A DNA stretch of 64,000 nt, taken from NCBI GenBank assembly GCA_026400835.1, contig JAPLOA010000070.1:62001-126000 (forward strand), read 5' to 3'. This document shows positions 1-64,000 of the stretch, one piece after another. Each line of letters starts with the position of its first letter. Positions within the stretch are counted from its first letter, which is position 1. The position numbers were made by a program, and so were the translations under genes. The notes under the pieces were generated by a model, which saw only the letters and a program-made list of their open reading frames with translations, was not told where the DNA came from and searched no databases. The DNA comes from Planctomycetales bacterium. GTDB lineage: Bacteria; Planctomycetota; Planctomycetia; Planctomycetales; Planctomycetaceae.

Positions 1-46
1 ACTCCTGGCGAATCCGCTCACGGAGTTGTTCACTGAGAACACTCAT
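1..46 (-). CDS. nuoE: NADH-quinone oxidoreductase subunit E, N-terminal fragment
   Basis: An ATG at 44-46 on the minus strand opens a frame that leaves the window and reads MSVLSEQLRERIRQE. This resembles the N-terminal helix of 24-kDa (NuoE) subunits, which hold a 2Fe-2S cluster in the NADH-oxidising arm of complex I. An AGGGG ribosome site lies about 9 bases upstream, in the 17-base gap after nuoD. Position straight after nuoD in an A-B-C-D order supports nuoE. Only 15 codons are visible, so the call rests mainly on gene order. Confidence 0.6.
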   Translation of the reverse strand, partial: MSVLSEQLRERIRQE

Positions 47-63
47 TTCACAACAGCCCCTGT

Positions 64-1284
64 TTAGCGATCCAGTTCCGCCGCGATAATGTTAATACTA
101 CCCAACACCGCCACCACATCGCTCAACTGATGATTTTTGATCAGGTGAGGGAACATGGAAAAGTGAATAAAGGAAGGCGGACGAGTTCTCGCGCGGTAGG
201 CACGAGTTTCTGCGTTGCCAACGATAAAGAATCCCAGTTCCCCGTTCGGCGATTCCGTAGCCGCATAGACCTGCTCCCGAGGAACTTCGTAGCCCTTGTT
301 CGGCATGATTACCTCGAAGTGCTGGATAAGCCCTTCGATGCTTCGATACACGGACGGCTTAGCCGGCAGCACCATGTCGCTGTCAACCGCGATGTTCACC
401 GGACCCGATGGGATATTCTCAATGGCCTGTTCGATGATTTTCAGGCTTTCAAGCAACTCTCGCATACGGACGAGATACCGCGAGTAGCAGTCACCGCCCC
501 TGGAACAGACGACGTCAAAATCGAGGTCTTCATAGGCCAGATAAGGCTCGTCGCGACGCAAGTCCCGCTGAATTCCGCTGGCACGAGCAACCGGGCCGCA
601 CGCTCCGAGGTTGATTGCGTCTTCCGGACTGAGGTAACCAATGCCCTTCGTTCGATCCACGAAGATGCGGTTCTTGGTTAAAAGGCGGTCGACGTCGTCA
701 TAAACCTTTGGAAACTCTTTAATGAACTTACGAACTCGATTAACCCAGTCCGTATTTACGTCGAACAGGACGCCGCCAACGCGAGTGTAGCTGGTGTGAA
801 ATCGCTGCCCCGAAGCCATCTCGACAATGTCATAGATGTGCTCGCGCTGCTGGAAGAAATACAGGAACGCGGTGAAACCACCAAGGTCGAGGGCCGTTGT
901 GCCCAAATTCAACAGATGGTCATGCATCCGCATGAGTTCCGCAAGAATCGTTCGCAGATACTTGCAGCGCGGGGTGAGTTCAATGTTCAGCAGTTTCTCG
1001 ACCGCGTGGTGCCAGGCAATTTCGTTAGCCAGCGGCGACAGATAGTTCATGCGGTCGACGATGGTCACATACTGGTTAAAGTCCAGATGTTCGCCCAGTT
1101 TCTCGAAGCCGCTGTGCAGGTATCCGACATAGGGAACCGCATTGAGGACTCGTTCGCCATCCAGCGTCAACACCAGTCGCAGCGTGGTGTGCGTTGCCGG
1201 ATGTTGAGGACCGAAGTTCAGCGTCCAGACGTATTCACGTTCGGCCGATTCCGCTTCCAGATTATCAACAGGAGTCAGGGGCAT
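64..1284 (-). CDS. nuoD: NADH-quinone oxidoreductase subunit D
   Basis: This is the 49-kDa subunit of the complex I peripheral arm, which forms the quinone pocket with NuoB. The start of the fold shows as LNFGPQHPATHTTLRL, and the C-terminal part contains RTRPPSFIHFS and SDVVAVLGSINIIAAELDR, all typical of NuoD. The frame is open back to a TTG at 1392, but the upstream 36 residues have no NuoD character, so the ATG at 1284 is preferred. It gives 406 residues, the usual length. No strong ribosome site precedes it. It follows nuoC in the operon; NuoC and NuoD are separate here, not fused as in Escherichia coli. Confidence 0.95.
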   Translation of the reverse strand: MPLTPVDNLEAESAEREYVWTLNFGPQHPATHTTLRLVLTLDGERVLNAVPYVGYLHSGFEKLGEHLDFNQYVTIVDRMNYLSPLANEIAWHHAVEKLLNIELTPRCKYLRTILAELMRMHDHLLNLGTTALDLGGFTAFLYFFQQREHIYDIVEMASGQRFHTSYTRVGGVLFDVNTDWVNRVRKFIKEFPKVYDDVDRLLTKNRIFVDRTKGIGYLSPEDAINLGACGPVARASGIQRDLRRDEPYLAYEDLDFDVVCSRGGDCYSRYLVRMRELLESLKIIEQAIENIPSGPVNIAVDSDMVLPAKPSVYRSIEGLIQHFEVIMPNKGYEVPREQVYAATESPNGELGFFIVGNAETRAYRARTRPPSFIHFSMFPHLIKNHQLSDVVAVLGSINIIAAELDR

Positions 1285-1410
1285 CAGTAGAAGCCAGGCA
1301 ACAAAGACGATAGGAAACTCAACCTGTGCGGTACGGTGCCAACCTTCAGTTTCGATCACTAAAACTCTGAGCGGCACCGAAGGCTGGCGCAAAACCGCTC
1401 AGGAAATCCC

Positions 1411-1902
1411 TCAACTTCCCGCGCGAGTGATTACCGGGAAGTTATGACGTTCCCCGCGACCCTTCAACGGATAATCCTTGCGAAGCGGGAACGAGGTGAA
1501 TTCTTCAGGCATCAGAATTCGACGAAGGTCCGGATGTCCTTCGAAGACGATCCCGAACATGTCAAATACTTCTCGCTCCAGCCAGTCACAACCTCGCCAC
1601 AACGAATAGACCGTTGGCAGTTTTGGATCCGGCAGATTGACGGCCGTGCGAACAATCAGACGCTCCCCTGAGGTAACGTTCAGCAACATGTAGAGCACTC
1701 CGAAGCGATCAGTCGCTCCTTCATACTCCAGATAATCCACAGCGGTCAGATCGATCAGCATATCGAAGCCGTGGTCGGACTTCAGACTGCTGAGCAAATC
1801 GAACAGCTTTGCCGCAGGAACATCAACCCGACGATTGTCGCGGAAACTGTTCTCCGCGAGTTCAGTGCCGAATTTCTGCTGCAGAACAGACAACTCAACC
1901 AT
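1411..1902 (-). CDS. nuoC: NADH-quinone oxidoreductase subunit C
   Basis: This is the 30-kDa subunit of the complex I hydrophilic arm (163 residues). The family pattern is clear: [12 protein letters not shown] near residues 52-63, then [24 protein letters not shown] and [15 protein letters not shown] toward the C-terminus. The ATG at 1902 has a GAGGAG site about 10 bases upstream and overlaps the end of nuoB by 8 bases, implying translational coupling. It is separate from NuoD. Confidence 0.96.
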
Positions 1903-2518
1903 TTTTGCCCGCTCCTCGATTCAATCCAGCCTGAGTCATGGCGGCGGAGAAACCACCCAACTGAACCAAATTGGCGTCCTGAATACGATATCGCTCTTCA
2001 GATTCGAACGGCTCCGGCCCCATCGGGGTGTCGCGAGCCATGAACTCCTTGCCCATGATCGTTCCAGTTCGGCGAACCTTCGCCTGCATTTCCATCACGG
2101 CCGCAATCAACTGCTCCGGACGTGGAGGACAGCCAGGAACGTACATATCAACCGGAATGAATCTATCGACACCCTGAACAACGGCGTACGTATCAAAAAC
2201 ACCACCCGAACAGGCACAAGCGCCCATCGAGATACACCATTTCGGTTCTGGCATCTGCAGCCAAATTCTTTGCAGAACAGGCAGCATTTTCATGACGACG
2301 CGCCCAGCCACAATCAGCAGGTCGCATTGTCTTGGGCTGAATCGCATCACTTCGGCACCGAAACGAGCGAGGTCGTGCCGGGATGCCGCCGTCGCCATCA
2401 GCTCAATACCACAGCAAGCCGTGGCAAATGGCATCGGCCACATGCTGTTGGACCGCGCCCAGTTTGCGGCTGCATCCAACTTTGTGAGAAATACGTTTTC
2501 CGGGAGACCTACCGCCAT
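1895..2518 (-). CDS. nuoB: NADH-quinone oxidoreductase subunit B
   Basis: This is the complex I subunit holding terminal cluster N2. The cluster ligands are visible as the tandem cysteines in [11 protein letters not shown], the cysteine in [10 protein letters not shown], and [11 protein letters not shown]. The frame is open to 2551, but the ATG at 2518 ([15 protein letters not shown]) is preferred because an AAGGGAG site lies about 7 bases upstream. That start overlaps the end of nuoA by 10 bases. The product is 207 residues with a C-terminal tail past the conserved core. Confidence 0.96.
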
Positions 2519-2889
2519 CGAAATACTCCCTTCCGCCAAGCATAAACCCAAGCCAGTGCAAGAGTTGTCATGAACACAAGCATGACAGCAAACACCGTAT
2601 CCCGCAATTCGGGCGGAATTCCAAATTCACTATAGGCACTCACGGCCCATGGATACAAAAACAGCAGTTCCACGTCAAAGACGAGAAACAGGATCGCAAC
2701 CAGATAGAATCGCACGTCAAACGGCTGGCGAGCGTCGCCTACTGGGTCCATCCCCGATTCATACGGCATGTCCTTGACGGGCGTATGCTTACGAGGCCCC
2801 AGCAGATGTGCCAACAACAGGTTTGTGATCACAAACCCGACGAGAATCGCGCCGTAGACAAATAAGGGTGGAAGGTTGGGAAGGTCCAC
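2509..2889 (-). CDS. nuoA: NADH-quinone oxidoreductase subunit A
   Basis: This is a small three-helix membrane subunit of complex I. Helices lie near residues 9-29, 60-80 and 92-115. The loop YESGMDPVGDARQPFDVRFY is the conserved NuoA signature. The start is taken as GTG at 2887-2889 (VDLPNLPPLF): a GAGGAT site sits 6-7 bases upstream and the product is 126 residues, the family norm. The frame continues upstream to 3057, but that stretch is Cys/Arg-rich and unlike NuoA. This is the first gene of the nuo operon in the window. Confidence 0.94.
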   Translation of the reverse strand: MDLPNLPPLFVYGAILVGFVITNLLLAHLLGPRKHTPVKDMPYESGMDPVGDARQPFDVRFYLVAILFLVFDVELLFLYPWAVSAYSEFGIPPELRDTVFAVMLVFMTTLALAWVYAWRKGVFRWR

Positions 2890-3223
2890 TTCAGATCCTC
2901 TACAAAGCCAGCAAACGTTCAATGAGCAGTCAACGCCTGAGTTTTTCCCCCAGGACTGCGGTTTCCTGCAGCCATGGCAACCCCCTAAGCGCACCGACCC
3001 CGGGCGCAATCTCTGCAGATGTGGAATATGAACTTGATCTCGGTGAATCAAGGCCAACAGAGGTCGCCGGAGGAATCATCTCGCTTTCGGAAATGCCCAG
3101 CATAAACTTCGGCCCAACATGCGATGGCCACTCTGATTCGTTTCGGAAGGAATTCGTGACCGAACCGTCTTTAAGGACGAACAAAATCTTTAAGCCCCCG
3201 GGGGCTGATCAAATTGCCGTTTT
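2890..3223. other. Intergenic region upstream of the nuo operon
   Basis: About 330 bases lie between nuoA and the 3' end of the next minus-strand gene. The nuo promoter should be here. Overlapping open frames on both strands have no recognisable protein features and no ribosome sites. The only distinct structure is the GC palindrome at 3193-3206. Confidence 0.5.
3193..3206 (-). terminator. Possible terminator for the FkbM gene (GC palindrome)
   Basis: AGCCCCCGGGGGCT is a perfect 14-base palindrome 17 bases after the stop of the minus-strand FkbM gene. On that strand it is followed by TTAAAGATTTTGT, which is T-rich but interrupted. A perfect palindrome leaves little loop, so the terminator role is tentative. 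Confidence 0.3.
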
Positions 3224-4027
3224 TCAGTCTTTTCGGGCGTGAAGGTCAAACCAGCCCTTGCGGTGAAACGGGCTCCCGGAGGGCGTCGAGGAAAGCAAGG
3301 AGAATGGGAATCGGCGTTGGCGACCGTAAAAGTAGGCGAGGTACATTTCGGCAACCTCATCAACATTGTAGGTCGGAGTCTGAAGTTCTTTTCCAAACAG
3401 TCCGGAAGTATGTCCGTCGAAGGCATAGTCTACGTAGGCGCCCTCAAGTGGAGGATTCGGGCACTTGACCGATTTGAGCCTGGATTGATCGGAGACCTGA
3501 AATTTCGTGTACCCCATCGCCCGGAGATAGACCAGCATTTCCAGGCACTCCACCTTCTGCTTCGCGAGGTTATTGGGAGTCATCAGCTCAACACTCACAT
3601 GTTCCGGTGTCTGGTCGAGATGCCTGAGCGATCGAATGCACATGACATCGGCGCCTTCGATGTCAATCTTCATAAAGTAGGGCAGGCCAAAAGTGGCAAC
3701 GAGTTCGGCGAGGCGGATAGTGGGTACAGTGATCTTCTGAAAAGCCTGATTCAGGCTTCGATTCCAGTCTGGCAATAGAGTTCCCCAGTCATTCTTCTCG
3801 TCATTGACATAAAACTCCACGCTGTCAGTCTGATCCTCAACCAGTGCTTTATTGACGATCGTCAGTTGTCCGGAGCTGATGTGATCGCGAAATCGTTCTT
3901 CGGATTGTTTGGCAAGGACGGGACTCGCTTCAACCGCAATAACTTTGAATCCCTTCTGCAGGTAGAAGTTGGTGTCACGGCCGATGTGCATTCCGATATC
4001 GAAAATCATTTTTTGCATTCTGGCCAT
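3224..4027 (-). CDS. FkbM-family SAM-dependent methyltransferase
   Basis: This is a Rossmann-fold methyltransferase of the FkbM family, which O-methylates sugars and polyketides. Motif I is IFDIGMHIGRDTNFY near the N-terminus. VIAVEASP gives the acidic residue that binds the SAM ribose, and YFMKIDIEGADVMCI is the family's central KIDIEG strand. The frame is open to a TTG at 4042; ATGs at 4027, 4018 and 4009 are all possible and none has a good ribosome site. The 4027 start gives 267 residues. It is the last gene of the leftward glycan cluster. The substrate is unknown; a glycan hydroxyl is inferred from context. Confidence 0.85.
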   Translation of the reverse strand: MARMQKMIFDIGMHIGRDTNFYLQKGFKVIAVEASPVLAKQSEERFRDHISSGQLTIVNKALVEDQTDSVEFYVNDEKNDWGTLLPDWNRSLNQAFQKITVPTIRLAELVATFGLPYFMKIDIEGADVMCIRSLRHLDQTPEHVSVELMTPNNLAKQKVECLEMLVYLRAMGYTKFQVSDQSRLKSVKCPNPPLEGAYVDYAFDGHTSGLFGKELQTPTYNVDEVAEMYLAYFYGRQRRFPFSLLSSTPSGSPFHRKGWFDLHARKD

Positions 4028-4146
4028 CCACAGTAACGTCAAAATAAAAGTGAATTGATGGGAGCAGGGGCGATGTGCTGTCGGCTCTGATAACTCAGAG
4101 GTGTTGTTGCTCGCGCTGAGCGATTTAAAAGTTTAAGTCACCGGAT

Positions 4147-5094
4147 TCATATCCTGATCCACTCTTCCGGTGTCAGGTCCGTGTCATTCATCGTGGGGTC
4201 ATGGAACCATCTCCTCGGCGCGATTTTCAATCCGCCTTTTACCGCCAGCCATGCTCCCCACCAGCTAAAGGACGAGTTGGCAATGATGTGATGAGTTGCT
4301 CGAGACATGAGCCACAGATCTGCGAGTCCCGGACGGTCCAATTTGGCTTCCGGGAAGACCAGCGGTCTGATGGCAGGCAAATTCTCCCTGGCCCATGGTA
4401 AATCGTCGGAAAGAACCAGCACTGGATTGCTCGTCGGAAGTCGCTCCATGGCAGCCTGGTAATAGTCCAGAGTACACTGGGCGTAGATTCTGCTCGCTTT
4501 TGTGCTGCTGACGTAGTCACCGCGACGAATGTGCAGGACAGCATAATTCTGATCTGACAGCTTTTGGCTGAGCTGCAAAGTTTCCATATCTGAGGGATCC
4601 GGAACTCTCAGCTCTTCTCGAATCTGTTGCTCAATCCCTTCGAAATAGCGATAAGTCTGAAAGTATCCCGTCAGTGTGACGGGTGGTTGAATGTTCTCGA
4701 AATGCGGGTCAAACTGGAAATGAGGTTCACGATAGATTCGCTCCCGACTCAGTACTAATTGCATGAGTTGAAGGCCGCGAGACATCCAGGTGATATTCGA
4801 CGAGCGGTGTTGTACATCCGCCTGAATCGAAAACTGATCCAGCTCGAATGTTCGATGGCGACCTTTGTCATAAAATGATATATCCAGAACAAGCCGGGAA
4901 TTTGTTCTGGACGCCAAAGATCTTCCTGCCGCATATTGAAAGAGCTGATTGCCAAGCCCGCCGGAAACTTTGAGCAGGCATGTTGGCTGAGTACTTGCAG
5001 CGACACCCATTGAATCACTTTGGCCCTGAGATAGGAACTGGATACTTGCCAGCCAGTGCAGTGGCTCATGCTGCGCGTTTCCGGGATTCGTCAT
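4147..5094 (-). CDS. Alpha-1,2-fucosyltransferase-like glycosyltransferase (GT11)
   Basis: This is a GT11-family protein of 315 residues. Diagnostic segments are GGLGNQLFQYAAGRSLA near residue 45, the donor-binding motif VLHIRRGDYV, and SSFSWWGAWLA near the C-terminus. GT11 enzymes transfer fucose from GDP-fucose to galactose in surface polysaccharides; the actual sugar here is inferred. The ATG at 5094 overlaps the upstream GT25 gene by 29 bases. The GT11 core begins about 40 residues in, so the internal ATG at MGVAASTQ is an alternative start. Confidence 0.9.
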   Translation of the reverse strand: MTNPGNAQHEPLHWLASIQFLSQGQSDSMGVAASTQPTCLLKVSGGLGNQLFQYAAGRSLASRTNSRLVLDISFYDKGRHRTFELDQFSIQADVQHRSSNITWMSRGLQLMQLVLSRERIYREPHFQFDPHFENIQPPVTLTGYFQTYRYFEGIEQQIREELRVPDPSDMETLQLSQKLSDQNYAVLHIRRGDYVSSTKASRIYAQCTLDYYQAAMERLPTSNPVLVLSDDLPWARENLPAIRPLVFPEAKLDRPGLADLWLMSRATHHIIANSSFSWWGAWLAVKGGLKIAPRRWFHDPTMNDTDLTPEEWIRI

Positions 5095-5884
5095 TAGTAA
5101 ACGGAATGACGGCTTGGCAGTTTTGCTGATTCAATGTCAGCCACCTGCGTCGCTGGCGTTCAATCTGCTTTTTGATCATGCGGCGAATGTCGATCAGTGG
5201 GCCATGTCGAAACAGTTTTCCACTGGTCAGGTTACGATCAATAGTCGTGCCAAAGACGGCCGAGTCTGACTTATCCAGAATGTCTTTCTGGATACACGCT
5301 GCCGGGTTGAGCTGAAGGATTCTGAGTTGCGAACTGACGACGGACATCGGGTTGAACATGACCTGATCAATCGGGTCAGCCAGTTTTTCCTTCAGGGACA
5401 AGAGTCGCCGAGCGCAAGGAGCGGAGATCACATATCCTGCAGTTCCACCGTGCCAGCTCAGCAGCCGCTGAAGCGCGCCTCCGGAACTCAGCGATTGGTG
5501 TTCTTTGCGGCACACAACCTGTCTTAATGTCGTTTCCAGTTTGATGACATCAAAATCAGCGACTTCAAGATCAATCGCTTTCATGACACTTTTCATCGTT
5601 GTGGCCATCACGGCGTCGTCTTCAAAGACGGCCGCATGAGGGTCGCCGCTGGCCAGCAGCTTTTGCCACGCCAGTTTATGGCTCATAAACAGACCGATCT
5701 CTCCCGCATTGATAGGCTGGAATTCAAAGGTTGCTGCCACTGCAGAGGCAAGGTCTTCAGAACTCAGACGACGCCCCTCCACTGCGGAGATTCGTTCAAA
5801 AGGAATCCCCAACAACTCGGCCTGCCGGGTAAAGAACTCGAGTCTCTCCGTAGATCGGTCGAGGTTGATCAGGTATGACTTCAT
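5066..5884 (-). CDS. Glycosyltransferase family 25 protein
   Basis: This is a 272-residue GT25 (LPS glycosyltransferase family) protein. It opens with the typical MKSYLINLDRSTERLEFF, continues with FERISAVEGR and GEIGLFMSHKLAWQKLL, and has the acidic motif AAVFEDDAVM that marks the nucleotide-sugar and metal site. DVIKLET and GGTAGYVISAPCARRLL follow as in GT25. It lies between a GT2-like gene and the GT11 gene, all leftward. Family members usually transfer hexoses in LPS core or capsule; donor and acceptor here are unknown. Confidence 0.9.
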   Translation of the reverse strand: MKSYLINLDRSTERLEFFTRQAELLGIPFERISAVEGRRLSSEDLASAVAATFEFQPINAGEIGLFMSHKLAWQKLLASGDPHAAVFEDDAVMATTMKSVMKAIDLEVADFDVIKLETTLRQVVCRKEHQSLSSGGALQRLLSWHGGTAGYVISAPCARRLLSLKEKLADPIDQVMFNPMSVVSSQLRILQLNPAACIQKDILDKSDSAVFGTTIDRNLTSGKLFRHGPLIDIRRMIKKQIERQRRRWLTLNQQNCQAVIPFTNDESRKRAA

Positions 5885-5913
5885 CAGATCCGTCCTTATC
5901 AGATGATGTGGGT

Positions 5914-6879
5914 TCAGATGACGTGGGCATTAAATTCGCGTTGAGTCGTGCGCTCGATCGCTTCTCGCACACTGCCATCTGGAAATGTCGTCGCGATTGC
6001 CGCATTTCGACTAGCAACCAACGCTGACTTTTCAGAAAAGAGACCCAGCAGTTTCGTCGCGATACCGGGAGCGCGTTTGCGGGACAACTGCCTCAGATCG
6101 ATGGCGTTTCCACAGCCATTCTGCAAAGCAGTATGCCGTCTTACGTAGCGGCTTTGCGGGTTTTTATCGAGTTCGTAGTTGCCGAACCCCATATCACGCT
6201 TCAGATACTTCAGGTGCCAATAAAGATAACCGGCAAACTCACGGCGAAGGGAGCCGCGACGAAATCGCTCAAACCGCCGATCGTGAACAAAATAGGTCTG
6301 ATTCGTTACGGGAAAGAATCCGATGTCGCCTCCACCGGAGATCGGATCGCTGTCCAGAATTCCGAGATTGCCGTCGGTGCCAGGAAACAAATTCAGCCCT
6401 GAAAAGCAGAACATCGTGTTCGGGCTGGCGGTTCCGTTTCGAAGCCCGTTAGTCACATGTTGAGTGGTCTCGGTAATTGCAAGATGGTCGTCGTCCAGTT
6501 TCGTCGCGTACTTATACCGTGTCGAGATCAGAGAGAAATTGTAGTAGTTCACCAGACTGTTGGGTGATGACGGGTCCGTTTGAGCATGCCCTTCACTGCC
6601 CGGCGGATGCACCTGATCCAGATAGTGGATTACACGCAGCCTCCTGGGGCCAAACTCGGTTTGCAGTCTGAGCAGAATCTCTGGTGTCGCATCGGTGCAC
6701 TGGTTGTAGACTGCGACAATCTCATCAAAGAATGGCATGTGACTGCGAATGGAGACTTCCAGCCAGTCCGCCCCGTTCCTGATTCGCATGAAGGCACTCA
6801 CACCCGGTCGGCGATCATCAACTTGAAGATCGCTCACCTGAAAGCGGTAACCAGAAACAGCTTCAGGTCCCCTGGTCAT
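5914..6879 (-). CDS. GT-A (GT2-like) glycosyltransferase
   Basis: This predicted glycosyltransferase has 321 residues. After a short N-terminal segment it shows SAFMRIRNGADWLEVSIRSH, FFDEIVAVYNQCTDATPEIL and KYATKLDDDHLAI. The last supplies an acidic metal-binding motif, and the whole matches the two-strand start of a GT-A fold. The ATG at 6879 is chosen because it follows the upstream FkbM stop by one base (TGA-C-ATG), a tight coupling. The frame continues upstream but only through that neighbour. The specific family is uncertain. Confidence 0.75.
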   Translation of the reverse strand: MTRGPEAVSGYRFQVSDLQVDDRRPGVSAFMRIRNGADWLEVSIRSHMPFFDEIVAVYNQCTDATPEILLRLQTEFGPRRLRVIHYLDQVHPPGSEGHAQTDPSSPNSLVNYYNFSLISTRYKYATKLDDDHLAITETTQHVTNGLRNGTASPNTMFCFSGLNLFPGTDGNLGILDSDPISGGGDIGFFPVTNQTYFVHDRRFERFRRGSLRREFAGYLYWHLKYLKRDMGFGNYELDKNPQSRYVRRHTALQNGCGNAIDLRQLSRKRAPGIATKLLGLFSEKSALVASRNAAIATTFPDGSVREAIERTTQREFNAHVI

Positions 6880-6880
6880 G

Positions 6881-7678
6881 TCAGGCTGCCGACCTGCGAG
6901 ATGCGTTGATCGGTTGCAGGCCAGCGCACTCAGGAACAGCAAAGATGGTATTGATGTGGTCTCGATAGACTTCCTGATACCCGGCCGCAAGGATGCGAGA
7001 ACGCACGCGTCGTGCGGAGTCCGCAAGTTCAGCCGTGACATTCAGTTCTTCATGAACATCACAGAGTTCAACGATCATGAGTCGGGGGCGCCATCGCTTC
7101 AGGTCAAAGCTGCGAAATACACTTTCTTCAAATCCTTCCACATCGACGACAAGGACATCGAAACCGCTGGGGCAGGAATTCGCACCCAGAATGGAGTCGA
7201 GCGTCTGGACTCGAGTGGTCTTTTGCTCCAGCCTTGAATCCATCTGGTTTTTGGCCCAGGGAATGTGCTGATAAGCATCGAATGTGGAAGCGCTCATGGT
7301 ACTGAGCGATCCCATCTGCATCAGCACGGCTTCCCCTTCAGATTCGCCGGCGGCAGAATTCACCACTTCGACATTATTCAGGCAATGTCTTCGACGACAG
7401 AGGCCCGCAAACTCTGGGGATGGCTCAACATAGATGCCTCGCCAGCCATTATCTGCCAGCCAGGATGTATTGGAGAATTTTTCGCCGTCGTAGGCACCCA
7501 CTTCGACGAATACACCGCGCTTAATGTTTCCCAGACACAACTGAAGTATGGTTTGCAGTTCCGGGATCTGACAGCTTCGCGAAGGTCCTCGCCTGCCAAG
7601 AGCAGCAGTCAGTCGAAAGGCAAAGGCCTGCAGGAGCGCTCGCGCTGTTCGAATGGTCAACTTAAGCCGCTTCTTCAT
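6881..7678 (-). CDS. FkbM-family SAM-dependent methyltransferase
   Basis: This is the second FkbM methyltransferase of the cluster (265 residues). Motif I is GVFVEVGAYDGEKFSNT, the acidic ribose-binding position is in GIYVEPSPEF, and the central strand DVLVVDVEGFEESVF is the FkbM KIDVEG equivalent. A basic N-terminal segment of about 45 residues precedes the domain. The ATG at 7678 has AGGATG about 7 bases upstream and is preferred over the upstream in-frame start at 7714. It is coupled to the next glycosyltransferase gene by a one-base gap. Confidence 0.88.
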   Translation of the reverse strand: MKKRLKLTIRTARALLQAFAFRLTAALGRRGPSRSCQIPELQTILQLCLGNIKRGVFVEVGAYDGEKFSNTSWLADNGWRGIYVEPSPEFAGLCRRRHCLNNVEVVNSAAGESEGEAVLMQMGSLSTMSASTFDAYQHIPWAKNQMDSRLEQKTTRVQTLDSILGANSCPSGFDVLVVDVEGFEESVFRSFDLKRWRPRLMIVELCDVHEELNVTAELADSARRVRSRILAAGYQEVYRDHINTIFAVPECAGLQPINASRRSAA

Positions 7679-7779
7679 TGGGTCATCCTGACGTCTTGAT
7701 AACGAACCGCACATTCTCCATTGGCTGCGATGGTTCGCATTCTAGGAGGAATCAGAAAAACGCTGCAATGTCTCATTCG

Positions 7780-8574
7780 TCATGATTTACGCGAGTAGGC
7801 GCGCCAATAGTCCTGGACCCACTTGACCGGCCCGAAACCGTATCGCCACCGTGTTCCCCAGCGGTAGTTTCCATCGGCGACCATATCGGTCGGATTCGGA
7901 ACTCCGTGGAAAACAAAGATATGGGCACCGTTCGCTTTGCGAATTTTTGGCCACAGCAGATTCAGCGGCCAATGAGGCACACAGGACCTTCGAAAGCTGG
8001 CACACCAGCCATCTGGCCAGTAGCGGCTTTCGGCGGCCTGGCGAGTAATGTAGATCTGATCGATGCCGAATTTACCGTCAATGCCATAGGGGTCAGAAGC
8101 AAAGTCGCCGAACAAGTGCGTCTGTTCGGAGGCAATAAAGCCGATGACAGAGCCGTTTCCGCCGCGATCAGGTCGCATACTCACAGGAAGAAGTCGCCAG
8201 ATATCCGGATTCCATTCGCGGATAATTCGGAGACCCTTCTCGCGTTCGATCAGATCGATAAACGGGTCCAGTGACTGATCCACAAGGATATCGACATCGA
8301 GATACAGGACGATTTCGTTGTCCGCAAAGACCCCTTTTTTAAAGACCGCCAGTTTGGGCCAATAGCCTGTATTCCATTTGGGTCGCTCAATCGGAATCTC
8401 AGGGAGAGGGATTACCTGAACATCCGGTGAGAGCCCTTCGGGCGTGTCCGTTATGCAGATAAACCGATGTGGATACGAAAGATGATCGCGGACCGCCCGT
8501 TGCAGGACGTTCACATATTCTGGAGGATAAGGCGTCCCCCATTTCAGGCATACTACTGAGATCGGACGGTTCAT
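7780..8574 (-). CDS. Predicted GT-A glycosyltransferase with DxD motif
   Basis: This 264-residue protein begins PISVVCLKWGTPYPPEYVNVL and has PHRFICITDTPEGL, a pattern of GT-A transferases working on nucleotide sugars. EIVLYLDVDILV holds the DxD metal-binding motif. GNGSVIGFIA and GIDQIYITRQA resemble the acceptor side of GT8/GT32-like enzymes. It is the first gene of the leftward glycan cluster, directly beside the divergent promoter region. Donor and acceptor are unknown. Confidence 0.72.
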   Translation of the reverse strand: MNRPISVVCLKWGTPYPPEYVNVLQRAVRDHLSYPHRFICITDTPEGLSPDVQVIPLPEIPIERPKWNTGYWPKLAVFKKGVFADNEIVLYLDVDILVDQSLDPFIDLIEREKGLRIIREWNPDIWRLLPVSMRPDRGGNGSVIGFIASEQTHLFGDFASDPYGIDGKFGIDQIYITRQAAESRYWPDGWCASFRRSCVPHWPLNLLWPKIRKANGAHIFVFHGVPNPTDMVADGNYRWGTRWRYGFGPVKWVQDYWRAYSRKS

Positions 8575-8927
8575 CTCGACACCGGCAGGCAGACAACAAT
8601 CAGTTAGAATAGCACGGAGCAGGACGCGTGCTCCACACTTATGAGAACACTCACTCTTCAGAAGACTCCTGATACAGGATTACCTGATGCAGGATGACAG
8701 GGCAGAGGACAAAACAATTGCCTCAGGCGAATCAGAGAAGGCTTCCCGCGTTAAGGGGGGCGCGGGAGTCTATTTGACATTGAGCAGTTAACGCAATGCG
8801 GATTGGCGGCCGGTGTGTTCTGAGGCAAATCCCATCTTGCATGGTTCAGGCAAAACCAATACCGTTCCAAAGCTGATCAGGATTCGCATGGGATGTGCGA
8901 AAAAAGAGCTTCATTGGAGGAAGTCCG
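8575..8927. promoter_or_regulatory. Divergent intergenic region of the glycan locus
   Basis: About 350 bases separate the two divergent arms of the glycan locus, so promoters for both should lie here. TTGACA occurs at 8774-8779 on the plus strand, but nothing close to TATAAT stands 16-18 bases downstream, so no promoter is assigned. A G-rich run sits at 8755-8766. No gene is seen. Confidence 0.45.
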
Positions 8928-9626
8928 TTGTTCAATTACATCCGCAAGTACCTTCGGCGCAAGACGGATCCGATTCGGCTGCTTCGTCAGTTGGCACCAG
9001 CCGACCTGAAACTTGAGACCCTGGTGCATGTGGGTGCTCATCTGGCTCAGGAACGGCATCTGTACGAAGAATGCGGTTATCGGCAAGTTTTGTGGATCGA
9101 AGGCTCTCCGGAAGTTTATGGGCGACTTTCGACAGTGCTGGAAAGCCATCAGGGGACTGCCCAACATGAAGCGTGTTGTGCTCTGCTGACGGAAAAAGAT
9201 GGCGACCAGTTGGCGCTTCAGTCGTTCAGCAACGATGGGAAGTCGAATTCGATTTTTGCGCCAACATCGGAGCTGAGAACTCGCTGGCCGGCTGTCGACG
9301 TTACGGGGGTCGTCGAATCGGTGACATCGCGTACGCTGGACACACTGCTGTCCGGGACAAAATACGCAAACCAATGTGATGTGCTGATCGTCGACGTGCA
9401 GGGCGCAGAGTTGCTGGTGTTGAAGGGTGCTGAATCCACATTGGCTCGCGCCAGCGCTGTGATTGTCGAAGTTTCGACTCGGCCATACTATCAAGGCGGA
9501 GTTCTGTTTCCAGAGGTGAAGACTTTTCTGGAGAGCCGCGGATTCACTTCCATGAGTACACCTCGTCGCCATGGTGACATGTTGTTCCTTCGGAATAAGT
9601 ATCTGCAGAAATCAAAGGCCGCATGA
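8928..9626 (+). CDS. FkbM-family SAM-dependent methyltransferase (TTG start)
   Basis: This is the third FkbM methyltransferase of the locus. LETLVHVGAHLAQERHLYEE is motif I, VLWIEGSPEVYG the ribose-binding strand, and CDVLIVDVQGAELLVLKGAE the central family motif. The start is taken as TTG at 8928 because GGAGGA stands 6 bases before it. The longer frame begins with GTG at 8895 and has no ribosome site. The product is 232 residues. It is the first gene of the rightward arm, with 134 bases before the next. Confidence 0.85.
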   Translation: MFNYIRKYLRRKTDPIRLLRQLAPADLKLETLVHVGAHLAQERHLYEECGYRQVLWIEGSPEVYGRLSTVLESHQGTAQHEACCALLTEKDGDQLALQSFSNDGKSNSIFAPTSELRTRWPAVDVTGVVESVTSRTLDTLLSGTKYANQCDVLIVDVQGAELLVLKGAESTLARASAVIVEVSTRPYYQGGVLFPEVKTFLESRGFTSMSTPRRHGDMLFLRNKYLQKSKAA

Positions 9627-9760
9627 AGTCGCCAGATCCTGCAGGATAAACCTCCGCGTCCCTGACATTGACGGTCGTCGCCGATTGGAACAGGCGTCGA
9701 CGACTGCAATTCATCGCTCAGAAGCTCTGCTGAAACGGAATTCATCGGAAAGCAATCATT

Positions 9761-10474
9761 ATGTTCGGACGCATTAAGAATCTGGATGCCAGAAACTCAT
9801 GGCTCAGGCAGACCCTCGCCGCCATCCCTGCTGGCAGCACAATTCTCGATGTCGGGGCTGGAGAGTGCCCGAATAAGAAGGACTGCAGCCACCTGAGCTA
9901 TAAGGCACAGGATATCGCGCAATATGATGGCGCGGGCAACAAACACGGATTGCACACCGGAGAGTTCGACTTTCATCAACTGGATTTCGTGTGTGATCTG
10001 TACGATATCCCTGAAGACGAGCTGTTCGACTGCGTAATGTGTACGGAGGTCCTTGAGCATGTGGTTGACCCCGTCCGCGCGATTCAGAAGCTAACTCGGA
10101 TGGTAAAGCCTGGCGGGACTTTGATCATCACGGCACCGTTTTGCAGTTGGACGCATTTTGCCCCTTATCATTACGCGACCGGCTTCTCCGAGTATTTCTA
10201 CAACAAGCACATTGAGTCGGAGGGCTTCGAGATCGTCACGATGGAAGCCAACGGCGGCTACTTTGATCTGATGGATCAGGAAATGGGCCGCATCGGATCG
10301 GTTCGTCGCAGATACAGTGGGATTCCGCTTGATCCACTCAGTTTTGTGTGCCTCTGGGCGGCTCGCATGAGTATCCGTTTGCTGGCCGCGATGGATGGTC
10401 CCAGAAACCAGCGGAAGTCCAGCGAATTGGCAACCTTTGGGTGGCACGTGAAGGCCGTGAGACGTGCTGCTTAG
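9761..10474 (+). CDS. Class I SAM-dependent methyltransferase
   Basis: This is a 237-residue methyltransferase of the Methyltransf_11/25 type. Motif I is STILDVGAGECPNK, motif II lies in LFDCVMCTEVLEHVVDP, and motif III is MVKPGGTLIITAPF. It lacks membrane segments. Such enzymes in polysaccharide loci usually methylate a sugar or a lipid carrier. It sits between the FkbM gene and the ABC exporter. The substrate cannot be read from the sequence. Confidence 0.85.
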   Translation: MFGRIKNLDARNSWLRQTLAAIPAGSTILDVGAGECPNKKDCSHLSYKAQDIAQYDGAGNKHGLHTGEFDFHQLDFVCDLYDIPEDELFDCVMCTEVLEHVVDPVRAIQKLTRMVKPGGTLIITAPFCSWTHFAPYHYATGFSEYFYNKHIESEGFEIVTMEANGGYFDLMDQEMGRIGSVRRRYSGIPLDPLSFVCLWAARMSIRLLAAMDGPRNQRKSSELATFGWHVKAVRRAA

Positions 10475-10539
10475 TACAGATTCCGGTTGAAGTGTGTACA
10501 GACAAGGGTAGCCGTCAACGTCGATAAGAAGTATTGAAT

Positions 10540-12531
10540 ATGCAGCAGCTCATTCGTCTCGGAACCTATGCGTGGCCCTACCGAAAGAAAATTGTTCTTT
10601 CCATCGTATGTGCGTTGCTGGTTTCGGCGTTCTGGTCACTGAATCTCTCCATCACGTTTCCAATTGTCCGCGTGCTTTTCGAAGGCGACAGCCTGCATGC
10701 CAATGTGGATCGGGAGATCTCCGAACTGAAGACTGAGATTCAGGGTTATCAGCAGAATCTGGATGCTGTAAAGGACTCTGATGTCGCCGAGCATGCTCGC
10801 GTGCAGAGAAAAATCAATGATGCCTCTCAGGTTCTGCTGACTCGTCAGGTCACAAAAGATGTGATCCTGCCGTACGTTCCTGAAGATAAGTTCAAGACGA
10901 TCCTTTTGATTCTGGGGCTCGTGGTTTCTGCCACAGTTGTGAAGGGCATCTTCATTTACTTTCAGGAAATTCTGGTGGGAAGCCTGGTCAATGCGGCTTC
11001 AAATGATATTCGTGCGGATGTCTTTCGGAACGCACTGAAGCTGGATTGTCAGTCACTGGCTGGAATTGGTACATCAAACCTGACGTCGCGGCTGACGAAT
11101 GACGTGGGCGAAATGGGGCTGGGGCTTCGTCTGTTTGGGGCTGATCTGGTTCGTGAACCACTGAAGGCCGTCCTGTGTATCATTGTAGCCCTCTATATCA
11201 ATTGGAGACTGACGGCTGTTGGTATTCTTGTGCTGCCTTTGATTGGACTGCTTTTCAGCCGATCCGGCAAAGCCCTGCGAAAGTCCTCGCGACAGACGCT
11301 CGAAACGATGTCCAGCATTTATCATTGCATTTCCGAGACGCTGGATGCCGTAAGAATTGTTGTGGCGTTTGGCCGTCAGGATCGTCACCAGCAGCAATTG
11401 GTGGATGCCAACACGGAATACTACAACCGATCTCAGAAACTGGTCCGTGTCACTGCACTGGTTCGTCCAGCTACTGAACTGCTGGGAATCATCGCATTCA
11501 TTTCGATCCTTATTCCCGGAGCCTACATGGTTCTGAACAGGACGGATCAAATTGCTGGCATTAAACTGGCGGCTCGACCTCTGGAAATGGCCGAGTTGGC
11601 GACTTTATATGCATTGCTTGCTGGCGTCCTGGACCCTGTGAGAAAGCTGTCCGGGATTCTGCCGATCATGCGACGATCAATGTCGGCCGCTGATCGAGTG
11701 TTCGAAGTGATCGACCTGAAGACTATGGTCCCGGAGCCTGAGGCGCCAGTTGTACTTCCACGTCATTGCGAGTCCATTGAGTTCGAAAATGTGTCTTTCC
11801 GGTACCTGTCTACGGGAAGCGCGAATTCTCATCCGTTGTCGTTGCACGACATCAGCCTGAAAGTGAATTTTGGAGAAGTCGTCGCGATCGTGGGAGGAAA
11901 CGGGTCCGGCAAGTCGACGCTGACAAGCTTAATTCCACGACTGATGGATCCCACCGATGGCGCCGTCAAGGTCGATGGTGTCGATATCGCCTGTGTTACC
12001 TCCATGGATCTGCGAAACCAGATCGGGATTGTCACGCAGGATACGATGCTGTTTGATGACACGGTCTACAACAATATCCTCTACGGAAACCCGGATGCAG
12101 ATGCGCATATGGTCGAAGAGGCAATCCGTATGTCTCACGCCGCAGAGTTTATTTTGACTCTGCCCGAAGGCATGAATACACGAGTCGGCGCAAAAGGCCA
12201 GCGATTGTCTGGTGGTCAGAAACAGAGAATTTCTCTGGCGCGAGCCATCCTTCGCAATCCATCAATACTCATTCTCGATGAAGCCACATCTGCTATTGAT
12301 GCGGAGAGTGAAAACCTGATCTACAAGGCACTTCGAGAATTCAGTCGAGGCCGAACAACGTTCATTATCACACACGTGATCAATCAGACGTTTCTTGATC
12401 TGATTGATCGTGTCGTTGTACTGGATCGAGGTCGAATCTCGGCGATTGGCCGTCACGAAGATCTTCTGAAAACAACTCCCGACTATTCCCGATTGCTCCA
12501 GATGGAAACTACTCTCCGTCGAGCCGCCTGA
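10540..12531 (+). CDS. MsbA-like ABC exporter (fused membrane and ATPase domains)
   Basis: This is a 663-residue half-transporter. An N-terminal six-helix membrane domain spans about residues 1-370. Its first extracytoplasmic loop is enlarged and charged (near residues 50-110). The ATPase domain has Walker A GGNGSGKST, a Q-loop, the signature LSGGQKQR, Walker B ILILDEATSAID and a switch histidine in FIITHVI. The architecture is that of MsbA and of lipid-linked-oligosaccharide flippases. The ATG at 10540 follows a TTG-AAT in the same frame; its ribosome site is weak. It is flanked by methyltransferase and ELM1-family genes, so a glycolipid cargo is likely. Confidence 0.92.
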   Translation: MQQLIRLGTYAWPYRKKIVLSIVCALLVSAFWSLNLSITFPIVRVLFEGDSLHANVDREISELKTEIQGYQQNLDAVKDSDVAEHARVQRKINDASQVLLTRQVTKDVILPYVPEDKFKTILLILGLVVSATVVKGIFIYFQEILVGSLVNAASNDIRADVFRNALKLDCQSLAGIGTSNLTSRLTNDVGEMGLGLRLFGADLVREPLKAVLCIIVALYINWRLTAVGILVLPLIGLLFSRSGKALRKSSRQTLETMSSIYHCISETLDAVRIVVAFGRQDRHQQQLVDANTEYYNRSQKLVRVTALVRPATELLGIIAFISILIPGAYMVLNRTDQIAGIKLAARPLEMAELATLYALLAGVLDPVRKLSGILPIMRRSMSAADRVFEVIDLKTMVPEPEAPVVLPRHCESIEFENVSFRYLSTGSANSHPLSLHDISLKVNFGEVVAIVGGNGSGKSTLTSLIPRLMDPTDGAVKVDGVDIACVTSMDLRNQIGIVTQDTMLFDDTVYNNILYGNPDADAHMVEEAIRMSHAAEFILTLPEGMNTRVGAKGQRLSGGQKQRISLARAILRNPSILILDEATSAIDAESENLIYKALREFSRGRTTFIITHVINQTFLDLIDRVVVLDRGRISAIGRHEDLLKTTPDYSRLLQMETTLRRAA

Positions 12532-12545
12532 AGCAGGACGTCGTC

Positions 12546-13589
12546 ATGACTCGCGAACGCACGACTGTGATCTGGAGATTTCTTGACGGCCGACCCGGGC
12601 ACGAGAACCAGGTCAGGGGCCTGTCGGAAGCGCTCGAGCGGATCCGCAGCGTCGAATTTTTCGACGTTTGCGTCCACGATGACATGAAAGGTCTGTGGAG
12701 TTTCCTTCCGAGTCGCCTGCTGCACGTGGCATCATTTCCCGCGCCAGATTTGTTAATCGGTGCGGGACATTCGACGCATCTGCCGTTGCTGGCCTGTAGC
12801 AGACGATACGGGGGCCGCACGGTTGTCATCATGAAGCCCAGTCTCCCGGTCGCCTTGTTTGATCTCTGCCTGATTCCTGAACACGATACGCTTCGTTTTC
12901 AGTCCGGCAATGTCGTTCGCACAGAAGGTGCACTCAATCGAATTCGTCCGTCAGATAAGCAGATTGCAGACCATGGACTTATCCTGATAGGCGGTCTTTC
13001 AAAGCATTTTCGCTGGTCCGATGAGAGTATTGCTCAGCAAGTTCAGAACCTTGTCGCCAGGACGCGGCTTCAGTGGACGATTGCTGCCTCTGAACGTACC
13101 CCGGTGAGCTTCCTGAAGCACATGCAGGCAATGTGCCCTGATGTTCGGCTGATGACTCCCGAGAATACGTCTGCTGAGTGGCTTCCCGATCAGCTTGAGC
13201 GCAGCGGGACCGTTTGGGTGACATGTGACAGCATGTCCATGATCTACGAAGCTCTGACCGCGGGAGCCCGGGTTGGATTGCTCGAACTGGAACCGACCTC
13301 ACCGGGACGAATCTCTTCTAATATCCAACGTTTGATTCGTTCATCAATGGTGACGGCTTGCAGTGACTGGTGGCATGGGCGTCCTTTATCGGCGTCTGCA
13401 AAGTCATTTTCAGAGGCTGATCGATGCTCGCGTATTGTCGTTGAGCGATGTCTTTCAGCGAACAGCCCGATCTCGTCAGGATTTCGAATCGCGGACCTGC
13501 TGTCAGTGCCCTCATCCGGCGATGCCGCGAATGCAAATCTCCGTGGCCTTGGGACTCTGATCTCTGAGGTTCGGATTCCTCTGCGATGA
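12546..13589 (+). CDS. ELM1/DUF1022-family protein
   Basis: This 347-residue protein resembles the ELM1 family, named after a plant mitochondrial fission factor. Bacterial members look like GT-B glycosyltransferases and sit in envelope loci. Visible family segments are LDGRPGHENQVRGLSEAL at the N-terminus, LLIGAGHSTHLPLLA, TVVIMKPSLP, and in the second half LILIGGLSKHFRW, WTIAASERTP and VTCDSMSMIYEALTAG. It starts 14 bases after the ABC gene and its stop overlaps the next start (ATGA). Its activity is not established; a sugar-nucleotide-related role is inferred. Confidence 0.78.
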   Translation: MTRERTTVIWRFLDGRPGHENQVRGLSEALERIRSVEFFDVCVHDDMKGLWSFLPSRLLHVASFPAPDLLIGAGHSTHLPLLACSRRYGGRTVVIMKPSLPVALFDLCLIPEHDTLRFQSGNVVRTEGALNRIRPSDKQIADHGLILIGGLSKHFRWSDESIAQQVQNLVARTRLQWTIAASERTPVSFLKHMQAMCPDVRLMTPENTSAEWLPDQLERSGTVWVTCDSMSMIYEALTAGARVGLLELEPTSPGRISSNIQRLIRSSMVTACSDWWHGRPLSASAKSFSEADRCSRIVVERCLSANSPISSGFRIADLLSVPSSGDAANANLRGLGTLISEVRIPLR

Positions 13590-14440
13590 AGGGAAGATCG
13601 ATGGTTCGTCCCGAACTTCCTCCGGAATCGATCAGCCGGTACACACCAACGTTTCAGTTTCCGAAAACACTGATTCAGCCATTCATTCGACCATTGGTCA
13701 AGCTGCAGGATGCTGGCAGGCTGCCCGCCGTACCTCTCTGTCAGCATGTCGTGATCTGTGGGTTTCCTCGCAGCGGGACAACACTGTTTCAACTGATGGT
13801 TGAATCGTGCGTCGCCGGGATCAAAACATTTGGCCGTGAACGACGTGCTCTTGAATTCGCCAAGTACGGCCGACGCACGCATGCCTGTGTCATGACGAAA
13901 CGACCGAAAGACATCTTCCTCATTCAGGAGCTTCGCGACTTCTATGCGTCACACTCAGCGGAAGTTCAATTCATCGTGATGCACCGCGATCCTCGCGCAA
14001 TTCTGACTTCGGTGCATTTTTCCAGGCCGAGCGAATACTTTGTGACGACCAATCAATGGCGACACATTTATCGTCATTGGAAGTGGGCCGCGAACGCAGA
14101 TGATGTGTTGTCGATTCGTTACGAAGATGTTGTTTGCGGACCCGATTTTGTGGAATCACAGTTTGCAAAACTCACCGGCTGTGAAATGAATCGTCCATTC
14201 CGTGACTTTCATCAGAATGTCCCTGCCGGTTTCGATGGTCGAGCTCTCAATGGCCTGCGCGAGCTGGATGAAAGTAATGTGCTTCGCTGGCGGGAGGCTT
14301 GTCATCGTGACAGAATTCGCTCGCTGCTTCAGGAGTTGCCGGAACTTCCTGATGTGCTGATCGAGATGGGTTACGAAACGGATGATTCGTGGGCCCGCGA
14401 ATATGCAGATTCTCAACAGGCGATTCCTGCTGCGGCCTGA
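13586..14440 (+). CDS. Sulfotransferase family protein
   Basis: This is a 284-residue PAPS-dependent sulfotransferase. The 5'-phosphosulfate loop is ICGFPRSGTTLFQLM near residues 55-69, and the 3'-phosphate motif is IVMHRDPRAILTSVHFS. DVLSIRYEDVV follows as in the family. The start ATG overlaps the previous stop by four bases, so it is translationally coupled to the ELM1-family gene. It is cytoplasmic in form, with no signal peptide. The acceptor is unknown; a sugar of the locus glycan is likely. Confidence 0.88.
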   Translation: MKGRSMVRPELPPESISRYTPTFQFPKTLIQPFIRPLVKLQDAGRLPAVPLCQHVVICGFPRSGTTLFQLMVESCVAGIKTFGRERRALEFAKYGRRTHACVMTKRPKDIFLIQELRDFYASHSAEVQFIVMHRDPRAILTSVHFSRPSEYFVTTNQWRHIYRHWKWAANADDVLSIRYEDVVCGPDFVESQFAKLTGCEMNRPFRDFHQNVPAGFDGRALNGLRELDESNVLRWREACHRDRIRSLLQELPELPDVLIEMGYETDDSWAREYADSQQAIPAAA

Positions 14441-14466
14441 AGAATCACCATGCCTCGAATGCGTCC

Positions 14467-15159
14467 ATGATTGTCTCGCACAAGTATCGATTCATCTTTC
14501 TGAAGACCGCAAAAACGGCTGGCACCAGCATCGAGATTGCTCTGTCGAAGTTTCTGGGTGATCATGACATCATCACGCCAATCTCCGCGCCTGATGAAGC
14601 GATTCGCCGAGGTCTCGGTTATCGCGGGCCGCAGAATTATCGAGTTCCCCTGCGGCAACACCGTCCTGTCGAGCTGACGCGTGCGATCTTTCTGGGCAGA
14701 AGAAAGAAGTTCTACAATCATATGCCAGCTCACGAAGTGCGCGGCATGATTGGCGAAGAGACCTGGAGCAACTACTACAAGTTTTGCTTTGAACGCAATC
14801 CCTTTGATCGAGTCATCTCGCTGTATTTCTGGTGCCACAAGTCGGAGCCGCGGCCAACACTGGCGGAGTTTCTGGAAGGCTCCGAGATCCACTTGTTAAC
14901 TCGTCGTGGCATTGATGTCTACACTGACTCGACGGGAAACGTCTGCGTGAACAGAGTTGGGCTTTACGAAAGTCTGAGTGCAGATCTGGAAGAGATTCGT
15001 ACGGCTGTCGGACTGCCGGAATCATTGCAGTTGCCAATGGCCAAGGCCGCACATCGAAAGGACCGCCGTCATTATTCCGAGCTGATCGATTCCGTCAGCC
15101 TCAAGAAGATTGAAGCGATGTTCAGTCGCGAGCTATCGCTGTGGGACTATCGGTTCTGA
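14467..15159 (+). CDS. Sulfotransferase family 2-like protein
   Basis: This is a second sulfotransferase of about 230 residues. It begins MIVSHKYRFIFLKTAKTAGT, where KTAKTAGTS is the PAPS 5'-phosphosulfate loop seen in carbohydrate sulfotransferases. YKFCFERNPFDRVISLYFW is the 3'-phosphate region. The frame extends upstream to 14389 within the preceding gene, but the ATG at 14467 starts right at the fold. Its stop lies 5 bases from the convergent nagA stop. Two unlike sulfotransferases in one operon point to a sulfated product. Confidence 0.85.
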   Translation: MIVSHKYRFIFLKTAKTAGTSIEIALSKFLGDHDIITPISAPDEAIRRGLGYRGPQNYRVPLRQHRPVELTRAIFLGRRKKFYNHMPAHEVRGMIGEETWSNYYKFCFERNPFDRVISLYFWCHKSEPRPTLAEFLEGSEIHLLTRRGIDVYTDSTGNVCVNRVGLYESLSADLEEIRTAVGLPESLQLPMAKAAHRKDRRHYSELIDSVSLKKIEAMFSRELSLWDYRF

Positions 15160-15164
15160 AGATT

Positions 15165-16367
15165 TCAAAGAGTTAGTCGTCCTCGAACAACAACGTTCTG
15201 CACCGCCAGCTTTGAGTCAAGAATCAGCAGGTCGGCTCGTTTTCCTGCTTCAAGGCTTCCAGTCTGGCGAGCAATTCCAGTTCGTTCCGCGGGAGTCAGG
15301 CTGGCCATTCGAATGACATCGGGAAGGCTTGCGGACGTGCTGGCTTTCATGTGTCGGACCATGTGGTCCATACCAACGATGGAACTGGCCAGACTTCCAT
15401 TCGGAGCCCAGCCCACGCGGCCATCACTGTGAAATTTAGAGCCTTCAGTCGAGTGCCCAAAGATGTATTCTCCCGGCGGCCTATCCAGCGCGCGGTTGCA
15501 ATCGGTGACGAGACAGAGTCGACTCGCGCCCTTCATGCGGTAGGCGAATTCCAGTAGCTCCGGAGCCAGATGACAGCCATCGGCGATCACTTCAGTGCTC
15601 ATCTCCCGATTCATCAATACGAACTCTGCCATACTGGCCTGCATGGGGACGTTAAATCGCTGTCGCATCGACGGGACAGAACTCATTGCGCACCAGAAGT
15701 GATCCACATGTCTCATGCCCGCGTTGAACGCTGTCTGCATTTCCGACCAGCTGGAGTTCGAATGCCCGCAGGTGATCAGGCACTTGTTGCGACGAGCCAA
15801 TGCGTAGAAGTCTGATGCTCCCGGAAGTTCAGCTGCGCACGTGGCGATGCGGATCATCTTTGTGGCGAAGTACTTTTCGTATTCGCTTAGTTTTGGAGGA
15901 CGGCAACCATCTTTCGAATGACATCCGACCTTGTCTTCAGCAAAGTAGGGGCCGTAGAGATGAACCCCGGCGATGTTGGGAACGAATGAGTTCTCTGACT
16001 TTTTGCGAACAGTCGCAGAGGCCTGAATCATGGCCATCAGGCTTTTAAAGCTGCCTGTTGTTGTTGTGGGAAAGATGGTGGTTGTTCCGTGTCGCGCATG
16101 AGCTTCGCAGGCCGTTTGGACGGCGTCCGGAGTGCCATCCATAAAGTCGGCGCGGTTTCCGCCGTGAACATGGATATCGATGAATCCTGGTGAGATAAAT
16201 CCGCCATCGGCATCAATCTGTATCACACTCTTTGGCAGCCGGCGTTGTTTACCGACAGAGACGATAGACGACCCTGTCCAGCGGACCATGCCGTCTTCAA
16301 GCAATCGATCGGGCAGAACGACGGTGCCGTTAAGAACGGCGTACTCCTCGGCTCCTGAATTTTTCAT
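15165..16367 (-). CDS. nagA: N-acetylglucosamine-6-phosphate deacetylase
   Basis: This is an amidohydrolase of the NagA family (400 residues). It converts GlcNAc-6-P to GlcN-6-P. The metal-binding segment is GFIDIHVHGGNRADFMDG, followed by HARHGTTTIFPTTT. Later are ITCGHSNSSW, RHVDHFW and LVTDCNRALDRPPGEY, where the aspartate is the expected catalytic base. It ends with GSLEAGKRADLLILD, typical of amidohydrolases. The ATG at 16367 is preferred over an in-frame TTG at 16433 just after the upstream stop. It forms a pair with the asparagine-synthase-like gene. Confidence 0.93.
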   Translation of the reverse strand: MKNSGAEEYAVLNGTVVLPDRLLEDGMVRWTGSSIVSVGKQRRLPKSVIQIDADGGFISPGFIDIHVHGGNRADFMDGTPDAVQTACEAHARHGTTTIFPTTTTGSFKSLMAMIQASATVRKKSENSFVPNIAGVHLYGPYFAEDKVGCHSKDGCRPPKLSEYEKYFATKMIRIATCAAELPGASDFYALARRNKCLITCGHSNSSWSEMQTAFNAGMRHVDHFWCAMSSVPSMRQRFNVPMQASMAEFVLMNREMSTEVIADGCHLAPELLEFAYRMKGASRLCLVTDCNRALDRPPGEYIFGHSTEGSKFHSDGRVGWAPNGSLASSIVGMDHMVRHMKASTSASLPDVIRMASLTPAERTGIARQTGSLEAGKRADLLILDSKLAVQNVVVRGRLTL

Positions 16368-16435
16368 GGGGCGGCTCAGATCAGAAGAGGTTCCAGGGGG
16401 ACTGTTATCATCCGGGCGAAGCCGCCTGATCAAGC

Positions 16436-17767
16436 TCAGCGAGCATAGAGTTCTGCGAAGGCCTGTCGATAGGGGAGTTCATTTTTCGGAAATAACGTGT
16501 CGAAGGTTGAGTCTTCAGTGGCACCTTTCTGGAAGCGGCGTTTCTCGAACACAGGCATAGTGTGCCCTGTGATCTGTTCAACCCCGCGCCGCACGACTTC
16601 TCCTTTGAGCTGATAGAGTTTGTCGTGTTGCCAATCGGTGAGTTCAATGAAGGGAATTCCTTCCGACACTTCGATCACATTGGGCAAAGCAAACGGGCTG
16701 AATCCACGGAATCCCAGCATCGTCGCCGGCGCCCAGGATCGAACATGGCCACGACTTTGACCTCCACTGTAGGTCAGAGAATGTTTGACGGCATTCACAC
16801 CCCAGCCTTCGTGGTAGAGCAGGGAATTGTTGAGCACACTGCGAATGGTGAGCTCACTGTTCTCTTCGATGGGATAGTCCTTCATGTTCTCGTCGCCGCC
16901 GTCACCGTCGGCCAGATAAATCCATTCCGGGTATCGGTTGCGAATCTCTTTGCACAGAGCCAGTGACATGGCTGCCGATTGCACGTCGAGAGGTTTGTAG
17001 TCTTCGATGACTCGCACGGCTTCACGATAATCGATAGCGCTTCGCGGTACATCGATCACTTCCAGAAACAATCCGAGATCCAGTGCCGACAGGAATTCGT
17101 GAGCCTGCGCTGCGTCCTGACCTCGCGAATCCAGTGACAGCGTGAACGCCTTGAGTCGTCCGGGCGATTCCCCTCGCTTCAGCAGGGCATCATAGATCGC
17201 CAGGAAAACCGCGCCACTGTCGATGCCGCCACTGAAGAGCACTCCGATGGGTTCTGTCGTCGGGATCTGGTCCAGCCAGCGGTAGACTTCCTGTTGCATG
17301 GCGGCGATGTAAGCGTAACCAATTTCATCCAGATTGTTGCTCAGTCGATTTCGTTCCGGAGTGAAGAATCGAGTACACGCCGGGCTGGGATCCGGACAGC
17401 CGATCAGGGCCAGCTCCTGAATATGATGAGCCGGCACCATGCGCGTGTAGGATGGGTGGAACTGTTCTGCCAGGCCCTCCTTTTTCAGCCAGTTTGCGAT
17501 TTCATCGATACGCTCAGCCACGATCAGACAAGGCCCCGCCACCTGCTTGGCCAGAAAATATCGCATCGGGCGACCAATCGATCGAGCCATTCTGATGATG
17601 TGCCCGTTCTGATGTACAAGAGCAAACTGCCCATCAATCTCACGGACCTTGGCAGGATCGCCAGATCCTAACCGGGCCGTTGCTTCTTCAACCGTCATGT
17701 TGAAGATCGTATTGTTCTTCGGATTGAGGAGGTTAACGAATCGTTCAACGTATTTGTGATTTTGCAT
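16436..17767 (-). CDS. Asparagine-synthase-like protein without glutaminase cysteine
   Basis: This 443-residue protein has the ATP-pyrophosphatase domain of asparagine synthetases: GVLFSGGIDSGAVFLAIYD (PP-loop SGGxDS) and YLADGDGGDENMKDYP. The first 180 residues keep the outline of the class II glutamine amidotransferase fold (REIDGQFALVHQNG, ARSIGRPMRYF). The chain starts MQNHKYVERF, so the N-terminal nucleophile cysteine is missing. It may use free ammonia or amidate or condense another substrate, as in beta-lactam synthetase relatives. It overlaps no neighbour; nagA begins downstream. Confidence 0.82.
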   Translation of the reverse strand: MQNHKYVERFVNLLNPKNNTIFNMTVEEATARLGSGDPAKVREIDGQFALVHQNGHIIRMARSIGRPMRYFLAKQVAGPCLIVAERIDEIANWLKKEGLAEQFHPSYTRMVPAHHIQELALIGCPDPSPACTRFFTPERNRLSNNLDEIGYAYIAAMQQEVYRWLDQIPTTEPIGVLFSGGIDSGAVFLAIYDALLKRGESPGRLKAFTLSLDSRGQDAAQAHEFLSALDLGLFLEVIDVPRSAIDYREAVRVIEDYKPLDVQSAAMSLALCKEIRNRYPEWIYLADGDGGDENMKDYPIEENSELTIRSVLNNSLLYHEGWGVNAVKHSLTYSGGQSRGHVRSWAPATMLGFRGFSPFALPNVIEVSEGIPFIELTDWQHDKLYQLKGEVVRRGVEQITGHTMPVFEKRRFQKGATEDSTFDTLFPKNELPYRQAFAELYAR

Positions 17768-18131
17768 GGTAAGACTTTCCGGAAGTGCGGCATCGCATCA
17801 GCTCTGCATATTCGCAGCGTTAGGCATCATCCTGTTTTCAGGGCGTTCAACCCATCAGGGCCATCAGTCCCGATAATGTCCTCGAACGATCAGTTCTTGA
17901 CAATGATCTGGGCGAAATTCGCGAGGGCGATTCTGTTTCGACTTAATCGTTAATGAGTCGAAAATCGACGATCCAGTTTGATCAAACAGATTGATTTACG
18001 GCTTGAATCTCCAAAGTGCTGGAACGTTCTTCGATGACTCGCCGAGAAACGCAGCCAAATCGAAGTTGGATCTCCTCCGCGTGCAGACGAGGCTGTTGAG
18101 CATTCGACACATATTTTCTTGCGGCGATTGC
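17768..18131. other. Intergenic region, no gene seen
   Basis: This is 364 bases between two minus-strand genes. It should hold the promoter of the asparagine-synthase/nagA pair. Short open frames on the plus strand have no recognisable content, and I see no clear hairpin with a T-run. Confidence 0.45.
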
Positions 18132-19493
18132 CTACTTCACGTACGGAGCGACCGCCTCTGCCACAACCTTCATTGATTCATCGATCAATTTCACCGCATC
18201 TTTGGTCTTGGGGGCTTCGGCGATAATGCGGATGATGGGTTCGGTGTTGCTGGCGCGGACCTGAACCCAGCGGTCGGACCAGTCGAGTCGCAGGCCGTCG
18301 CCGTCGCGGGCTTCGGCGTCGGGGAAGGCTTTTCGCAGAGCTTCACAGGCCGCAGGAACCGCATTCGCAGGGCAGGTGATCTTGTCCTTGACGATGGTGT
18401 AGAACGGCAAAGAATCGGCCCACTTCGCCAAAGTCTTCTTCTTGTCCGTCATGCCTGCCAACACATAGGCCATCGAGACCAAACTGTCACGAACGTATCC
18501 AACGGCTGGCTCGATGACGCCGCCGTTTCCTTCGCCGCCAAGCACTGCCTGCACAGATCTCATCTTGGCACACACATGAGCTTCCCCGACATAACTGCGA
18601 TGGAACTGGCATCCATGTTTTGCCGCGATGTCGGCCGTGACGCGACTGGTGGAACCATTGACAACGAACGGACCTTTGCGACGTTCAAGCACAAAATCTG
18701 CGGCAAGTGCCAGAGTTAGTTCTTCACCGATATAGCGGCCCCCATTGTCGACAATTGCCATACGGTCTGCGTCAGGATCCTGAGCAAAACCGGCGTGGGC
18801 TTTATGTTGGATGACGGCTTGACAAAGGTCGCCGAGATTCTTTTCGGTGGGTTCAGGAATATGTTCGAAGCGACCATCCGGAGTTCCTCCCAGAACGACC
18901 ACTTCACATCCGAGGGCTTCCAGCAAACGAGGTCCACACGTGGCACCCGAGCCATGATTGCAGTCGAGGACAACTCGGTACTTCTTCTTGCGAATCGCCT
19001 CCACATCGACCAGTGAAAGAACCTTGTCGATATGCGGCTTTGAAGGATCAACAAGTTTTGTCACTTTGCCGATACCGGACCAGTTTTTCCAGGCGATCGC
19101 GTCTGTCTCCAGAATGTTGATCAACTGTTGTCCAAGATCTTTATTGAAGACCGAGCCATCCGGAGCAAATGGTTTCAGGCCGTTCCATTCGATCGGGTTA
19201 TGACTGGCGGTAATCTGCAGACCGCCTGCCGCCTGATAATGCTTTACGAGGACACCACAGGTTGGAGTTGTGCAGACATCTGCATCCAGCACTTCGCAGC
19301 CAGTGGCGAGCAACCCAGAGACAACAGCCTGATGAATCATGGGGCCGGTCGATCGGCCGTCTCTGGCTACGACAACTTTTCCGCCGCAGAAGATGGTGCC
19401 CAATGCCGCCGCAAAACGTGAAACGTAAACGGGATCAAGTCCATCACCGACAATGCCGCGCAGGCCGGAAATGCTAAGAATTCGAGTGGCCAC
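18132..19493 (-). CDS. glmM: Phosphoglucosamine mutase-like phosphohexomutase
   Basis: This is an alpha-D-phosphohexomutase of 453 residues. ISGLRGIVGDGLDP opens domain 1, LQITASHNPIEWNG holds the phosphoserine, GFAQDPDADRMAIVD is the metal loop, and GGEGNGGVI the sugar-binding loop. VRASNTEPIIRIIAEA is the phosphate-binding loop of domain 4. The style of the active-site loops is close to archaeal-type phosphoglucosamine mutases. It likely supplies GlcN-1-P for UDP-GlcNAc. Nearness to nagA fits amino-sugar metabolism. Phosphomannomutase activity cannot be excluded. Confidence 0.88.
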   Translation of the reverse strand: MATRILSISGLRGIVGDGLDPVYVSRFAAALGTIFCGGKVVVARDGRSTGPMIHQAVVSGLLATGCEVLDADVCTTPTCGVLVKHYQAAGGLQITASHNPIEWNGLKPFAPDGSVFNKDLGQQLINILETDAIAWKNWSGIGKVTKLVDPSKPHIDKVLSLVDVEAIRKKKYRVVLDCNHGSGATCGPRLLEALGCEVVVLGGTPDGRFEHIPEPTEKNLGDLCQAVIQHKAHAGFAQDPDADRMAIVDNGGRYIGEELTLALAADFVLERRKGPFVVNGSTSRVTADIAAKHGCQFHRSYVGEAHVCAKMRSVQAVLGGEGNGGVIEPAVGYVRDSLVSMAYVLAGMTDKKKTLAKWADSLPFYTIVKDKITCPANAVPAACEALRKAFPDAEARDGDGLRLDWSDRWVQVRASNTEPIIRIIAEAPKTKDAVKLIDESMKVVAEAVAPYVK

Positions 19494-19674
19494 CAGAAAT
19501 CTCCCCGCCGTGGGATGTGTTGGATGTCAGATCGAGAAACAACAGTTCCGGGGAGTATAGCCACTGTTACGTCAGACATGTAGCGGAGCAGGCCTTGTTC
19601 AGGCATCATCGTGGTCCGAAGTGAGATAATTCTTCTGTGAAGACGTTTGGTTCTGGCGAAGTGACTGGTATCGC

Positions 19675-20305
19675 ATGGTTCGAGGTGACGAAATGATTCC
19701 GGTCAAATATACGGGTGATGCCCTTTGGCAACGGATTGAGCGAGCTGTGGAGATCGTTAAGGATCGACTTCGCCGAGTGACGCAAGCGCTGAATGCCGCG
19801 GAGGTTCCTTATGCTGTGATCGGCGGAAACGCGGTCCAGTTCTGGGTCGCTCAGGTGGATGAATCCGTTGTCCGGAATACTCGTGATGTCGACATTATTC
19901 TCAATCGAAGCGATTTGCCGCGCGCCATTGACGTCCTTGAGCAGGTCGGATTTCTCTATCGCCCCTCTGCAGCCGTCAGCATGTTTCTGGATGGCCCCAA
20001 TGCATCTGGATGGCCCCAATGCAGGGGCTCGCGATGCGGTGCATGTGATCTTCGCCGGGGAAAAGGTGAGAGAAGAGTATCCGGAGCCTGTTCCGAATGT
20101 AGAACCCTTCGAAGTGATCCAGTCGGCGAAGACTCTTCCCCTGGAATCACTGGTGCGGATGAAGCTGACATCATTTCGACGTAAAGATCAGGTGCATATT
20201 CTGGACATGATTTCGATCGGGCTTATCAATGAATCCTGGTGTCAGCGGTATTCGCCGGAGTTGGCATCGCGACTCAAGGAACTGCTGGATGATCCTGACG
20301 GTTGA
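19675..20305 (+). pseudogene. Nucleotidyltransferase-like gene broken by a 19-bp tandem duplication
   Basis: The first part reads MVRGDEMIPVKYTGDAL, then AVIGGNAVQFWVAQ and VRNTRDVDIILNR, which is the GG-x-A and TxDxDi pattern of Pol-beta-like nucleotidyltransferases. Near codon 109 the frame shifts. The second part continues in another frame as GARDAVHVIFAGEKV and LPLESLVRMKLTSFRRKDQV. TCTGGATGGCCCCAATGCA occurs twice back to back at 19986-20004 and 20005-20023; removing one copy rejoins both halves. The true start may be 19693, which has GAGGTGA close upstream. A sequencing error of this exact kind is unlikely but possible. Confidence 0.85.
19986..20023 (+). repeat. Exact 19-bp direct tandem duplication
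   Basis: Two perfect, adjacent copies of TCTGGATGGCCCCAATGCA. The unit length is one more than a multiple of three, so the extra copy shifts the reading frame of the nucleotidyltransferase-like gene. Loss of one copy, or gain of two, would restore it. Confidence 0.97.
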
Positions 20306-20380
20306 TTCTGGACGTCTGCATTCTTCAACAGCACCTTGATCGCATCAACATCGTGTGGTCTTCGGTTGAGAAAGACGGGG

Positions 20381-20614
20381 CTACCGTCGAGTCGATTCAA
20401 TAATTCCCATAGCCATCAGCACACCAAAGATGATCAAGGCAACGCCAAGGATTGCATAGAATCCTCTGGCGCCATTACGTCCAAGGATTGCCACCCAGAA
20501 TCGGGCTTTGCGACTATTGATAAACCAGTCCCAGTCGCAGACAGCGCCGCAAACTGAGAACGCGCCAGCGGCGGCCAGAAGTAATCCAAGTGGGTTCACA
20601 AGTTGCCTTTTCAA
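20381..20614 (-). CDS. Imm17-like small membrane protein
   Basis: This 77-residue protein has two transmembrane helices, near residues 8-26 and 50-70. Between them are GAVCDWDWFINSRKARFWV and LGRNGARGFYAILG. The DW-x-F / LGR-x-GAR-x-FY pattern resembles the Imm17 family, predicted immunity proteins of polymorphic toxin systems. No toxin gene is seen beside it. It is convergent with the broken nucleotidyltransferase gene. Family assignment is from memory of the motif, and function is unproven. Confidence 0.65.
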   Translation of the reverse strand: MKRQLVNPLGLLLAAAGAFSVCGAVCDWDWFINSRKARFWVAILGRNGARGFYAILGVALIIFGVLMAMGIIESTRR

Positions 20615-20868
20615 ATTGGGGGCAGGAACTCTTTAGGGTCATAGTGCAGGGATTCTCAACCTATCGCGTTTAAGACTGCTGATTCTTATCAACTTTAATT
20701 GGTCGACTCAACAGACTGGCGACCATGAATACCGACGATCGGAAGGCAGCGGTGGGATCAATCGAAGTCGCTCGAATTCCAGGCAGTGAAGCGACGTCAA
20801 AGTCCTCACGATCTATAGTTCAGCAAACATCCCCTGTCTGGTTCTTCGAATTGCGTTACAGGATCATC

Positions 20869-21759
20869 ATGCCAGTCACTCATCCCCTTTATCTTGGCTG
20901 TCCTGTTTGGGCGTGTGATCACTGGCGAGGTTCGCTGTATACGGCGAAGGCTCCAAGAGCCGACTGGTTGGGGCAGTATTCGAAGATTTTTCACACTGTC
21001 GAAGGCAACAGCACGTTCTATGCTCTGCCGAATCTGGACACGGCGAAGCGCTGGGCTGAATCGGTCGCGAAGGGATTTCAGTTTTCTCTGAAGATGCCCC
21101 GCGTTATTTCGCATGACAAACGACTGCAGAACGCGGATAAAGAACTCCAGGCGTTCATTGAAGTTGCCGACGTGCTGGATGCATATCGATGCCTTGGTCC
21201 ATCGTTTCTCCAGTTGCCTCCGGACTTTTCACCATCTGATCGTTGTGTCCTGGAAGGCTTCCTGCGAAACCTTCCAACCCATATGCCGTGGGCTATCGAA
21301 GTGCGACATTTCGACTGGTACGACTCGGGGCCTAACGAACTCTGGCTGGATGATCTTTTGCGCGAGCTTTGTATGGACAAAGTTCTGTTTGATAGCCGCT
21401 GTCTGTACTCGAAGCCGCCTGCGGACGATGTCGAAAAGGCTTCGCAGAGTCGCAAGCCGAAGACGCCAATTCGACAGACAGTCACTGGCGAACATCCATT
21501 TCTTCGTATTGTTGGTCGGAACAACCTGAACGATGTCACGCCATGGATTGATGAATGGGCTCCGGTTATCGCCGAGTGGATTCGTCAGGGCCTGAAGCCG
21601 TTTATTTTTACACACGCCCCCGACGACAAATTCGCCCCGGAGTTTGCTCGCCGAATGCACAACGCTATTCGGCAGTACGATGCCATAGTACCTGAAATGC
21701 CTGCCTGGCCCGGAGAAGAAGCAGCGAGGGGTATGCTAAGTCAGAAAACATTGTTCTAA
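20869..21759 (+). CDS. DUF72 (YecE-like) protein
   Basis: This is a TIM-barrel-like DUF72 protein of 296 residues. Family features are YLGCPVWACDHWRGSLY at the start, FHTVEGNSTFYALP (the conserved EGNSTFY), GFQFSLKMPRVISHDKRL, FLQLPPDFSP and AIEVRHFDWY. The ATG at 20869 has AGGA 7 bases upstream. The frame extends to 20725 without DUF72 content. The family's function is unknown. It stands alone on the plus strand, followed by the DUF2585 gene after 47 bases. Confidence 0.9.
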   Translation: MPVTHPLYLGCPVWACDHWRGSLYTAKAPRADWLGQYSKIFHTVEGNSTFYALPNLDTAKRWAESVAKGFQFSLKMPRVISHDKRLQNADKELQAFIEVADVLDAYRCLGPSFLQLPPDFSPSDRCVLEGFLRNLPTHMPWAIEVRHFDWYDSGPNELWLDDLLRELCMDKVLFDSRCLYSKPPADDVEKASQSRKPKTPIRQTVTGEHPFLRIVGRNNLNDVTPWIDEWAPVIAEWIRQGLKPFIFTHAPDDKFAPEFARRMHNAIRQYDAIVPEMPAWPGEEAARGMLSQKTLF

Positions 21760-21806
21760 TCGCTTCGCTAATTCACGACCATAGATTTGACGAAGGTCCA
21801 GTAGTT

Positions 21807-22400
21807 ATGCTGACAGAAGAGCAACAGAAGGAGATCGCCGCCACTGATTCTCGGCGTTTGCGATTGAGCACTGTCGCGGTCAGTATGGCGATGGCAATCA
21901 TCCTTCATTTGACGGGCCAGCCCTTGTGGTGCAAATGTGGCGGTCTGTCTCCGTGGTCGTGGGATATCTGGTCGTCGCATAATTCACAGCACTTTGTGGA
22001 TCCGTACTTCTTTACGCACGTGCTTCATGGCGTCGTCTTGTGGGGGCTGTTGTATTGGCTGCCGCGGAGGGTATCGGAACCGAGTCGTTTTCTGACGGCT
22101 GTGGTTCTGGAAGCAGGATGGGAGATTCTGGAGAACTCCCCGATGATCATCGAACGCTATCGAGCAGCCACAATCTCCAAAGATTACTTTGGAGATTCGA
22201 TTATCAACTCTGCCGGAGACCTCATCGCCTGTATTGTTGGTTACCTGCTGGCGCGACAACTTGGGTTTCGTCGTTCGATGGTTTTCTTCCTGCTGACGGA
22301 ACTGATCCTTCTGATCACGATCCGAGATTGCCTTATCCTCAACGTCTACATGCTTGCCTATCCAAGCGAGGTGATCAAGAATTGGCAAACGCACGGTTGA
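21807..22400 (+). CDS. DUF2585 (UPF0314) membrane protein
   Basis: This 197-residue integral membrane protein resembles DUF2585. The conserved run is GQPLWCKCGGLSPWSWDIWS, followed by NSQHFVDPYFFTHVLHG and LEAGWEILENSPMIIERYR, then DSIINSAGDL. Four to five helices are predicted, near residues 22-37, 67-84, 128-148 and 150-175. Conserved Cys, His and Glu residues suggest a membrane-embedded metal or catalytic site, but no activity is known for the family. Confidence 0.85.
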   Translation: MLTEEQQKEIAATDSRRLRLSTVAVSMAMAIILHLTGQPLWCKCGGLSPWSWDIWSSHNSQHFVDPYFFTHVLHGVVLWGLLYWLPRRVSEPSRFLTAVVLEAGWEILENSPMIIERYRAATISKDYFGDSIINSAGDLIACIVGYLLARQLGFRRSMVFFLLTELILLITIRDCLILNVYMLAYPSEVIKNWQTHG

Positions 22401-22433
22401 TGGTTTGATTGTGAAACGAACAGGAGGTTGCAC

Positions 22434-23675
22434 ATGAATCAATGTGTCACGAGAGACCGTATTGCTGCACTACTCGCCTTCGCTTTGTTGTGTTCTTACT
22501 GCGAGCGGGGTTTTGCTGATGAGTTGCCGGCAAAGATACAAGATAGCTTCTCGCGCACAGGGGTTATCGTTGCTGCCGGGAATATCGAAAACCAATCGCT
22601 TCTATGCATCCTTGATACTGGTGCAGCCGCAACAGTTCTGCACAAAGATTACGAGCAAGTTCTTCCGGTAACCGCAAAAGGCAAAGAGGAAAACATTCAG
22701 ACGCTTTCAGCGACGGAACGTCGGGTGGCTTACGACAATGTAGAAGTGTCGATTGGGTCGTATGGGAAGCAGAAGAGCAGGGCGTTCGTTTTCGATCTTT
22801 CCAATGTGCAGGAAGTGACCGGACTGCAGGTTGGTGCCATTGTTGGGGCAGACTACCTTCGAAATCTTGCATTTGTCATGCAGGATGGGATGCCGCGATT
22901 TACGAATTCACCAATCGCCCCTGTTTCTGAAGTCCCAACATGGCCTGTTACAGGGAGTAAGATTCAGATTCCAGAAATTCCGTTGGAGTATCCGGTACTG
23001 GGACTGCGAAATGCTGGATTTGATACCGGGCTCTCGGAGCATCTTGCCATTTCTCAGGAGTTTGCTGATCTGCTGCTTCGTTCTGGTGATGCAAGACTTT
23101 TGACAAAGACCAAGTTCCTCGATGCGTCAGGAGTTCAGACAAAATCGGTGATTGCGATCCGAGAACTCAAAGTCCTGGGAGTTCAGTTCAGAAACGTTCC
23201 GGCCGAAGTTGGTAAACTCAACCACGTAGGGATGGGGCTCTTGAGGCACATCAATTTCACAGTGGATTTCAAAAAGTCAATCGCGTACCTGAGTGGTGAT
23301 GCGCAGGACGGCCGGGATACATTTCCCGTCGATGCCAGCGGAATACGTTTCGTTTGGGATGACCGTGGGTATTACAGAATTCGCCGAATTGAAGACGGCT
23401 CCACGGCAGCGGAAGCAGACCTGAAACCTGATGACGAGTTGGTTGCTATCTCAAAAATTCAGGCGTCCACGTTGTCCTGGTGGCAAATTCGCGAGATGCT
23501 TGCTGTGGCTGGCACGATGGTCGAAATGACGGTTAAACGTAACGGCAACTTGATGGAAGTCAAATTGCCATTGCTGCGGAATTTTCTGTATCCGCCAGCG
23601 TGGAGTTCCAGGTCTACTGAAGCAGGAGACTTCCTCGACGCATTGCAGAAGGATTCTGCAAACGATGCGAAGTAG
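22434..23675 (+). CDS. Secreted retropepsin-like aspartyl protease with PDZ domain
   Basis: This 413-residue protein has a signal peptide (hydrophobic residues about 10-23, cleavage near GFADE). CILDTGAAATVLH is an aspartyl-protease DTG motif, and a second lobe has GFDTGLSEHLAI, so two catalytic aspartates are present as in pepsin-like bilobed enzymes. MGLLRHINFTVDF closes the fold. A PDZ domain follows near residues 300-390 (GSTAAEADLKPDDELVAI). The ATG at 22434 has GGAGG 7 bases upstream, inside a frame that opens with TTG at 22428. Substrates are unknown. Confidence 0.8.
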   Translation: MNQCVTRDRIAALLAFALLCSYCERGFADELPAKIQDSFSRTGVIVAAGNIENQSLLCILDTGAAATVLHKDYEQVLPVTAKGKEENIQTLSATERRVAYDNVEVSIGSYGKQKSRAFVFDLSNVQEVTGLQVGAIVGADYLRNLAFVMQDGMPRFTNSPIAPVSEVPTWPVTGSKIQIPEIPLEYPVLGLRNAGFDTGLSEHLAISQEFADLLLRSGDARLLTKTKFLDASGVQTKSVIAIRELKVLGVQFRNVPAEVGKLNHVGMGLLRHINFTVDFKKSIAYLSGDAQDGRDTFPVDASGIRFVWDDRGYYRIRRIEDGSTAAEADLKPDDELVAISKIQASTLSWWQIREMLAVAGTMVEMTVKRNGNLMEVKLPLLRNFLYPPAWSSRSTEAGDFLDALQKDSANDAK

Positions 23676-23849
23676 CAACATCGGATCGTTGGTCCAGCAG
23701 TTCACATTGCTCGTGAATAGGGCGCAACGAAATCTTCGATGGCACAACAATGTCTAACGTTGCGAACGATCCACTTTTGGCGCAACCACAGTGATCATGA
23801 TCAGCACCTGTTTTGGTTTTGCGGGCCTGATGTTGTGACTTCGAGATAG

Positions 23850-23868
23850 CCGACCTGAGACAGGTCGG
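23850..23868. repeat. Perfect hairpin CCGACCTG-AGA-CAGGTCGG
   Basis: This is an 8-bp perfect stem with a 3-base loop in the convergent gap between the protease gene and the regulator gene. On the plus strand it is followed by GCTACAAAAGAAAAG, so it lacks a U-tract there. It may be a dispersed planctomycete hairpin or part of a double terminator. Confidence 0.5.
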
Positions 23869-23884
23869 GCTACAAAAGAAAAGA

Positions 23885-23915
23885 GCGAGCTTCCGGGGGA
23901 AAGCTCGCCCTTTTC
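23885..23915 (-). terminator. Bidirectional Rho-independent terminator
   Basis: The stem GCGAGCTT (23885-23892) pairs with AAGCTCGC (23901-23908) around an 8-base loop. On the minus strand it is followed by TCTTTTCTTTTG, and on the plus strand by CCTTTTC. It lies 35 bases after the regulator gene's stop and should end that transcript. It could also stop read-through from the protease gene. Confidence 0.75.
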
Positions 23916-23950
23916 TGGAGGGGGGGAGGTTCTTTTCGTTGTGATTCGTA

Positions 23951-25459
23951 TCAGGCGGCTCGACGCTGTTCTGCAACAATCGCTGCAGGAACAACAGGAC
24001 GCTTGATGTTGGATCCGGGGCCGCCTCGTGGAGGGTAGCCGTATTCTCTGAGCTTTCCGGACAGAGTTCGCAGACCGATCTGCAGAATCTGAGCCGTCTT
24101 CTCACGGTTGCCGTTGCAGCGAGCGAACGTCGATTCGATCAGCTTGCGTTCCATTTCAGCCAGTGTCATTCCGACACACTCGGCACCTTCTTCGATCGTG
24201 TCGTTCTGCAACCATGGTCGCAGATCTTCAGGACCGATCATTTCTGTGACATCGACAGTGCAGCAGCGTTCAACAACGTTCTGCAGTTCGCGAACATTGC
24301 CCGGCCAAGGATGGCTTTCGAGAACTCGAATGGCTTCGGCACTGACCTGTCGCGGCGGGCGACCTTCCTTCAGCGAGATCTGGCTGATGAAGTGTTCGAC
24401 CAGCAAAGGGATATCGTTCGTGCGGACTCGCAGTGGTGGAGACTGCAGAGTAATTCCGCTCAGGTGCTGCAGCAGATCATCACGGAACCGGCCTTCCATG
24501 GCCAGTCGATTCAGGTCGCAGTGCGTTGCCGCAATGAACCGAATATTGGGTCCGTCCATTGTTCCGTGAAGTACCGCGGCGGCTCGCTGTTCCAGCAGTT
24601 GAGCCAGTCGTTTCTGGAATGGCAAAGCAACCGTGTCGACGTTGTCGAGCAGGATTGAGCCGCCATCACCCATCTTCAGATAGCCAGGGAAACCATCCGG
24701 AGTCGCGTCACCAAAGAGCTGGTGTTCCAGAGTTTCTACTGAGTGCAGGCTGCAGTCGATTCGCAGGAACGGCTTACCAGCTCGGCGACTGCAGCGATGC
24801 AGGCCTTCGGCAATCAGAGTTGTTCCGCTGCCCGGTTCGCCGCGAACCAGAACTGTGCGATCATCATCGGCAGCGATGCGGATGGATTCTCGCAGAGACT
24901 GCATGGCTGGCGTGCTGCCAACCAGATCCATCAGGTTACGATTGAGAAGCTGACGTCGCAGCTTTTCATTTTCGCGGATCAGCTCGCCGCGTTTCAGAGC
25001 GTTCAGCAGAGCTGCGCCGAAGCGAGATGCTGAATAAGGGCGTTCCATCACTTCGCATTCGAAGGTTGGAACAGTTTCACGTCCCCAGCGAGAATCCTCG
25101 CCGACGATGCAGATGACCTGAGCCGCTTTCGAGTGGCTGCGGATCGCTGCGTTGACTTCCTGAATTCGTGAGACCGTATCCGCATCATCAATAATGCAGC
25201 AGGCAAATTCCTGACGGCTCAAGTGAAACAGCATGGCATCCGGGCTGTCCGTTTCACAAACCTGCATTCCTCGCTTTCGGACGTCGTCGGCAAGCAGCTG
25301 ACGAGCTCCTGGTCGAGGAGAGAACACCAGAACCGTACGGTTTGGTGCTTCTGTAGGTTCGGGAGTTGCTGCCTGTGGAGTTGCAGGTGCAGCGGATGTT
25401 GGCTGGGGGAACCGCAGGATATGCGGCTCATGATGAGCGCCGTTCGGGAACTCGTTCAT
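23951..25459 (-). CDS. Degenerate sigma-54-activator-like AAA+ regulator
   Basis: This 502-residue protein has three parts: a receiver-like N-terminal region (about 42-155), an AAA+ sigma-54-interaction-type domain (about 178-400) and a Fis-type helix-turn-helix (MTLAEMERKLIESTFARCNG onward). Key motifs have decayed. Walker A is GEPGSGTT with Thr in place of Lys. The GAFTGA loop position reads DGFPGY. Walker B is ILLDNVD instead of LDEI. The receiver lacks a clear phospho-Asp. HPWPGNVRELQNVVERC is intact. It probably binds DNA but is unlikely to hydrolyse ATP or remodel sigma-54. The start has GAGGAAA upstream. Confidence 0.88.
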   Translation of the reverse strand: MNEFPNGAHHEPHILRFPQPTSAAPATPQAATPEPTEAPNRTVLVFSPRPGARQLLADDVRKRGMQVCETDSPDAMLFHLSRQEFACCIIDDADTVSRIQEVNAAIRSHSKAAQVICIVGEDSRWGRETVPTFECEVMERPYSASRFGAALLNALKRGELIRENEKLRRQLLNRNLMDLVGSTPAMQSLRESIRIAADDDRTVLVRGEPGSGTTLIAEGLHRCSRRAGKPFLRIDCSLHSVETLEHQLFGDATPDGFPGYLKMGDGGSILLDNVDTVALPFQKRLAQLLEQRAAAVLHGTMDGPNIRFIAATHCDLNRLAMEGRFRDDLLQHLSGITLQSPPLRVRTNDIPLLVEHFISQISLKEGRPPRQVSAEAIRVLESHPWPGNVRELQNVVERCCTVDVTEMIGPEDLRPWLQNDTIEEGAECVGMTLAEMERKLIESTFARCNGNREKTAQILQIGLRTLSGKLREYGYPPRGGPGSNIKRPVVPAAIVAEQRRAA

Positions 25460-26082
25460 GATTTCCTCAATCTGAGATCAGAGGGGAGAGACAGAGGGGA
25501 GAGCGACGAGAGGGGACTGAATCGTTTCTGAAAATGACTGAATTCGGAAAGTGTGAGGCACCAACCAAAAAGTTCAGAGTCAGAAAACAGTTCAGTGGTC
25601 CGGAGTGAATCCGGAAAGATCGAGAGGAGAATTGAAAGGAGCACTTTGGATTCCGCTGGTGAATCCTCGTTGAGAGGCCGAGTGATATCGCCGGTCGGCC
25701 GAATGAGTCAACACGTGTTCTTGATGTTTCTGAACAAAACTTTGCTGCATTCAAAAGAAATACTTGTTTTTGGCGTTAGAGGCGATCTGGAGAAACAACA
25801 GCCCGGCATTTTTTGCCGATCACACGGCGATTCGGCAATCGTTGCGGGCCTTGAAGTTTCCTCGATGGGCTTATGTTGCCGAATACATCGCAATCTTTGA
25901 CGCAAAGAAGTCGCGTCGCACGGTAGAAGCCGTTCGATCAGACAATTCTCAGTCACACAGAGTGCCACTGCAGGTCTCGCAAATGGCCCCAAAAGCATTC
26001 TTCGTTTTGGAATACTCGGGTATTGGTGTTGCCGAGGATTTGGCTCCGTTCCAGTCGGACAGTTGCTTCTTTTCTGTCAACG
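25460..26082. other. Long intergenic region upstream of the regulator gene
   Basis: About 620 bases hold no convincing gene; open frames on both strands lack ribosome sites and recognisable content. On the minus strand this should be the promoter and leader of the regulator gene. A nested hairpin is visible at 25801-25848: outer arms GCCCGGCA and TGCGGGC, inner arms TTGCCGA and TCGGCAA. I found no sigma-54-type GG/GC promoter by eye. Confidence 0.5.
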
Positions 26083-26114
26083 AAAAAAGGGAGCACCAGT
26101 GACGAATGCTCCCT
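26083..26114 (-). terminator. Rho-independent terminator of the YHS-like gene
   Basis: On the minus strand AGGGAGCA pairs with TGCTCCCT across an 11-base loop and is followed by TTTTTTCG. It lies 65 bases after the stop of the large low-complexity protein gene. Confidence 0.85.
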
Positions 26115-26178
26115 GCACGAGGATTGAATCAACCGTGTTCGAGTTCAGACTCGGAAGGAGAGTCCACTCGCTTCTGAA

Positions 26179-28311
26179 TCAATATTGGTTCGCAAACCTT
26201 TGAGGATCTTTGTTGAACATGGCCATGGTTTCACGTGATCGGAAAAGATAGAGACGATCGCGGTACCACAATGCGTAGTCCAGCATGCCTTGTTCTTCTT
26301 CACCACTGTTGACCAGCAGCACAACGTCACTGCCACCAGCGGCTGGAGCGTAGCGAGACGGATCAGCTTCAAACGCGGCTTTGGCTTCTGCGGACGAGAA
26401 CGTGTAGGTCTGGAGTCCGAAGGTCGCGGTGAATTGTGGATTGGTATCGATCAATTCTCGTCGGTCACGAAGTTCGACAGGACAGAATCCTTTAAAGCCA
26501 GCCTGTCCGGATCGTGACTGAATCAGTCGCTGCTGGTGGGTTCGTCGATCCTGCTCGGCAATCTGCTGCAGGCGTTCCGCATCGACACTTCGCAAAGGAG
26601 TGCCCGAAGCTTCTGCAGGAGCCGATTCCTGTAATTGCGGAGTGTTCACAAGAGGAGTATTTCCTTGTGCTTCCGCTGCATCCTGGGCATCCAGTTCGGG
26701 GAAGTTAATGTCGGGAGCCGTGCTGAGTTCTGTCGCCGCTGCGTCGACGGCTTCTTCAACGGTCGGCAGATCGATTGCGGGAAGACTCTGTTCAAACTCC
26801 TCCACTGATGGGACAGAATTTCGAAGTGCTTCCGCTGCTTCCGTAGTTGCTGTTGCGGCGGGAAGTGCCTTCTTCACAATCGTCTTTGCCGAGTCCGCGC
26901 TGAACATTTCCTCGTCGGTTGTATTGAGCTGAACTCCTGTCAGAGGGTTCCCGGCTGCTTCTTTGGCGAGTTCCTTTGCTTCTTCCACAAAGGGGTTTTC
27001 TGCCAAAGAATTCGCCGCCGCTGCAGAGGCTGTTGCTGACTTTTCCACGACTGTAGTAGTCGCTGCTTCGGCAGCCTGAACAGTCTCTTCGAGCTTCGGA
27101 GTTGCCAGCGAATCAAGATCCAGAGAATCATTGGCGTCCGCGGCCAATTCGGATTCGCTGAACGGATCCACGAAGCCATCCTCATTCGGTTTCGCAGGAG
27201 CCTTGGGCTCAGCCATCGCAGGCTTGGGATTCGGAACTGACTGAGCCGTGGCAGGTGACATAACCTGAGGTATTTTTGCCTGCACCTCGTTCAGATTCTT
27301 CTTCACAGACGGCATGAACGCAGGTGCGGTGCCGGGCTGAATAAACTGCTGAGAACTCGCGACCGGTTGAGGCGGTGCAGAGGCTCGTGGGTTGCGAGGT
27401 GATGAACTCGCCGCGACCGGAACCGCAGGGATCGGTTGCGAGGGCTGGCTGGCTGCTCGAACTTGTCCATTGGTCGCAGTGGCCTGGGCCGTTCGAACTG
27501 GCACCGACTTTGTTGGAGCATTGCTCTGAGGGGCCGTGTTTTTGACTTGCGACTGACTTCCAACGGCGGGGCGAGAATTTGCCGCAGGCATAGGTCGACT
27601 CTGGCTTGCGAGATGGCTTTGCATGCCGTTCTGCGCCGCGTTTTGTTTTCCGTTCTTCTGCATCGTCTGAACGCCCGATGGACGATTCTGCATGGCTGCT
27701 GGCTTCCCCTGAGCACCCTGAGGCTTCGGAGCCTGAGCAACGCTGGATCCGCCTGAAGGCGGAGCCGGTGGCGGTTCTACATAGCCGGGTGGAACTGGCG
27801 GAACAACAGCGGCATCGGCGGCTTTCTTGTTCTGTCCGGTGATGCCTCCCATGAATTTCTGCAGAAAGTTCTTCTTCGCCGGCTGCTGTGCTTTTGCCGG
27901 GGCTGTGGAAGACACCTGCTGCATGCCAGCCTGAGCCGTTGAAGTTTTCTGAGCAGAGGCAGGCTTCATGTAGCTCTGAGGTTTGCCATACTGCTGACCT
28001 GCAGGTCGCTGAGTTGGCCGAACGTTATTCATCTGCTGTCCCTGAGCATTCGGAAGATCTCGGGGATTCATCGAGGGCATAGGCTGACCACTCTCCTCGA
28101 ACATTTTCTTCAGTTCTGCAGTCACAGCCGGGTTGGCCTGGGCCGGTTGTCCCTGCTGTCCAGGCTGATACTGAACGCGCTGAATCCCGGATGATGCCGG
28201 CGAAGCGGTGATTTCAAATCCCAGGGCGCGGGATTCAAACGTGGCTAACAGCGACGCTGTTGAAACAGCCGCCGTCAGAAGTGAGCGGCGAACAAGTCTT
28301 CGTGTCTTCAT
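26179..28311 (-). CDS. Large exported low-complexity protein with C-terminal YHS-like repeats
   Basis: This 710-residue protein starts with a basic stretch and a hydrophobic segment (SLLTAAVSTASLLATF), a signal peptide or signal anchor. Residues about 35-580 are Pro/Gln/Ala/Ser-rich and probably disordered, with many Gln-Asn-Gly tracts. The C-terminus has FKGFCPVELRDRRELID with AFEADPSRYAP, then LWYRDRLYLFRSRETM with FNKDPQRFANQY. These are two YHS-type units; only the first keeps a cysteine. ATGs at 28320 and 28311 are both possible; 28311 has AGGG at about 9 bases. Function unknown; envelope location inferred. Confidence 0.8.
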   Translation of the reverse strand: MKTRRLVRRSLLTAAVSTASLLATFESRALGFEITASPASSGIQRVQYQPGQQGQPAQANPAVTAELKKMFEESGQPMPSMNPRDLPNAQGQQMNNVRPTQRPAGQQYGKPQSYMKPASAQKTSTAQAGMQQVSSTAPAKAQQPAKKNFLQKFMGGITGQNKKAADAAVVPPVPPGYVEPPPAPPSGGSSVAQAPKPQGAQGKPAAMQNRPSGVQTMQKNGKQNAAQNGMQSHLASQSRPMPAANSRPAVGSQSQVKNTAPQSNAPTKSVPVRTAQATATNGQVRAASQPSQPIPAVPVAASSSPRNPRASAPPQPVASSQQFIQPGTAPAFMPSVKKNLNEVQAKIPQVMSPATAQSVPNPKPAMAEPKAPAKPNEDGFVDPFSESELAADANDSLDLDSLATPKLEETVQAAEAATTTVVEKSATASAAAANSLAENPFVEEAKELAKEAAGNPLTGVQLNTTDEEMFSADSAKTIVKKALPAATATTEAAEALRNSVPSVEEFEQSLPAIDLPTVEEAVDAAATELSTAPDINFPELDAQDAAEAQGNTPLVNTPQLQESAPAEASGTPLRSVDAERLQQIAEQDRRTHQQRLIQSRSGQAGFKGFCPVELRDRRELIDTNPQFTATFGLQTYTFSSAEAKAAFEADPSRYAPAAGGSDVVLLVNSGEEEQGMLDYALWYRDRLYLFRSRETMAMFNKDPQRFANQY

Positions 28312-28634
28312 GAGATCCATCCCTGTCTCAACGTTGGCCGGTTCAGGTCAACTACCCGAGCCGGACTTTGCTTTCATGACGAATGAGTGACTCGCCCGGA
28401 ATTGCTCCAGTCAATAAGCCACCGCCTTTTCTATCGACGGTTCCGAAAAGTCAGGTCGTTCCAGTTGGTCTGGTTTTGATGACGTTACGACAGACAGGAT
28501 GGCTACGACACTTACAACCAGAATCATCCGTAGACTTGATGCAAGCCGCCTCTTTTCACACAGTGTGCAGATGTTCGTGCAAGTGAGGGATGTGTTCGGC
28601 AGCCTCTGCCGGTCTTCAAGGTGAATCGATCGCG
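28312..28634. promoter_or_regulatory. Divergent intergenic region between the YHS-like gene and sppA
   Basis: These 323 bases separate two divergent genes and should hold both promoters. I see no convincing -35/-10 pair and no small gene. Confidence 0.4.
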
Positions 28635-29675
28635 ATGACACAGGAAAAAGTCGTGCGAGCCGGCGAAACGGCTTCATTCAGTGGTTCCACGGTCTTTGTT
28701 CGAGTTGACACATCGTCGGAAAACTCGGGAAAACGTTGGCTTCGACGCATTGTTCTTAGCCTGCTGCTGGTTTCAATCATCCTGAACCTGTGGTTCATTC
28801 TGGACCCGCTGTCGTATTCGCCGCCTGGTATTCCTGAGCAACACTTCTCTGGCGACAGCGGTGCCAAAGATCGCATTGCGATTATCAACTTCGAAGGCAC
28901 CATCAGTCCGCCATTTACCGAACGCTGGCTGAAACAGATCAAACGCGCGACGGAAGATGAAACTGTCAAAGGCGTTGTCATGGTGATTGACAGCCCAGGT
29001 GGATTTGTGGCCGATAGCCATCAATTGCTGCGGAAGATTCAGGAGCTGTCCAAAGCCAAACCTGTCTACGTTTCGATGAAACGCATCGCGGCTTCAGGAG
29101 GTTATTACATCTCGATGGGGATTGGTGAACAGGGCCGCATTTTCGCAGAGCCCACGACATGGACTGGATCCATCGGCGTTATCATCCCTCGTTATAACGC
29201 TACAGAACTTGTCCAAAAGATTGGCGTCAAATCAGAACCGCTTGTGACTGGTCCACTGAAAGACACGCTCAATCCATTTCGAGATATGACGGAACAAGAG
29301 ACACAGGTCTGGGGGGCCATCATGCAGGATGCGTTTGATCGCTTTGTTTCTGTGATCGATGCCGGCCGCAGTGAGCTTGATGATGCCGCGATTCGCAAGC
29401 TTGCGACCGGTCAGATCTACACCGCCAATCAGGCTCTCGAGAATCATCTGGTCGATGAGATCGGCTACACAGAAGATGCTGTTACCGCGCTGGCGAAGCA
29501 ACTGCAACTCACCAGCTATGATGCTTTCGAGTATCGCTCAACGCCGGGCCTTGTCGACGCTCTGATCGGTTCAAAGGTGTCTGCCGCAGATGCTATCGCT
29601 GACCAAATCCTTCAGGCCAGTGTGCCGAGAGCGATGTATTACGCGAGTTGGAATCCCTGGGTGCCGACCTTCTAA
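28635..29675 (+). CDS. sppA: Signal peptide peptidase SppA (S49 family)
   Basis: This is a single-domain SppA-type serine protease of 346 residues, anchored by one helix near residues 38-58 (RRIVLSLLLVSIILNLWF). The catalytic serine is in KRIAASGGYYISMG, and the catalytic lysine is expected in the following SEPLVTGPLKDTLNPFR. GVVMVIDSPGGFVADS and TWTGSIGVIIPRYN are further family motifs. It degrades remnant signal peptides in the inner membrane. The ATG at 28635 is preferred; the frame opens 45 bases earlier. Single-domain length is typical of non-enterobacterial SppA. Confidence 0.93.
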   Translation: MTQEKVVRAGETASFSGSTVFVRVDTSSENSGKRWLRRIVLSLLLVSIILNLWFILDPLSYSPPGIPEQHFSGDSGAKDRIAIINFEGTISPPFTERWLKQIKRATEDETVKGVVMVIDSPGGFVADSHQLLRKIQELSKAKPVYVSMKRIAASGGYYISMGIGEQGRIFAEPTTWTGSIGVIIPRYNATELVQKIGVKSEPLVTGPLKDTLNPFRDMTEQETQVWGAIMQDAFDRFVSVIDAGRSELDDAAIRKLATGQIYTANQALENHLVDEIGYTEDAVTALAKQLQLTSYDAFEYRSTPGLVDALIGSKVSAADAIADQILQASVPRAMYYASWNPWVPTF

Positions 29676-29717
29676 TTTTCTTGATGTGCTGTGGCACGGG
29701 ACGAAATCTCAATGTTC

Positions 29718-30392
29718 CTATCGAAGTTTTGTCAACGGTCGGTTCCTCTTCACATAGTAGACCACATCAACTTCCATTGCCGCTTCCTCGTAGCTGCCGA
29801 TTGACTGTTCTGAAAACTCAGCTCGTTTCCGGAGCAGGATTTCCCGAATTGAATCGTCATCTGGATTCTTTTCAGTATGCGTCAGCAGGAGTATTCTGTC
29901 CCAGAATTCCTTCGGCGTCTCTTCATTGGTGTCCCATGGTCCTTGCTCCAAGTTCGTCCAGCCGAGCCAGATGCCGTAATCTTTGGCGAATTCTTCAATG
30001 AGCCATGAATGACCTGATGGGCGATCGTCCTTGTAAATCAGCCACCATTCTATGTTTTCACTTGTTGGCGTCCAGATTTCCTGAATCACCAGAAAGTTCG
30101 AAAGCAGGAAGAAACGATCGTCTGTTTCCTTGTCTGACGTAAATAATGGAATGTTTGTACCAGGAAGGTTTATTCGAGTTTGGCGAGTCACTGTGAGTGT
30201 CTGAGGCGAAAAGAATAGCGATACTTCATGACCAAGGTAGATTGATGCCGTCCACCAGATGAATCCAGGCACACCGATCAGCCAGAGAATTCGCCACTTT
30301 GTGGGACGCAGCCATTTGAGGATGAGCTGTGTTGGTTTCAGTTCTTCATTGGGATGACGTGCAGTCTGATTATTCAGCTCAGGGTGTTGCAC
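29718..30392 (-). CDS. Hypothetical protein with one membrane helix, coupled to an ECF sigma factor
   Basis: I do not recognise this 224-residue protein. It has a 30-residue polar N-terminus, one hydrophobic helix near residues 33-52 (ILWLIGVPGFIWWTASIYLG), then a mixed soluble domain ending YYVKRNRPLTKLR. The proposed GTG start at 30392 is 3 bases after the sigma factor stop and has GGATGA about 7 bases upstream, so it is likely co-translated. Its topology would suit a membrane anti-sigma factor, but no zinc-type His/Cys motif is visible and the soluble part is on the wrong side for the usual type. Confidence 0.6.
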   Translation of the reverse strand: MQHPELNNQTARHPNEELKPTQLILKWLRPTKWRILWLIGVPGFIWWTASIYLGHEVSLFFSPQTLTVTRQTRINLPGTNIPLFTSDKETDDRFFLLSNFLVIQEIWTPTSENIEWWLIYKDDRPSGHSWLIEEFAKDYGIWLGWTNLEQGPWDTNEETPKEFWDRILLLTHTEKNPDDDSIREILLRKRAEFSEQSIGSYEEAAMEVDVVYYVKRNRPLTKLR

Positions 30393-30395
30393 GAA

Positions 30396-30968
30396 TCATT
30401 CATCCTTCATCACTCTATGCAGGCGTTCGATCAGTTCCTGACGGGCTCGAAAAATCCGACTGCGCACAGTGCCGAGAGGGATGTCGAGAATCTCGCCGAT
30501 CTCTTCATAGGAGAATCCATCGATTTCCTTAAGAACCAGCGGCTGGCGAAATTCGTCTGCGATTTTTTTCAATGCTTCTTGAACAAGGCGAACCTGTTCT
30601 GCCTGTTCCATCGCATGCCCGGGAGCATTCTGCTGGCTGGGATCCGCGGGTTCAAATGCCGAAGCTTCGTGCATGTGATCCAGAGATCCAGCACTGATGT
30701 GCTGGCGGCGCGCACGGCTGATCGCAACATTTCGTGCGATGCGGTAGAGCCACGAATAGAACCCTGCATCTCCACGGAAAGAACTCAGTTTCTGCCAGGC
30801 CAGAACAAACGCCTGCTGAGCCACATCCAGTGCGTCTTCGCGAGAGTTCAGGACATGCTCAAGACTATGAACCAGCCGATCCTGGTAACGCCTTACGAGG
30901 TCATCAAACGCGCGCGGATTTCCCTGCAGAGTCATCGTGATGAGTTGCAGGTCTGAAGAGCTGTCCAC
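30396..30968 (-). CDS. ECF-subfamily RNA polymerase sigma factor
   Basis: This is a 190-residue sigma-70 family protein with regions 2 and 4 only. Region 2 runs FDDLVRRYQDRLVHSLEHVL to FSWLYRIARNVAISRARR, though with GFYSW at the core. Region 4 is KKIADEFRQPLVLKEIDGFSYEEIGEILDIPLGTVRSRIFRAR, the promoter -35 helix-turn-helix. The likely start is GTG at 30968 with AGAGGT upstream. It is RpoE-like. No classical anti-sigma gene lies beside it; the coupled downstream gene is of unknown type. Confidence 0.93.
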   Translation of the reverse strand: MDSSSDLQLITMTLQGNPRAFDDLVRRYQDRLVHSLEHVLNSREDALDVAQQAFVLAWQKLSSFRGDAGFYSWLYRIARNVAISRARRQHISAGSLDHMHEASAFEPADPSQQNAPGHAMEQAEQVRLVQEALKKIADEFRQPLVLKEIDGFSYEEIGEILDIPLGTVRSRIFRARQELIERLHRVMKDE

Positions 30969-31014
30969 CGAGTCTGCTGACCTCTTTGCTGAGCACTACT
31001 TTGGAGCGACCTGT

Positions 31015-32100
31015 TCAGGCACGACCTGTTGTCGGAAGCGGCTTCTCCGGGCTTGCTAACGTTAATTTTGGATGCCGCGAAAGATAGTACATCCCGATGA
31101 TTCCTGTAATCATCAGACCAATGCTCATCATCTGAGCATCTTTCAGTCCCAGCGCGCCCGGGTTGATGTCTCCTCGCAATGTCTCCAGAACGTATCGACT
31201 AATCGGATACAGGATCGATGTCAGACACATCACTGCGCCGTCAAACGGTCGTCGACGGAAAAACCAGGCGAGAATCCCGGCGAACATAAATGCTGCCACG
31301 GAGCTGTAAATCTGTGTGGGATGCAGCGAGATTGTTTCTGTGGCGTCCCGACCGATCACGCCGTTCTCAACAAGCTTTTCGAAAGTCAGGCTGTCCGGAG
31401 GAAATCTCACGGCCCATGGTTGCTCGCAGGCTTTGCCGTAGCAACAGCCGTAAAGAAAACAGCCCATTCGCCCGAAACCTTCACCGATCAGAAGCGAGGG
31501 GGCAAGGACATCAAACATTGCGAGCGGGCTGATCTTTCGGCGAAGGCAAAAAATCATGACTCCAATAATTCCTCCAATGACGCCGCCATAAAACACGATA
31601 CCACCGTCCCACAACGCGACGGAGGCAATAAGCTTCTCCATGCCCTGAGCACGGGCCATCGTGGGACTGCCATGCCGGACAAGGTAATAAACGCGAGCAC
31701 CGATCAGTCCCGGAATCAGCGCCCACATCATCATGTCCCAAATGACTTCCGGCGGTTGTCCGATCTTGAGCACTCGTCGTGAAGCCAGCCAAGTCGCGGT
31801 CGAAAAGCCGATGAACATCATGAAGCCGTAGCCGAAGACCGGGATACCGCTGTGAATGATGCCAATGTCCGGACGCAGAAACGCGAGTCCCAAAAGCACG
31901 ATCGGGACCACCAGCCAGAAGCCCGCTGATGCGATGGATTCCTTCAGGTTGAGAGTACTGCGGTACAACAGCACAAAGGAAACACATGTGATCAGAAACC
32001 AGGCAAGAACCAGCCACGCCATGCCAACATGGAGTTCGTTGCCGACCGACTGCCATTGCCAGAGATCTTCAAACAGGAATCGCAGGAGGACCTTGCGCAT
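31015..32100 (-). CDS. lgt: Prolipoprotein diacylglyceryl transferase
   Basis: This is an integral membrane enzyme that moves diacylglycerol from phosphatidylglycerol to lipobox cysteines. It has 361 residues with seven or more helices. Family marks are VYYLVRHG (the helix with conserved arginine and histidine), GGIVFYGGVIGGIIG, the substrate motif variant IGEGFGRMGCFLYGCCYGKAC, and LHPTQIYSS. In Escherichia coli the central motif is GRIGNFINGE-like; here the NFINGE part is replaced by a Cys-rich GCFLYGCCYG. Lipoproteins in this window (38917, 49409 starts) would be its substrates. Confidence 0.93.
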   Translation of the reverse strand: MRKVLLRFLFEDLWQWQSVGNELHVGMAWLVLAWFLITCVSFVLLYRSTLNLKESIASAGFWLVVPIVLLGLAFLRPDIGIIHSGIPVFGYGFMMFIGFSTATWLASRRVLKIGQPPEVIWDMMMWALIPGLIGARVYYLVRHGSPTMARAQGMEKLIASVALWDGGIVFYGGVIGGIIGVMIFCLRRKISPLAMFDVLAPSLLIGEGFGRMGCFLYGCCYGKACEQPWAVRFPPDSLTFEKLVENGVIGRDATETISLHPTQIYSSVAAFMFAGILAWFFRRRPFDGAVMCLTSILYPISRYVLETLRGDINPGALGLKDAQMMSIGLMITGIIGMYYLSRHPKLTLASPEKPLPTTGRA

Positions 32101-32248
32101 AAAACAAATCGCATAAAAGTCGCCGAGAAAACGGCCAGGCCGGTGTCGCTCGTTTTTCGTTCAACGAGCCTTCCGGCTAATCATAGCGTAAGCCCGGCGA
32201 TCTAAGAAACGCGGGTTTTCTGAGTGATTGAGGTGTCGTTGGCTGCCG

Positions 32249-33097
32249 TCAGCAAAAATTCAGGATCTCATTGTCAATCAGGCGCGTGGTTCCCACCTTC
32301 GCGGCAATCAACGCGACCGCAGGGCGCGTTCGTTCGGTCAAGAGTTCGAGTGTCCGACCATCGGCGATCACGGCATATTGCAAATCAATACCTTCCACAG
32401 AGCGAAGTACGTCGAACATCGCAGCGGAGATCTCCGTCGGAGCAAGAAATGTCTCCTGTGCCAACCACTTTGCTTTGCGAAGAGCCTGAGACAGCAGGCC
32501 AGCGCGTTGACGTTCTTCCGGAGACAGGTACCGATTGCGACTGCTCATCGCCAGTCCATCTGGTTCTCGAATGATCGGACAGGTGACAATTTCGACGGGC
32601 TGATTCAGATCTTCGACCATCTGCCGGATGATGAGCTGCTGCTGAAAATCCTTCTGCCCAAAGTAGGCACGATCAGGTTCAGTAATGTTGAACAGTTTGG
32701 TGACCACGGTTGAGACGCCATCAAAATGGCCCGGCCGATGAGCACCTTCCAGCACGGAGGCCAGCCGATCAACGCTTACAATCGTCTGTGCCAGCGGTGA
32801 ATACATGGACGAAGTCTGCGGTGTGAAGACCAGGTCCGCACCGGCCGTCCGACACATTTCCAGATCGCTTTCCAGCGTTCTGGGGTACTTGCTGAAATCT
32901 TCATTCGGCCCGAATTGAGTCGGGTTCACGAAGATTGTGCCCACGACAAAATCGCATTCTTTGCGAGCTCGTTCGATCAAACTCACATGGCCCGCATGCA
33001 GCGCGCCCATGGTTGGAACGCAACCGACCGATTTGCCCGCTCGGCGAGCCTCACGGACAAGTCGGTGTGTTTCAGATGGTAAGGGTTCCACGATCAT
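32249..33097 (-). CDS. panC: Pantothenate synthetase
   Basis: This enzyme condenses pantoate and beta-alanine using ATP. At 282 residues it has the normal length. VGCVPTMGALHAGHVSLIERA is the HIGH-type ATP site, IFVNPTQFGPNEDFSKYPRT the pantoate loop, HRPGHFDGVSTVVTKLFNI and YFGQKDFQQQLIIRQM the conserved centre, and REPDGLAMSSRNRYLSPEER the KMSKS-like loop. No panB or panD is adjacent. The ATG at 33097 begins MIVEPLPSE. Confidence 0.97.
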   Translation of the reverse strand: MIVEPLPSETHRLVREARRAGKSVGCVPTMGALHAGHVSLIERARKECDFVVGTIFVNPTQFGPNEDFSKYPRTLESDLEMCRTAGADLVFTPQTSSMYSPLAQTIVSVDRLASVLEGAHRPGHFDGVSTVVTKLFNITEPDRAYFGQKDFQQQLIIRQMVEDLNQPVEIVTCPIIREPDGLAMSSRNRYLSPEERQRAGLLSQALRKAKWLAQETFLAPTEISAAMFDVLRSVEGIDLQYAVIADGRTLELLTERTRPAVALIAAKVGTTRLIDNEILNFC

Positions 33098-33162
33098 TTC
33101 TGTCCCACCGCAAAATATCTTTGTAATAAGGCTGTCTCTTGACAGTCAATTGTGTTGGCGAG

Positions 33163-33933
33163 CTACTTCGCAGGCTTCTCATAAGCCTGCATGTCCTTCA
33201 AAATCCTTCTCGCCCCATTGCCCAGAAACAGGACATCCACTCCAGCAACCAGCAGCGTATATCCCTGAGCTGCATACGGAGCGACAGCTTCGGCGTTTAC
33301 ACCGAAATATCCGAGCGGAATAGACGTGGATTGGCAGGTTGCGGTGATCTTCGCAATCGCGTTAAGAACTTCGGGATCAGAAATCTGCCCCATCTTGTTG
33401 TAGCTGGCTGAGAGATCGTAAGGCCCGAGCAACACGCAGTCGACACCCGGAACTTTGACAATTGATTCAATGTTTTCGACCGCTGTCCTGTGTTCTGCCT
33501 GAACAACCACAACGACGTCGTCGTTGGCGGAGGCGACATAATCGGCAAAGCGAAAGCCATAACCGTGAGCTCTTGCGAGGCCGACACCACGACCTCCGGC
33601 AGGAGCGTATCGAGCAAACCGCACCACATCGGCCGCTTGTTCGGCAGTGTTGACCTGAGGCACGATGACCCCTTGTGCTCCAAGATCCAGCACTTTCTTG
33701 ATTTCTGCCTCATCGCAGATGGGAACACGCACGATGCAGGCCACGCGGTGACTGACAGCCTGAAGAATGCTCAGGATATCAGACGTTGTCAGAGGTCCGT
33801 GTTCGCCATCGATAAACAGCCAGTCGAAACCCACGTCCGCAAGAATCTCGGCCGTCGACGCTGTCGGCAGAGTGACCATCGTGCCCAGAAGTGTTTCACC
33901 CTTTTGCAGGCGTTCGCGAAATCCCTTGATCAT
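33163..33933 (-). CDS. HpcH/HpaI-family aldolase
   Basis: This is a class II pyruvate-type aldolase of 256 residues. The fold is marked by GTMVTLPTASTAEILADVGFD, LFIDGEHGPLTTSDI, IVRVPICDEAEIKKVLDLGA, GVIVPQVNTAEQA and GRGVGLARAHGYG. Later is CVLLGPYDLSASYNKMG. Members cleave 4-hydroxy-2-oxo acids to pyruvate and an aldehyde using a divalent metal. The precise substrate (for example 2-keto-3-deoxy sugar acids) cannot be set from sequence. It lies 65 bases upstream of panC on the same strand. Confidence 0.92.
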   Translation of the reverse strand: MIKGFRERLQKGETLLGTMVTLPTASTAEILADVGFDWLFIDGEHGPLTTSDILSILQAVSHRVACIVRVPICDEAEIKKVLDLGAQGVIVPQVNTAEQAADVVRFARYAPAGGRGVGLARAHGYGFRFADYVASANDDVVVVVQAEHRTAVENIESIVKVPGVDCVLLGPYDLSASYNKMGQISDPEVLNAIAKITATCQSTSIPLGYFGVNAEAVAPYAAQGYTLLVAGVDVLFLGNGARRILKDMQAYEKPAK

Positions 33934-34074
33934 TGGAAGAGCTCTTTACTGACAGAATGAAGCGTGGGAAGGCTCCATCGGATCCGGAACAAAGCGCATG
34001 CGCCCGTGTCTTTGGAGCGATCTGCGACCATTATTTCAATGGTCTACCTGGAGCAACACAAAGCTCGTCCGGGA

Positions 34075-34947
34075 CTATCTTGCGAGACGATGCAGGTACT
34101 CACCGTACTCATTCGGGAACTCGGACGCCAGCGACTGCAGTTGGCTGCGATCAATGAAGCCCTTTCGCCACGCGATTTCTTCAGGGCAGGAGATTTTCAG
34201 GCCCATTCGTTTCTCAATCGCGGCGACGAAATTACCAGCGTCCAGCAGAGATTCATGCGTTCCGGTATCAAGCCACGCGAAACCTCGAGAAAGCATTTCG
34301 ACTCGCAGAAGTCCTCGGTTCAGATACTCGCGATTGACGTCGGTGATCTCCAACTCGCCTCGCGGAGATGGTTTCAGATTGCAGGAGATCTCCACGACCG
34401 AATTGTCGTAGAAGTAAAGTCCGGGAACGGCAAAGCTGGATTTGGGCTTCTGAGGTTTCTCTTCGAGCGAGATGGCTTTTCCCTGAGCATCAAACTCGAC
34501 AACTCCGTATCTCTCGGGATCACGCACCTCGTATCCAAAGATGGTAGCTCCTGTTTCAAGGCTTCCGGCATTGGCCAGAATCTTCTGAAAGCCACTGCCG
34601 TAGAATATGTTATCTCCCAGAACCAAAGCCACATGGTCATCACCGACAAAGTCTGCTCCAAGGATGAACGCCTGGGCGAGTCCTTCCGGCTTAGCCTGAG
34701 TGATATAAGAAAACTTCATGCCCCACTTCGAGCCGTCGCCGAGCAACTTTTCAAATCCAACAATATCCCGAGGCGATGAGATGATCAGCACTTCCTGAAT
34801 GCCCGCCAGCATAAGCGTTGAAAGCGGATAATAAATCATCGGCTTGTCGTAAACCGGCGCCATTTGCTTACTGATGCCAAGTGTGATTGGAAACAGTCGA
34901 GAACCAGTGCCTCCTGCGAGGATAATGCCTTTTTTAAAGTGGGACAT
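34075..34947 (-). CDS. rfbA: Glucose-1-phosphate thymidylyltransferase
   Basis: This makes dTDP-glucose from glucose-1-phosphate and dTTP. It has 290 residues. [20 protein letters not shown] is the nucleotide-binding signature, [20 protein letters not shown] follows, and VLGDNIFYG and [16 protein letters not shown] are conserved. It is the gene downstream of rfbB in the same orientation, 104 bases away. The gap holds one copy of a dispersed repeat. rfbC and rfbD are not in the window. Confidence 0.97.
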
Positions 34948-34991
34948 GGGTAGCGGTTTTCGGTTGGAGGTGTTCGGTTTTCAAAAACAAC

Positions 34992-35021
34992 GGCGAGCGG
35001 CAGGGCGTCAGCCCTCCGAGT
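34992..35021 (+). repeat. Dispersed REP-like repeat, copy A
   Basis: This 30-base unit has the core GCAGGGCGTCAGCCCT, which can fold as AGGGC-GTCA-GCCCT, flanked by GGCGAGCG and CCGAGT. It is identical over 30 bases to copy C (41837-41866, opposite strand) and close to copies B and D. It lies in the rfbB-rfbA gap. Confidence 0.9.
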
Positions 35022-35051
35022 GTCTTCATTGATCGTTCAAAATTGGACCTT

Positions 35052-36107
35052 CTATTCGTCGCCCAGCCCGAGGCGTTCTCGGCGGTATTTTCCGGACTGA
35101 ACGCGTTCGACCCAAACCGGATTCTCAAGATACCAGCGGATGGTCAATTCCAATCCTGATTGGAAATCCTTTTGAGGTTTCCAGCCCAGCTCACGTTCAA
35201 TCTTTGTCGCATCAATCGCGTACCGACGATCGTGGCCGGGACGATCTTTCACGTAACGGATCAGAGATTCACAAGGAGTGTGTGGTAGTCCTGGACGAAG
35301 TCGATCAACTGTGGCGCAGATCATTTTTACGATACTGATATTTGTCTGCTCGTTGTTGCCACCTACGTTGTAACATTCGCCGATTCGTCCCTTTGCAAGG
35401 ACTGCTTCAATGGCTGCACAATGATCTTCGACATACAGCCAATCGCGGACGTTGAGACCGTCGCCGTAAACAGGCAGCGGCTTACCTTCGATGGCGTTCA
35501 GAATCATCAGAGGGATCAGTTTTTCCGGGAACTGATAGGGTCCATAGTTATTCGAACAGTTCGTGATCAGTACCGGCAGTCCATACGTGTGAAGATAGGC
35601 TCGAACAAAATGATCCGATGCCGCTTTGCTTGCAGAGTAAGGGCTGTTTGGCGAATACGAGGTCTTTTCCGTAAACAAACCTTCTGCGCCCAGTGATCCA
35701 TAGACTTCATCCGTCGACACATGCAACAGACGGAATTCGTCTTTTTCAGATCCGCTCAACTGCGAGTAATACGCTCGGATTTCTTCGAGCATACGACAGG
35801 TGCCAAGCACGTTTGTTTCGACGAAAGTGAGTGGTCCATCGATTGAGCGATCGACATGCGATTCAGCAGCAAAGTTGACGACGGCCGTTGGGCGAAATCT
35901 ATCGAGCAGGTCTTTGACGAGTGCTCGATCGCCAATGTCTCCCGTAACGAGTTGATACAGGTCGGAGTTCGGGGGCAGTGAGTCCGGGTTGCCTGCATAG
36001 GTCAGCTTATCCAGATTGATAATGCGCACGTCGCCTCGTTCAACAGCGCGGCGAACAAAGCAGCTTCCGATAAAACCTGCACCACCAGTGACCAGAAGAG
36101 TTTGCAT
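35052..36107 (-). CDS. rfbB: dTDP-glucose 4,6-dehydratase
   Basis: This is a short-chain dehydrogenase family protein of 351 residues. LVTGGAGFIGSCFVRRAVER is the NAD-binding loop, VNFAAESHVDRSIDGPLTF and LHVSTDEVYGSLG give the conserved Ser/Thr-Asp-Glu region, and YSPNSPYSASKAASDHFVRA holds the YxxxK pair. It makes dTDP-4-keto-6-deoxyglucose, the branch point to rhamnose and other deoxysugars. It is first in the rfbB-rfbA pair and may feed the glycan locus. Confidence 0.97.
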   Translation of the reverse strand: MQTLLVTGGAGFIGSCFVRRAVERGDVRIINLDKLTYAGNPDSLPPNSDLYQLVTGDIGDRALVKDLLDRFRPTAVVNFAAESHVDRSIDGPLTFVETNVLGTCRMLEEIRAYYSQLSGSEKDEFRLLHVSTDEVYGSLGAEGLFTEKTSYSPNSPYSASKAASDHFVRAYLHTYGLPVLITNCSNNYGPYQFPEKLIPLMILNAIEGKPLPVYGDGLNVRDWLYVEDHCAAIEAVLAKGRIGECYNVGGNNEQTNISIVKMICATVDRLRPGLPHTPCESLIRYVKDRPGHDRRYAIDATKIERELGWKPQKDFQSGLELTIRWYLENPVWVERVQSGKYRRERLGLGDE

Positions 36108-36519
36108 ATCGACGTCAGGCTATATTCGCAGAGGTTTGAGTCGAGCAGGAGACAGCGGTATGTCCACAGTACCCGTGACTTACGGTATCGATGTTCAGAG
36201 TTTGAGAAAAATGATCGGTGAATCAATGAGATTTGCCGGACTTTGCTGCGATTCGCCTGCGGTGATTGCATCGTGTCGGACTGCGTGCATCAGGCTGTCC
36301 GATTATCGGGATTTTTACGTCTGCAACGATGGTTTCTCAGTTCAGCGGCAAACGAAGTGGGCCACGCCGGGGCAGATTCTGAACCGCGAATTTACGCGAA
36401 TACCTGGCGTCCTCGGAAGTGCTGTTCTGCCAAAGGATGGTCAGCAACCCGAAGGTGGCTGTTGCAAGTCTTCCTGATACCAAATTCGACGGCGGGATCA
36501 TTTCGAAGCTCGCGAGAGA
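36108..36519. other. Intergenic region upstream of rfbB
   Basis: These 412 bases lie between rfbB and the 3' end of the serine hydrolase gene. They should hold the rfbBA promoter. A plus-strand open frame from 36160 to 36477 has no recognised domain and no good ribosome site. Nothing else is seen. Confidence 0.4.
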
Positions 36520-37632
36520 TCAGGGCATCAACGCCAGGTCTTTGTAGATCGCTTCATTGATCAGGCGATTGCGTCGCTGATGCTGACCTTCACCGCAGAA
36601 TCCATTTGCACTCCAGGCGACGACCAGGCCATGCTGCGGATCGCAGAATCCCATCGAGCACTGGGAGCCTCCGTGTCCAAACGCTGATTCACTGGCGTAT
36701 CGTCCGAATCCATAAGGGACTGTCTCGAGCCCATGCCGGTTGGAACTACAAATTACGCCGAGGCCAAAGTCAACAACGTGCTGGAGCGTTTGGTCGAACT
36801 GGTTAACTCGATGACGCATCATCATCTGCTGGACGGTTGACGATGATACGAAGTATGTTTCCTCGGGAAGCTTTCCGTTTCGCAGCAGCAACTCAAGGAA
36901 GATGCCGAGCTCTCGAATCGGTCCGCGCAAGTTGCCGCCCGGTGAAGGCTGATTCAACCACGGCGATGTCCCATAGTTGGAGATCGCAAGTTTTCCTTTG
37001 TCACGTTCATAAAGTGTCGGAAGCAATCCTGCATTCTGAACCAGTGTGTGAGTCTTGACGCCGCACGATGTTGAGTTGAGTCCAAGGGGCTCAAGCAGTT
37101 CATGCGTCAAAATGTCATCGAACGTAGCGAGGTGTGTGGACGCTATTGTTCGTCGCAGAATTTCACCCAGCAGAAACCAACTGCTTTGTGGATGATAGGC
37201 GGCTGTTCCGATGGGTAGCTGTCGCGCTGTTGACACAATGGTCTCGATCGTGGTTGACCAATCGGCATGAGGCCAGCCAGTTTCGGTCGCAGGGAATCCG
37301 GACTGATGTGTCAGCAAGTCGAAGATCGTGACATCGTGCTTATCGCTTTGAACTGTTTCGGGCAAAAGCTCGGAGAGCCTTGTTGACAGTTGGAAGCATT
37401 GATTTTCGATCTGTCTCAGAATCAGCAACGCTGTCAGCGGCTTTCCCGCGCTGCGCCACGGCATGACTGTCGCGGGTGACATGGGAACGCCGGGTGATGC
37501 GTCACCGAGCGCCGAGTCGAGAATGGGCTGAGAGTTCAGCGAAACGTAAATTTGAACCCCGGTATGCAGTCCGCGAGAGATTCCTTCCTGAATCGCGGCG
37601 GCCACGGAAGGGAATTCGGCTGATGGGAACAT
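36520..37632 (-). CDS. Beta-lactamase/esterase-type serine hydrolase
   Basis: This 370-residue protein has the class C beta-lactamase fold. The SxxK nucleophile is SAGK in MPWRSAGKPLTALL, FDLLTHQSGFP is the conserved helix-turn, and FGHGGSQCSMGF is the third (HGG) element. YHPQSSWFLLGEIL stands where the YxN motif with following helix is usual, so the second motif deviates. There is no signal peptide. Family members are mostly esterases or peptidases. It lies 5 bases downstream of the SirB1-type gene, as an operon. Confidence 0.85.
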   Translation of the reverse strand: MFPSAEFPSVAAAIQEGISRGLHTGVQIYVSLNSQPILDSALGDASPGVPMSPATVMPWRSAGKPLTALLILRQIENQCFQLSTRLSELLPETVQSDKHDVTIFDLLTHQSGFPATETGWPHADWSTTIETIVSTARQLPIGTAAYHPQSSWFLLGEILRRTIASTHLATFDDILTHELLEPLGLNSTSCGVKTHTLVQNAGLLPTLYERDKGKLAISNYGTSPWLNQPSPGGNLRGPIRELGIFLELLLRNGKLPEETYFVSSSTVQQMMMRHRVNQFDQTLQHVVDFGLGVICSSNRHGLETVPYGFGRYASESAFGHGGSQCSMGFCDPQHGLVVAWSANGFCGEGQHQRRNRLINEAIYKDLALMP

Positions 37633-37637
37633 GGCGG

Positions 37638-38477
37638 TCAGTTGCAGAGAGGCAGCATTTTCTCGGCCTGGACGATGTACTGCTTAAGCATTGAATGTTC
37701 TTCGGCCGGTGCGACGGCCAGGCAGGCTCGCAGGAGTTCTTTCGATTCCCCCGGTCGACCGGAACGCAATGTCAGAATCGCCAGGTCTCTGCGTTCCCGA
37801 TAGGAGCCTGGAATCAGCAACGCGATTCGGCTCTGGACACGCCAGGCGGATACCCAGAGTTCTCGATTGCCAAACAGCGTCTTAAGATTGTTAAGCATCC
37901 GAACCATGATTGTTCGCTCATCCACAGGCTTTAGCGTGCGGCGAATTTCTGGCATCGGGAGTTCAGTGATCTCACGCAGCCATGCGATGCACTCGGGCTC
38001 ATCCATGATCCGTCCACCGTTGAAGGCATCCACATACAGGTTGCCTGAGTCCGTTGGCAGTCTCGTCAGAAAATGATGCGGGGCCGCGATTGGTTCGAGC
38101 GGAATACCCAGTTCATTAGCAACGTTTAGGTAGATCAGCGACAAGGAGATCGGGATTCCTCGTCCAGTTTCAAGCACTCGATTGAGATAACTGGCGTCCG
38201 GGTCGCCATGACAATCGTCATCGCCGTGCAGGTTGAGTTCTTCCGTCATATGGCGGACCAGCATCTTCAGTTCTTCCAGATCTGATCCTGCCTGGGTCAC
38301 CGGATGAGTGAGTCGAGCAATCGATCGTTGGAGACGAAGGCGAGTCGGTGCGAAGTCGAGATTGGCTTGACCATCACGAGCGATTTCCAGCGCAGCGGTG
38401 ATCAGGTCAACATCTGTTTCTCTGCGGACCAGTCGCATAAACTGCTGATCATGTTCAAATGTATTGCTGAACGGCAT
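37638..38477 (-). CDS. SirB1/transglutaminase-like family protein
   Basis: This 279-residue protein matches the SirB1 family, a transglutaminase-like fold followed by TPR-like helices. NRVLETGRGIPISLSLIYLN, GIPLEPIAAPHHFLTRLP and LYVDAFNGGRIMD are characteristic. The expected catalytic cysteine is not evident; the GIPISLS position is as in other bacterial members. The C-terminal 70 residues form a helical tail (RRDLAILTLRSGRPGESKELL). The role is unknown. Confidence 0.82.
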   Translation of the reverse strand: MPFSNTFEHDQQFMRLVRRETDVDLITAALEIARDGQANLDFAPTRLRLQRSIARLTHPVTQAGSDLEELKMLVRHMTEELNLHGDDDCHGDPDASYLNRVLETGRGIPISLSLIYLNVANELGIPLEPIAAPHHFLTRLPTDSGNLYVDAFNGGRIMDEPECIAWLREITELPMPEIRRTLKPVDERTIMVRMLNNLKTLFGNRELWVSAWRVQSRIALLIPGSYRERRDLAILTLRSGRPGESKELLRACLAVAPAEEHSMLKQYIVQAEKMLPLCN

Positions 38478-38916
38478 GGCAGGAATTTTGACTGGCTGTC
38501 TGAAGTGATCGAAGCCTGGCAGGAACTTTGCGAGGCAGCTTGGTTAGGAGTCGCGGGGCGAAACTATAGCGGCGCTTTCCTGCTGCCACAATGGCGACTG
38601 CTGACGGTGAAAGCCACGCTTTTTAAGCGACATTAACATTCAATTCGTGGAGTCATCCACGGATCGCTCCGGACGTCATCGATCAGAAGTCACGATGCGC
38701 TTGCCGGTCTTTGACGCGAACAATCAGGCCCTGTAGTGTGGCATAAACCGTATCATGTTTGCTGAATCTGCCCGGAAAACCGACAAACTCGGCCAGAACA
38801 CCAGGACTCCGGATTCATTGATTTGACCCGTGAAGCAGTCAGCCGTATGGTGTCCGTTTGTCTCGGCATTTTGGCCGGAGCTTTTGATTCAGGCGAGAAT
38901 TGAAAAAGGCACAGTT
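38478..38916. promoter_or_regulatory. Divergent intergenic region upstream of the sugar ABC operon
   Basis: These 439 bases separate the SirB1-type gene (minus) from the sugar-binding lipoprotein gene (plus). Both promoters should be here. No gene, hairpin terminator or clear operator is visible. Confidence 0.4.
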
Positions 38917-40029
38917 ATGAGATTTCGAAGCAACTGGATTTTGTTACTTGGGCTGGTTTTGGCGGGATGCCAGGTCGAGCAGCCACCTACGCCGGAATCA
39001 AGCACAACGGATTCAGGGGAGAAAAAAGACAGTACAACTCCCGGTAGTACCACTGAAGGCGGTACAGAAGAGAAATCGGGCGAGCGCAAGTCCGTCGCTT
39101 TTGTAACGAACCAGATTGCCGACTTCTGGAAGATCGCAGAAGCTGGATGTGTCGCTGCGTCGAAAGAATTTGATATCGATGTTCAGGTGATCATGCCTCC
39201 GGAAGCTTCTGCTGTCGTGCAGAAGCAGAAGGTTGAAGACGTGATGACGGGCGGAATTCAGGCGATCGCCATCAGCCCGCTTGATGCCGACAATCAGGTC
39301 GAATGGATCAACAGCATTGCTGCTAAGATCCCCCTGATTACACACGACTCAGACGCTCCAAAGTCGAATCGCCTCGTCTATATCGGTATGGACAACTACG
39401 CCGCCGGTCGAGCTTGTGGCGAGATCCTGAAAAACGCGCTGCCGGATGGTGGCCAGGTATTGTTGTGTATTGGTCGTCTGGAACAGGATAACAGCAAGTA
39501 TCGTCGTCAGGGTGTGATCGATGTATTGATGGGTCGCGATCGCGGCATTGATTTTTATCAGTCTCAGCCAGATGCCTTCGATCCAAACGACGGTGAGATC
39601 AAAGGTGATAAGTACACGATTGTGGCGACAGTCACCGATCAGGGTAAACCGGAAGTTGCGTTGCAGAAAGCAGAAGACGCGATTGTGACGTACCCTGAGC
39701 TGAAGGGTATGGCAGGACTGTTTGAATACAATCCCCCAGCGTGTTACCAGGCTCTGAAGAAGGCTGGTAAGATTGGACAAGTGGCGATTGCCGGCTTCGA
39801 TGAAAACGATGTTACTCTTCAGGCAATCAAAGACGGCGAATGTGCTGGAACAGTTGTGCAGAACCCTTATGAATACGGATTCCAGTCGGTCCGAGTACTG
39901 AAGGAAATCCTGGCCGGAAGCAAAGACGTGATCCCGGAGTCAAAGTACATCGACATTGCTCCGAGAGCGATCACCAGGGAGAACGTCGAAGCGTACTGGG
40001 AAGAACTCAAGCGATTGAAGGGACAGTAG
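38917..40029 (+). CDS. Sugar ABC transporter substrate-binding lipoprotein
   Basis: This is a 370-residue periplasmic-binding lipoprotein of the RbsB type. The signal ends in lipobox LVLAGC (cysteine near residue 18), followed by a Ser/Thr/Gly linker of about 40 residues. The domain shows SVAFVTNQIADFWKIAEAG, AIAISPLDADNQVEWI, IPLITHDSDAP and YIGMDNYAAGRACGEIL, then QVAIAGFDENDVTLQAIKDG and QNPYEYGFQSV, all typical of type I sugar receptors. The ATG at 38917 has AAAGG 8 bases upstream. It starts a three-gene importer operon. Confidence 0.94.
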   Translation: MRFRSNWILLLGLVLAGCQVEQPPTPESSTTDSGEKKDSTTPGSTTEGGTEEKSGERKSVAFVTNQIADFWKIAEAGCVAASKEFDIDVQVIMPPEASAVVQKQKVEDVMTGGIQAIAISPLDADNQVEWINSIAAKIPLITHDSDAPKSNRLVYIGMDNYAAGRACGEILKNALPDGGQVLLCIGRLEQDNSKYRRQGVIDVLMGRDRGIDFYQSQPDAFDPNDGEIKGDKYTIVATVTDQGKPEVALQKAEDAIVTYPELKGMAGLFEYNPPACYQALKKAGKIGQVAIAGFDENDVTLQAIKDGECAGTVVQNPYEYGFQSVRVLKEILAGSKDVIPESKYIDIAPRAITRENVEAYWEELKRLKGQ

Positions 40030-40118
40030 GGAGCTGAGGGTTTGAGGTTTGGAGCACACCGTCTTTCGAGTTGGCTGGTCACACCCTACATACCACTCAA
40101 ACGACAGCAGGTCATTGC

Positions 40119-40148
40119 GGCGAGCGGCTGGGCGTCAGCCCTCCGTGT
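40119..40148 (+). repeat. Dispersed REP-like repeat, copy B
   Basis: This is a near copy of unit A with GCTGGGCGTCAGCCCT at its core and a two-base deletion near the right end. It sits between the binding-protein and ATPase genes of the sugar importer. Similarity to copy A seems to run on for about 15 bases (GTGTC-TTCA-TGAT type). Confidence 0.85.
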
Positions 40149-40223
40149 CATTCACTGATAGAGAAGCCCACCGCTTTCACAAGTATCGGGCCTATAACCT
40201 GCGAACTCAGTCAAACACTCTTT

Positions 40224-41732
40224 ATGGTCACTACTTCACTCCCAACCCCGCGACTTGAAGTTCGCGACATCACGAAGTCTTTTCCCGGAGTCAAAGCGCT
40301 CAAGGGTGTGAGTCTTCGCGTGATGCCGGGCGAAGTCTTTTCGGTGGTGGGTGAGAATGGCGCAGGCAAAAGCACGTTGATGAAAATCCTGGCCGGCGTT
40401 CAATCTCAGGACGGCGGCCAGATTCTTGTCGACGGGCAGGAAAAGCGATTTGGTTCCGTCAGTGATGCGATGAGCAATGGAATAGCCATCATTCATCAGG
40501 AACTGAATCTCGCGGACAACCTGGAAATTGGAGCCAATATTTTTCTGGGCCGCGAGCCGAGAACACTTGGCCTGATTAACAACAACCGCATCAATCAGGA
40601 CGCGGAGAAGCTGCTTGACCGAATCGGGCTGAAGGTCTCGCCACGGATGCTGGTGAAGGAGCTTACGGTTGGTCAGCAGCAGATGGTCGAAATCGCCAAA
40701 GCGCTGTCGATCAACGCGAGAGTGTTGATCATGGATGAGCCAACTTCAAGCTTGTCGGCCGGTGAGTCTGCAAAGCTGTTTCAGGTGATTCGGGATCTTC
40801 GCGCGGCCGGAGTGAGTATTGTTTATATCTCTCATCGGTTGGCGGAGGTTCAGGATCTTTCGGATCGAGTGACTGTTCTGCGTGATGGTGAGAATGCTGG
40901 CGAACTCGTTCGCGGTGAGGTGACTCATGACAGTCTCGTGCGATTAATGGTCGGCCGAGATATCTCGCGTTTCTTCGTCCGTAATCCTCACAAAAAGGGC
41001 GATGTGGCGATTGAAGTGAAGAATGTTGTGACGGCCACCTGGCCGAAGCATCGATTGAATCTGAACGTGCGAGCTGGTGAAATTGTTGGTGTGGCCGGAC
41101 TTGTCGGAGCGGGCCGCACTGAAATGCTGCGAACACTATTTGGAGTGGATGCCCCGGTCAGTGGAGTGATTGAAGTCGGTGGGAAGCCTGTGGATCTGAA
41201 GTCTCCACAGCAGGCGATTGCGGCCGGGGTTGCTCTGGTGCCGGAAGACCGCAAACAGCAGGGCGTCGTTCTGGATATGGTCATTCGCCAGAACATTGGA
41301 CTGGCATCGCTCCATCAGCATTCAAGACTCGGCGGTTTTCTGAACTTTGCGGTGGAGAAACAGCAGTCGGCGGAGATGAGTCAACGGCTGAGAGTCAAAG
41401 CTCCCCATGATCAGTATCGAGTTGGAAATCTGTCCGGCGGAAATCAACAGAAAGTCGTGCTCGGAAAGTGGCTCGCACTCAAGCCTCGAGTCCTGTTGCT
41501 GGATGAGCCGACTCGCGGGATCGATGTCGGCGCCAAACAGGAAATCTATCAACTGATGGATGAGCTGGCAGGGCAGGGGATTGCTGTGCTGTTTGTCAGC
41601 AGCGAAATGGAAGAGATCATCGGGATGAGTGATCGCGTGATTGTAATGCACGAAGGACGCATCACTGGTGAGCTGACCAGAGAGCAGCTATCCGAAGAAT
41701 CGGTGATGCACCTGGCCACGGGGCATAATTAG
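40224..41732 (+). CDS. Sugar ABC transporter ATP-binding protein (RbsA/MglA type)
   Basis: This is a double-cassette ATPase of 502 residues, the usual RbsA length. The first cassette has [32 protein letters not shown] and [11 protein letters not shown]. The second has a degenerate Walker A ([16 protein letters not shown]), [15 protein letters not shown] and [16 protein letters not shown]. The frame is open upstream to 40071, but that part runs through repeat B; the ATG at 40224 starts the family sequence. It powers import of the sugar bound by the upstream lipoprotein. Confidence 0.95.
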
Positions 41733-41836
41733 CCCGCAAACAACTGGACCCACGGGTTTAATCGGGTTGTTGATTTAGTCGAGTATTGAGGGTTTCGTTT
41801 AACGGCGAGGCGCAGGCGAAATTGAAATGGTGGCGT

Positions 41837-41866
41837 ACTCGGAGGGCTGACGCCCTGCCGCTCGCC
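41837..41866 (-). repeat. Dispersed REP-like repeat, copy C
   Basis: This is a minus-strand copy identical over 30 bases to copy A. It lies between the ATPase and permease genes of the sugar importer and is inverted relative to copy B, 1.7 kb upstream. Confidence 0.92.
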
Positions 41867-41895
41867 TGGAACTGACTGAAAAGTGCAGGGTAACG

Positions 41896-43383
41896 ATGAA
41901 GGGTAAGATACTTGGGATTTTTGGTGTGCTGGTCGTGCTCTGCACGTGCCTGGCATTTGCTACGTCCGATCCATGGTGGAATCTGGGAACGTCAAAATTT
42001 CTTCAGCCCGGCAATATCCAGAACCTGCTCAATCGTTTGTCGTTGTTTGGCATCCTGGGAATTGGTGTCGCGTTTGTGATCATCACCAGCGGTATTGATC
42101 TTTCGATTGGTTCATCAGTTTGCCTTTGTGGTGTCCTGCTGTCGATACTGCTTAAGGTCGATTATCAGCCGTTAGAGCCGATTTCTGTGAGTCAGATTGT
42201 TGCTGCAGAGAAGATGATCATCGCGGATGCGGCGGCTGGCGAGCTGAGGCCCGGTACGACGTTTCGATATACCGGCGGAGTAGGCTCAGGTCTTGTCCTG
42301 ACAACCGAATCATCAGCTATCTCCGACGGGGCACTCCGGATTCGCATCAAAGAAAATCTGACTCGCAATGAGAAAGATGGTCGTCTTGTTGTGGCCTCGC
42401 CTGTCACTCGCATTGAAACCGGTGATTCTGTCGTTGCCGAAGTCAGCTCTGACCTGAATGTGAATGTTGGCGATCAGCTCCAACTGGTGAAAGCCGATGG
42501 CGCGGTGACGACTCAAAAGGTGTCGAGCGTTGAGACGGCCGGGACGGTAAAGCGATTGACTTTGGCCAGAGATCCCGGAGAAAAATATCGAGCCGATGCC
42601 TTTGCAATCGTATTACAGCGACACCAGAGAACCTCGATCCCTGTTGCGATTCTGATCGTGCTGCTCGTGGCGACGGTGCTGGGGTTGGTACATGGTCTGC
42701 TGGTGACAAAAGTCAAGCTGCAGCCGTTCGTTGTTACGCTCTGTGCATTGCTGATTTATCGTGGTGTTTCACGATGGTTGACGAATGATAATCCGGCGGG
42801 ATTCGGTGAACTTCAGGAAGTTCTGGGACCTGTGGCCTCGGGCCGTGTTGGGCTGTTGTTTCGTGGGCAGGAAATGGTCTTTGGCATTCCCATACCCTTC
42901 TTTCTGCTGACGGCGATTGGTGTTGTAGCGTCCGTGTTCCTCGGTCGAACCATCTGGGGGCGATATTTGCTGGCGCTGGGACGAAGTGAAGAGGCGGCTC
43001 GATTCAGCGGCATCAATACCGGCCGGATTACACTGATGGCCTATGTGATCTGCACGGTTCTCGCAGCGCTGGGCGGGATGCTGTTCGCGCTGGATTCAAC
43101 GTCGGTGTCGCCATCGAGTTTTGGAAACTCTTATGAGTTGTACGCCATCGCTGCGGCCGTATTGGGAGGCTGTAGTCTACGCGGTGGTGAAGGATCAATT
43201 CTGGGAGTTGTGATTGGTACGGCGGTCATGCAGGTTTTGAATAACTTGATTACGCTCCTGAAACTTCCGCAGCAGCACGAGACGACAATCATCGGGGCTG
43301 TGATTCTGATTGGCGTGATCGCCGATGAAATCGTGCGTCGAACGGCCGCAAGACGCAGGCTGAAACAAAGCATCAGCGGCTAA
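41896..43383 (+). CDS. Sugar ABC transporter permease (RbsC type) with large insertion
   Basis: This 495-residue membrane protein has the BPD_transp_2 core: LLNRLSLFGILGIGVAFVIITSGIDLSIGS, LVHGLLVTKVKLQPFVVTL, LALGRSEEAARFSGIN and AIAAAVLGGCSLRGGEGSILG. Usual family members are about 320-350 residues. The excess is one soluble, beta-rich block at about residues 88-245, between an early helix pair and the helix AILIVLLVATVLGLVHG. It could face the periplasm and contact the binding protein. It is the third gene of the importer operon, 163 bases after the ATPase gene. Confidence 0.9.
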   Translation: MKGKILGIFGVLVVLCTCLAFATSDPWWNLGTSKFLQPGNIQNLLNRLSLFGILGIGVAFVIITSGIDLSIGSSVCLCGVLLSILLKVDYQPLEPISVSQIVAAEKMIIADAAAGELRPGTTFRYTGGVGSGLVLTTESSAISDGALRIRIKENLTRNEKDGRLVVASPVTRIETGDSVVAEVSSDLNVNVGDQLQLVKADGAVTTQKVSSVETAGTVKRLTLARDPGEKYRADAFAIVLQRHQRTSIPVAILIVLLVATVLGLVHGLLVTKVKLQPFVVTLCALLIYRGVSRWLTNDNPAGFGELQEVLGPVASGRVGLLFRGQEMVFGIPIPFFLLTAIGVVASVFLGRTIWGRYLLALGRSEEAARFSGINTGRITLMAYVICTVLAALGGMLFALDSTSVSPSSFGNSYELYAIAAAVLGGCSLRGGEGSILGVVIGTAVMQVLNNLITLLKLPQQHETTIIGAVILIGVIADEIVRRTAARRRLKQSISG

Positions 43384-43492
43384 GGTGATGAGGCCGAAAT
43401 AGATCCGGTTCGACGCACCGCGACTTTTTCATTAAGCTTCGCCCCTGAATTTTGAATCACTCGCATCACGTTTTGAACTGTAATCGCAGCCA

Positions 43493-46400
43493 ATGACCAC
43501 AGAACTTCCAAAAGCCTACGAACCAGCCGCCGCACAGACTCGCTGGGTTGAACACTGGCTCAATAAGGGATATTGCAACGCAGAACCCACTCCGGGCAAA
43601 GAGCAGCACACCATCATGATCCCGCTGCCGAACGTGACCGGAGCCCTGCACATGGGGCACTGCCTGAACGGCACCATTCAGGACTTGCTGACTCGCTGGC
43701 GGCGCATGCAGGGGCGAGCCGCTTTGTGGATGCCGGGCACGGACCATGCGGGTATTGCGACTCAGGCGGTCGTTGAACGTCGGATGCTGGAAGAGGAAAA
43801 ACTGACACGCCACGATATCGGTCGTGATGCTCTGGTCGAACGCATCTGGAAGTGGAAAGACGAGTACGAAGCTCGCATTCTGAACCAGCTCAAGCAGATC
43901 GGTTCAAGCTGCGATTGGCGTCGAGTGCGTTTTACGCTGGATGAAGTCTGCAGCAAGGCCGTTCGTCGGACATTCTTCAAGATGTTCAGTGACGGACTGA
44001 TCTACCGTGGTAAGCGATTGGTGAACTGGGACACCTATCTTCAGACGGCCGTCGCGGACGATGAAGTTTATACGGACGACATCGCCGGGCACTTCTGGAC
44101 GATGAATTATCCGGTGGTGGAAAGGCGAGCGGAGGGTGTCAGCCCTCCGAGCAAATCGGCCGTCACTGCGCAGGAACTCGGAGGGCTTACGCCCACCGCT
44201 CGCCTGAATGAAGATTGGATTCTCACTGGCACACGCATTTCGTTTTCAACCACTCGTCCTGAAACGATGCTTGGCGATACCGCTGTTTGCGTTCATCCGA
44301 CGGACGAACGCTACACCGACCTTGTCGGTAAGCATGTGATGATTCCGGCCAATGGCCGAATTATCCCGATCGTTGCTGATGCATTGCTGGCCGACAAGAC
44401 TTTGGGCACTGGTGCAGTGAAGGTAACTCCTGCGCATGATCCCAATGACTATGCCTGCTGGTCTCGCAACAAGGACAAGATGGGTGAGCCGATCAACATC
44501 CTGAGTTCGGATGGTACGATCAATGAAAACGGCGGCGAGTATCAGGGTCTGGATCGTTACGAAGCTCGCAAGCGAGTCGTTGCGAAGATGGATTCGCTGG
44601 GACATCTGGAAAAGGTCGAAGACCGCATTATCCCGATGAAGTACAGCGACCGCAGCAAGACGCCGGTTGAGCCGTTTTTGAGTGATCAGTGGTTCGTGAA
44701 GATGGACACCCTGGCTCAGAACGCGATTGACGCCGTTGAAGATGGCCGAGTCCGATTCTTTCCGCAGCGGTACGCTAAGACATATCTCGACTGGCTGGGT
44801 GAGAAACGAGACTGGTGTATTAGTCGGCAGTTGTGGTGGGGGCATCGGATTCCGGTTTGGACGAGCACGTTCGAGTTGCCTTGGCCTTTGGATGGATCAC
44901 AGAAGCTGGACGCGACTGGTTTGGGGCTTCGTTGGGCTAATTTGCTGCACAAATGGATGAGCTCGAATCAGAAAGAACGATTCGCCACCGCCGAAAGCAT
45001 TGCGGAAAGAATTGCAGTCGTTCCAGTCCAGAGTTCACATGGAGTTCGCCTTCAAATTAGTGTTTCAGAAGATTCTCGCGAGATTGAAGAAGCGTTGGAG
45101 CATGAAGGCTTCACGCAGGACCCCGACGTTCTCGACACATGGTTCAGTTCCGCACTTTGGCCTCACGCCACGCTGGGTTGGCCGGATCGGGAACATAATC
45201 CGCCGATGATACAGGCTGCTGGCGCGACATCTGAGATTTCAAATTTGAAATCTCAAATTGCCTCAGGGACAAACGAAGTCCTCAACTTCTTCTACCCCGG
45301 GTCCGTACTCGTCACCTCCCGCGACATCATTACGTTGTGGGTTGCAAGAATGGTGCTCACGGGGCTCTACAACATGGGCGACGTGCCGTTTAAGCACGTG
45401 TACATTCATCCGAAGATTCTGGATGGTCTTGGCCAGACCATGTCCAAGTCCAAAGGCAACGGCGTTGACCCGCTGGAGTTGATTGAGAAATACGGCACTG
45501 ATGCGATCCGCTTTACGATCTCATCGCTCGCCGGGGAAACTCAGGACGTGCGTTTGCCGGTTGGCTATGAGTGTCCTCATTGCGAAGCCATCACCCCGCA
45601 GACCAAAGAGCATCAGGAAATGCGGCCGATGGGCGGAGCAACACCGTCGCTCAAATGTGCCAAGTGCAAGAGGTCGTTCCAGTTCCCAAGTCCGTGGTTT
45701 ACTCCGGATGATGGAGCGCCGGTCGCTCGTATCGTCAGCGAACGGTTCGAGTATGGACGCAACTTCTGCAACAAGCTGTGGAATGCGTGTCGTTTTGCGT
45801 TCATGAATCTGGAAGGTTACACAGCAGGCCCGGTTAAGGAATCAGACCTGCAGGTGGAAGACCGCTGGGTGCTCAGTCGGCTGGCTACGACGATTCGCGA
45901 AGTCACGACGATGCTGGATCGTTATCAGTTCGATCAGGCGACTCGAGCCGTTCGCGAGTTTACCTGGAATGAATTCTGTGACTGGTATCTTGAAATGCTG
46001 AAGCCTCGCTTCCGTAACGAGGCTGCTCGTCCGGTCGCTCAGCGATGTCTGGTTGTCGTTGTTGACACGCTGCTGCGGCTATTGCATCCGTTTGCTCCAT
46101 TCATCACCGAAGAACTGTGGCACTTGTTTGCTCAGTTCGCTCCGGTGCGACCAACAGGAATTGCCAGCGGTGATAGTGTGTTTGGTGAGTCAGTGCCGGC
46201 TTCGGAAAGCGTCATGGTCGCAAAGTGGCCGGAGATGCCGCTCAAGGCGATTGATGAATCGTTGGAGAAGCGTTTCGAGCGACTCCAGGAAACGATCATC
46301 GCGGTTCGCAACGTGCGATCGGTCTACGGGATATCACCGGGAGCTCCGCTGAAACTCTTCATGCGATGTGCGCCGGACGTTGCGGAGCAATTGAAGGCTG

Positions 46401-46732
46401 TCGCTGGGCAGTTCGACTTTCTCTCGAAGACGATGCTTGAAGCCGCTGGCCTGGATGTGACCGCTCCCGAAGGCTCCGTCAGTTTTTCGCTGCCTGATGC
46501 CGACGGTTATATTCCTGTTGGGGATTCGATCGATCGTGACGCTGTTCGCAAGAACAAGGAAAAGGAAGCTGAAAAGCTGCGAGGTTTCATCGCCAGTGCG
46601 GACAAGAAGCTGCAGAATGAAGGCTTTATGGCGAAAGCTCCGGCTGACGTCGTGGACGGTATTCGAGCCACGAAGGCGGAGCAGGAAGCTCAGTTGGAGA
46701 GCATCGAGCGAATCATTCGGGAGCTGTCATAG
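43493..46732 (+). CDS. valS: Valyl-tRNA synthetase with repeat-derived insertions
   Basis: This 1079-residue class I synthetase charges tRNA-Val. NVTGALHMGHCLNG holds the HIGH motif (53-56), RISFSTTRPETMLGDTAV opens the editing domain, and TMSKSKGNG is the KMSKS loop (649-653). Three extra segments stand out. Residues 211-238 are encoded by an inverted pair of a dispersed repeat. Residues about 577-592 include SEISNLKSQI, encoded by a perfect palindrome. After the KMSKS loop a CPHC-CAKC zinc-ribbon-like block (694-725) interrupts the catalytic-to-anticodon linker. The C-terminal coiled coil is present (KNKEKEAEKLRGFI). Confidence 0.97.
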   Translation: MTTELPKAYEPAAAQTRWVEHWLNKGYCNAEPTPGKEQHTIMIPLPNVTGALHMGHCLNGTIQDLLTRWRRMQGRAALWMPGTDHAGIATQAVVERRMLEEEKLTRHDIGRDALVERIWKWKDEYEARILNQLKQIGSSCDWRRVRFTLDEVCSKAVRRTFFKMFSDGLIYRGKRLVNWDTYLQTAVADDEVYTDDIAGHFWTMNYPVVERRAEGVSPPSKSAVTAQELGGLTPTARLNEDWILTGTRISFSTTRPETMLGDTAVCVHPTDERYTDLVGKHVMIPANGRIIPIVADALLADKTLGTGAVKVTPAHDPNDYACWSRNKDKMGEPINILSSDGTINENGGEYQGLDRYEARKRVVAKMDSLGHLEKVEDRIIPMKYSDRSKTPVEPFLSDQWFVKMDTLAQNAIDAVEDGRVRFFPQRYAKTYLDWLGEKRDWCISRQLWWGHRIPVWTSTFELPWPLDGSQKLDATGLGLRWANLLHKWMSSNQKERFATAESIAERIAVVPVQSSHGVRLQISVSEDSREIEEALEHEGFTQDPDVLDTWFSSALWPHATLGWPDREHNPPMIQAAGATSEISNLKSQIASGTNEVLNFFYPGSVLVTSRDIITLWVARMVLTGLYNMGDVPFKHVYIHPKILDGLGQTMSKSKGNGVDPLELIEKYGTDAIRFTISSLAGETQDVRLPVGYECPHCEAITPQTKEHQEMRPMGGATPSLKCAKCKRSFQFPSPWFTPDDGAPVARIVSERFEYGRNFCNKLWNACRFAFMNLEGYTAGPVKESDLQVEDRWVLSRLATTIREVTTMLDRYQFDQATRAVREFTWNEFCDWYLEMLKPRFRNEAARPVAQRCLVVVVDTLLRLLHPFAPFITEELWHLFAQFAPVRPTGIASGDSVFGESVPASESVMVAKWPEMPLKAIDESLEKRFERLQETIIAVRNVRSVYGISPGAPLKLFMRCAPDVAEQLKAVAGQFDFLSKTMLEAAGLDVTAPEGSVSFSLPDADGYIPVGDSIDRDAVRKNKEKEAEKLRGFIASADKKLQNEGFMAKAPADVVDGIRATKAEQEAQLESIERIIRELS
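44124..44204. repeat. Inverted pair of the dispersed repeat inside valS (copy D)
   Basis: Unit D1 (44124-44151, plus) and unit D2 (44177-44204, minus) are 28-base copies of the dispersed repeat, differing from each other at 3 positions, with a 25-base spacer. The block is 81 bases, exactly 27 codons, so it keeps the frame. It encodes ERRAEGVSPPS, then KSAVTAQELGGLTPTARL. Confidence 0.93.
45233..45254. repeat. Perfect 22-base palindrome inside valS
   Basis: The half-site GAGATTTCAAA is followed by its exact reverse complement. It encodes EISNLKSQ in the valS frame and is unrelated to the GC-rich repeat. Flanking bases (about 45227-45270) look like part of the same insertion, since the usual synthetase sequence runs from the active-site helix straight to the FYPGSVLVT strand. 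Confidence 0.9.
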
Positions 46733-46898
46733 AATTCACGGGTTTCGACACCATTCTCGTTATGATTTCCGATCGTGACACGAAAGCTGCCGGGCGTTTA
46801 CCATGCGACGAGTATTGTGCGGTGTAAGTGCCGTAGTTGGCATGATCGCCCGCGACTTTAAAGCGTGTGCAGGACTTTAGCCCACCATCAAGTGACCC

Positions 46899-48032
46899 AT
46901 GCAAGACCTTGTGCGACAGGAAATCTTTCAGGCCTGCAAAACCGTCATCGTTAAGATCGGCACGAATGTGCTGACGACGGAGAATGATCGGCTTGATCTG
47001 GTTCGTATTCAGTGTATCGCGGATCAGATTCATCGCATTCAGGAAACTGGCCGACGAGTTGTCCTGGTCTCCAGTGGGGCTGTCGGTGCGGGAATCGGGA
47101 TTCTGGGACTCAATCGACGTCCCGATTCGCTGCCCGAGCTTCAGGCTGCGGCGGCGATTGGTCAGCCGTCTTTAATGCGAACGTGGGACGATGCCATGTT
47201 GCGCAGCGGGCACCGGACTGCTCAGTTGTTGCTGACGGGTAATGATTTTCGTAATCGACAGCGATATTTGAATGTTCGCAATACGATTCGCACGCTGTTT
47301 GACTTCAACGTCATTCCGATCGTCAACGAGAACGATACGGTCAGCATCAAGGAGATTGCTGTTGGTGACAATGACCAACTGGCATCTATGCTGGCCACGT
47401 TATTGCCGGAACCACTGCTGGTCATCTTGTCGGGAATTGCCGGGCTCTATGATGGCCCGCCGTCAAATCCAGCCAGCAAAGTTGTGCCGCTGGTCGAGAA
47501 GCCTGATGAGTCATTGCTGAAGCTGGTTGCGGCCGAGCAGAGTACTCGAGGTCGCGGCGGCATGGGCTCAAAACTGAAAGCGATTTTGGCAGCGACCGGC
47601 ATGGGCGAGACCGTGATTCTTGCCAGTGGGCGAAGCGATACTGTACTCGACGATATTCGGAATGGCGTCTCCACAGGCACACTGTTCCTCGCAAAGGGCG
47701 AAGCCGTTCCGTCGTGGAAACGCTGGATTGGTTTTGGAGCACCCCCAGCCGGCATGCTGGTTCTTGATGAAGGCGCGACGAAGGCGGTTCGAGAATCCGG
47801 ACGATCATTGCTGGCTGTCGGCATTACCGATGTTCAGGGCGAGTTTGAATCCGGATCATTGGTCGGGCTGCGAGCAAAAGACGGTACCGACATTGCTCGA
47901 GGGCTGGCGAATTATTCTTCAGATGAGATTCGTCGGATTCAGGGCCGTCGCTCTGATCAGATCGCCGCTGCTTTGGGGCATGTTCCGTACGGAGAAGTCA
48001 TTCATCGCGACAATCTGGCTCTGCTGACGTGA
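46899..48032 (+). CDS. proB: Glutamate 5-kinase
   Basis: This is the first enzyme of proline synthesis from glutamate (377 residues). The amino-acid kinase domain shows TVIVKIGTNVLT, VLVSSGAVGAGIGILG, PIVNENDTVSIKEIAVGDND and GRGGMGSKLKAILAAT. A C-terminal PUA domain follows from about residue 280 (GMLVLDEGATKAVRESGRSLL). It follows valS after 166 bases on the same strand. proA is not in the window. Confidence 0.97.
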   Translation: MQDLVRQEIFQACKTVIVKIGTNVLTTENDRLDLVRIQCIADQIHRIQETGRRVVLVSSGAVGAGIGILGLNRRPDSLPELQAAAAIGQPSLMRTWDDAMLRSGHRTAQLLLTGNDFRNRQRYLNVRNTIRTLFDFNVIPIVNENDTVSIKEIAVGDNDQLASMLATLLPEPLLVILSGIAGLYDGPPSNPASKVVPLVEKPDESLLKLVAAEQSTRGRGGMGSKLKAILAATGMGETVILASGRSDTVLDDIRNGVSTGTLFLAKGEAVPSWKRWIGFGAPPAGMLVLDEGATKAVRESGRSLLAVGITDVQGEFESGSLVGLRAKDGTDIARGLANYSSDEIRRIQGRRSDQIAAALGHVPYGEVIHRDNLALLT

Positions 48033-48096
48033 ATATCGGTCTTGCGAATACGCATGGCACTGTGTCTGAATGGCCGTTGATCACATTGCAGCCGCA

Positions 48097-48128
48097 ATAA
48101 AAAACAGGGCACCCTTCGGTACCCTGTT
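48097..48128 (-). terminator. Rho-independent terminator between convergent genes
   Basis: AACAGGG (48103-48109) pairs with CCCTGTT (48122-48128). On the minus strand it is followed by TTTTTATT, so it should end the LRR lipoprotein transcript, 30 bases after its stop. It may also stop proB read-through, though the plus-strand T-run is poor. Confidence 0.8.
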
Positions 48129-48161
48129 CTCCTTGTTCATTTCTGCATGCATTGCGATTGA

Positions 48162-49409
48162 TCAGTATTCGCCCGTGCTGGTTCTGATTTTGCAATCAGG
48201 CAGTTTTTCTTTGAGCGCCAATGCTCCTGCCTGCCCGCAGTTTGTGTTGCTGACATCCAGCAGTCGAAGTTTCTTCAGACCGACGAGTGCTGCGAGTCCC
48301 TGATCAGAAATGGCTCGGTTACTTCCCAGATGTAGTTCTTCAAGGTTTTTTAGTCCTTTAAAGAATTCCACCATTCCTGCATCGGTCACCGCGTTGGATC
48401 CGGCATTCAGGATACGGAGTTTTGGAAATGAACCGAAAACATCAGCCGCTTTGTGTTCGACGAGACCGGCACCGTATACGTTCAGGTGCTCCAGTGAATC
48501 CATCCCTTTGATGGCCTTAAAGCCTTCGAGGCCAAAAGGGGTTTCGCCCACCGTCAGTGTCTTCAGGTTGGCTCGCGATGCCCCTTTCCACGCGATTCCA
48601 GGGATGTTATTGAAGTCAACACTGAGATATTCCAGCGTCTTGATTTTCAGCAACTCAGGAATGGAAGCTCCTGTGATCTGAGTTCGCGGCAGCCGAAGTT
48701 CACGCAGCGGTAAGTCATGCAGCATTGTGACCAACTGATCATTTGCGGCTGTCGACCCTGCGTTTAGATTAGACAACTCCAGCATTTGACTCAGGCTGGC
48801 CCCTACTGCTGGTGTAATCATCGTACCGCTGAGATCCAGCGTTTGGAGATGCGGTATTGCTGTGAGTTTTGCAACAACCGTGTCATCTGTTTTTGTGGAG
48901 GGCAGCAGGACTTCGTTCAAAGATTGAATATTGCCAATCGCTGAAAGAGCATCAGGCATTAAGTCGGTGCTTGTAAGCGTCAATGACGTGAGATGCGTTA
49001 ACGCGGCAAGCTGAGCCAGGCCGGCGTTGGTGACATTTCTGTTGCCCGTCAGGTCGATCTTCAGGATGCTCGGCCCTACTTCAGGAGTAACACAGAGCTG
49101 CGTTAAGTCGGCGTCGGTAATGTCGTAGGAAGGAAGCTTTTGAAATCTTGCAACGATTTCGGCTGGGGTTGGGCCGACAGCGGGGGCTGGTGAAGCGGCG
49201 ACCGGCGACATGGTCTGCGGAGTGGCATTTGCGGGAGTGGTTGGCGGTGTGGAAGTGCTTGCCGAGCCAGAAACCTCGGATTTTGCGTCGTTGACCGCTT
49301 TCTTGACCTCTTCACAGCCAGAAAGCACGACCATCAGACAAGACATCAATGTGGGGAACAGACTCCTCAAGCGAAGGCTGTCGGCGTCTGAGCCAGGGAC
49401 TTGTGCCAT
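48162..49409 (-). CDS. Leucine-rich-repeat lipoprotein
   Basis: This 415-residue protein begins with a signal peptide ending in lipobox VVLSGC (cysteine near residue 32). A Ser/Thr/Pro/Ala linker (about 45-90) precedes about ten leucine-rich repeats of roughly 24 residues, such as LTHLTSLTLTSTDLMPDAL and LKNLEELHLGSNRAISDQGL. These are of the cysteine-containing/RNI-like type. The ATG at 49409 has GGAG 6-7 bases upstream; the longer frame to 49484 lacks signal-peptide logic. It is a presumed surface or periplasmic protein-binding lipoprotein. Confidence 0.88.
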   Translation of the reverse strand: MAQVPGSDADSLRLRSLFPTLMSCLMVVLSGCEEVKKAVNDAKSEVSGSASTSTPPTTPANATPQTMSPVAASPAPAVGPTPAEIVARFQKLPSYDITDADLTQLCVTPEVGPSILKIDLTGNRNVTNAGLAQLAALTHLTSLTLTSTDLMPDALSAIGNIQSLNEVLLPSTKTDDTVVAKLTAIPHLQTLDLSGTMITPAVGASLSQMLELSNLNAGSTAANDQLVTMLHDLPLRELRLPRTQITGASIPELLKIKTLEYLSVDFNNIPGIAWKGASRANLKTLTVGETPFGLEGFKAIKGMDSLEHLNVYGAGLVEHKAADVFGSFPKLRILNAGSNAVTDAGMVEFFKGLKNLEELHLGSNRAISDQGLAALVGLKKLRLLDVSNTNCGQAGALALKEKLPDCKIRTSTGEY

Positions 49410-49759
49410 AAAAAACTCCAGCAAGATTATAGAAAAATAAGGCCAGCAATATCTTGTGTCAGCAGCAAACCAGATGCCAGTCATCCACCTCAGATACCGC
49501 TCAAAAGAGTTTTCATCGTCTTTTGACTTCGGGAATCAAAGGAAAGGGGCCGATTGAGATTGCTCGTTGACTTCGCGGATTTGTCTCAAGTCCAATGTGC
49601 GCGTGACTATTCAGGGGTGTTGTAGGAACCACTTCGAGTCGTCAAGATACCTTTGGACGTCGAGAATCGGCTGGTGTGGTGTCGTCGGAAGATAAGTGTT
49701 CCATTCACTGTCCTCCGGGAAACGTGAGTTGTTGTCAGTAGAACTGAGGAAAAGAACTC
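49410..49759. promoter_or_regulatory. Divergent intergenic region
   Basis: These 350 bases lie between the LRR lipoprotein gene and the aminotransferase gene and should hold both promoters. No gene or clear motif is seen beyond the ribosome sites of the flanking genes. Confidence 0.4.
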
Positions 49760-50893
49760 GTGAGCGAAACGTGGATTGCAGATCGGATGCATCGAATTGA
49801 TGCATCGGGAATTCGAAAGGTGTTTGATCTCGCTGCAACGATGAAGCGACCCATTAATCTCAGCATTGGCCAGCCTCATTTCGACACGCCGCAGCCAATC
49901 AAGGATGCTTTGTGTAAGGCAGTGCAGGATGGGAAAAATGCATACAGTCAGACGCAGGGGATTGCTCCCCTGCTCAGCGTGCTGCAAAAGGATGTTGATG
50001 ACCGTTACCATCATCCTGATCGGAAGGTTTTTGTCACATCAGGGACCAGCGGGGCATTGATGTTGGCGTTGTGTACGCTGATTAATCCCGGTGACGAAGT
50101 AATCATTTTTGATCCGTGGTTTGTGATGTATCGGCACCTGACCACTTTGGCTGGCGGTACTGTCGTTCAGGTTTCGACGTACCCTGATTTCCGGATTAGA
50201 ATCGAAGATGTTCGCAAGGCAATAACCCCTCGAACGAAGATCATCCTCTTTAACAGTCCCGCTAATCCGACAGGAGCTGTCGCATCGAAAGCGGAAGTTC
50301 AGGCGCTGGCTGAGCTTGCTGCCGAGAAGAACATCGCGCTGATCAGCGACGAGATTTACCGGGTGTTCTGTTATGACGAGCCCTTCCATAGTCCTGCGGA
50401 ATGGAATGACCGCACCATCGTGATTGACGGATTCAGCAAGTCTCATTCAATGACGGGGTTGCGGCTTGGTTACATCCATGGTCCGCAGTATTTGATCCAG
50501 CAGATGATGAAACTGCAGCAGTTTACATTTGTCTGTGCTCCCCATCCTGTTCAATGGGCAGGAGTTACAGCATGGGAGTTGGATCTGCAGCACAACGTGG
50601 ATGATTACCGACGGAAGCGAGAACTGTTAGTTGGACTCCTGAAGGAAGATTTTGACATTTCCGGAGGTCAAGGTGCATTCTATTTGTTTCTCAAAGCTCC
50701 GTGGGGGACCGGGACGGAGTTCGTAGCTGAAGCGATTCGCAACAATCTGCTGATCATTCCCGGAAATGTGTTCAGTCCGTCGGACACACATTTTCGCGTT
50801 TCCTTCGCAGCAGAAGACGATCTGATTCGAGAGGGAGCAGAGATCCTTTGCCGTTTGGCCAGAAATCCGCCGGACGGTTTTCTCCGGACTTGA
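49760..50893 (+). CDS. Class I/II pyridoxal-phosphate aminotransferase
   Basis: This is a fold-type I aminotransferase of 377 residues. INLSIGQPHFDTP and YSQTQGIAPLL open the fold, VTSGTSGALMLAL is the cofactor phosphate region, NSPANPTGAV is the conserved Asn-Pro segment, ISDEIYRVFCYD holds the pyridine-N aspartate and Tyr, and DGFSKSHSMTGLRLGY has the Schiff-base lysine and arginine region. It starts with GTG at 49760, with GAGGA about 9 bases upstream. Substrates (aspartate or an aromatic or branched amino acid) are not resolved. Confidence 0.92.
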   Translation: MSETWIADRMHRIDASGIRKVFDLAATMKRPINLSIGQPHFDTPQPIKDALCKAVQDGKNAYSQTQGIAPLLSVLQKDVDDRYHHPDRKVFVTSGTSGALMLALCTLINPGDEVIIFDPWFVMYRHLTTLAGGTVVQVSTYPDFRIRIEDVRKAITPRTKIILFNSPANPTGAVASKAEVQALAELAAEKNIALISDEIYRVFCYDEPFHSPAEWNDRTIVIDGFSKSHSMTGLRLGYIHGPQYLIQQMMKLQQFTFVCAPHPVQWAGVTAWELDLQHNVDDYRRKRELLVGLLKEDFDISGGQGAFYLFLKAPWGTGTEFVAEAIRNNLLIIPGNVFSPSDTHFRVSFAAEDDLIREGAEILCRLARNPPDGFLRT

Positions 50894-51103
50894 GACTCTC
50901 AGGCATGCCACGGCATATGTTTTGCGGTGATTTTCTTGCACTCTGCGCAGAATCCCTGCATGATGTGTGTTGTGCCGGGAGAATTCTGAACATTTTGGTG
51001 TCCTTCGGATCTCTCCATCGTCAGCCAGTCTTTGTCAGATCTGGCGTTTTATTCAGACTTATTCGGTTCTGAAGGCACTGGTCAGTAAGGGAGGTATTTT
51101 GTA

Positions 51104-52198
51104 ATGCGAAAACTACGTACACGCGCCCGCGGGTTTACTCTGATCGAGCTGCTGGTGGTGATTGCCATCATCGCGATTCTGGTAGCACTGTTGCTCCCTG
51201 CTGTGCAGCAGGCTCGTGAGTCCGCCAGAAAGACTCAATGCCTGAACAATCTGAAGCAACTTGGGCTGGCGATGCACAGCTACCATGATTCACATGGGGC
51301 TCTTCCGCCAGGAATTATTTCCAATCGCCTGGCCGCTAATGCCGATCTGACACCTAACGGGCTTCGAACCATCGATCCTACTGAAGCAACTGACCTTTCA
51401 CGATCATTATCACTCCATGGAACGAGTTGGGCGCTGCATGTATTGCCTTACATCGAACAAGGCAACGTGTTTCAGATGTGGCGTCCGTTCTTCAACGTTA
51501 TCAACAACGCAGAGATGGCGAATCTACAGGGAGACTGGCAGAAAGCCGGGTATCCTCCAGCGACATTCGATATCAAAGAGTTTTATTGTCCTTCGCGTCG
51601 AGGGAATATGGACCGCAAGAACCTGAGTCACAATCTTTATCTCGACTCAGTGTCGGCCAGCAGAGTTTCAACCGGTCAGATTTCCAGTGGCGGCATTGAT
51701 TATGCCGGGTGCGCGGGCTCCGGACTGGTCTTTGACAGTAGTGCCGGACGGCCGATGTTTGATCTGACAGCTGACCAGATTGCGAACCAGAATCAACAGG
51801 TTCGAACGCTTGCTAACAACTTCAATCAGCTCGCCGGCAACCTCGGTGTCTTCACAGTCAACAGCTCAGTGCGTCTTACGGATATCAAGGACGGAACGAG
51901 CCATACAATCATGTTTGCAGAGGCCGAGCGTTTTTCACCATGGCGCGGAATCAACGCTCGCAATGCCGTTCAGGTTGCCTATGACGGTTGGGCTTGGGGA
52001 GGCGCTGCGACTCTTGTTTCAACCATGGATGGCCCGAACAAGATGTTGCACTTTCAGTTCGCCGGGTCTTCACACGGTGACGTCTGCATGGTGGGGCTTT
52101 CTGATGGTTCGGCGAAGCCTGTTTCTCAAAACATCGGCCTGAACGTTTGGCAGGCTGCGGGCAATATTTCTGGTGGAGTGACCACTCAGGGGTTCTGA
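51104..52198 (+). CDS. DUF1559 protein with prepilin-type N-terminus
   Basis: This is a 364-residue member of the pseudopilin-like family greatly expanded in planctomycetes. After a short basic leader comes [20 protein letters not shown], the type IV prepilin cleavage and helix (G/F at about 9-10), then [20 protein letters not shown]. The C-terminal region has ITFAE-like [11 protein letters not shown] and ends near [21 protein letters not shown] precedes the ATG. It is monocistronic, with its own terminator. Surface structure or secretion role inferred. Confidence 0.94.
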
Positions 52199-52215
52199 TG
52201 CTCAGCATATCCCAG

Positions 52216-52257
52216 ACGCCAGGGTTGCGAATTCTCGTCATCCTGGCGTTTTTTTTT
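52216..52257 (+). terminator. Strong Rho-independent terminator after the DUF1559 gene
   Basis: ACGCCAGG (52216-52223) pairs with CCTGGCGT (52242-52249), followed by eight more T residues. It lies 18 bases after the stop codon. Confidence 0.93.
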
Positions 52258-52375
52258 CGCGGGATCTGGAACAGTAGCCCATGGATGCAGTTAACATGAA
52301 CAAATTAAGGACTTCATTTCGAACGAATCGGTGTTAGGCCGACACTTCGTATCTCGTTGACTGAGCGCCACTTTT

Positions 52376-53317
52376 ATGACCATTCGATATACATGCACCG
52401 GCTGTGAATCGGTGTTGAAGATCAAGGATGAGAAAGCTGGCACGAAGGGCAAGTGCCCCAAATGCAAGGCCGAGTTTTTAGTTCCCCAGCCGGAGGCTGA
52501 AGAGTCTGCTGAAGTTGCAGCCTCGCCAGCAGACGAGCCAATTGATGAACCGGTTGATTCCGTCGATATGCCGATCGAGCTGACTCCGGAAGTGCCGGAA
52601 TCAGACAGCTTCGATCCGCTCTCGGTGCTGGGGGCATCAGCCGGATCTGTGGGACCGAGGTCATCTCGTAGCGAATCGGTGGAACGCAAGCCGTCGATGG
52701 CTGAAATGATGAAAGACTTCGATGCTGCGAAGAAGGGCAGAGAAAAAAAGGCAACCTCTGAGGCAGTTCGTACCTCGGCAGTTGCGGCCTCAGCTCTTGA
52801 GACCGCCGGGACTGCCGCTGATGCGCTCTCCCGCGCGTATCAGCAAAAGCGAGATTCTGCGTCAGCTCCTTCGAAATCTGCGAAGGATGTTAAGGCTCAG
52901 CAGGAACGAGCACTATTGACGGAGTTCATCACGCGGCGAGCTTTACCAGGATTGTTAGTGGTCGGCGTACTCGTCTACGGTTACTTTTCGTGGATGAATC
53001 ATGAGCCGTGGACAGGACCAGATTTATTTGAAGTCACGGGTCAGGTTTCAACTGCAGGAACTCCTGCGGTGGGAATCCAGGTTTTCTTTGAACCAATCTC
53101 AAGCGGTCCCGAAGATAATCGCTCTGCTGTCTGGGCCACCACAGATCCCGGTGGGAACTTTCGGTTGATGTATGACGCTTCACATTTTGGTTGTCCTGCT
53201 GGTGAATACAATATTGGGTTCGCAGGAGTCACTGGAAAGCCACTCAATCGTGCAGAGGGGGCTTTGAAGCTGACTGTGAAAGCCAATGAAACGAACGAGT
53301 TCAAGATAACCTTGTGA
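52376..53317 (+). CDS. Zinc-ribbon membrane protein with C-terminal beta domain
   Basis: This 313-residue protein starts with a zinc ribbon (IRYTCTGCESVLKIKDEKAG and KCPKCKAEFLV, two CxxC pairs). Next come an acidic low-complexity region (about 40-90), a charged helical part, one membrane helix near residues 193-209 (LPGLLVVGVLVYGYFSW), and an extracytoplasmic beta domain (FEVTGQVSTAGTPAVGIQVFFEP with later TTDPGGNFRL). That domain resembles carboxypeptidase-regulatory/transthyretin-like folds common in planctomycete lipoproteins. It may link cytoplasmic and envelope sides. Function unknown. Confidence 0.75.
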   Translation: MTIRYTCTGCESVLKIKDEKAGTKGKCPKCKAEFLVPQPEAEESAEVAASPADEPIDEPVDSVDMPIELTPEVPESDSFDPLSVLGASAGSVGPRSSRSESVERKPSMAEMMKDFDAAKKGREKKATSEAVRTSAVAASALETAGTAADALSRAYQQKRDSASAPSKSAKDVKAQQERALLTEFITRRALPGLLVVGVLVYGYFSWMNHEPWTGPDLFEVTGQVSTAGTPAVGIQVFFEPISSGPEDNRSAVWATTDPGGNFRLMYDASHFGCPAGEYNIGFAGVTGKPLNRAEGALKLTVKANETNEFKITL

Positions 53318-53451
53318 CATAATTCGATAATCGGTGTCAGCAATACAGATCAATTTTCCGCAAACGTTGAGGAGTGAATCCGCGGCGTTCTCCGTTGTTC
53401 TTCAGCTCACTCAGCAATAGATCCGTTTTTCGACAGAGCATTGTTTCATAT

Positions 53452-54096
53452 ATGACATCAGTCACCATCATTGATTATGGAATGGGAAATCTTCGCAGCG
53501 TGCAGAAGGCGTTTGAACGCATCGGCCAGTCTGCTCATGTAACTTCAGACGTTGCGGAGATTGCTGCGGCAGAAAGACTGGTTCTGCCCGGTGTTGGAGC
53601 GTTTCGAGATGCTATCAGTGCGATTCGAAGGAATGACCTGACTGGCGTTATTCGGGATTATATTGCCGCAGATCGGCCGTTTCTTGGGATTTGTCTTGGC
53701 ATGCAACTGTTGCTCGATGCATCTTTCGAAGATGGTGAGCATGAAGGTCTGGGAGTTATACCCGGCACTGTGCAAAGGTTTGATCTTTCGTCTGAGTTCA
53801 AGATTCCTCACATGGGCTGGAATCAACTGACTCTCGAAGGCAATTCGCAGCATGGATTACTCAGGGAGCTGGGAACAGAGCCGTGGTTCTACTTCGTTCA
53901 CAGCTATCACGTGGTTCCCGGCGATAAGTCGTGGATTGCCGCCACGACTGATTATGGTCGTCCGTTTGTCTCCGTCGTTGCAAAAAGCAATGTTATGGCG
54001 ACTCAGTTTCACCCCGAGAAAAGTCAGTCGAGCGGGATGCAGTTGTTACGCAACTTTGTTTCGATTGGTGAGTCGGCAGTTTGCTCGGCCCGATGA
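53452..54096 (+). CDS. hisH: Imidazole glycerol phosphate synthase, glutaminase subunit
   Basis: This class I glutamine amidotransferase supplies ammonia to HisF. The ATG at 53452 begins MTSVTIIDYGMGNLRSVQKA; the frame upstream to 53374 is not HisH. RLVLPGVGAFRDA, the nucleophile elbow FLGICLGMQLLL, PHMGWNQL, YFVHSYHV and TQFHPEKSQ give the Cys-His-Glu triad and partner loop. 214 residues. hisA follows after 128 bases; hisF is not in the window. Confidence 0.97.
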   Translation: MTSVTIIDYGMGNLRSVQKAFERIGQSAHVTSDVAEIAAAERLVLPGVGAFRDAISAIRRNDLTGVIRDYIAADRPFLGICLGMQLLLDASFEDGEHEGLGVIPGTVQRFDLSSEFKIPHMGWNQLTLEGNSQHGLLRELGTEPWFYFVHSYHVVPGDKSWIAATTDYGRPFVSVVAKSNVMATQFHPEKSQSSGMQLLRNFVSIGESAVCSAR

Positions 54097-54224
54097 TTTG
54101 ATGCCTTACGGTGCTCTAAGTTTGGTGTGATTGAGTTCGACCGCCGACCATTGTCTGAGCCGAATTTTTCCGTGAGGCGCTGCGTACTGCCTTCGTGTTT
54201 TGAGATTCCTTACAAGCTAAAAAT

Positions 54225-54968
54225 ATGCTTCAGCTTCTCCCCGCCATTGATCTTCTCGATGGCAAATGTGTTCGTCTTCGTCAGGGAAACTACAACGACA
54301 GCACAGTCTTTTCAGACGACCCTGTTGATATGGCACTACGCTGGCGAGATGAAGGGGCTGAACGACTGCATCTGGTTGATCTGGACGGTGCAAAAGCAGG
54401 GCGTCCCGTGAATCAGAATGTTGTCAGACGTATTGCGGAGGCAACCGGTTTGCCCTGTCAGCTGGGTGGCGGAATTCGGAACGAGGACAACATCCGGCTG
54501 ACGATTGAAGAGGCTGGAGTCGATCGCGTCATCGTCGGAACCAAAGCGCTGCGAGAACCGGATTGGTTCGCACAGATGTGTGCGAAGTTTCCTCATCGCC
54601 TGGCTCTCGGGCTTGATGCTCGTGATTCGATGGTTGCGACGGACGGATGGCTGGAAGTTTCACAGGTCTCCGTAACGCAGCTCGCTCAGCGATTTGTTGG
54701 AGTTCCGCTGGCGGCCGTGATCTACACAAACATCGCGAACGATGGCATGATGCAGGGCATTGATCAGCAGACGCTTGACGATTTTGTGCGACTGGCTGAG
54801 ATGGGGCTACCCGTGATTGCCTCCGGGGGTGTGACGACGATGGACGACATTGCCGCGCTGAAGAAGATCAATGCCGAACAGCCGAATCTGATTGGTGCGA
54901 TCATTGGTCGTGCCATTTATGAGGGCACAATCCGAGTGCGAGAAACCATTGAGTTCCTGCGAAGTTAG
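54225..54968 (+). CDS. hisA: Phosphoribosylformimino-5-aminoimidazole carboxamide ribotide isomerase
   Basis: This is a TIM-barrel isomerase of histidine synthesis (247 residues). [20 protein letters not shown] is the N-terminal catalytic aspartate and phosphate region, [15 protein letters not shown] follows, [18 protein letters not shown] binds phosphate, [16 protein letters not shown] has the second catalytic aspartate, and [16 protein letters not shown] and [14 protein letters not shown] close the barrel. It follows hisH. Confidence 0.97.
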
Positions 54969-55048
54969 GCTGATATTCTGCGTTGTCTCAGCGAGAATTA
55001 TGCCCATCGAGTTTTGGCCATAAAATTGATCCTGCAGGAGTGGTTACG

Positions 55049-55855
55049 ATGAAAACCGGATTCCTGACCATTGATGCGATCGAGGCGTTTGACCGCGATG
55101 GCTTTATTGTTGTCGACAGCTTTCTGAATGCTGAAGAGACTGAGTTGCTCGGAGCCATTGCGCGGAAGGATCATGCTCTTGCAGCCGCGAAGACCTCTCG
55201 AGCCGATGGCGAAGGTGGCTCGGTGGATCTGGTCGTCGAGAATGAGCTTCCGGCCGATGCGATCTACACGGCTATTGTTCAGGCTGAGCCATTGGTGATG
55301 GCGATGGAGGCTTTACTCGGCGATGAAGTTTATCATTATCATCACAAAATGATTTTGAAAGAGCCACGAGTCGGCGGCGCCTGGACCTGGCATCAGGATT
55401 ATGGTTATTGGTACAACAACGGTTGTCTGTTTCCTGATATGGCCAGTTGCATGTTTGCTGTTGATAAGGCTACAAAAGAAAACGGCTGTTTGCAGGTCCT
55501 GCGTGGATCACATCGGATGGGCCGCATTGATCATGTGAAGCGCGGCGATCAGACCGGGGCTGACATGGAACGTGTTGACGCCGCGCTGGCTCGAATGGAG
55601 CTGATTCACGTCGAGATGAATCCTGGTTCTGCAGTGCTGTTCCATGGCAACACGCTGCATCGGTCAGATCAGAATCGAAGTGAGAATCCTCGCTGGGCGT
55701 TTATCTGTTGCTACAACACTCGCAGCAATGATCCCTATAAAGATGGGCGGCATCCGCACTATTCTGCGTTGCCACGAGTCGGCGCTGACGAGGTCACCGC
55801 TGTGGGACGTCGCCATCTGCAGCGTATTACCGATGGAATAACATCCGCGATGTGA
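55049..55855 (+). CDS. Phytanoyl-CoA dioxygenase (PhyH) family protein
   Basis: This is a 268-residue Fe(II)/2-oxoglutarate oxygenase-like protein. The metal facial triad is visible as WHQDYGYWYNNG (His-x-Asp) and the distal His in LFHGNTLHRSDQNRS, with an expected 2-oxoglutarate-binding arginine in NRSENPRWAFICCYN. TKENGCLQVLRGSHRMG is a family hallmark. The ATG at 55049 has GCAGGAG upstream and is preferred to 54983. It may hydroxylate a small metabolite or a peptide residue; the substrate is unknown. Confidence 0.88.
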   Translation: MKTGFLTIDAIEAFDRDGFIVVDSFLNAEETELLGAIARKDHALAAAKTSRADGEGGSVDLVVENELPADAIYTAIVQAEPLVMAMEALLGDEVYHYHHKMILKEPRVGGAWTWHQDYGYWYNNGCLFPDMASCMFAVDKATKENGCLQVLRGSHRMGRIDHVKRGDQTGADMERVDAALARMELIHVEMNPGSAVLFHGNTLHRSDQNRSENPRWAFICCYNTRSNDPYKDGRHPHYSALPRVGADEVTAVGRRHLQRITDGITSAM

Positions 55856-55937
55856 TTGGTTTGTCGGGTTGATCTGCTTGCGTCAAGTGTGTCACGGAGT
55901 TCAGCCTGTTGTCTCTGACGTGACTGGCTTAATGCAG

Positions 55938-56960
55938 ATGTCAACAATTTCCGAACGGCTCAAGTCTCTGGGACAGGAGTTGGGGTTTGCGCAGATTGGA
56001 ATTGCGCCCGCGGTAACACCAACCGGATTTCATCGGCTCCTCGACTGGGTCAGTCGAGGTCAAAACGCGGACATGCAATGGGTTGACCGTCGTCTGGAGG
56101 CCTATCGTCATCCTGATGGTGTCATGTCCGGAACACGCAGCGTGATTATGGCTGCGATGAATTACCACGATGGAGAGCATACAACCGAAGGTCCGAGAAT
56201 CGCTCGTTATGCATCAGGGACTGCCGATTATCACGATGTGCTGAAACTTCTGCTGAAACGACTTGCTGCGTTGCTGCGCGCGGAGTTTCCTCAGTCTCGG
56301 AGCCGTATTGTCATCGATACTGCTCCGTTGCTGGAACGTGATTTTGGTCGGCTTGCTGGTCTGGGATGGTTTGGCAAGAACACGATGTTGATCAGTCGGT
56401 CCATTGGAAGCTGGTTCTTCCTCGGAGCGATCCTGACTGATATCGAACTGACCTATGATCAGCCGCTTGAGCAAACGTTTTGTGGGAGTTGCACGCGATG
56501 TCTGGATGCCTGTCCGACGAAAGCGTTCCCTGAGCCAGGAGTGTTGGATGCTCGTCGGTGCATCAGTTATCTGACGATTGAACATCGCCATGCTGGAATC
56601 CCGGAGGAATTCAGAAGCGATCTTGGGCCGTGGTTGTTTGGGTGTGACATTTGTCAGGATGTTTGTCCGTGGAATCGATTTGCTCCGGCGGACACTGTGC
56701 CGGAGTTTCAGCAAAAGTTGAACTTCAGTACTTCTGAATGCAGGTCTTTGCTGAGACTGACGGAAGAAGAATTTCGCGATCGGTTTGCTGGATCCCCGTT
56801 GTTGCGTTCCGGGCGAACAGGCTTGCTTCGAAATGCTGCGATTGTGCTGGCCAATCTTCGGGATTGTGATTCGAGGCCTGAACTGGAAGTGTTGTTGCAG
56901 GATGGCGAACAGATCCTCCGCGAAACCGCTGCCTGGGCGATTCAGCAGCTTGATGTCTGA
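55938..56960 (+). CDS. queG: Epoxyqueuosine reductase
   Basis: This cobalamin-dependent iron-sulfur enzyme makes queuosine in tRNA (340 residues). YHDGEHTTEGPRIARYASG and DYHDVLKLLLKRLAALL are the family N-terminal region, DTAPLLERDFGRLAGLGWFG the active-site strand, and the two 4Fe-4S clusters are CGSCTRCLDACPTKAF and CDICQDVCPWNRFA. A HEAT-like C-terminus follows. ATGs at 55932 and 55938 are both possible. Confidence 0.95.
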   Translation: MSTISERLKSLGQELGFAQIGIAPAVTPTGFHRLLDWVSRGQNADMQWVDRRLEAYRHPDGVMSGTRSVIMAAMNYHDGEHTTEGPRIARYASGTADYHDVLKLLLKRLAALLRAEFPQSRSRIVIDTAPLLERDFGRLAGLGWFGKNTMLISRSIGSWFFLGAILTDIELTYDQPLEQTFCGSCTRCLDACPTKAFPEPGVLDARRCISYLTIEHRHAGIPEEFRSDLGPWLFGCDICQDVCPWNRFAPADTVPEFQQKLNFSTSECRSLLRLTEEEFRDRFAGSPLLRSGRTGLLRNAAIVLANLRDCDSRPELEVLLQDGEQILRETAAWAIQQLDV

Positions 56961-57046
56961 GCCGACATCATGCATTTGTCATGAGAATGCCCGAGTTTTT
57001 GCGTGCACGTGTGAGTGTGAGGCCGCCAGAAAACAGGAGGAAATAT

Positions 57047-57088
57047 ATGGGGTGTATTTGTTTGTGGGCGATTAGTGCTGTAGATTGA
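57047..57088 (+). CDS. Possible 13-residue leader peptide
   Basis: ATG at 57047 is preceded by a perfect AGGAGG six bases upstream, and opens MGCICLWAISAVD with a stop at 57086-57088. It lies 75 bases before the start of the cyclase-like gene. The peptide has no known match in memory. The ribosome site is stronger than that of the gene downstream. It may be chance. Confidence 0.3.
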   Translation: MGCICLWAISAVD

Positions 57089-57162
57089 CTACTACCCGTG
57101 TGCATGCGTCGTTCCCGTGGTAGTGTGTCACATCCCGCCGCCGTTCAGTTTGTCGGTGCTTT

Positions 57163-59439
57163 ATGAGCAACCCGCCGAAGAGTCAGACTCCGGAGCAATT
57201 TGCTGCGGCTTTGCGAGTTCGAACGGAAGAGGCTGTCGCTGCTTCTGTTCATCATGCATCGCTCTCACAGCAATACTTGACGCTTGCACAAAAGTTCTCT
57301 GCGCTGGCAGAGCAGGCCATTGGAAATCCGGCTGCGGTCACTTTGTCTGTTCAGCAACTTGAACGAGAGGCCGCGACAGGTGCGCCAGCTGGACCAATTG
57401 GCATTCAGCAGCAGATCGTTTCGAAACAAAATGCTGGACTGGGGGCCGAAACGAATACTGGTCCCCATTTCTCCGTGGCATCGTCGACAGCTTCATCGAC
57501 GACAGCGGCATCGACGATCACGACAAGTTCGGTTGCTGACACTCGTTCTGCGGCAGCGAGTGAAAAGTCACTCTTCTTTTCTCCGCCAGCGAGACTGGCG
57601 GCTGCCGGGGCGATTGTTGAAACTCCTGCCCAGACCGGTCCGATTTCAAACGTTCCCGGCGAGAGCAAGGAAGATCCTGTTTCGGGAAGCCGTAACGCTG
57701 GTGATGGATCGCAATTACCGACTTCGAAGAGGAGTGTTCCAAAGAAACGACGTGCGCGAATATCGTTGCGAAAGATTATCGAGCGGGCAAGATTGGTCAC
57801 TTTGGAGCAGGCTGAGCGAGTCCGAGTCAGAGCCCGAAAATCCGATTTAAAGCCAAAGCTGCGAACCACGACCGAGGAAGTGAAACTTGAACTGAAGCGG
57901 AGTCGTCGGCCTGCGGCAATCAGTACTGCATTGACAGGGCTGGTGATGTTTCTGTTGACACTTGCAAGGCTGGAGATCGTGGAAGAAGTGACTCTGCCTC
58001 CGCTGGTGGCCGGGTTCTCTGAGACAATTGAGCCCGTCGAAGAATCGTTACCGATCGAGCCGCCTGCTGAAGAAGTGGGAAAACAGCTCGAGCAGCCGAT
58101 CGAAGAGCCTCCGGAAGAAATGGTGGAGGAGCCGGAGCCGGAACTTGAGCCCGCTCCAGAGCCACTACCGGAGCCAATGCCTGTTGCTGAAACAGAGATG
58201 GCTGAAACAGAGTTGCCGGATACGCCCGATGGAACAATCGCTGCGGGATCGAGTAGTGCCGAGGGTGCAACCGCGTCGGCTGTTGATCATCGCAGTGATA
58301 CAGGCCGGAAGCTAATGGTGGAGAAATACGGTGGTTCCGCTGCAAGTGAATCTGCCGTGGGGCATGCTCTGGAGTGGCTTGCGGCGAGACAACGAGCGAA
58401 CGGCACATGGGACTTTATTGATGTGGGTCCCTGTCGAAATCCCGGGACAGTTAATAATCCGATAGGCGGAACCGCCTATGCCTTGTTGCCCTTTCTTGCG
58501 GCCGGACAGACGCACAAAGACGGGCAGTATCGCAAGTCGGTGTTGGCAGGTCTGGAGTTTTTGACATCTATTGGCGTGACTGCACCTGCGGGATATGACC
58601 TTCGAGGAGTTATCAACAAAGCCGATGACGATGAGGACCCGAATTACGCTTACTACGTTCATGGGGCCGCGACTCTGGCTTTGTGCGAAGCCTATGGGAT
58701 GACCAAAGATCGCAAGCTGAAGCCTTTCGCGGAAGGTGCGGTGAAGTTTCTGGTCAATTCGCAGGATCCTCGCGGAGGAGGCTGGCGTTACAATCCACAG
58801 CAGCCGGGATCGACATCGGCTACGGCAATTCAGTTGATGGCATTAAAGGCTGGAGAGAAGGCTGGCATCAAAGTGCCGGACGTGACATGGAAAGGTGTGA
58901 CTTATTACCTGGACAGTGTCGCTGTCGATGGGGAAGGGCGATATGGATACGAGATCGAGAAGAAGTCCTATGCGATCTCGGTGACTTCCATGGCTTTACT
59001 CAGCCGTATGTATCTCGGGAAGAATCGTGATGACAACGACCTTCGCGCAGGTGTTGCGCTGATCGACAAGCGTGGCCCTTACGACAATCTCTATTACAAC
59101 TATTTTGCCACGCAAGTAATGAAGAATTGGGGTGGAGCCGAGTGGGATCGCTGGAACGGGCGATTGCGAGATGACTTGATCGCCTGGCAGGGAGTTGAGG
59201 GCGACGAAAAAGGCAGTTGGGCGCCGCGCGATCGTGACGACTACAGCAGAGCCGGTGGAAGATTATTGACGACATGTCTTGCGACGCTGACTCTGGAAGT
59301 CTACTACCGCTATAAGCCGTTGTTGCCAGAACCGGCAGAAGCAGGAAGTGCTGAAACCACATCCATCTCAGCGTCTGCTCCGAAAGTTCGTGAGTCGGAA
59401 TCGGTTGATCCGGGTCAGGACCCGAAAGAACCGAAGTAG
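57163..59439 (+). CDS. Membrane-anchored protein with prenyltransferase/squalene-cyclase-like domain
   Basis: This 758-residue protein has a cytoplasmic N-terminus of about 245 residues (Ala/Ser-rich middle, then a basic stretch), one membrane helix near 250-266, a Pro/Glu-rich linker (about 285-360), and an extracytoplasmic alpha/alpha-barrel-like domain from about 383. The latter has HALEWLAARQRANGTWDF, GGTAYALLPFLAAGQTH and SQDPRGGGWRYNPQQPG, like squalene-hopene cyclase and prenyltransferase repeats. The acidic DxDD cyclase motif is not seen, so a catalytic role is doubtful. Common in planctomycetes; function unknown. Confidence 0.85.
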   Translation: MSNPPKSQTPEQFAAALRVRTEEAVAASVHHASLSQQYLTLAQKFSALAEQAIGNPAAVTLSVQQLEREAATGAPAGPIGIQQQIVSKQNAGLGAETNTGPHFSVASSTASSTTAASTITTSSVADTRSAAASEKSLFFSPPARLAAAGAIVETPAQTGPISNVPGESKEDPVSGSRNAGDGSQLPTSKRSVPKKRRARISLRKIIERARLVTLEQAERVRVRARKSDLKPKLRTTTEEVKLELKRSRRPAAISTALTGLVMFLLTLARLEIVEEVTLPPLVAGFSETIEPVEESLPIEPPAEEVGKQLEQPIEEPPEEMVEEPEPELEPAPEPLPEPMPVAETEMAETELPDTPDGTIAAGSSSAEGATASAVDHRSDTGRKLMVEKYGGSAASESAVGHALEWLAARQRANGTWDFIDVGPCRNPGTVNNPIGGTAYALLPFLAAGQTHKDGQYRKSVLAGLEFLTSIGVTAPAGYDLRGVINKADDDEDPNYAYYVHGAATLALCEAYGMTKDRKLKPFAEGAVKFLVNSQDPRGGGWRYNPQQPGSTSATAIQLMALKAGEKAGIKVPDVTWKGVTYYLDSVAVDGEGRYGYEIEKKSYAISVTSMALLSRMYLGKNRDDNDLRAGVALIDKRGPYDNLYYNYFATQVMKNWGGAEWDRWNGRLRDDLIAWQGVEGDEKGSWAPRDRDDYSRAGGRLLTTCLATLTLEVYYRYKPLLPEPAEAGSAETTSISASAPKVRESESVDPGQDPKEPK

Positions 59440-59515
59440 CTTTGCCTCCATAGAATTCTATGATTCACATCTGCCTGAGTGATGTGGTCAAGATTCTGAG
59501 AGTGCCGAGTGAAAA

Positions 59516-60646
59516 ATGAGCAGTCCGTCCGTTACCCGAAATGTAGACGACCAGACGAATTCGACACCGCGATTGCAGTCGCTTGATGCACTGCGCGGTT
59601 TCGACATGTTCTGGATCGCTGGTGGGGATGCGTTGGCCACAAGTTTTCTGGGTCGACTCAATTCACCGGCAGCCATTCGACTCAAGTCTCAATTCGAGCA
59701 TGTGGAGTGGGAGGGTTTCCGATTTTACGATCTGATTTTCCCACTCTTCATGTTTCTGGTGGGATGTGTGATTCCGTTTTCGTTGGAGAAGTTTCGGGAT
59801 GATCCCAAGTCTGCTTATGGACGAATTCTCCGCCGGACAGCAGCGCTATTTGCGTTGGGCTTGATCTGCAATGGTCTTTTGAAGTTCGACTTCGGTAATC
59901 TTCGATACGCGGGAGTCCTGCAGAGAATTGCTGTGTGTTACGGCATCACTGCAGTGTTGTTTTTGAATTTCAGGATCCGTGGTCAGATTATAGTGGCTGC
60001 TGCAATTTTGCTGGGCTACTGGGGGCTGTTGACTTTCGTTCCCGTACCGGGCGGCGTTGCCGGAGATTATTCGAAAAATGGCAATCTTGCGGGCTACCTG
60101 GATCGAAGTTGGCTGCCCGGGAGAATCATGGAGCAGTACTACGGCTACGGCGACAACGAAGGAATTCTGTCCACAATACCGGCTATTGTGACGGTGATGC
60201 TGGGAGTTTTTGCCGGGCTGTGGCTGAAGAGTTCTCGATCTGATTGGGCAAAAATCGGAGGGCTGTTCGCCTGTGGAGTTTCATGCGTTGTTCTTGGCAC
60301 ATTGTGGGGGCGAAGTTTTCCAGTCATCAAAAATCTCTGGACCAGTTCTTTCGTGCTGGTTGCGGGAGGCTGGAGTCTGTTGTTGCTCTGTGTCTTTTAC
60401 ACAATCATAGATGTCGTTCGATGGCAGAAGTGGTCATTCTTCTGGACTGTCATCGGCATGAATGCCATCGTGATGTACATCGCGCCGCGGTTCATCGATT
60501 TCGACCGGATGGCTGTGTTCTTCTTAGGTGGCGTTGTGCGGTTGAGTGATGGCGGGGGCGAATTCCTGCTTGAAGTGGGAAGTATGGGGGCCAAATGGCT
60601 TTTTCTGTACTACCTGTATCGCAGCCGAATTTTTCTCAGGCTATGA
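59516..60646 (+). CDS. HGSNAT/DUF5009-type membrane acyltransferase
   Basis: This 376-residue multi-pass protein resembles heparan-alpha-glucosaminide N-acetyltransferase. LQSLDALRGFDMFWIAGGDA opens it, then WEGFRFYDLIFPLFMFLVGC, LRYAGVLQRIAVCYGITAV and VPVPGGVAGDYSKNGNLAGY. WSFFWTVIGMNAIVMYIAPRFID is near the C-terminus. About ten helices are expected. In other bacteria related genes transfer acetyl groups to amino sugars of polymers. It follows the cyclase-like gene after 76 bases. Confidence 0.88.
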   Translation: MSSPSVTRNVDDQTNSTPRLQSLDALRGFDMFWIAGGDALATSFLGRLNSPAAIRLKSQFEHVEWEGFRFYDLIFPLFMFLVGCVIPFSLEKFRDDPKSAYGRILRRTAALFALGLICNGLLKFDFGNLRYAGVLQRIAVCYGITAVLFLNFRIRGQIIVAAAILLGYWGLLTFVPVPGGVAGDYSKNGNLAGYLDRSWLPGRIMEQYYGYGDNEGILSTIPAIVTVMLGVFAGLWLKSSRSDWAKIGGLFACGVSCVVLGTLWGRSFPVIKNLWTSSFVLVAGGWSLLLLCVFYTIIDVVRWQKWSFFWTVIGMNAIVMYIAPRFIDFDRMAVFFLGGVVRLSDGGGEFLLEVGSMGAKWLFLYYLYRSRIFLRL

Positions 60647-60684
60647 ATGGACTCAGCCTTGGCTATGGCTGTCCATCAGTATTT

Positions 60685-61545
60685 TTAATTGTACGGCATG
60701 TCTGTGAAGAGCTTCGCACGAAGTTCTTCGGCCGTGATTCCACGATCTCGTATCGATCGCAGGCTTTCGGCATCGTCCCGTTTGGCGAGACGTTTTCCAT
60801 TGTTATCGCAGATGAGTTTATGATGATGGTATTCGGGAGTCGGCAGGACCAGTAATGACTGCAGAACTCTTTGGATGTGAGTCGCGCTGAAGAGATCCAT
60901 TCCGCGTGTCACACGAGTAATGCCTTGAAGCGCATCATCATGAACGACCGCCAGATGATAGCTCGATCCGATATCTTTACGGATCAGAACGATATCCCCG
61001 AAGATCTCCGGCCTCGCCGTCTGCCAGCCTTTTGCGAGGTCTCGCCATTTCAGGTCAGAGCCTGTGATCCTGATCGCTTTTTCAAGATCCAGTCTGAGAG
61101 CAAATGACTGTCCTGAGGCGATGCGGTCGTCACGTTCTGCGGGGGAAAGGTGTTTACAAGTTCCGGGATAAACGGGGCCATCGGGGCCATGTGGCGCGCC
61201 TCCGGCGGCGTTGATTTCCTGCTGGATGTCTTTTCGAGTGCAGAAGCAGGGATAGAGCAGACCCTTTTGTTGCAGGGAATCAGCCGTTGTTGCGAAATCC
61301 GATAGGTGCTCTGACTGTCGACGGACTGGGAGTTCCCAGGTGATTCCCAGCCAGGCCAGGTCCTCTTCAATGGCGGTTTCGAATTCCGGCCGACATCGAG
61401 TGAAGTCGAGATCTTCGATCCTGAGGATAAACGGTCCCTCAGATCTCCGGGCGGATTCATAGGCGAATAAGGCTGAAAATGCGTGGCCAGTGTGGAGCAG
61501 GCCTGTCGGGCTGGGGGCGAATCTGGTTACGATGGGTTCGGTCAT
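60685..61545 (-). CDS. gluQ: Glutamyl-Q tRNA(Asp) synthetase
   Basis: This is a truncated glutamyl-tRNA synthetase paralogue (286 residues) that glutamylates queuosine on tRNA-Asp. RFAPSPTGLLHTGHAFSALF is the HIGH region, FILRIEDLDFTRCRPEFE follows, zinc ligands are in LLYPCFCTRKDIQQEI and YPGTCKHL, and GKRLAKRDDAESLR is the KMSKS-like loop. The anticodon-binding domain is absent as expected. A queG gene 4 kb away matches the queuosine role. Confidence 0.94.
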   Translation of the reverse strand: MTEPIVTRFAPSPTGLLHTGHAFSALFAYESARRSEGPFILRIEDLDFTRCRPEFETAIEEDLAWLGITWELPVRRQSEHLSDFATTADSLQQKGLLYPCFCTRKDIQQEINAAGGAPHGPDGPVYPGTCKHLSPAERDDRIASGQSFALRLDLEKAIRITGSDLKWRDLAKGWQTARPEIFGDIVLIRKDIGSSYHLAVVHDDALQGITRVTRGMDLFSATHIQRVLQSLLVLPTPEYHHHKLICDNNGKRLAKRDDAESLRSIRDRGITAEELRAKLFTDMPYN

Positions 61546-61807
61546 GTTCTTTTGCTGGCGACGGGACTGCCCGGGTCATTCAGGACAGATTAGGCATGAA
61601 TCTCCTGAGGTGGGAAAGGCACTGCGGGTCTGGATTCAAGTCTCTCTGTTGTCTCAGGCGGGAGAATAACGGTACTACGAAATTTGCGAAACTCAGGGTC
61701 CAGCCGGTCGACAGCTTTAAGCTCCACCGATCGCTTGGTAGATTTCACGAACAAACGTGTTTTTCAACTGCGGTCGTTCTACGCGCGGACCCTGGGAGAA
61801 TTTTGGC

Positions 61808-62947
61808 ATGGCAAGTCGTCCTGCGAAGCTGGTACTGGCGAACGGGAAAATCTATACCGGAACAGCCTTTGGTGCAGACGGCGAAGTGCACGGGGAAGTT
61901 GTATTCAATACGAGTATGACCGGGTATCAGGAGATTTTGACAGATCCCTCGTACAACGGTCAGATTGTCACGATGACCTATCCACTGATTGGAAACTATG
62001 GAGTCAATCAGGAGGATGTTGAAAGCAAGGGGCTGTTCCTTAAAGGTTTTATCGTCAAAGAGTTATGCGAGATTCCCAGTAACTATCGATCGTCGGAATC
62101 ATTGGATAGTTATCTCAAGCGAAACGGGATCGTCGGGATTCAGGGCATTGATACTCGATCATTGGTTCGTCAGATCCGCACACAGGGTGCCATGAAAGGT
62201 GTTCTGTCGACCGTGGATCTGGACGACGCTTCTTTGTTGAAAAAGGTTCAGGAGGCTCCTGGTCTGGTGGGTCGCGACCTTGTTCAGGAAGTGATGCCTC
62301 AGGAGTCCTGTGGTTGGGATACACCGCTCAGTGCACTTGGCAGGCCGTCGGACTATGTGTCTGGTGCTGAGCGAACGGATGGTCCGCACGTCGTGGCCAT
62401 TGATTACGGAATGAAGTGGAACATTGCTCGTTATCTTCGCGACGTGGGATGTCGAGTGACCGTGGTGCCGGGAACGGCAACGGCGGAGCAGATTCTGGCC
62501 CTTAATCCGGATGGAGTGTTTTTGTCGAATGGTCCGGGAGATCCGGAGCCATTGACTTACGCGATTGAAACTATTCAGGGCCTGCTGGGTAAGAAGCCTG
62601 TATTCGGGATCTGCCTTGGGCTGCAGTTGTTGGGCCTGGCCTTCGGAGGCAAGACTTACAAGCTTCGGTTCGGGCATCGCGGGGCCAATCAGCCGGTGCT
62701 GAACCGTCGAACCGGAAAAGTGGAAATTACATCACAGAACCATGGTTTTGCGGTCGATGCAGCCACTCTGCCGGATGATGTTGAAGTAACGCATGTGAAT
62801 CTCAACGATCAGACAGTTGAGGGGATTCGCCATAAGGTCTATCAGGCTTTTGGTGTTCAGTATCATCCGGAAGCGGCCGCTGGACCTCATGACAGTCACT
62901 ACCTGTTCACTGAGTTTCTTGAAATGATGCAGGGTATTCCTGCCTGA
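61808..62947 (+). CDS. carA: Carbamoyl-phosphate synthase small subunit
   Basis: This is the glutaminase subunit for carbamoyl phosphate, used in arginine and pyrimidine synthesis (379 residues). LVLANGKIYTGTAFGADGEV and FNTSMTGYQEILTDPSYNGQ open it, DTRSLVRQIRTQGAMKGVL follows. The amidotransferase domain shows GVFLSNGPGDPEPLTYAI, the nucleophile PVFGICLGLQLLGLAFGG, and QYHPEAAAGPHD. The ATG at 61808 has GGGAGA upstream; the frame extends to 61757. carB is not next to it. Confidence 0.97.
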   Translation: MASRPAKLVLANGKIYTGTAFGADGEVHGEVVFNTSMTGYQEILTDPSYNGQIVTMTYPLIGNYGVNQEDVESKGLFLKGFIVKELCEIPSNYRSSESLDSYLKRNGIVGIQGIDTRSLVRQIRTQGAMKGVLSTVDLDDASLLKKVQEAPGLVGRDLVQEVMPQESCGWDTPLSALGRPSDYVSGAERTDGPHVVAIDYGMKWNIARYLRDVGCRVTVVPGTATAEQILALNPDGVFLSNGPGDPEPLTYAIETIQGLLGKKPVFGICLGLQLLGLAFGGKTYKLRFGHRGANQPVLNRRTGKVEITSQNHGFAVDAATLPDDVEVTHVNLNDQTVEGIRHKVYQAFGVQYHPEAAAGPHDSHYLFTEFLEMMQGIPA

Positions 62948-63049
62948 TGTTTCGGCTCATGTACCGATTTTTCGTGGCTGCTGATGAACATCTGCGTGGT
63001 GCAGTCGATTTGTTAACCCACTTATTATTTGATCTTAAAGGTTCTTGAA

Positions 63050-63517
63050 ATGGCGCTTGAGCGAACTCTGATACTTGTGAAGCCAGATGGTGTGCAGCGA
63101 CGTCTGATTGGGCGGATTGTTTCGCGAATTGAAGACAAGGGTTTGAGTATCGTCGGGATGAAGATGTTGCAGGTCACTCCAGAACTGAGCAAGCAGCACT
63201 ATGCCGAGCATGTCGCCAAGTCTTTTTACAAGGAACTGGAAGCCTTCATTACGTCAGGCCCGGTGGTGGCGATGGTTGTTGAAGGTCCGGAAGCCATTAC
63301 TGTCATGAGGACGCTCATGGGAAAGACGAATGCGCGTGAGTCGGCACCGGGAACGATCCGTGGTGATCTTGGAGCAAGTCGCCAGATGAATCTGATCCAT
63401 GGCAGCGATGGTCCCGATGCGGCCGCGAAAGAGATCGCAACCTATTTCCGATCAGAGGAGATTGTTTCAGCGGCGGATGCGTTGACAGCGCATTTATGGG
63501 CGAAGGAAGAGGAATAG
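63050..63517 (+). CDS. ndk: Nucleoside diphosphate kinase
   Basis: This balances NTP pools by phosphotransfer through a histidine. It has 155 residues. ERTLILVKPDGVQRRLIGRI opens it, GPVVAMVVEGPEAI, NARESAPGTIRGDLG and the active-site MNLIHGSDGPDAAAKEI are diagnostic. The ATG at 63050 is chosen over an in-frame start at 63029; AAAGG is about 8 bases upstream. A terminator lies 80 bases past the stop. Confidence 0.97.
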   Translation: MALERTLILVKPDGVQRRLIGRIVSRIEDKGLSIVGMKMLQVTPELSKQHYAEHVAKSFYKELEAFITSGPVVAMVVEGPEAITVMRTLMGKTNARESAPGTIRGDLGASRQMNLIHGSDGPDAAAKEIATYFRSEEIVSAADALTAHLWAKEEE

Positions 63518-63597
63518 TCGACGAAGTACATTGCCGGCGTCTTCGGATGCTGCAGCGGTGTTGACATCGATTCTGCGAAACCAAATCCGATTTCAAG

Positions 63598-63628
63598 AGC
63601 CTGTCCCTCTCCGGGGCAGGCTTTTTTT
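63598..63628 (+). terminator. Rho-independent terminator after ndk
   Basis: AGCCTGTCCC (63598-63607) pairs with GGGGCAGGCT (63613-63622) with one G-U pair, a 5-base loop, and is followed by seven T residues. Confidence 0.93.
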
Positions 63629-63924
63629 GTCCGGTGGACAGGTTTCAGTACGGTTGAGATGCAAAAAGCATTCAAATCTACTTGTTTTTGTGAGGGGTGA
63701 TGCCGGAGAACAACAATTCGTTGAATTCTGAATGATCCGCACGCTGCTGATATCCGTCATGTTCGTACGGCTGGAGGGATTTCTCTGATTGTTACGGCAG
63801 GAACCCTTCAAGGTAGGGCGGATTTCGACCTACAGATCACATGGTGGTTTCTGTTTTCCTGACTCCAGTCAGAGTTTTCCCATTGAAAAAAATCAATACA
63901 GCTCTGCAATGCGAAGTTTCCGGT
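63629..63924. other. Intergenic region before a pilus-type gene
   Basis: About 300 bases after the ndk terminator contain no recognised complete gene. An in-frame ATG at 63841 and a TTG at 63883 are possible earlier starts for the gene that follows. The promoter of that gene should be here. Confidence 0.4.
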
Positions 63925-64000
63925 GTGCACGTCAATAAGCGTGGAGTCTTCAGGCGAAGCGGCACTGCGGTTCTTGAAATGGCCGTTTCTCTTCCATTGC
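63925..64000 (+). CDS. TadE-like pilus assembly protein, N-terminal fragment
   Basis: A frame running off the right edge reads VNKRGVFRRSG, then TAVLEMAVSLPL. The small-residue, Glu-containing hydrophobic start after a basic stretch is the TadE/TadF pseudopilin pattern. A GTG at 63925 is taken as start; ATG 63841 and TTG 63883 are in the same frame. Only about 25 codons are visible. Confidence 0.55.
   Translation, partial: MHVNKRGVFRRSGTAVLEMAVSLPL

Follow-up and report, generated by a model that had tools for sequence, protein, structure and literature searches.

Our analyses revealed that the valyl-tRNA synthetase (ValRS) gene, valS, in a 64,000-nt stretch of planctomycete DNA (the whole of which is called the window) carries an in-frame, head-to-head dimer of a short REP-like palindromic unit. 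The unit is dispersed in high copy in the same genome, where it also flanks a Y1 transposase gene. The valS site is empty in the nearest relatives, other relatives have differing inserts there, and REP dimers are present in the paralogous synthetases LeuRS and IleRS as well. The initial annotation had described the valS insert; the larger pattern goes beyond it, as the same turn holds unrelated palindromes elsewhere and the LeuRS and IleRS cases are added to it. We consider it likely that REP-like dimers mobilized by the Y1 transposase are tolerated and turned over in a safe-harbor turn of the three paralogous synthetases.

The genome that holds the window (G000) comprises 7.58 Mb in 112 contigs, and the contig of the window is continuous over 147 kb. 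The host gene of the insert, valS (43493 to 46732, plus strand), is intact, with an ORF of 1,079 aa supported by Pfam, by NCBIfam (1009 bits for valine--tRNA ligase, with a cut-off of 704) and by its match to the Thermus ValRS structure 1GAX. After valS, the next-best ValRS match in G000 is an IleRS (E 1.4e-8). The first unit in valS is a 28-nt arm, GGCGAGCGGAGGGTGTCAGCCCTCCGAG, at 44124 to 44151 on the plus strand, recognized from the sequence and from genome-wide pattern matches. It is followed by a 25-nt spacer, which forms the hairpin loop on folding (44152 to 44176), and by a second unit in the opposite orientation, a near reverse complement of the first arm (44177 to 44204, minus strand). 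The pair spans 81 nt (44124 to 44204), is free of stops and lies in frame within the valS ORF, confirming the 28-base head-to-head arrangement with a 25-base spacer given in the initial annotation. The DNA fold of these 81 nt beat 200/200 dinucleotide shuffles (z −5.9), and the RNA fold likewise beat all 200 (z −6.4).

Two lengths needed adjustment. The 28-nt arms are correct at valS, but the recurring unit is 26 to 27 nt by pattern; and the pair corresponds to 27 codons, but relative to the empty allele the protein gains 29 residues net, the same anchors enclosing 58 residues when the site is filled and 29 when it is empty. The stretch without counterpart in empty ValRS alleles covers about residues 211 to 244 (44123 to 44224, plus strand), as judged from alignments and the model described below. 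In the alignment, the empty form PVVDEAGKPTG stands opposite the window form PVVERRAEGVSPPSKSAVTAQELGGLTPTARLNEDWILTG, and past the pair the filled NEDWIL and the empty EAGKP differ too, so the insertion is not clean. A target-site duplication was sought by eye at the ValRS insert, and none could be named. Shortly 3′ of the insert, at 44249 to 44266 (plus strand), the gene encodes TTRPET, a Thr-rich motif of the CP1 editing domain identified in alignments that included LeuRS and IleRS. A conserved protein feature was rejected as the identity of the inserted stretch, which is missing in most relatives read and in Thermus ValRS, where residues 204 to 208 span the position.

To place the insert in the protein, we used an AlphaFold2 model of ValRS based on 33 sequences (mean pLDDT 83.9). 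The model shows strands at residues 192 to 211 and 242 to 253, with the insert as the turn between them at a pLDDT of about 48 to 62. It superimposed on 1GAX with a Z score of 36.0 and a root mean square deviation of 3.4 over 782 residues, and on LeuRS and IleRS chains with Z scores of about 28 to 32. The strand layout and the 1GAX match indicate that the insert lengthens a hairpin turn where the CP1 editing domain begins; as modeled, it is the turn of the first β-hairpin of that domain. The earlier proposal of a tolerated coding insertion in the editing-domain region is supported.

A second in-frame palindromic repeat, unrelated to the first and translated as SEISNLKSQI, lies farther downstream in valS (45236 to 45259, plus strand), at a position called site 2 in the loop of residues 564 to 600; it was recognized from the alignment, the repeat count and the model, in which this loop is also of low confidence. 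The SEISNLKSQI repeat has 15 matches in G000 and 145 in the relative G001, with overlapping and tandem matches included, and 0 in the control. REP units, too, occur at site 2, one in G001 and, by position, two in G014. Between the two inserts, valS residues about 461 to 535 (window about 44873 to 45097) are unrelated in G000 and G004, which are 95 to 97% identical on either side, and one version of this loop is common to G004, G017 and G005. On sequence grounds, residues 461 to 535 are probably a mosaic produced by recombination.

The CP1 turn is empty in many relatives. A ValRS search of the family gave a match in 152/170 genomes, and same-genus matches mostly break at about query residues 211/245. 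The loci analyzed were the 30 best together with 20 fetched stretches, mostly broken or long matches; two longer matches, in G141 and G146, lie outside the fetched set. Thirty-five of 159 loci were left out as unreadable, their contigs being cut or their anchors divergent, and the remaining loci partly duplicate one another, so genome counts are given as 66 rows, one per genome with G000 included. In-frame inserts at the ValRS turn are present in 18/66 of these genomes and 48/66 are empty, in a set enriched for broken matches; because mainly broken or long matches were fetched, 18/66 is not a frequency. Alignment with related valS genes thus agrees with the initial annotation in that the stretch is missing from 48/66 ValRS on the tree. 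The nearest relatives, G004 and G015, which are 95 to 99% identical in the matched segments, have no insert.

Where the site is filled, the inserts differ. At the ValRS site, G001 has a REP dimer with a different spacer, G011 has an intact first unit and a decayed second arm, and G014 has one unit on each of two contig ends that meet there; the REP inserts of G000, G001 and G011 begin at the identical base. G017 carries a dimer that belongs to a different family, the G005 insert is built as an inverted array of GCGGAAA-like units, and further inserts were found in G040, G084, G085, G139, G142, G145, G147, G148, G151, G153 and G170, as well as in G023. Altogether we distinguished 15 insert types, named by eye, three only of which were traced to a dispersed family of their own genome. 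Besides the REP, these are the insert unit of G017, with 63 matches in G017, and that of G139, which has a GTAG foot, with 235 matches in G139 and a single one across the genus of the window. Unrelated palindromes occupy one ValRS position across seven genera, and unrelated families land within the same few codons after PVVE/PVVD.

On a flank-only tree of the 66 genomes (307 columns; a quick tree with many open forks), the fewest changes required were 8 for the filled or empty state and 16 for insert type. Five of the six g64-clade members on this tree are filled, with 5 types, and the sisters G084 and G085, only ∼1% apart in the flanks, have wholly different inserts, both of which fold (z −3.2 and −3.5). 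Of the inserts folded, 11/17 had z below −3 against 100 mononucleotide shuffles; those that did not reach this value were L047 (−1.8), L048 (−2.4), L203 (−1.7), L213 (0.1), L214 (−2.3) and L216 (−2.4). The possibility that chance palindromes appear in any variable loop is spoken against by the ValRS 461 to 535 loop, used as a control, in which 0/7 readings had z below −3 (dinucleotide shuffles; the anchors matched in 7/30 loci).

Several further features of these loci were observed. Across repeat types and genera, many filled ValRS copies show a Trp (as DW, GW or NW) that stands a few residues ahead of the return strand, near valS residues about 240 to 247; the empty copies shown lack it. Many LeuRS loops contain a Trp too. 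A long charged insert occupies the same ValRS turn in L141, from a record named Planctomycetaceae bacterium (Lab288P3bin146). The ValRS of CAMAVB010000003.1 (L112), a record titled Candidatus Kuenenia stuttgartiensis, is 80% identical to that of the window, and the record is probably a mislabeled bin.

The REP-like unit itself consists of a GGCGAG foot and the hairpin CGG(N)NNNGY-GTNA-RCNNNCCG, with GTNA as the loop. The pattern GGCGAGCGGN{0,4}GYGTNARCN{2,8}CG gave 114 matches in G000 (59 + 55) and 0 in the reversed control; the GGCGAG foot and the outer hairpin letters are built into this pattern and are not independent findings of the search, and the window units, read directly, have the foot GGCGAG. 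The core motif with up to 3 mismatches was found 6 times in the window versus 1.58 expected. Copies are present at the three positions named in the initial annotation, in intergenic DNA at 34992 to 35021 (plus strand) and 41837 to 41866 (minus strand), and upstream of an ABC transporter gene at 40119 to 40148 (plus strand), each identified by sequence match. The variable stem positions covary: among 41 distinct units, 135/164 cells are paired, compared to a shuffled mean of 116.5, and 0/2000 shuffles reach 135.

The 99 of the 114 units that lie in the fetched parts of G000 fall into 65 places, of which 38 are single units, 21 simple convergent pairs, 4 mixed, 1 divergent and 1 tandem. The valS pair has the same arrangement as the 21 simple convergent pairs. 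Units are mainly intergenic, with 13/65 places inside ORFs under a looser rule (frame open on both sides) and 9/65 under a strict one. The genome-wide excess accords with the dispersed family envisaged in the initial annotation. The proposal that this family spreads in the lineage also stands, but its reach is wider than the genus: matches were found in 75/170 genomes of the family and in 31/58 genera, from single matches per genome up to 618 (G148), with at least 10 in 32 genomes and 0 to 5 in the reversed control.

The in-frame units of G000 lie in housekeeping genes that include valS, leuS, ileS, a metH-like gene and others. In the MetH-like methionine synthase (L013; G000 C36:41366-41456), an in-frame REP pair is located between two B12-binding domains, and a 1,832-aa ORF with ceramidase-like, DUF7133 and cytochrome c domains (L249:2900-8395; G000 C77) has three in-frame REP groups. 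We considered and rejected the idea that the units are built to be stop-free, as 219/276 unit frames (79%) are open versus 78% of random window 27-mers and 90% of shuffled units. The unit is read in varied frames and orientations, as RRAEGVSPPS in ValRS, SASGRASALRD in LeuRS and SEGSRPAARL in IleRS, indicating that no single peptide is what is kept.

Class I synthetases hold 4 of the 13 coding places in G000, one in ValRS, two in LeuRS and one in IleRS. These 4/65 places in three synthetase genes compare with 0.084 expected (Poisson P 2e-6, for a gene set chosen post hoc and with phylogeny ignored). The second LeuRS place, site B, reads GAEVDFKIA-insert-IRVYTTRPDT and has a REP dimer in G000, G001 and G004, and IleRS site I reads VFVRFPI-insert-EYLLVWTTTPW and has a REP dimer in G001 and G014; in G000 itself, site I of IleRS is empty. 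The REP units at both sites were confirmed at the DNA level, and both sites match the position of the ValRS insert. Profile alignments placed the strand 3′ of the insert, with its Thr-rich motif, in register across ValRS, LeuRS and IleRS, and Thermus LeuRS spans the position at about residues 234 to 237, as Thermus ValRS does by residues 204 to 208.

Some genomes have the same kind of insert in more than one of these enzymes. G001 has REP units in ValRS, LeuRS and IleRS alike; translations show a KAES-type insert in each of the three enzymes of G005, where the LeuRS loop folds weakly (z −1.9), and a GEGQG-type insert in ValRS and LeuRS of G023. At LeuRS site B, 26/30 loci were matched, including G014 with a blank read-out, and 4/24 loops of at least 15 residues had z below −3 against dinucleotide shuffles. 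The low number reflects the native loop of ∼29 residues found at this site in many planctomycete LeuRS, and thus the LeuRS case depends on few genomes. At IleRS site I, 27/30 loci were read, of which 15 are short and empty, and 6/12 long loops had z below −3, again with dinucleotide shuffles. The uncut IleRS frames of G000 (C65:12020-15766; L284) and its relatives range from about 1230 to 1447 aa in the genus and contain several repeat-bearing loops.

G000 contains 19 Y1_Tnp matches, one of which (C27:146255-146806) has units on both sides, the upstream unit having one degenerate arm. The product of this ORF, of 184 aa, scored 33.4 bits against Pfam Y1_Tnp PF01797 (cut-off 23) and contains NHIH, WWT and Y...Q; H.H, WWT and Y...Q are each conserved in 80% or more of the 30 homologs aligned. 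In the same alignment the Y---NP motif of class 2 RAYTs is absent, with Y...Q in its place, and the flanked transposase did not reach the NCBIfam cut-offs for IS200 or for RAYT (NF047646, 26.3 bits versus 80). The initial annotation had pointed to RAYT transposases; what the genome encodes between copies of the unit is a Y1 transposase of the RAYT superfamily, but not a canonical RAYT.

Similar to the gene in G000, transposase homologs in G015, G001, G005 and G014 are flanked by units on both sides; exact units were found at 10/30 homolog loci, and 20/30 loci have none. A strong homolog (at least 120 bits) is present in 20/32 genomes with at least 10 units versus 13/138 others (Fisher test, p 8e-10, with thresholds set post hoc and phylogeny ignored). 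Thus 13 genomes have a strong homolog yet fewer than 10 units, and in the unit-rich genomes G004 (75 units) and G140 (338 units) no transposase match was found at E 0.001. At L087:1-1062, an ORF that by eye resembles an IS4-type transposase lies upstream of the Y1 transposase. The flanked gene and its homologs suggest that the insert was probably moved by the Y1 transposase of the same genome.

The explanation that we favor can be set out as follows. The insert is a head-to-head pair of REP-like palindromic units with a GGCGAG foot and a GTNA-loop hairpin, and a Y1/HUH transposase, encoded between copies of the unit, would have moved it as single-stranded DNA. Judging from the flanked gene and the enzymology of the superfamily, hairpin-recognizing single-strand Y1 transposition may scatter both units and dimers. 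Gene-breaking insertions would be lost, and in-frame ones in tolerant turns would persist. The CP1 surface turn of ValRS appears able to take some 20 to 45 extra residues, and the homologous turns of LeuRS and IleRS, along with some other loops, would also accept inserts. In each lineage, whichever palindromic element is active may accumulate in frame and later decay, be lost or be replaced, replacement presumably operating alongside independent insertion. The CP1 turn may recur as a site since it is exposed and extendable and, once lengthened, may accept replacement. Neutral tolerance is our default reading of the insert. Filled and empty alleles could also have been moved between species by recombination, as the mosaic look of residues 461 to 535 suggests.

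We also weighed readings in which more than tolerance is at work. The CP1 turn of ValRS, LeuRS and IleRS in Planctomycetaceae might be a privileged site at which coding hairpins are re-acquired, their form kept and their sequence exchanged between sisters, so that the hairpin, as mRNA or peptide, tunes synthesis or proofreading; we regard this as unlikely. Selection keeping a hairpin that is useful at the entry to the editing domain, by ribosome slowing or a change in proofreading, with any palindrome sufficing, seems to us quite unlikely. It would explain why sequences are replaced while the hairpin form returns, and it draws on the different but folding inserts of G084 and G085, on the variety of types in the g64 clade and on the position common to three paralogs. 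However, recurring hairpins need no selection because the elements are palindromic by origin, most genomes in the tree are empty at the site, 6/17 inserts fold poorly, and the differing frames and orientations in which the unit is read leave no one peptide to be selected. A hot spot of insertion chemistry, in which several transposases favor the DNA sequence or structure of the CP1 turn beyond what is tolerated there, is very unlikely in our judgment. The landing of several unrelated families within the same few codons and the common start base of the REP inserts in G000, G001 and G011 would fit it, but the target DNA is unlike between ValRS, LeuRS and IleRS, a single inherited insertion could account for the common start in g1, and no target duplication was seen by eye.

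The differing inserts might instead descend from one ancient insertion per clade that diverged very fast by slippage and hairpin correction, with no repeated arrivals. The Trp before the return strand in many filled copies of differing type is in keeping with this, as are the inserts of G005, G084, G085, G148 and G151, which on inspection by eye resemble short units arrayed in inverted order. The inserts of G017 and G139, however, match abundant repeat families of their own genomes, which argues that those sequences came from elsewhere, and we consider a single ancient origin distinctly unlikely. That the insert is an artefact, either a chance palindrome in a variable native loop or a misassembly, is barely conceivable: some draft contigs of relatives do break at the site (for example, G014 C184 and C142), but the contig of the window is continuous, the unit has 114 copies versus 0 in the control, the same element sits at the ValRS site in other genomes and the control loop lacks hairpins. 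Tolerated and turned-over insertion of Y1-mobilized dimers is thus the reading that we retain. It offers a natural replicated experiment in which mobile palindromes become protein at one position of three essential homologous enzymes, with useful contrasts in the empty sisters at 95 to 99% identity and in sister species with different inserts. It allows two questions to be put to a direct test: is it through neutral tolerance or through selection that REP-type elements shape protein loops, and does proofreading depend on the length and structure of the region where the editing domain begins?

The window units share with REP/BIME elements a short palindromic unit of 20 to 40 nt in high copy, pairs in opposite orientation and a mainly intergenic location; the GTAG (GT[AG]G) or CGTC foot of those elements is not present in the window units, the foot being GGCGAG. 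As in a REPtron, the transposase gene is bordered by REP units of its own family, on both sides in G000. PMC6006769 places TnpA_Y1 class 3 mainly in Planctomycetes, Acidobacteria and Proteobacteria, with a length of about 178 aa, HuH, W[TA] and Y-Q motifs (printed as NHVH, W[TA] and YV[VI][AENY]EQ) and flanking hairpins that are sometimes high-copy, with the printed foot CnGA. Compared with the printed motif, NHIH and WWT of the flanked transposase fit this class, but its Q lies four residues after the Y versus five; compared with the printed text, the foot is GGCGAG on the chosen strand versus CnGA, and on the opposite strand CGGA lies at the stem base. Class 2 RAYTs, whose TnpA_REP motif is given there as Y---NP, likewise have a Y1_Tnp domain with a HuH motif, but differ from the flanked transposase, which has Y...Q and falls below the NF047646 cut-off. 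The same paper describes subclass 2.4 tnpA_REP genes with REPs inserted in frame, in a variable region at the periphery of the protein; those inserts are in the transposase itself, whereas the ones described here are in essential synthetases. In the literature searched, which was covered in part, we found no description of a planctomycete REP/Y1-transposase pair whose units have a GGCGAG foot, and none of palindromic inserts in planctomycete synthetases or of a site shared by paralogs.

In-frame palindromes in coding sequence are themselves already known. Rickettsia palindromic elements (RPEs) are described in PMC3733652 as palindromes in frame in housekeeping genes, and by this description the window element is like them; it differs from them in its paired short units, its identifiable flanked transposase and its occurrence in planctomycetes. 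PMC3733652 also reports that REP units or dimers in frame inside ORFs encode 20 to 30 residues, that in-frame REPs also occur in tRNA synthetases of X. oryzae, E. litoralis and S. alaskensis, and that recB of two Xanthomonas has a REP at about the same site, whereas, apart from recB, genes that share a functional category carry their REPs at different sites. The intragenic GTAG/CGTC REPs described there resemble ours as in-frame units and dimers in ORFs, tRNA synthetases included. In contrast to those elements, the inserts described here have a GGCGAG foot at the window units and occur at one ValRS position across seven genera and at the matching position of LeuRS and IleRS; that a single structural position is used again and again in three paralogs was not found described in the literature searched.
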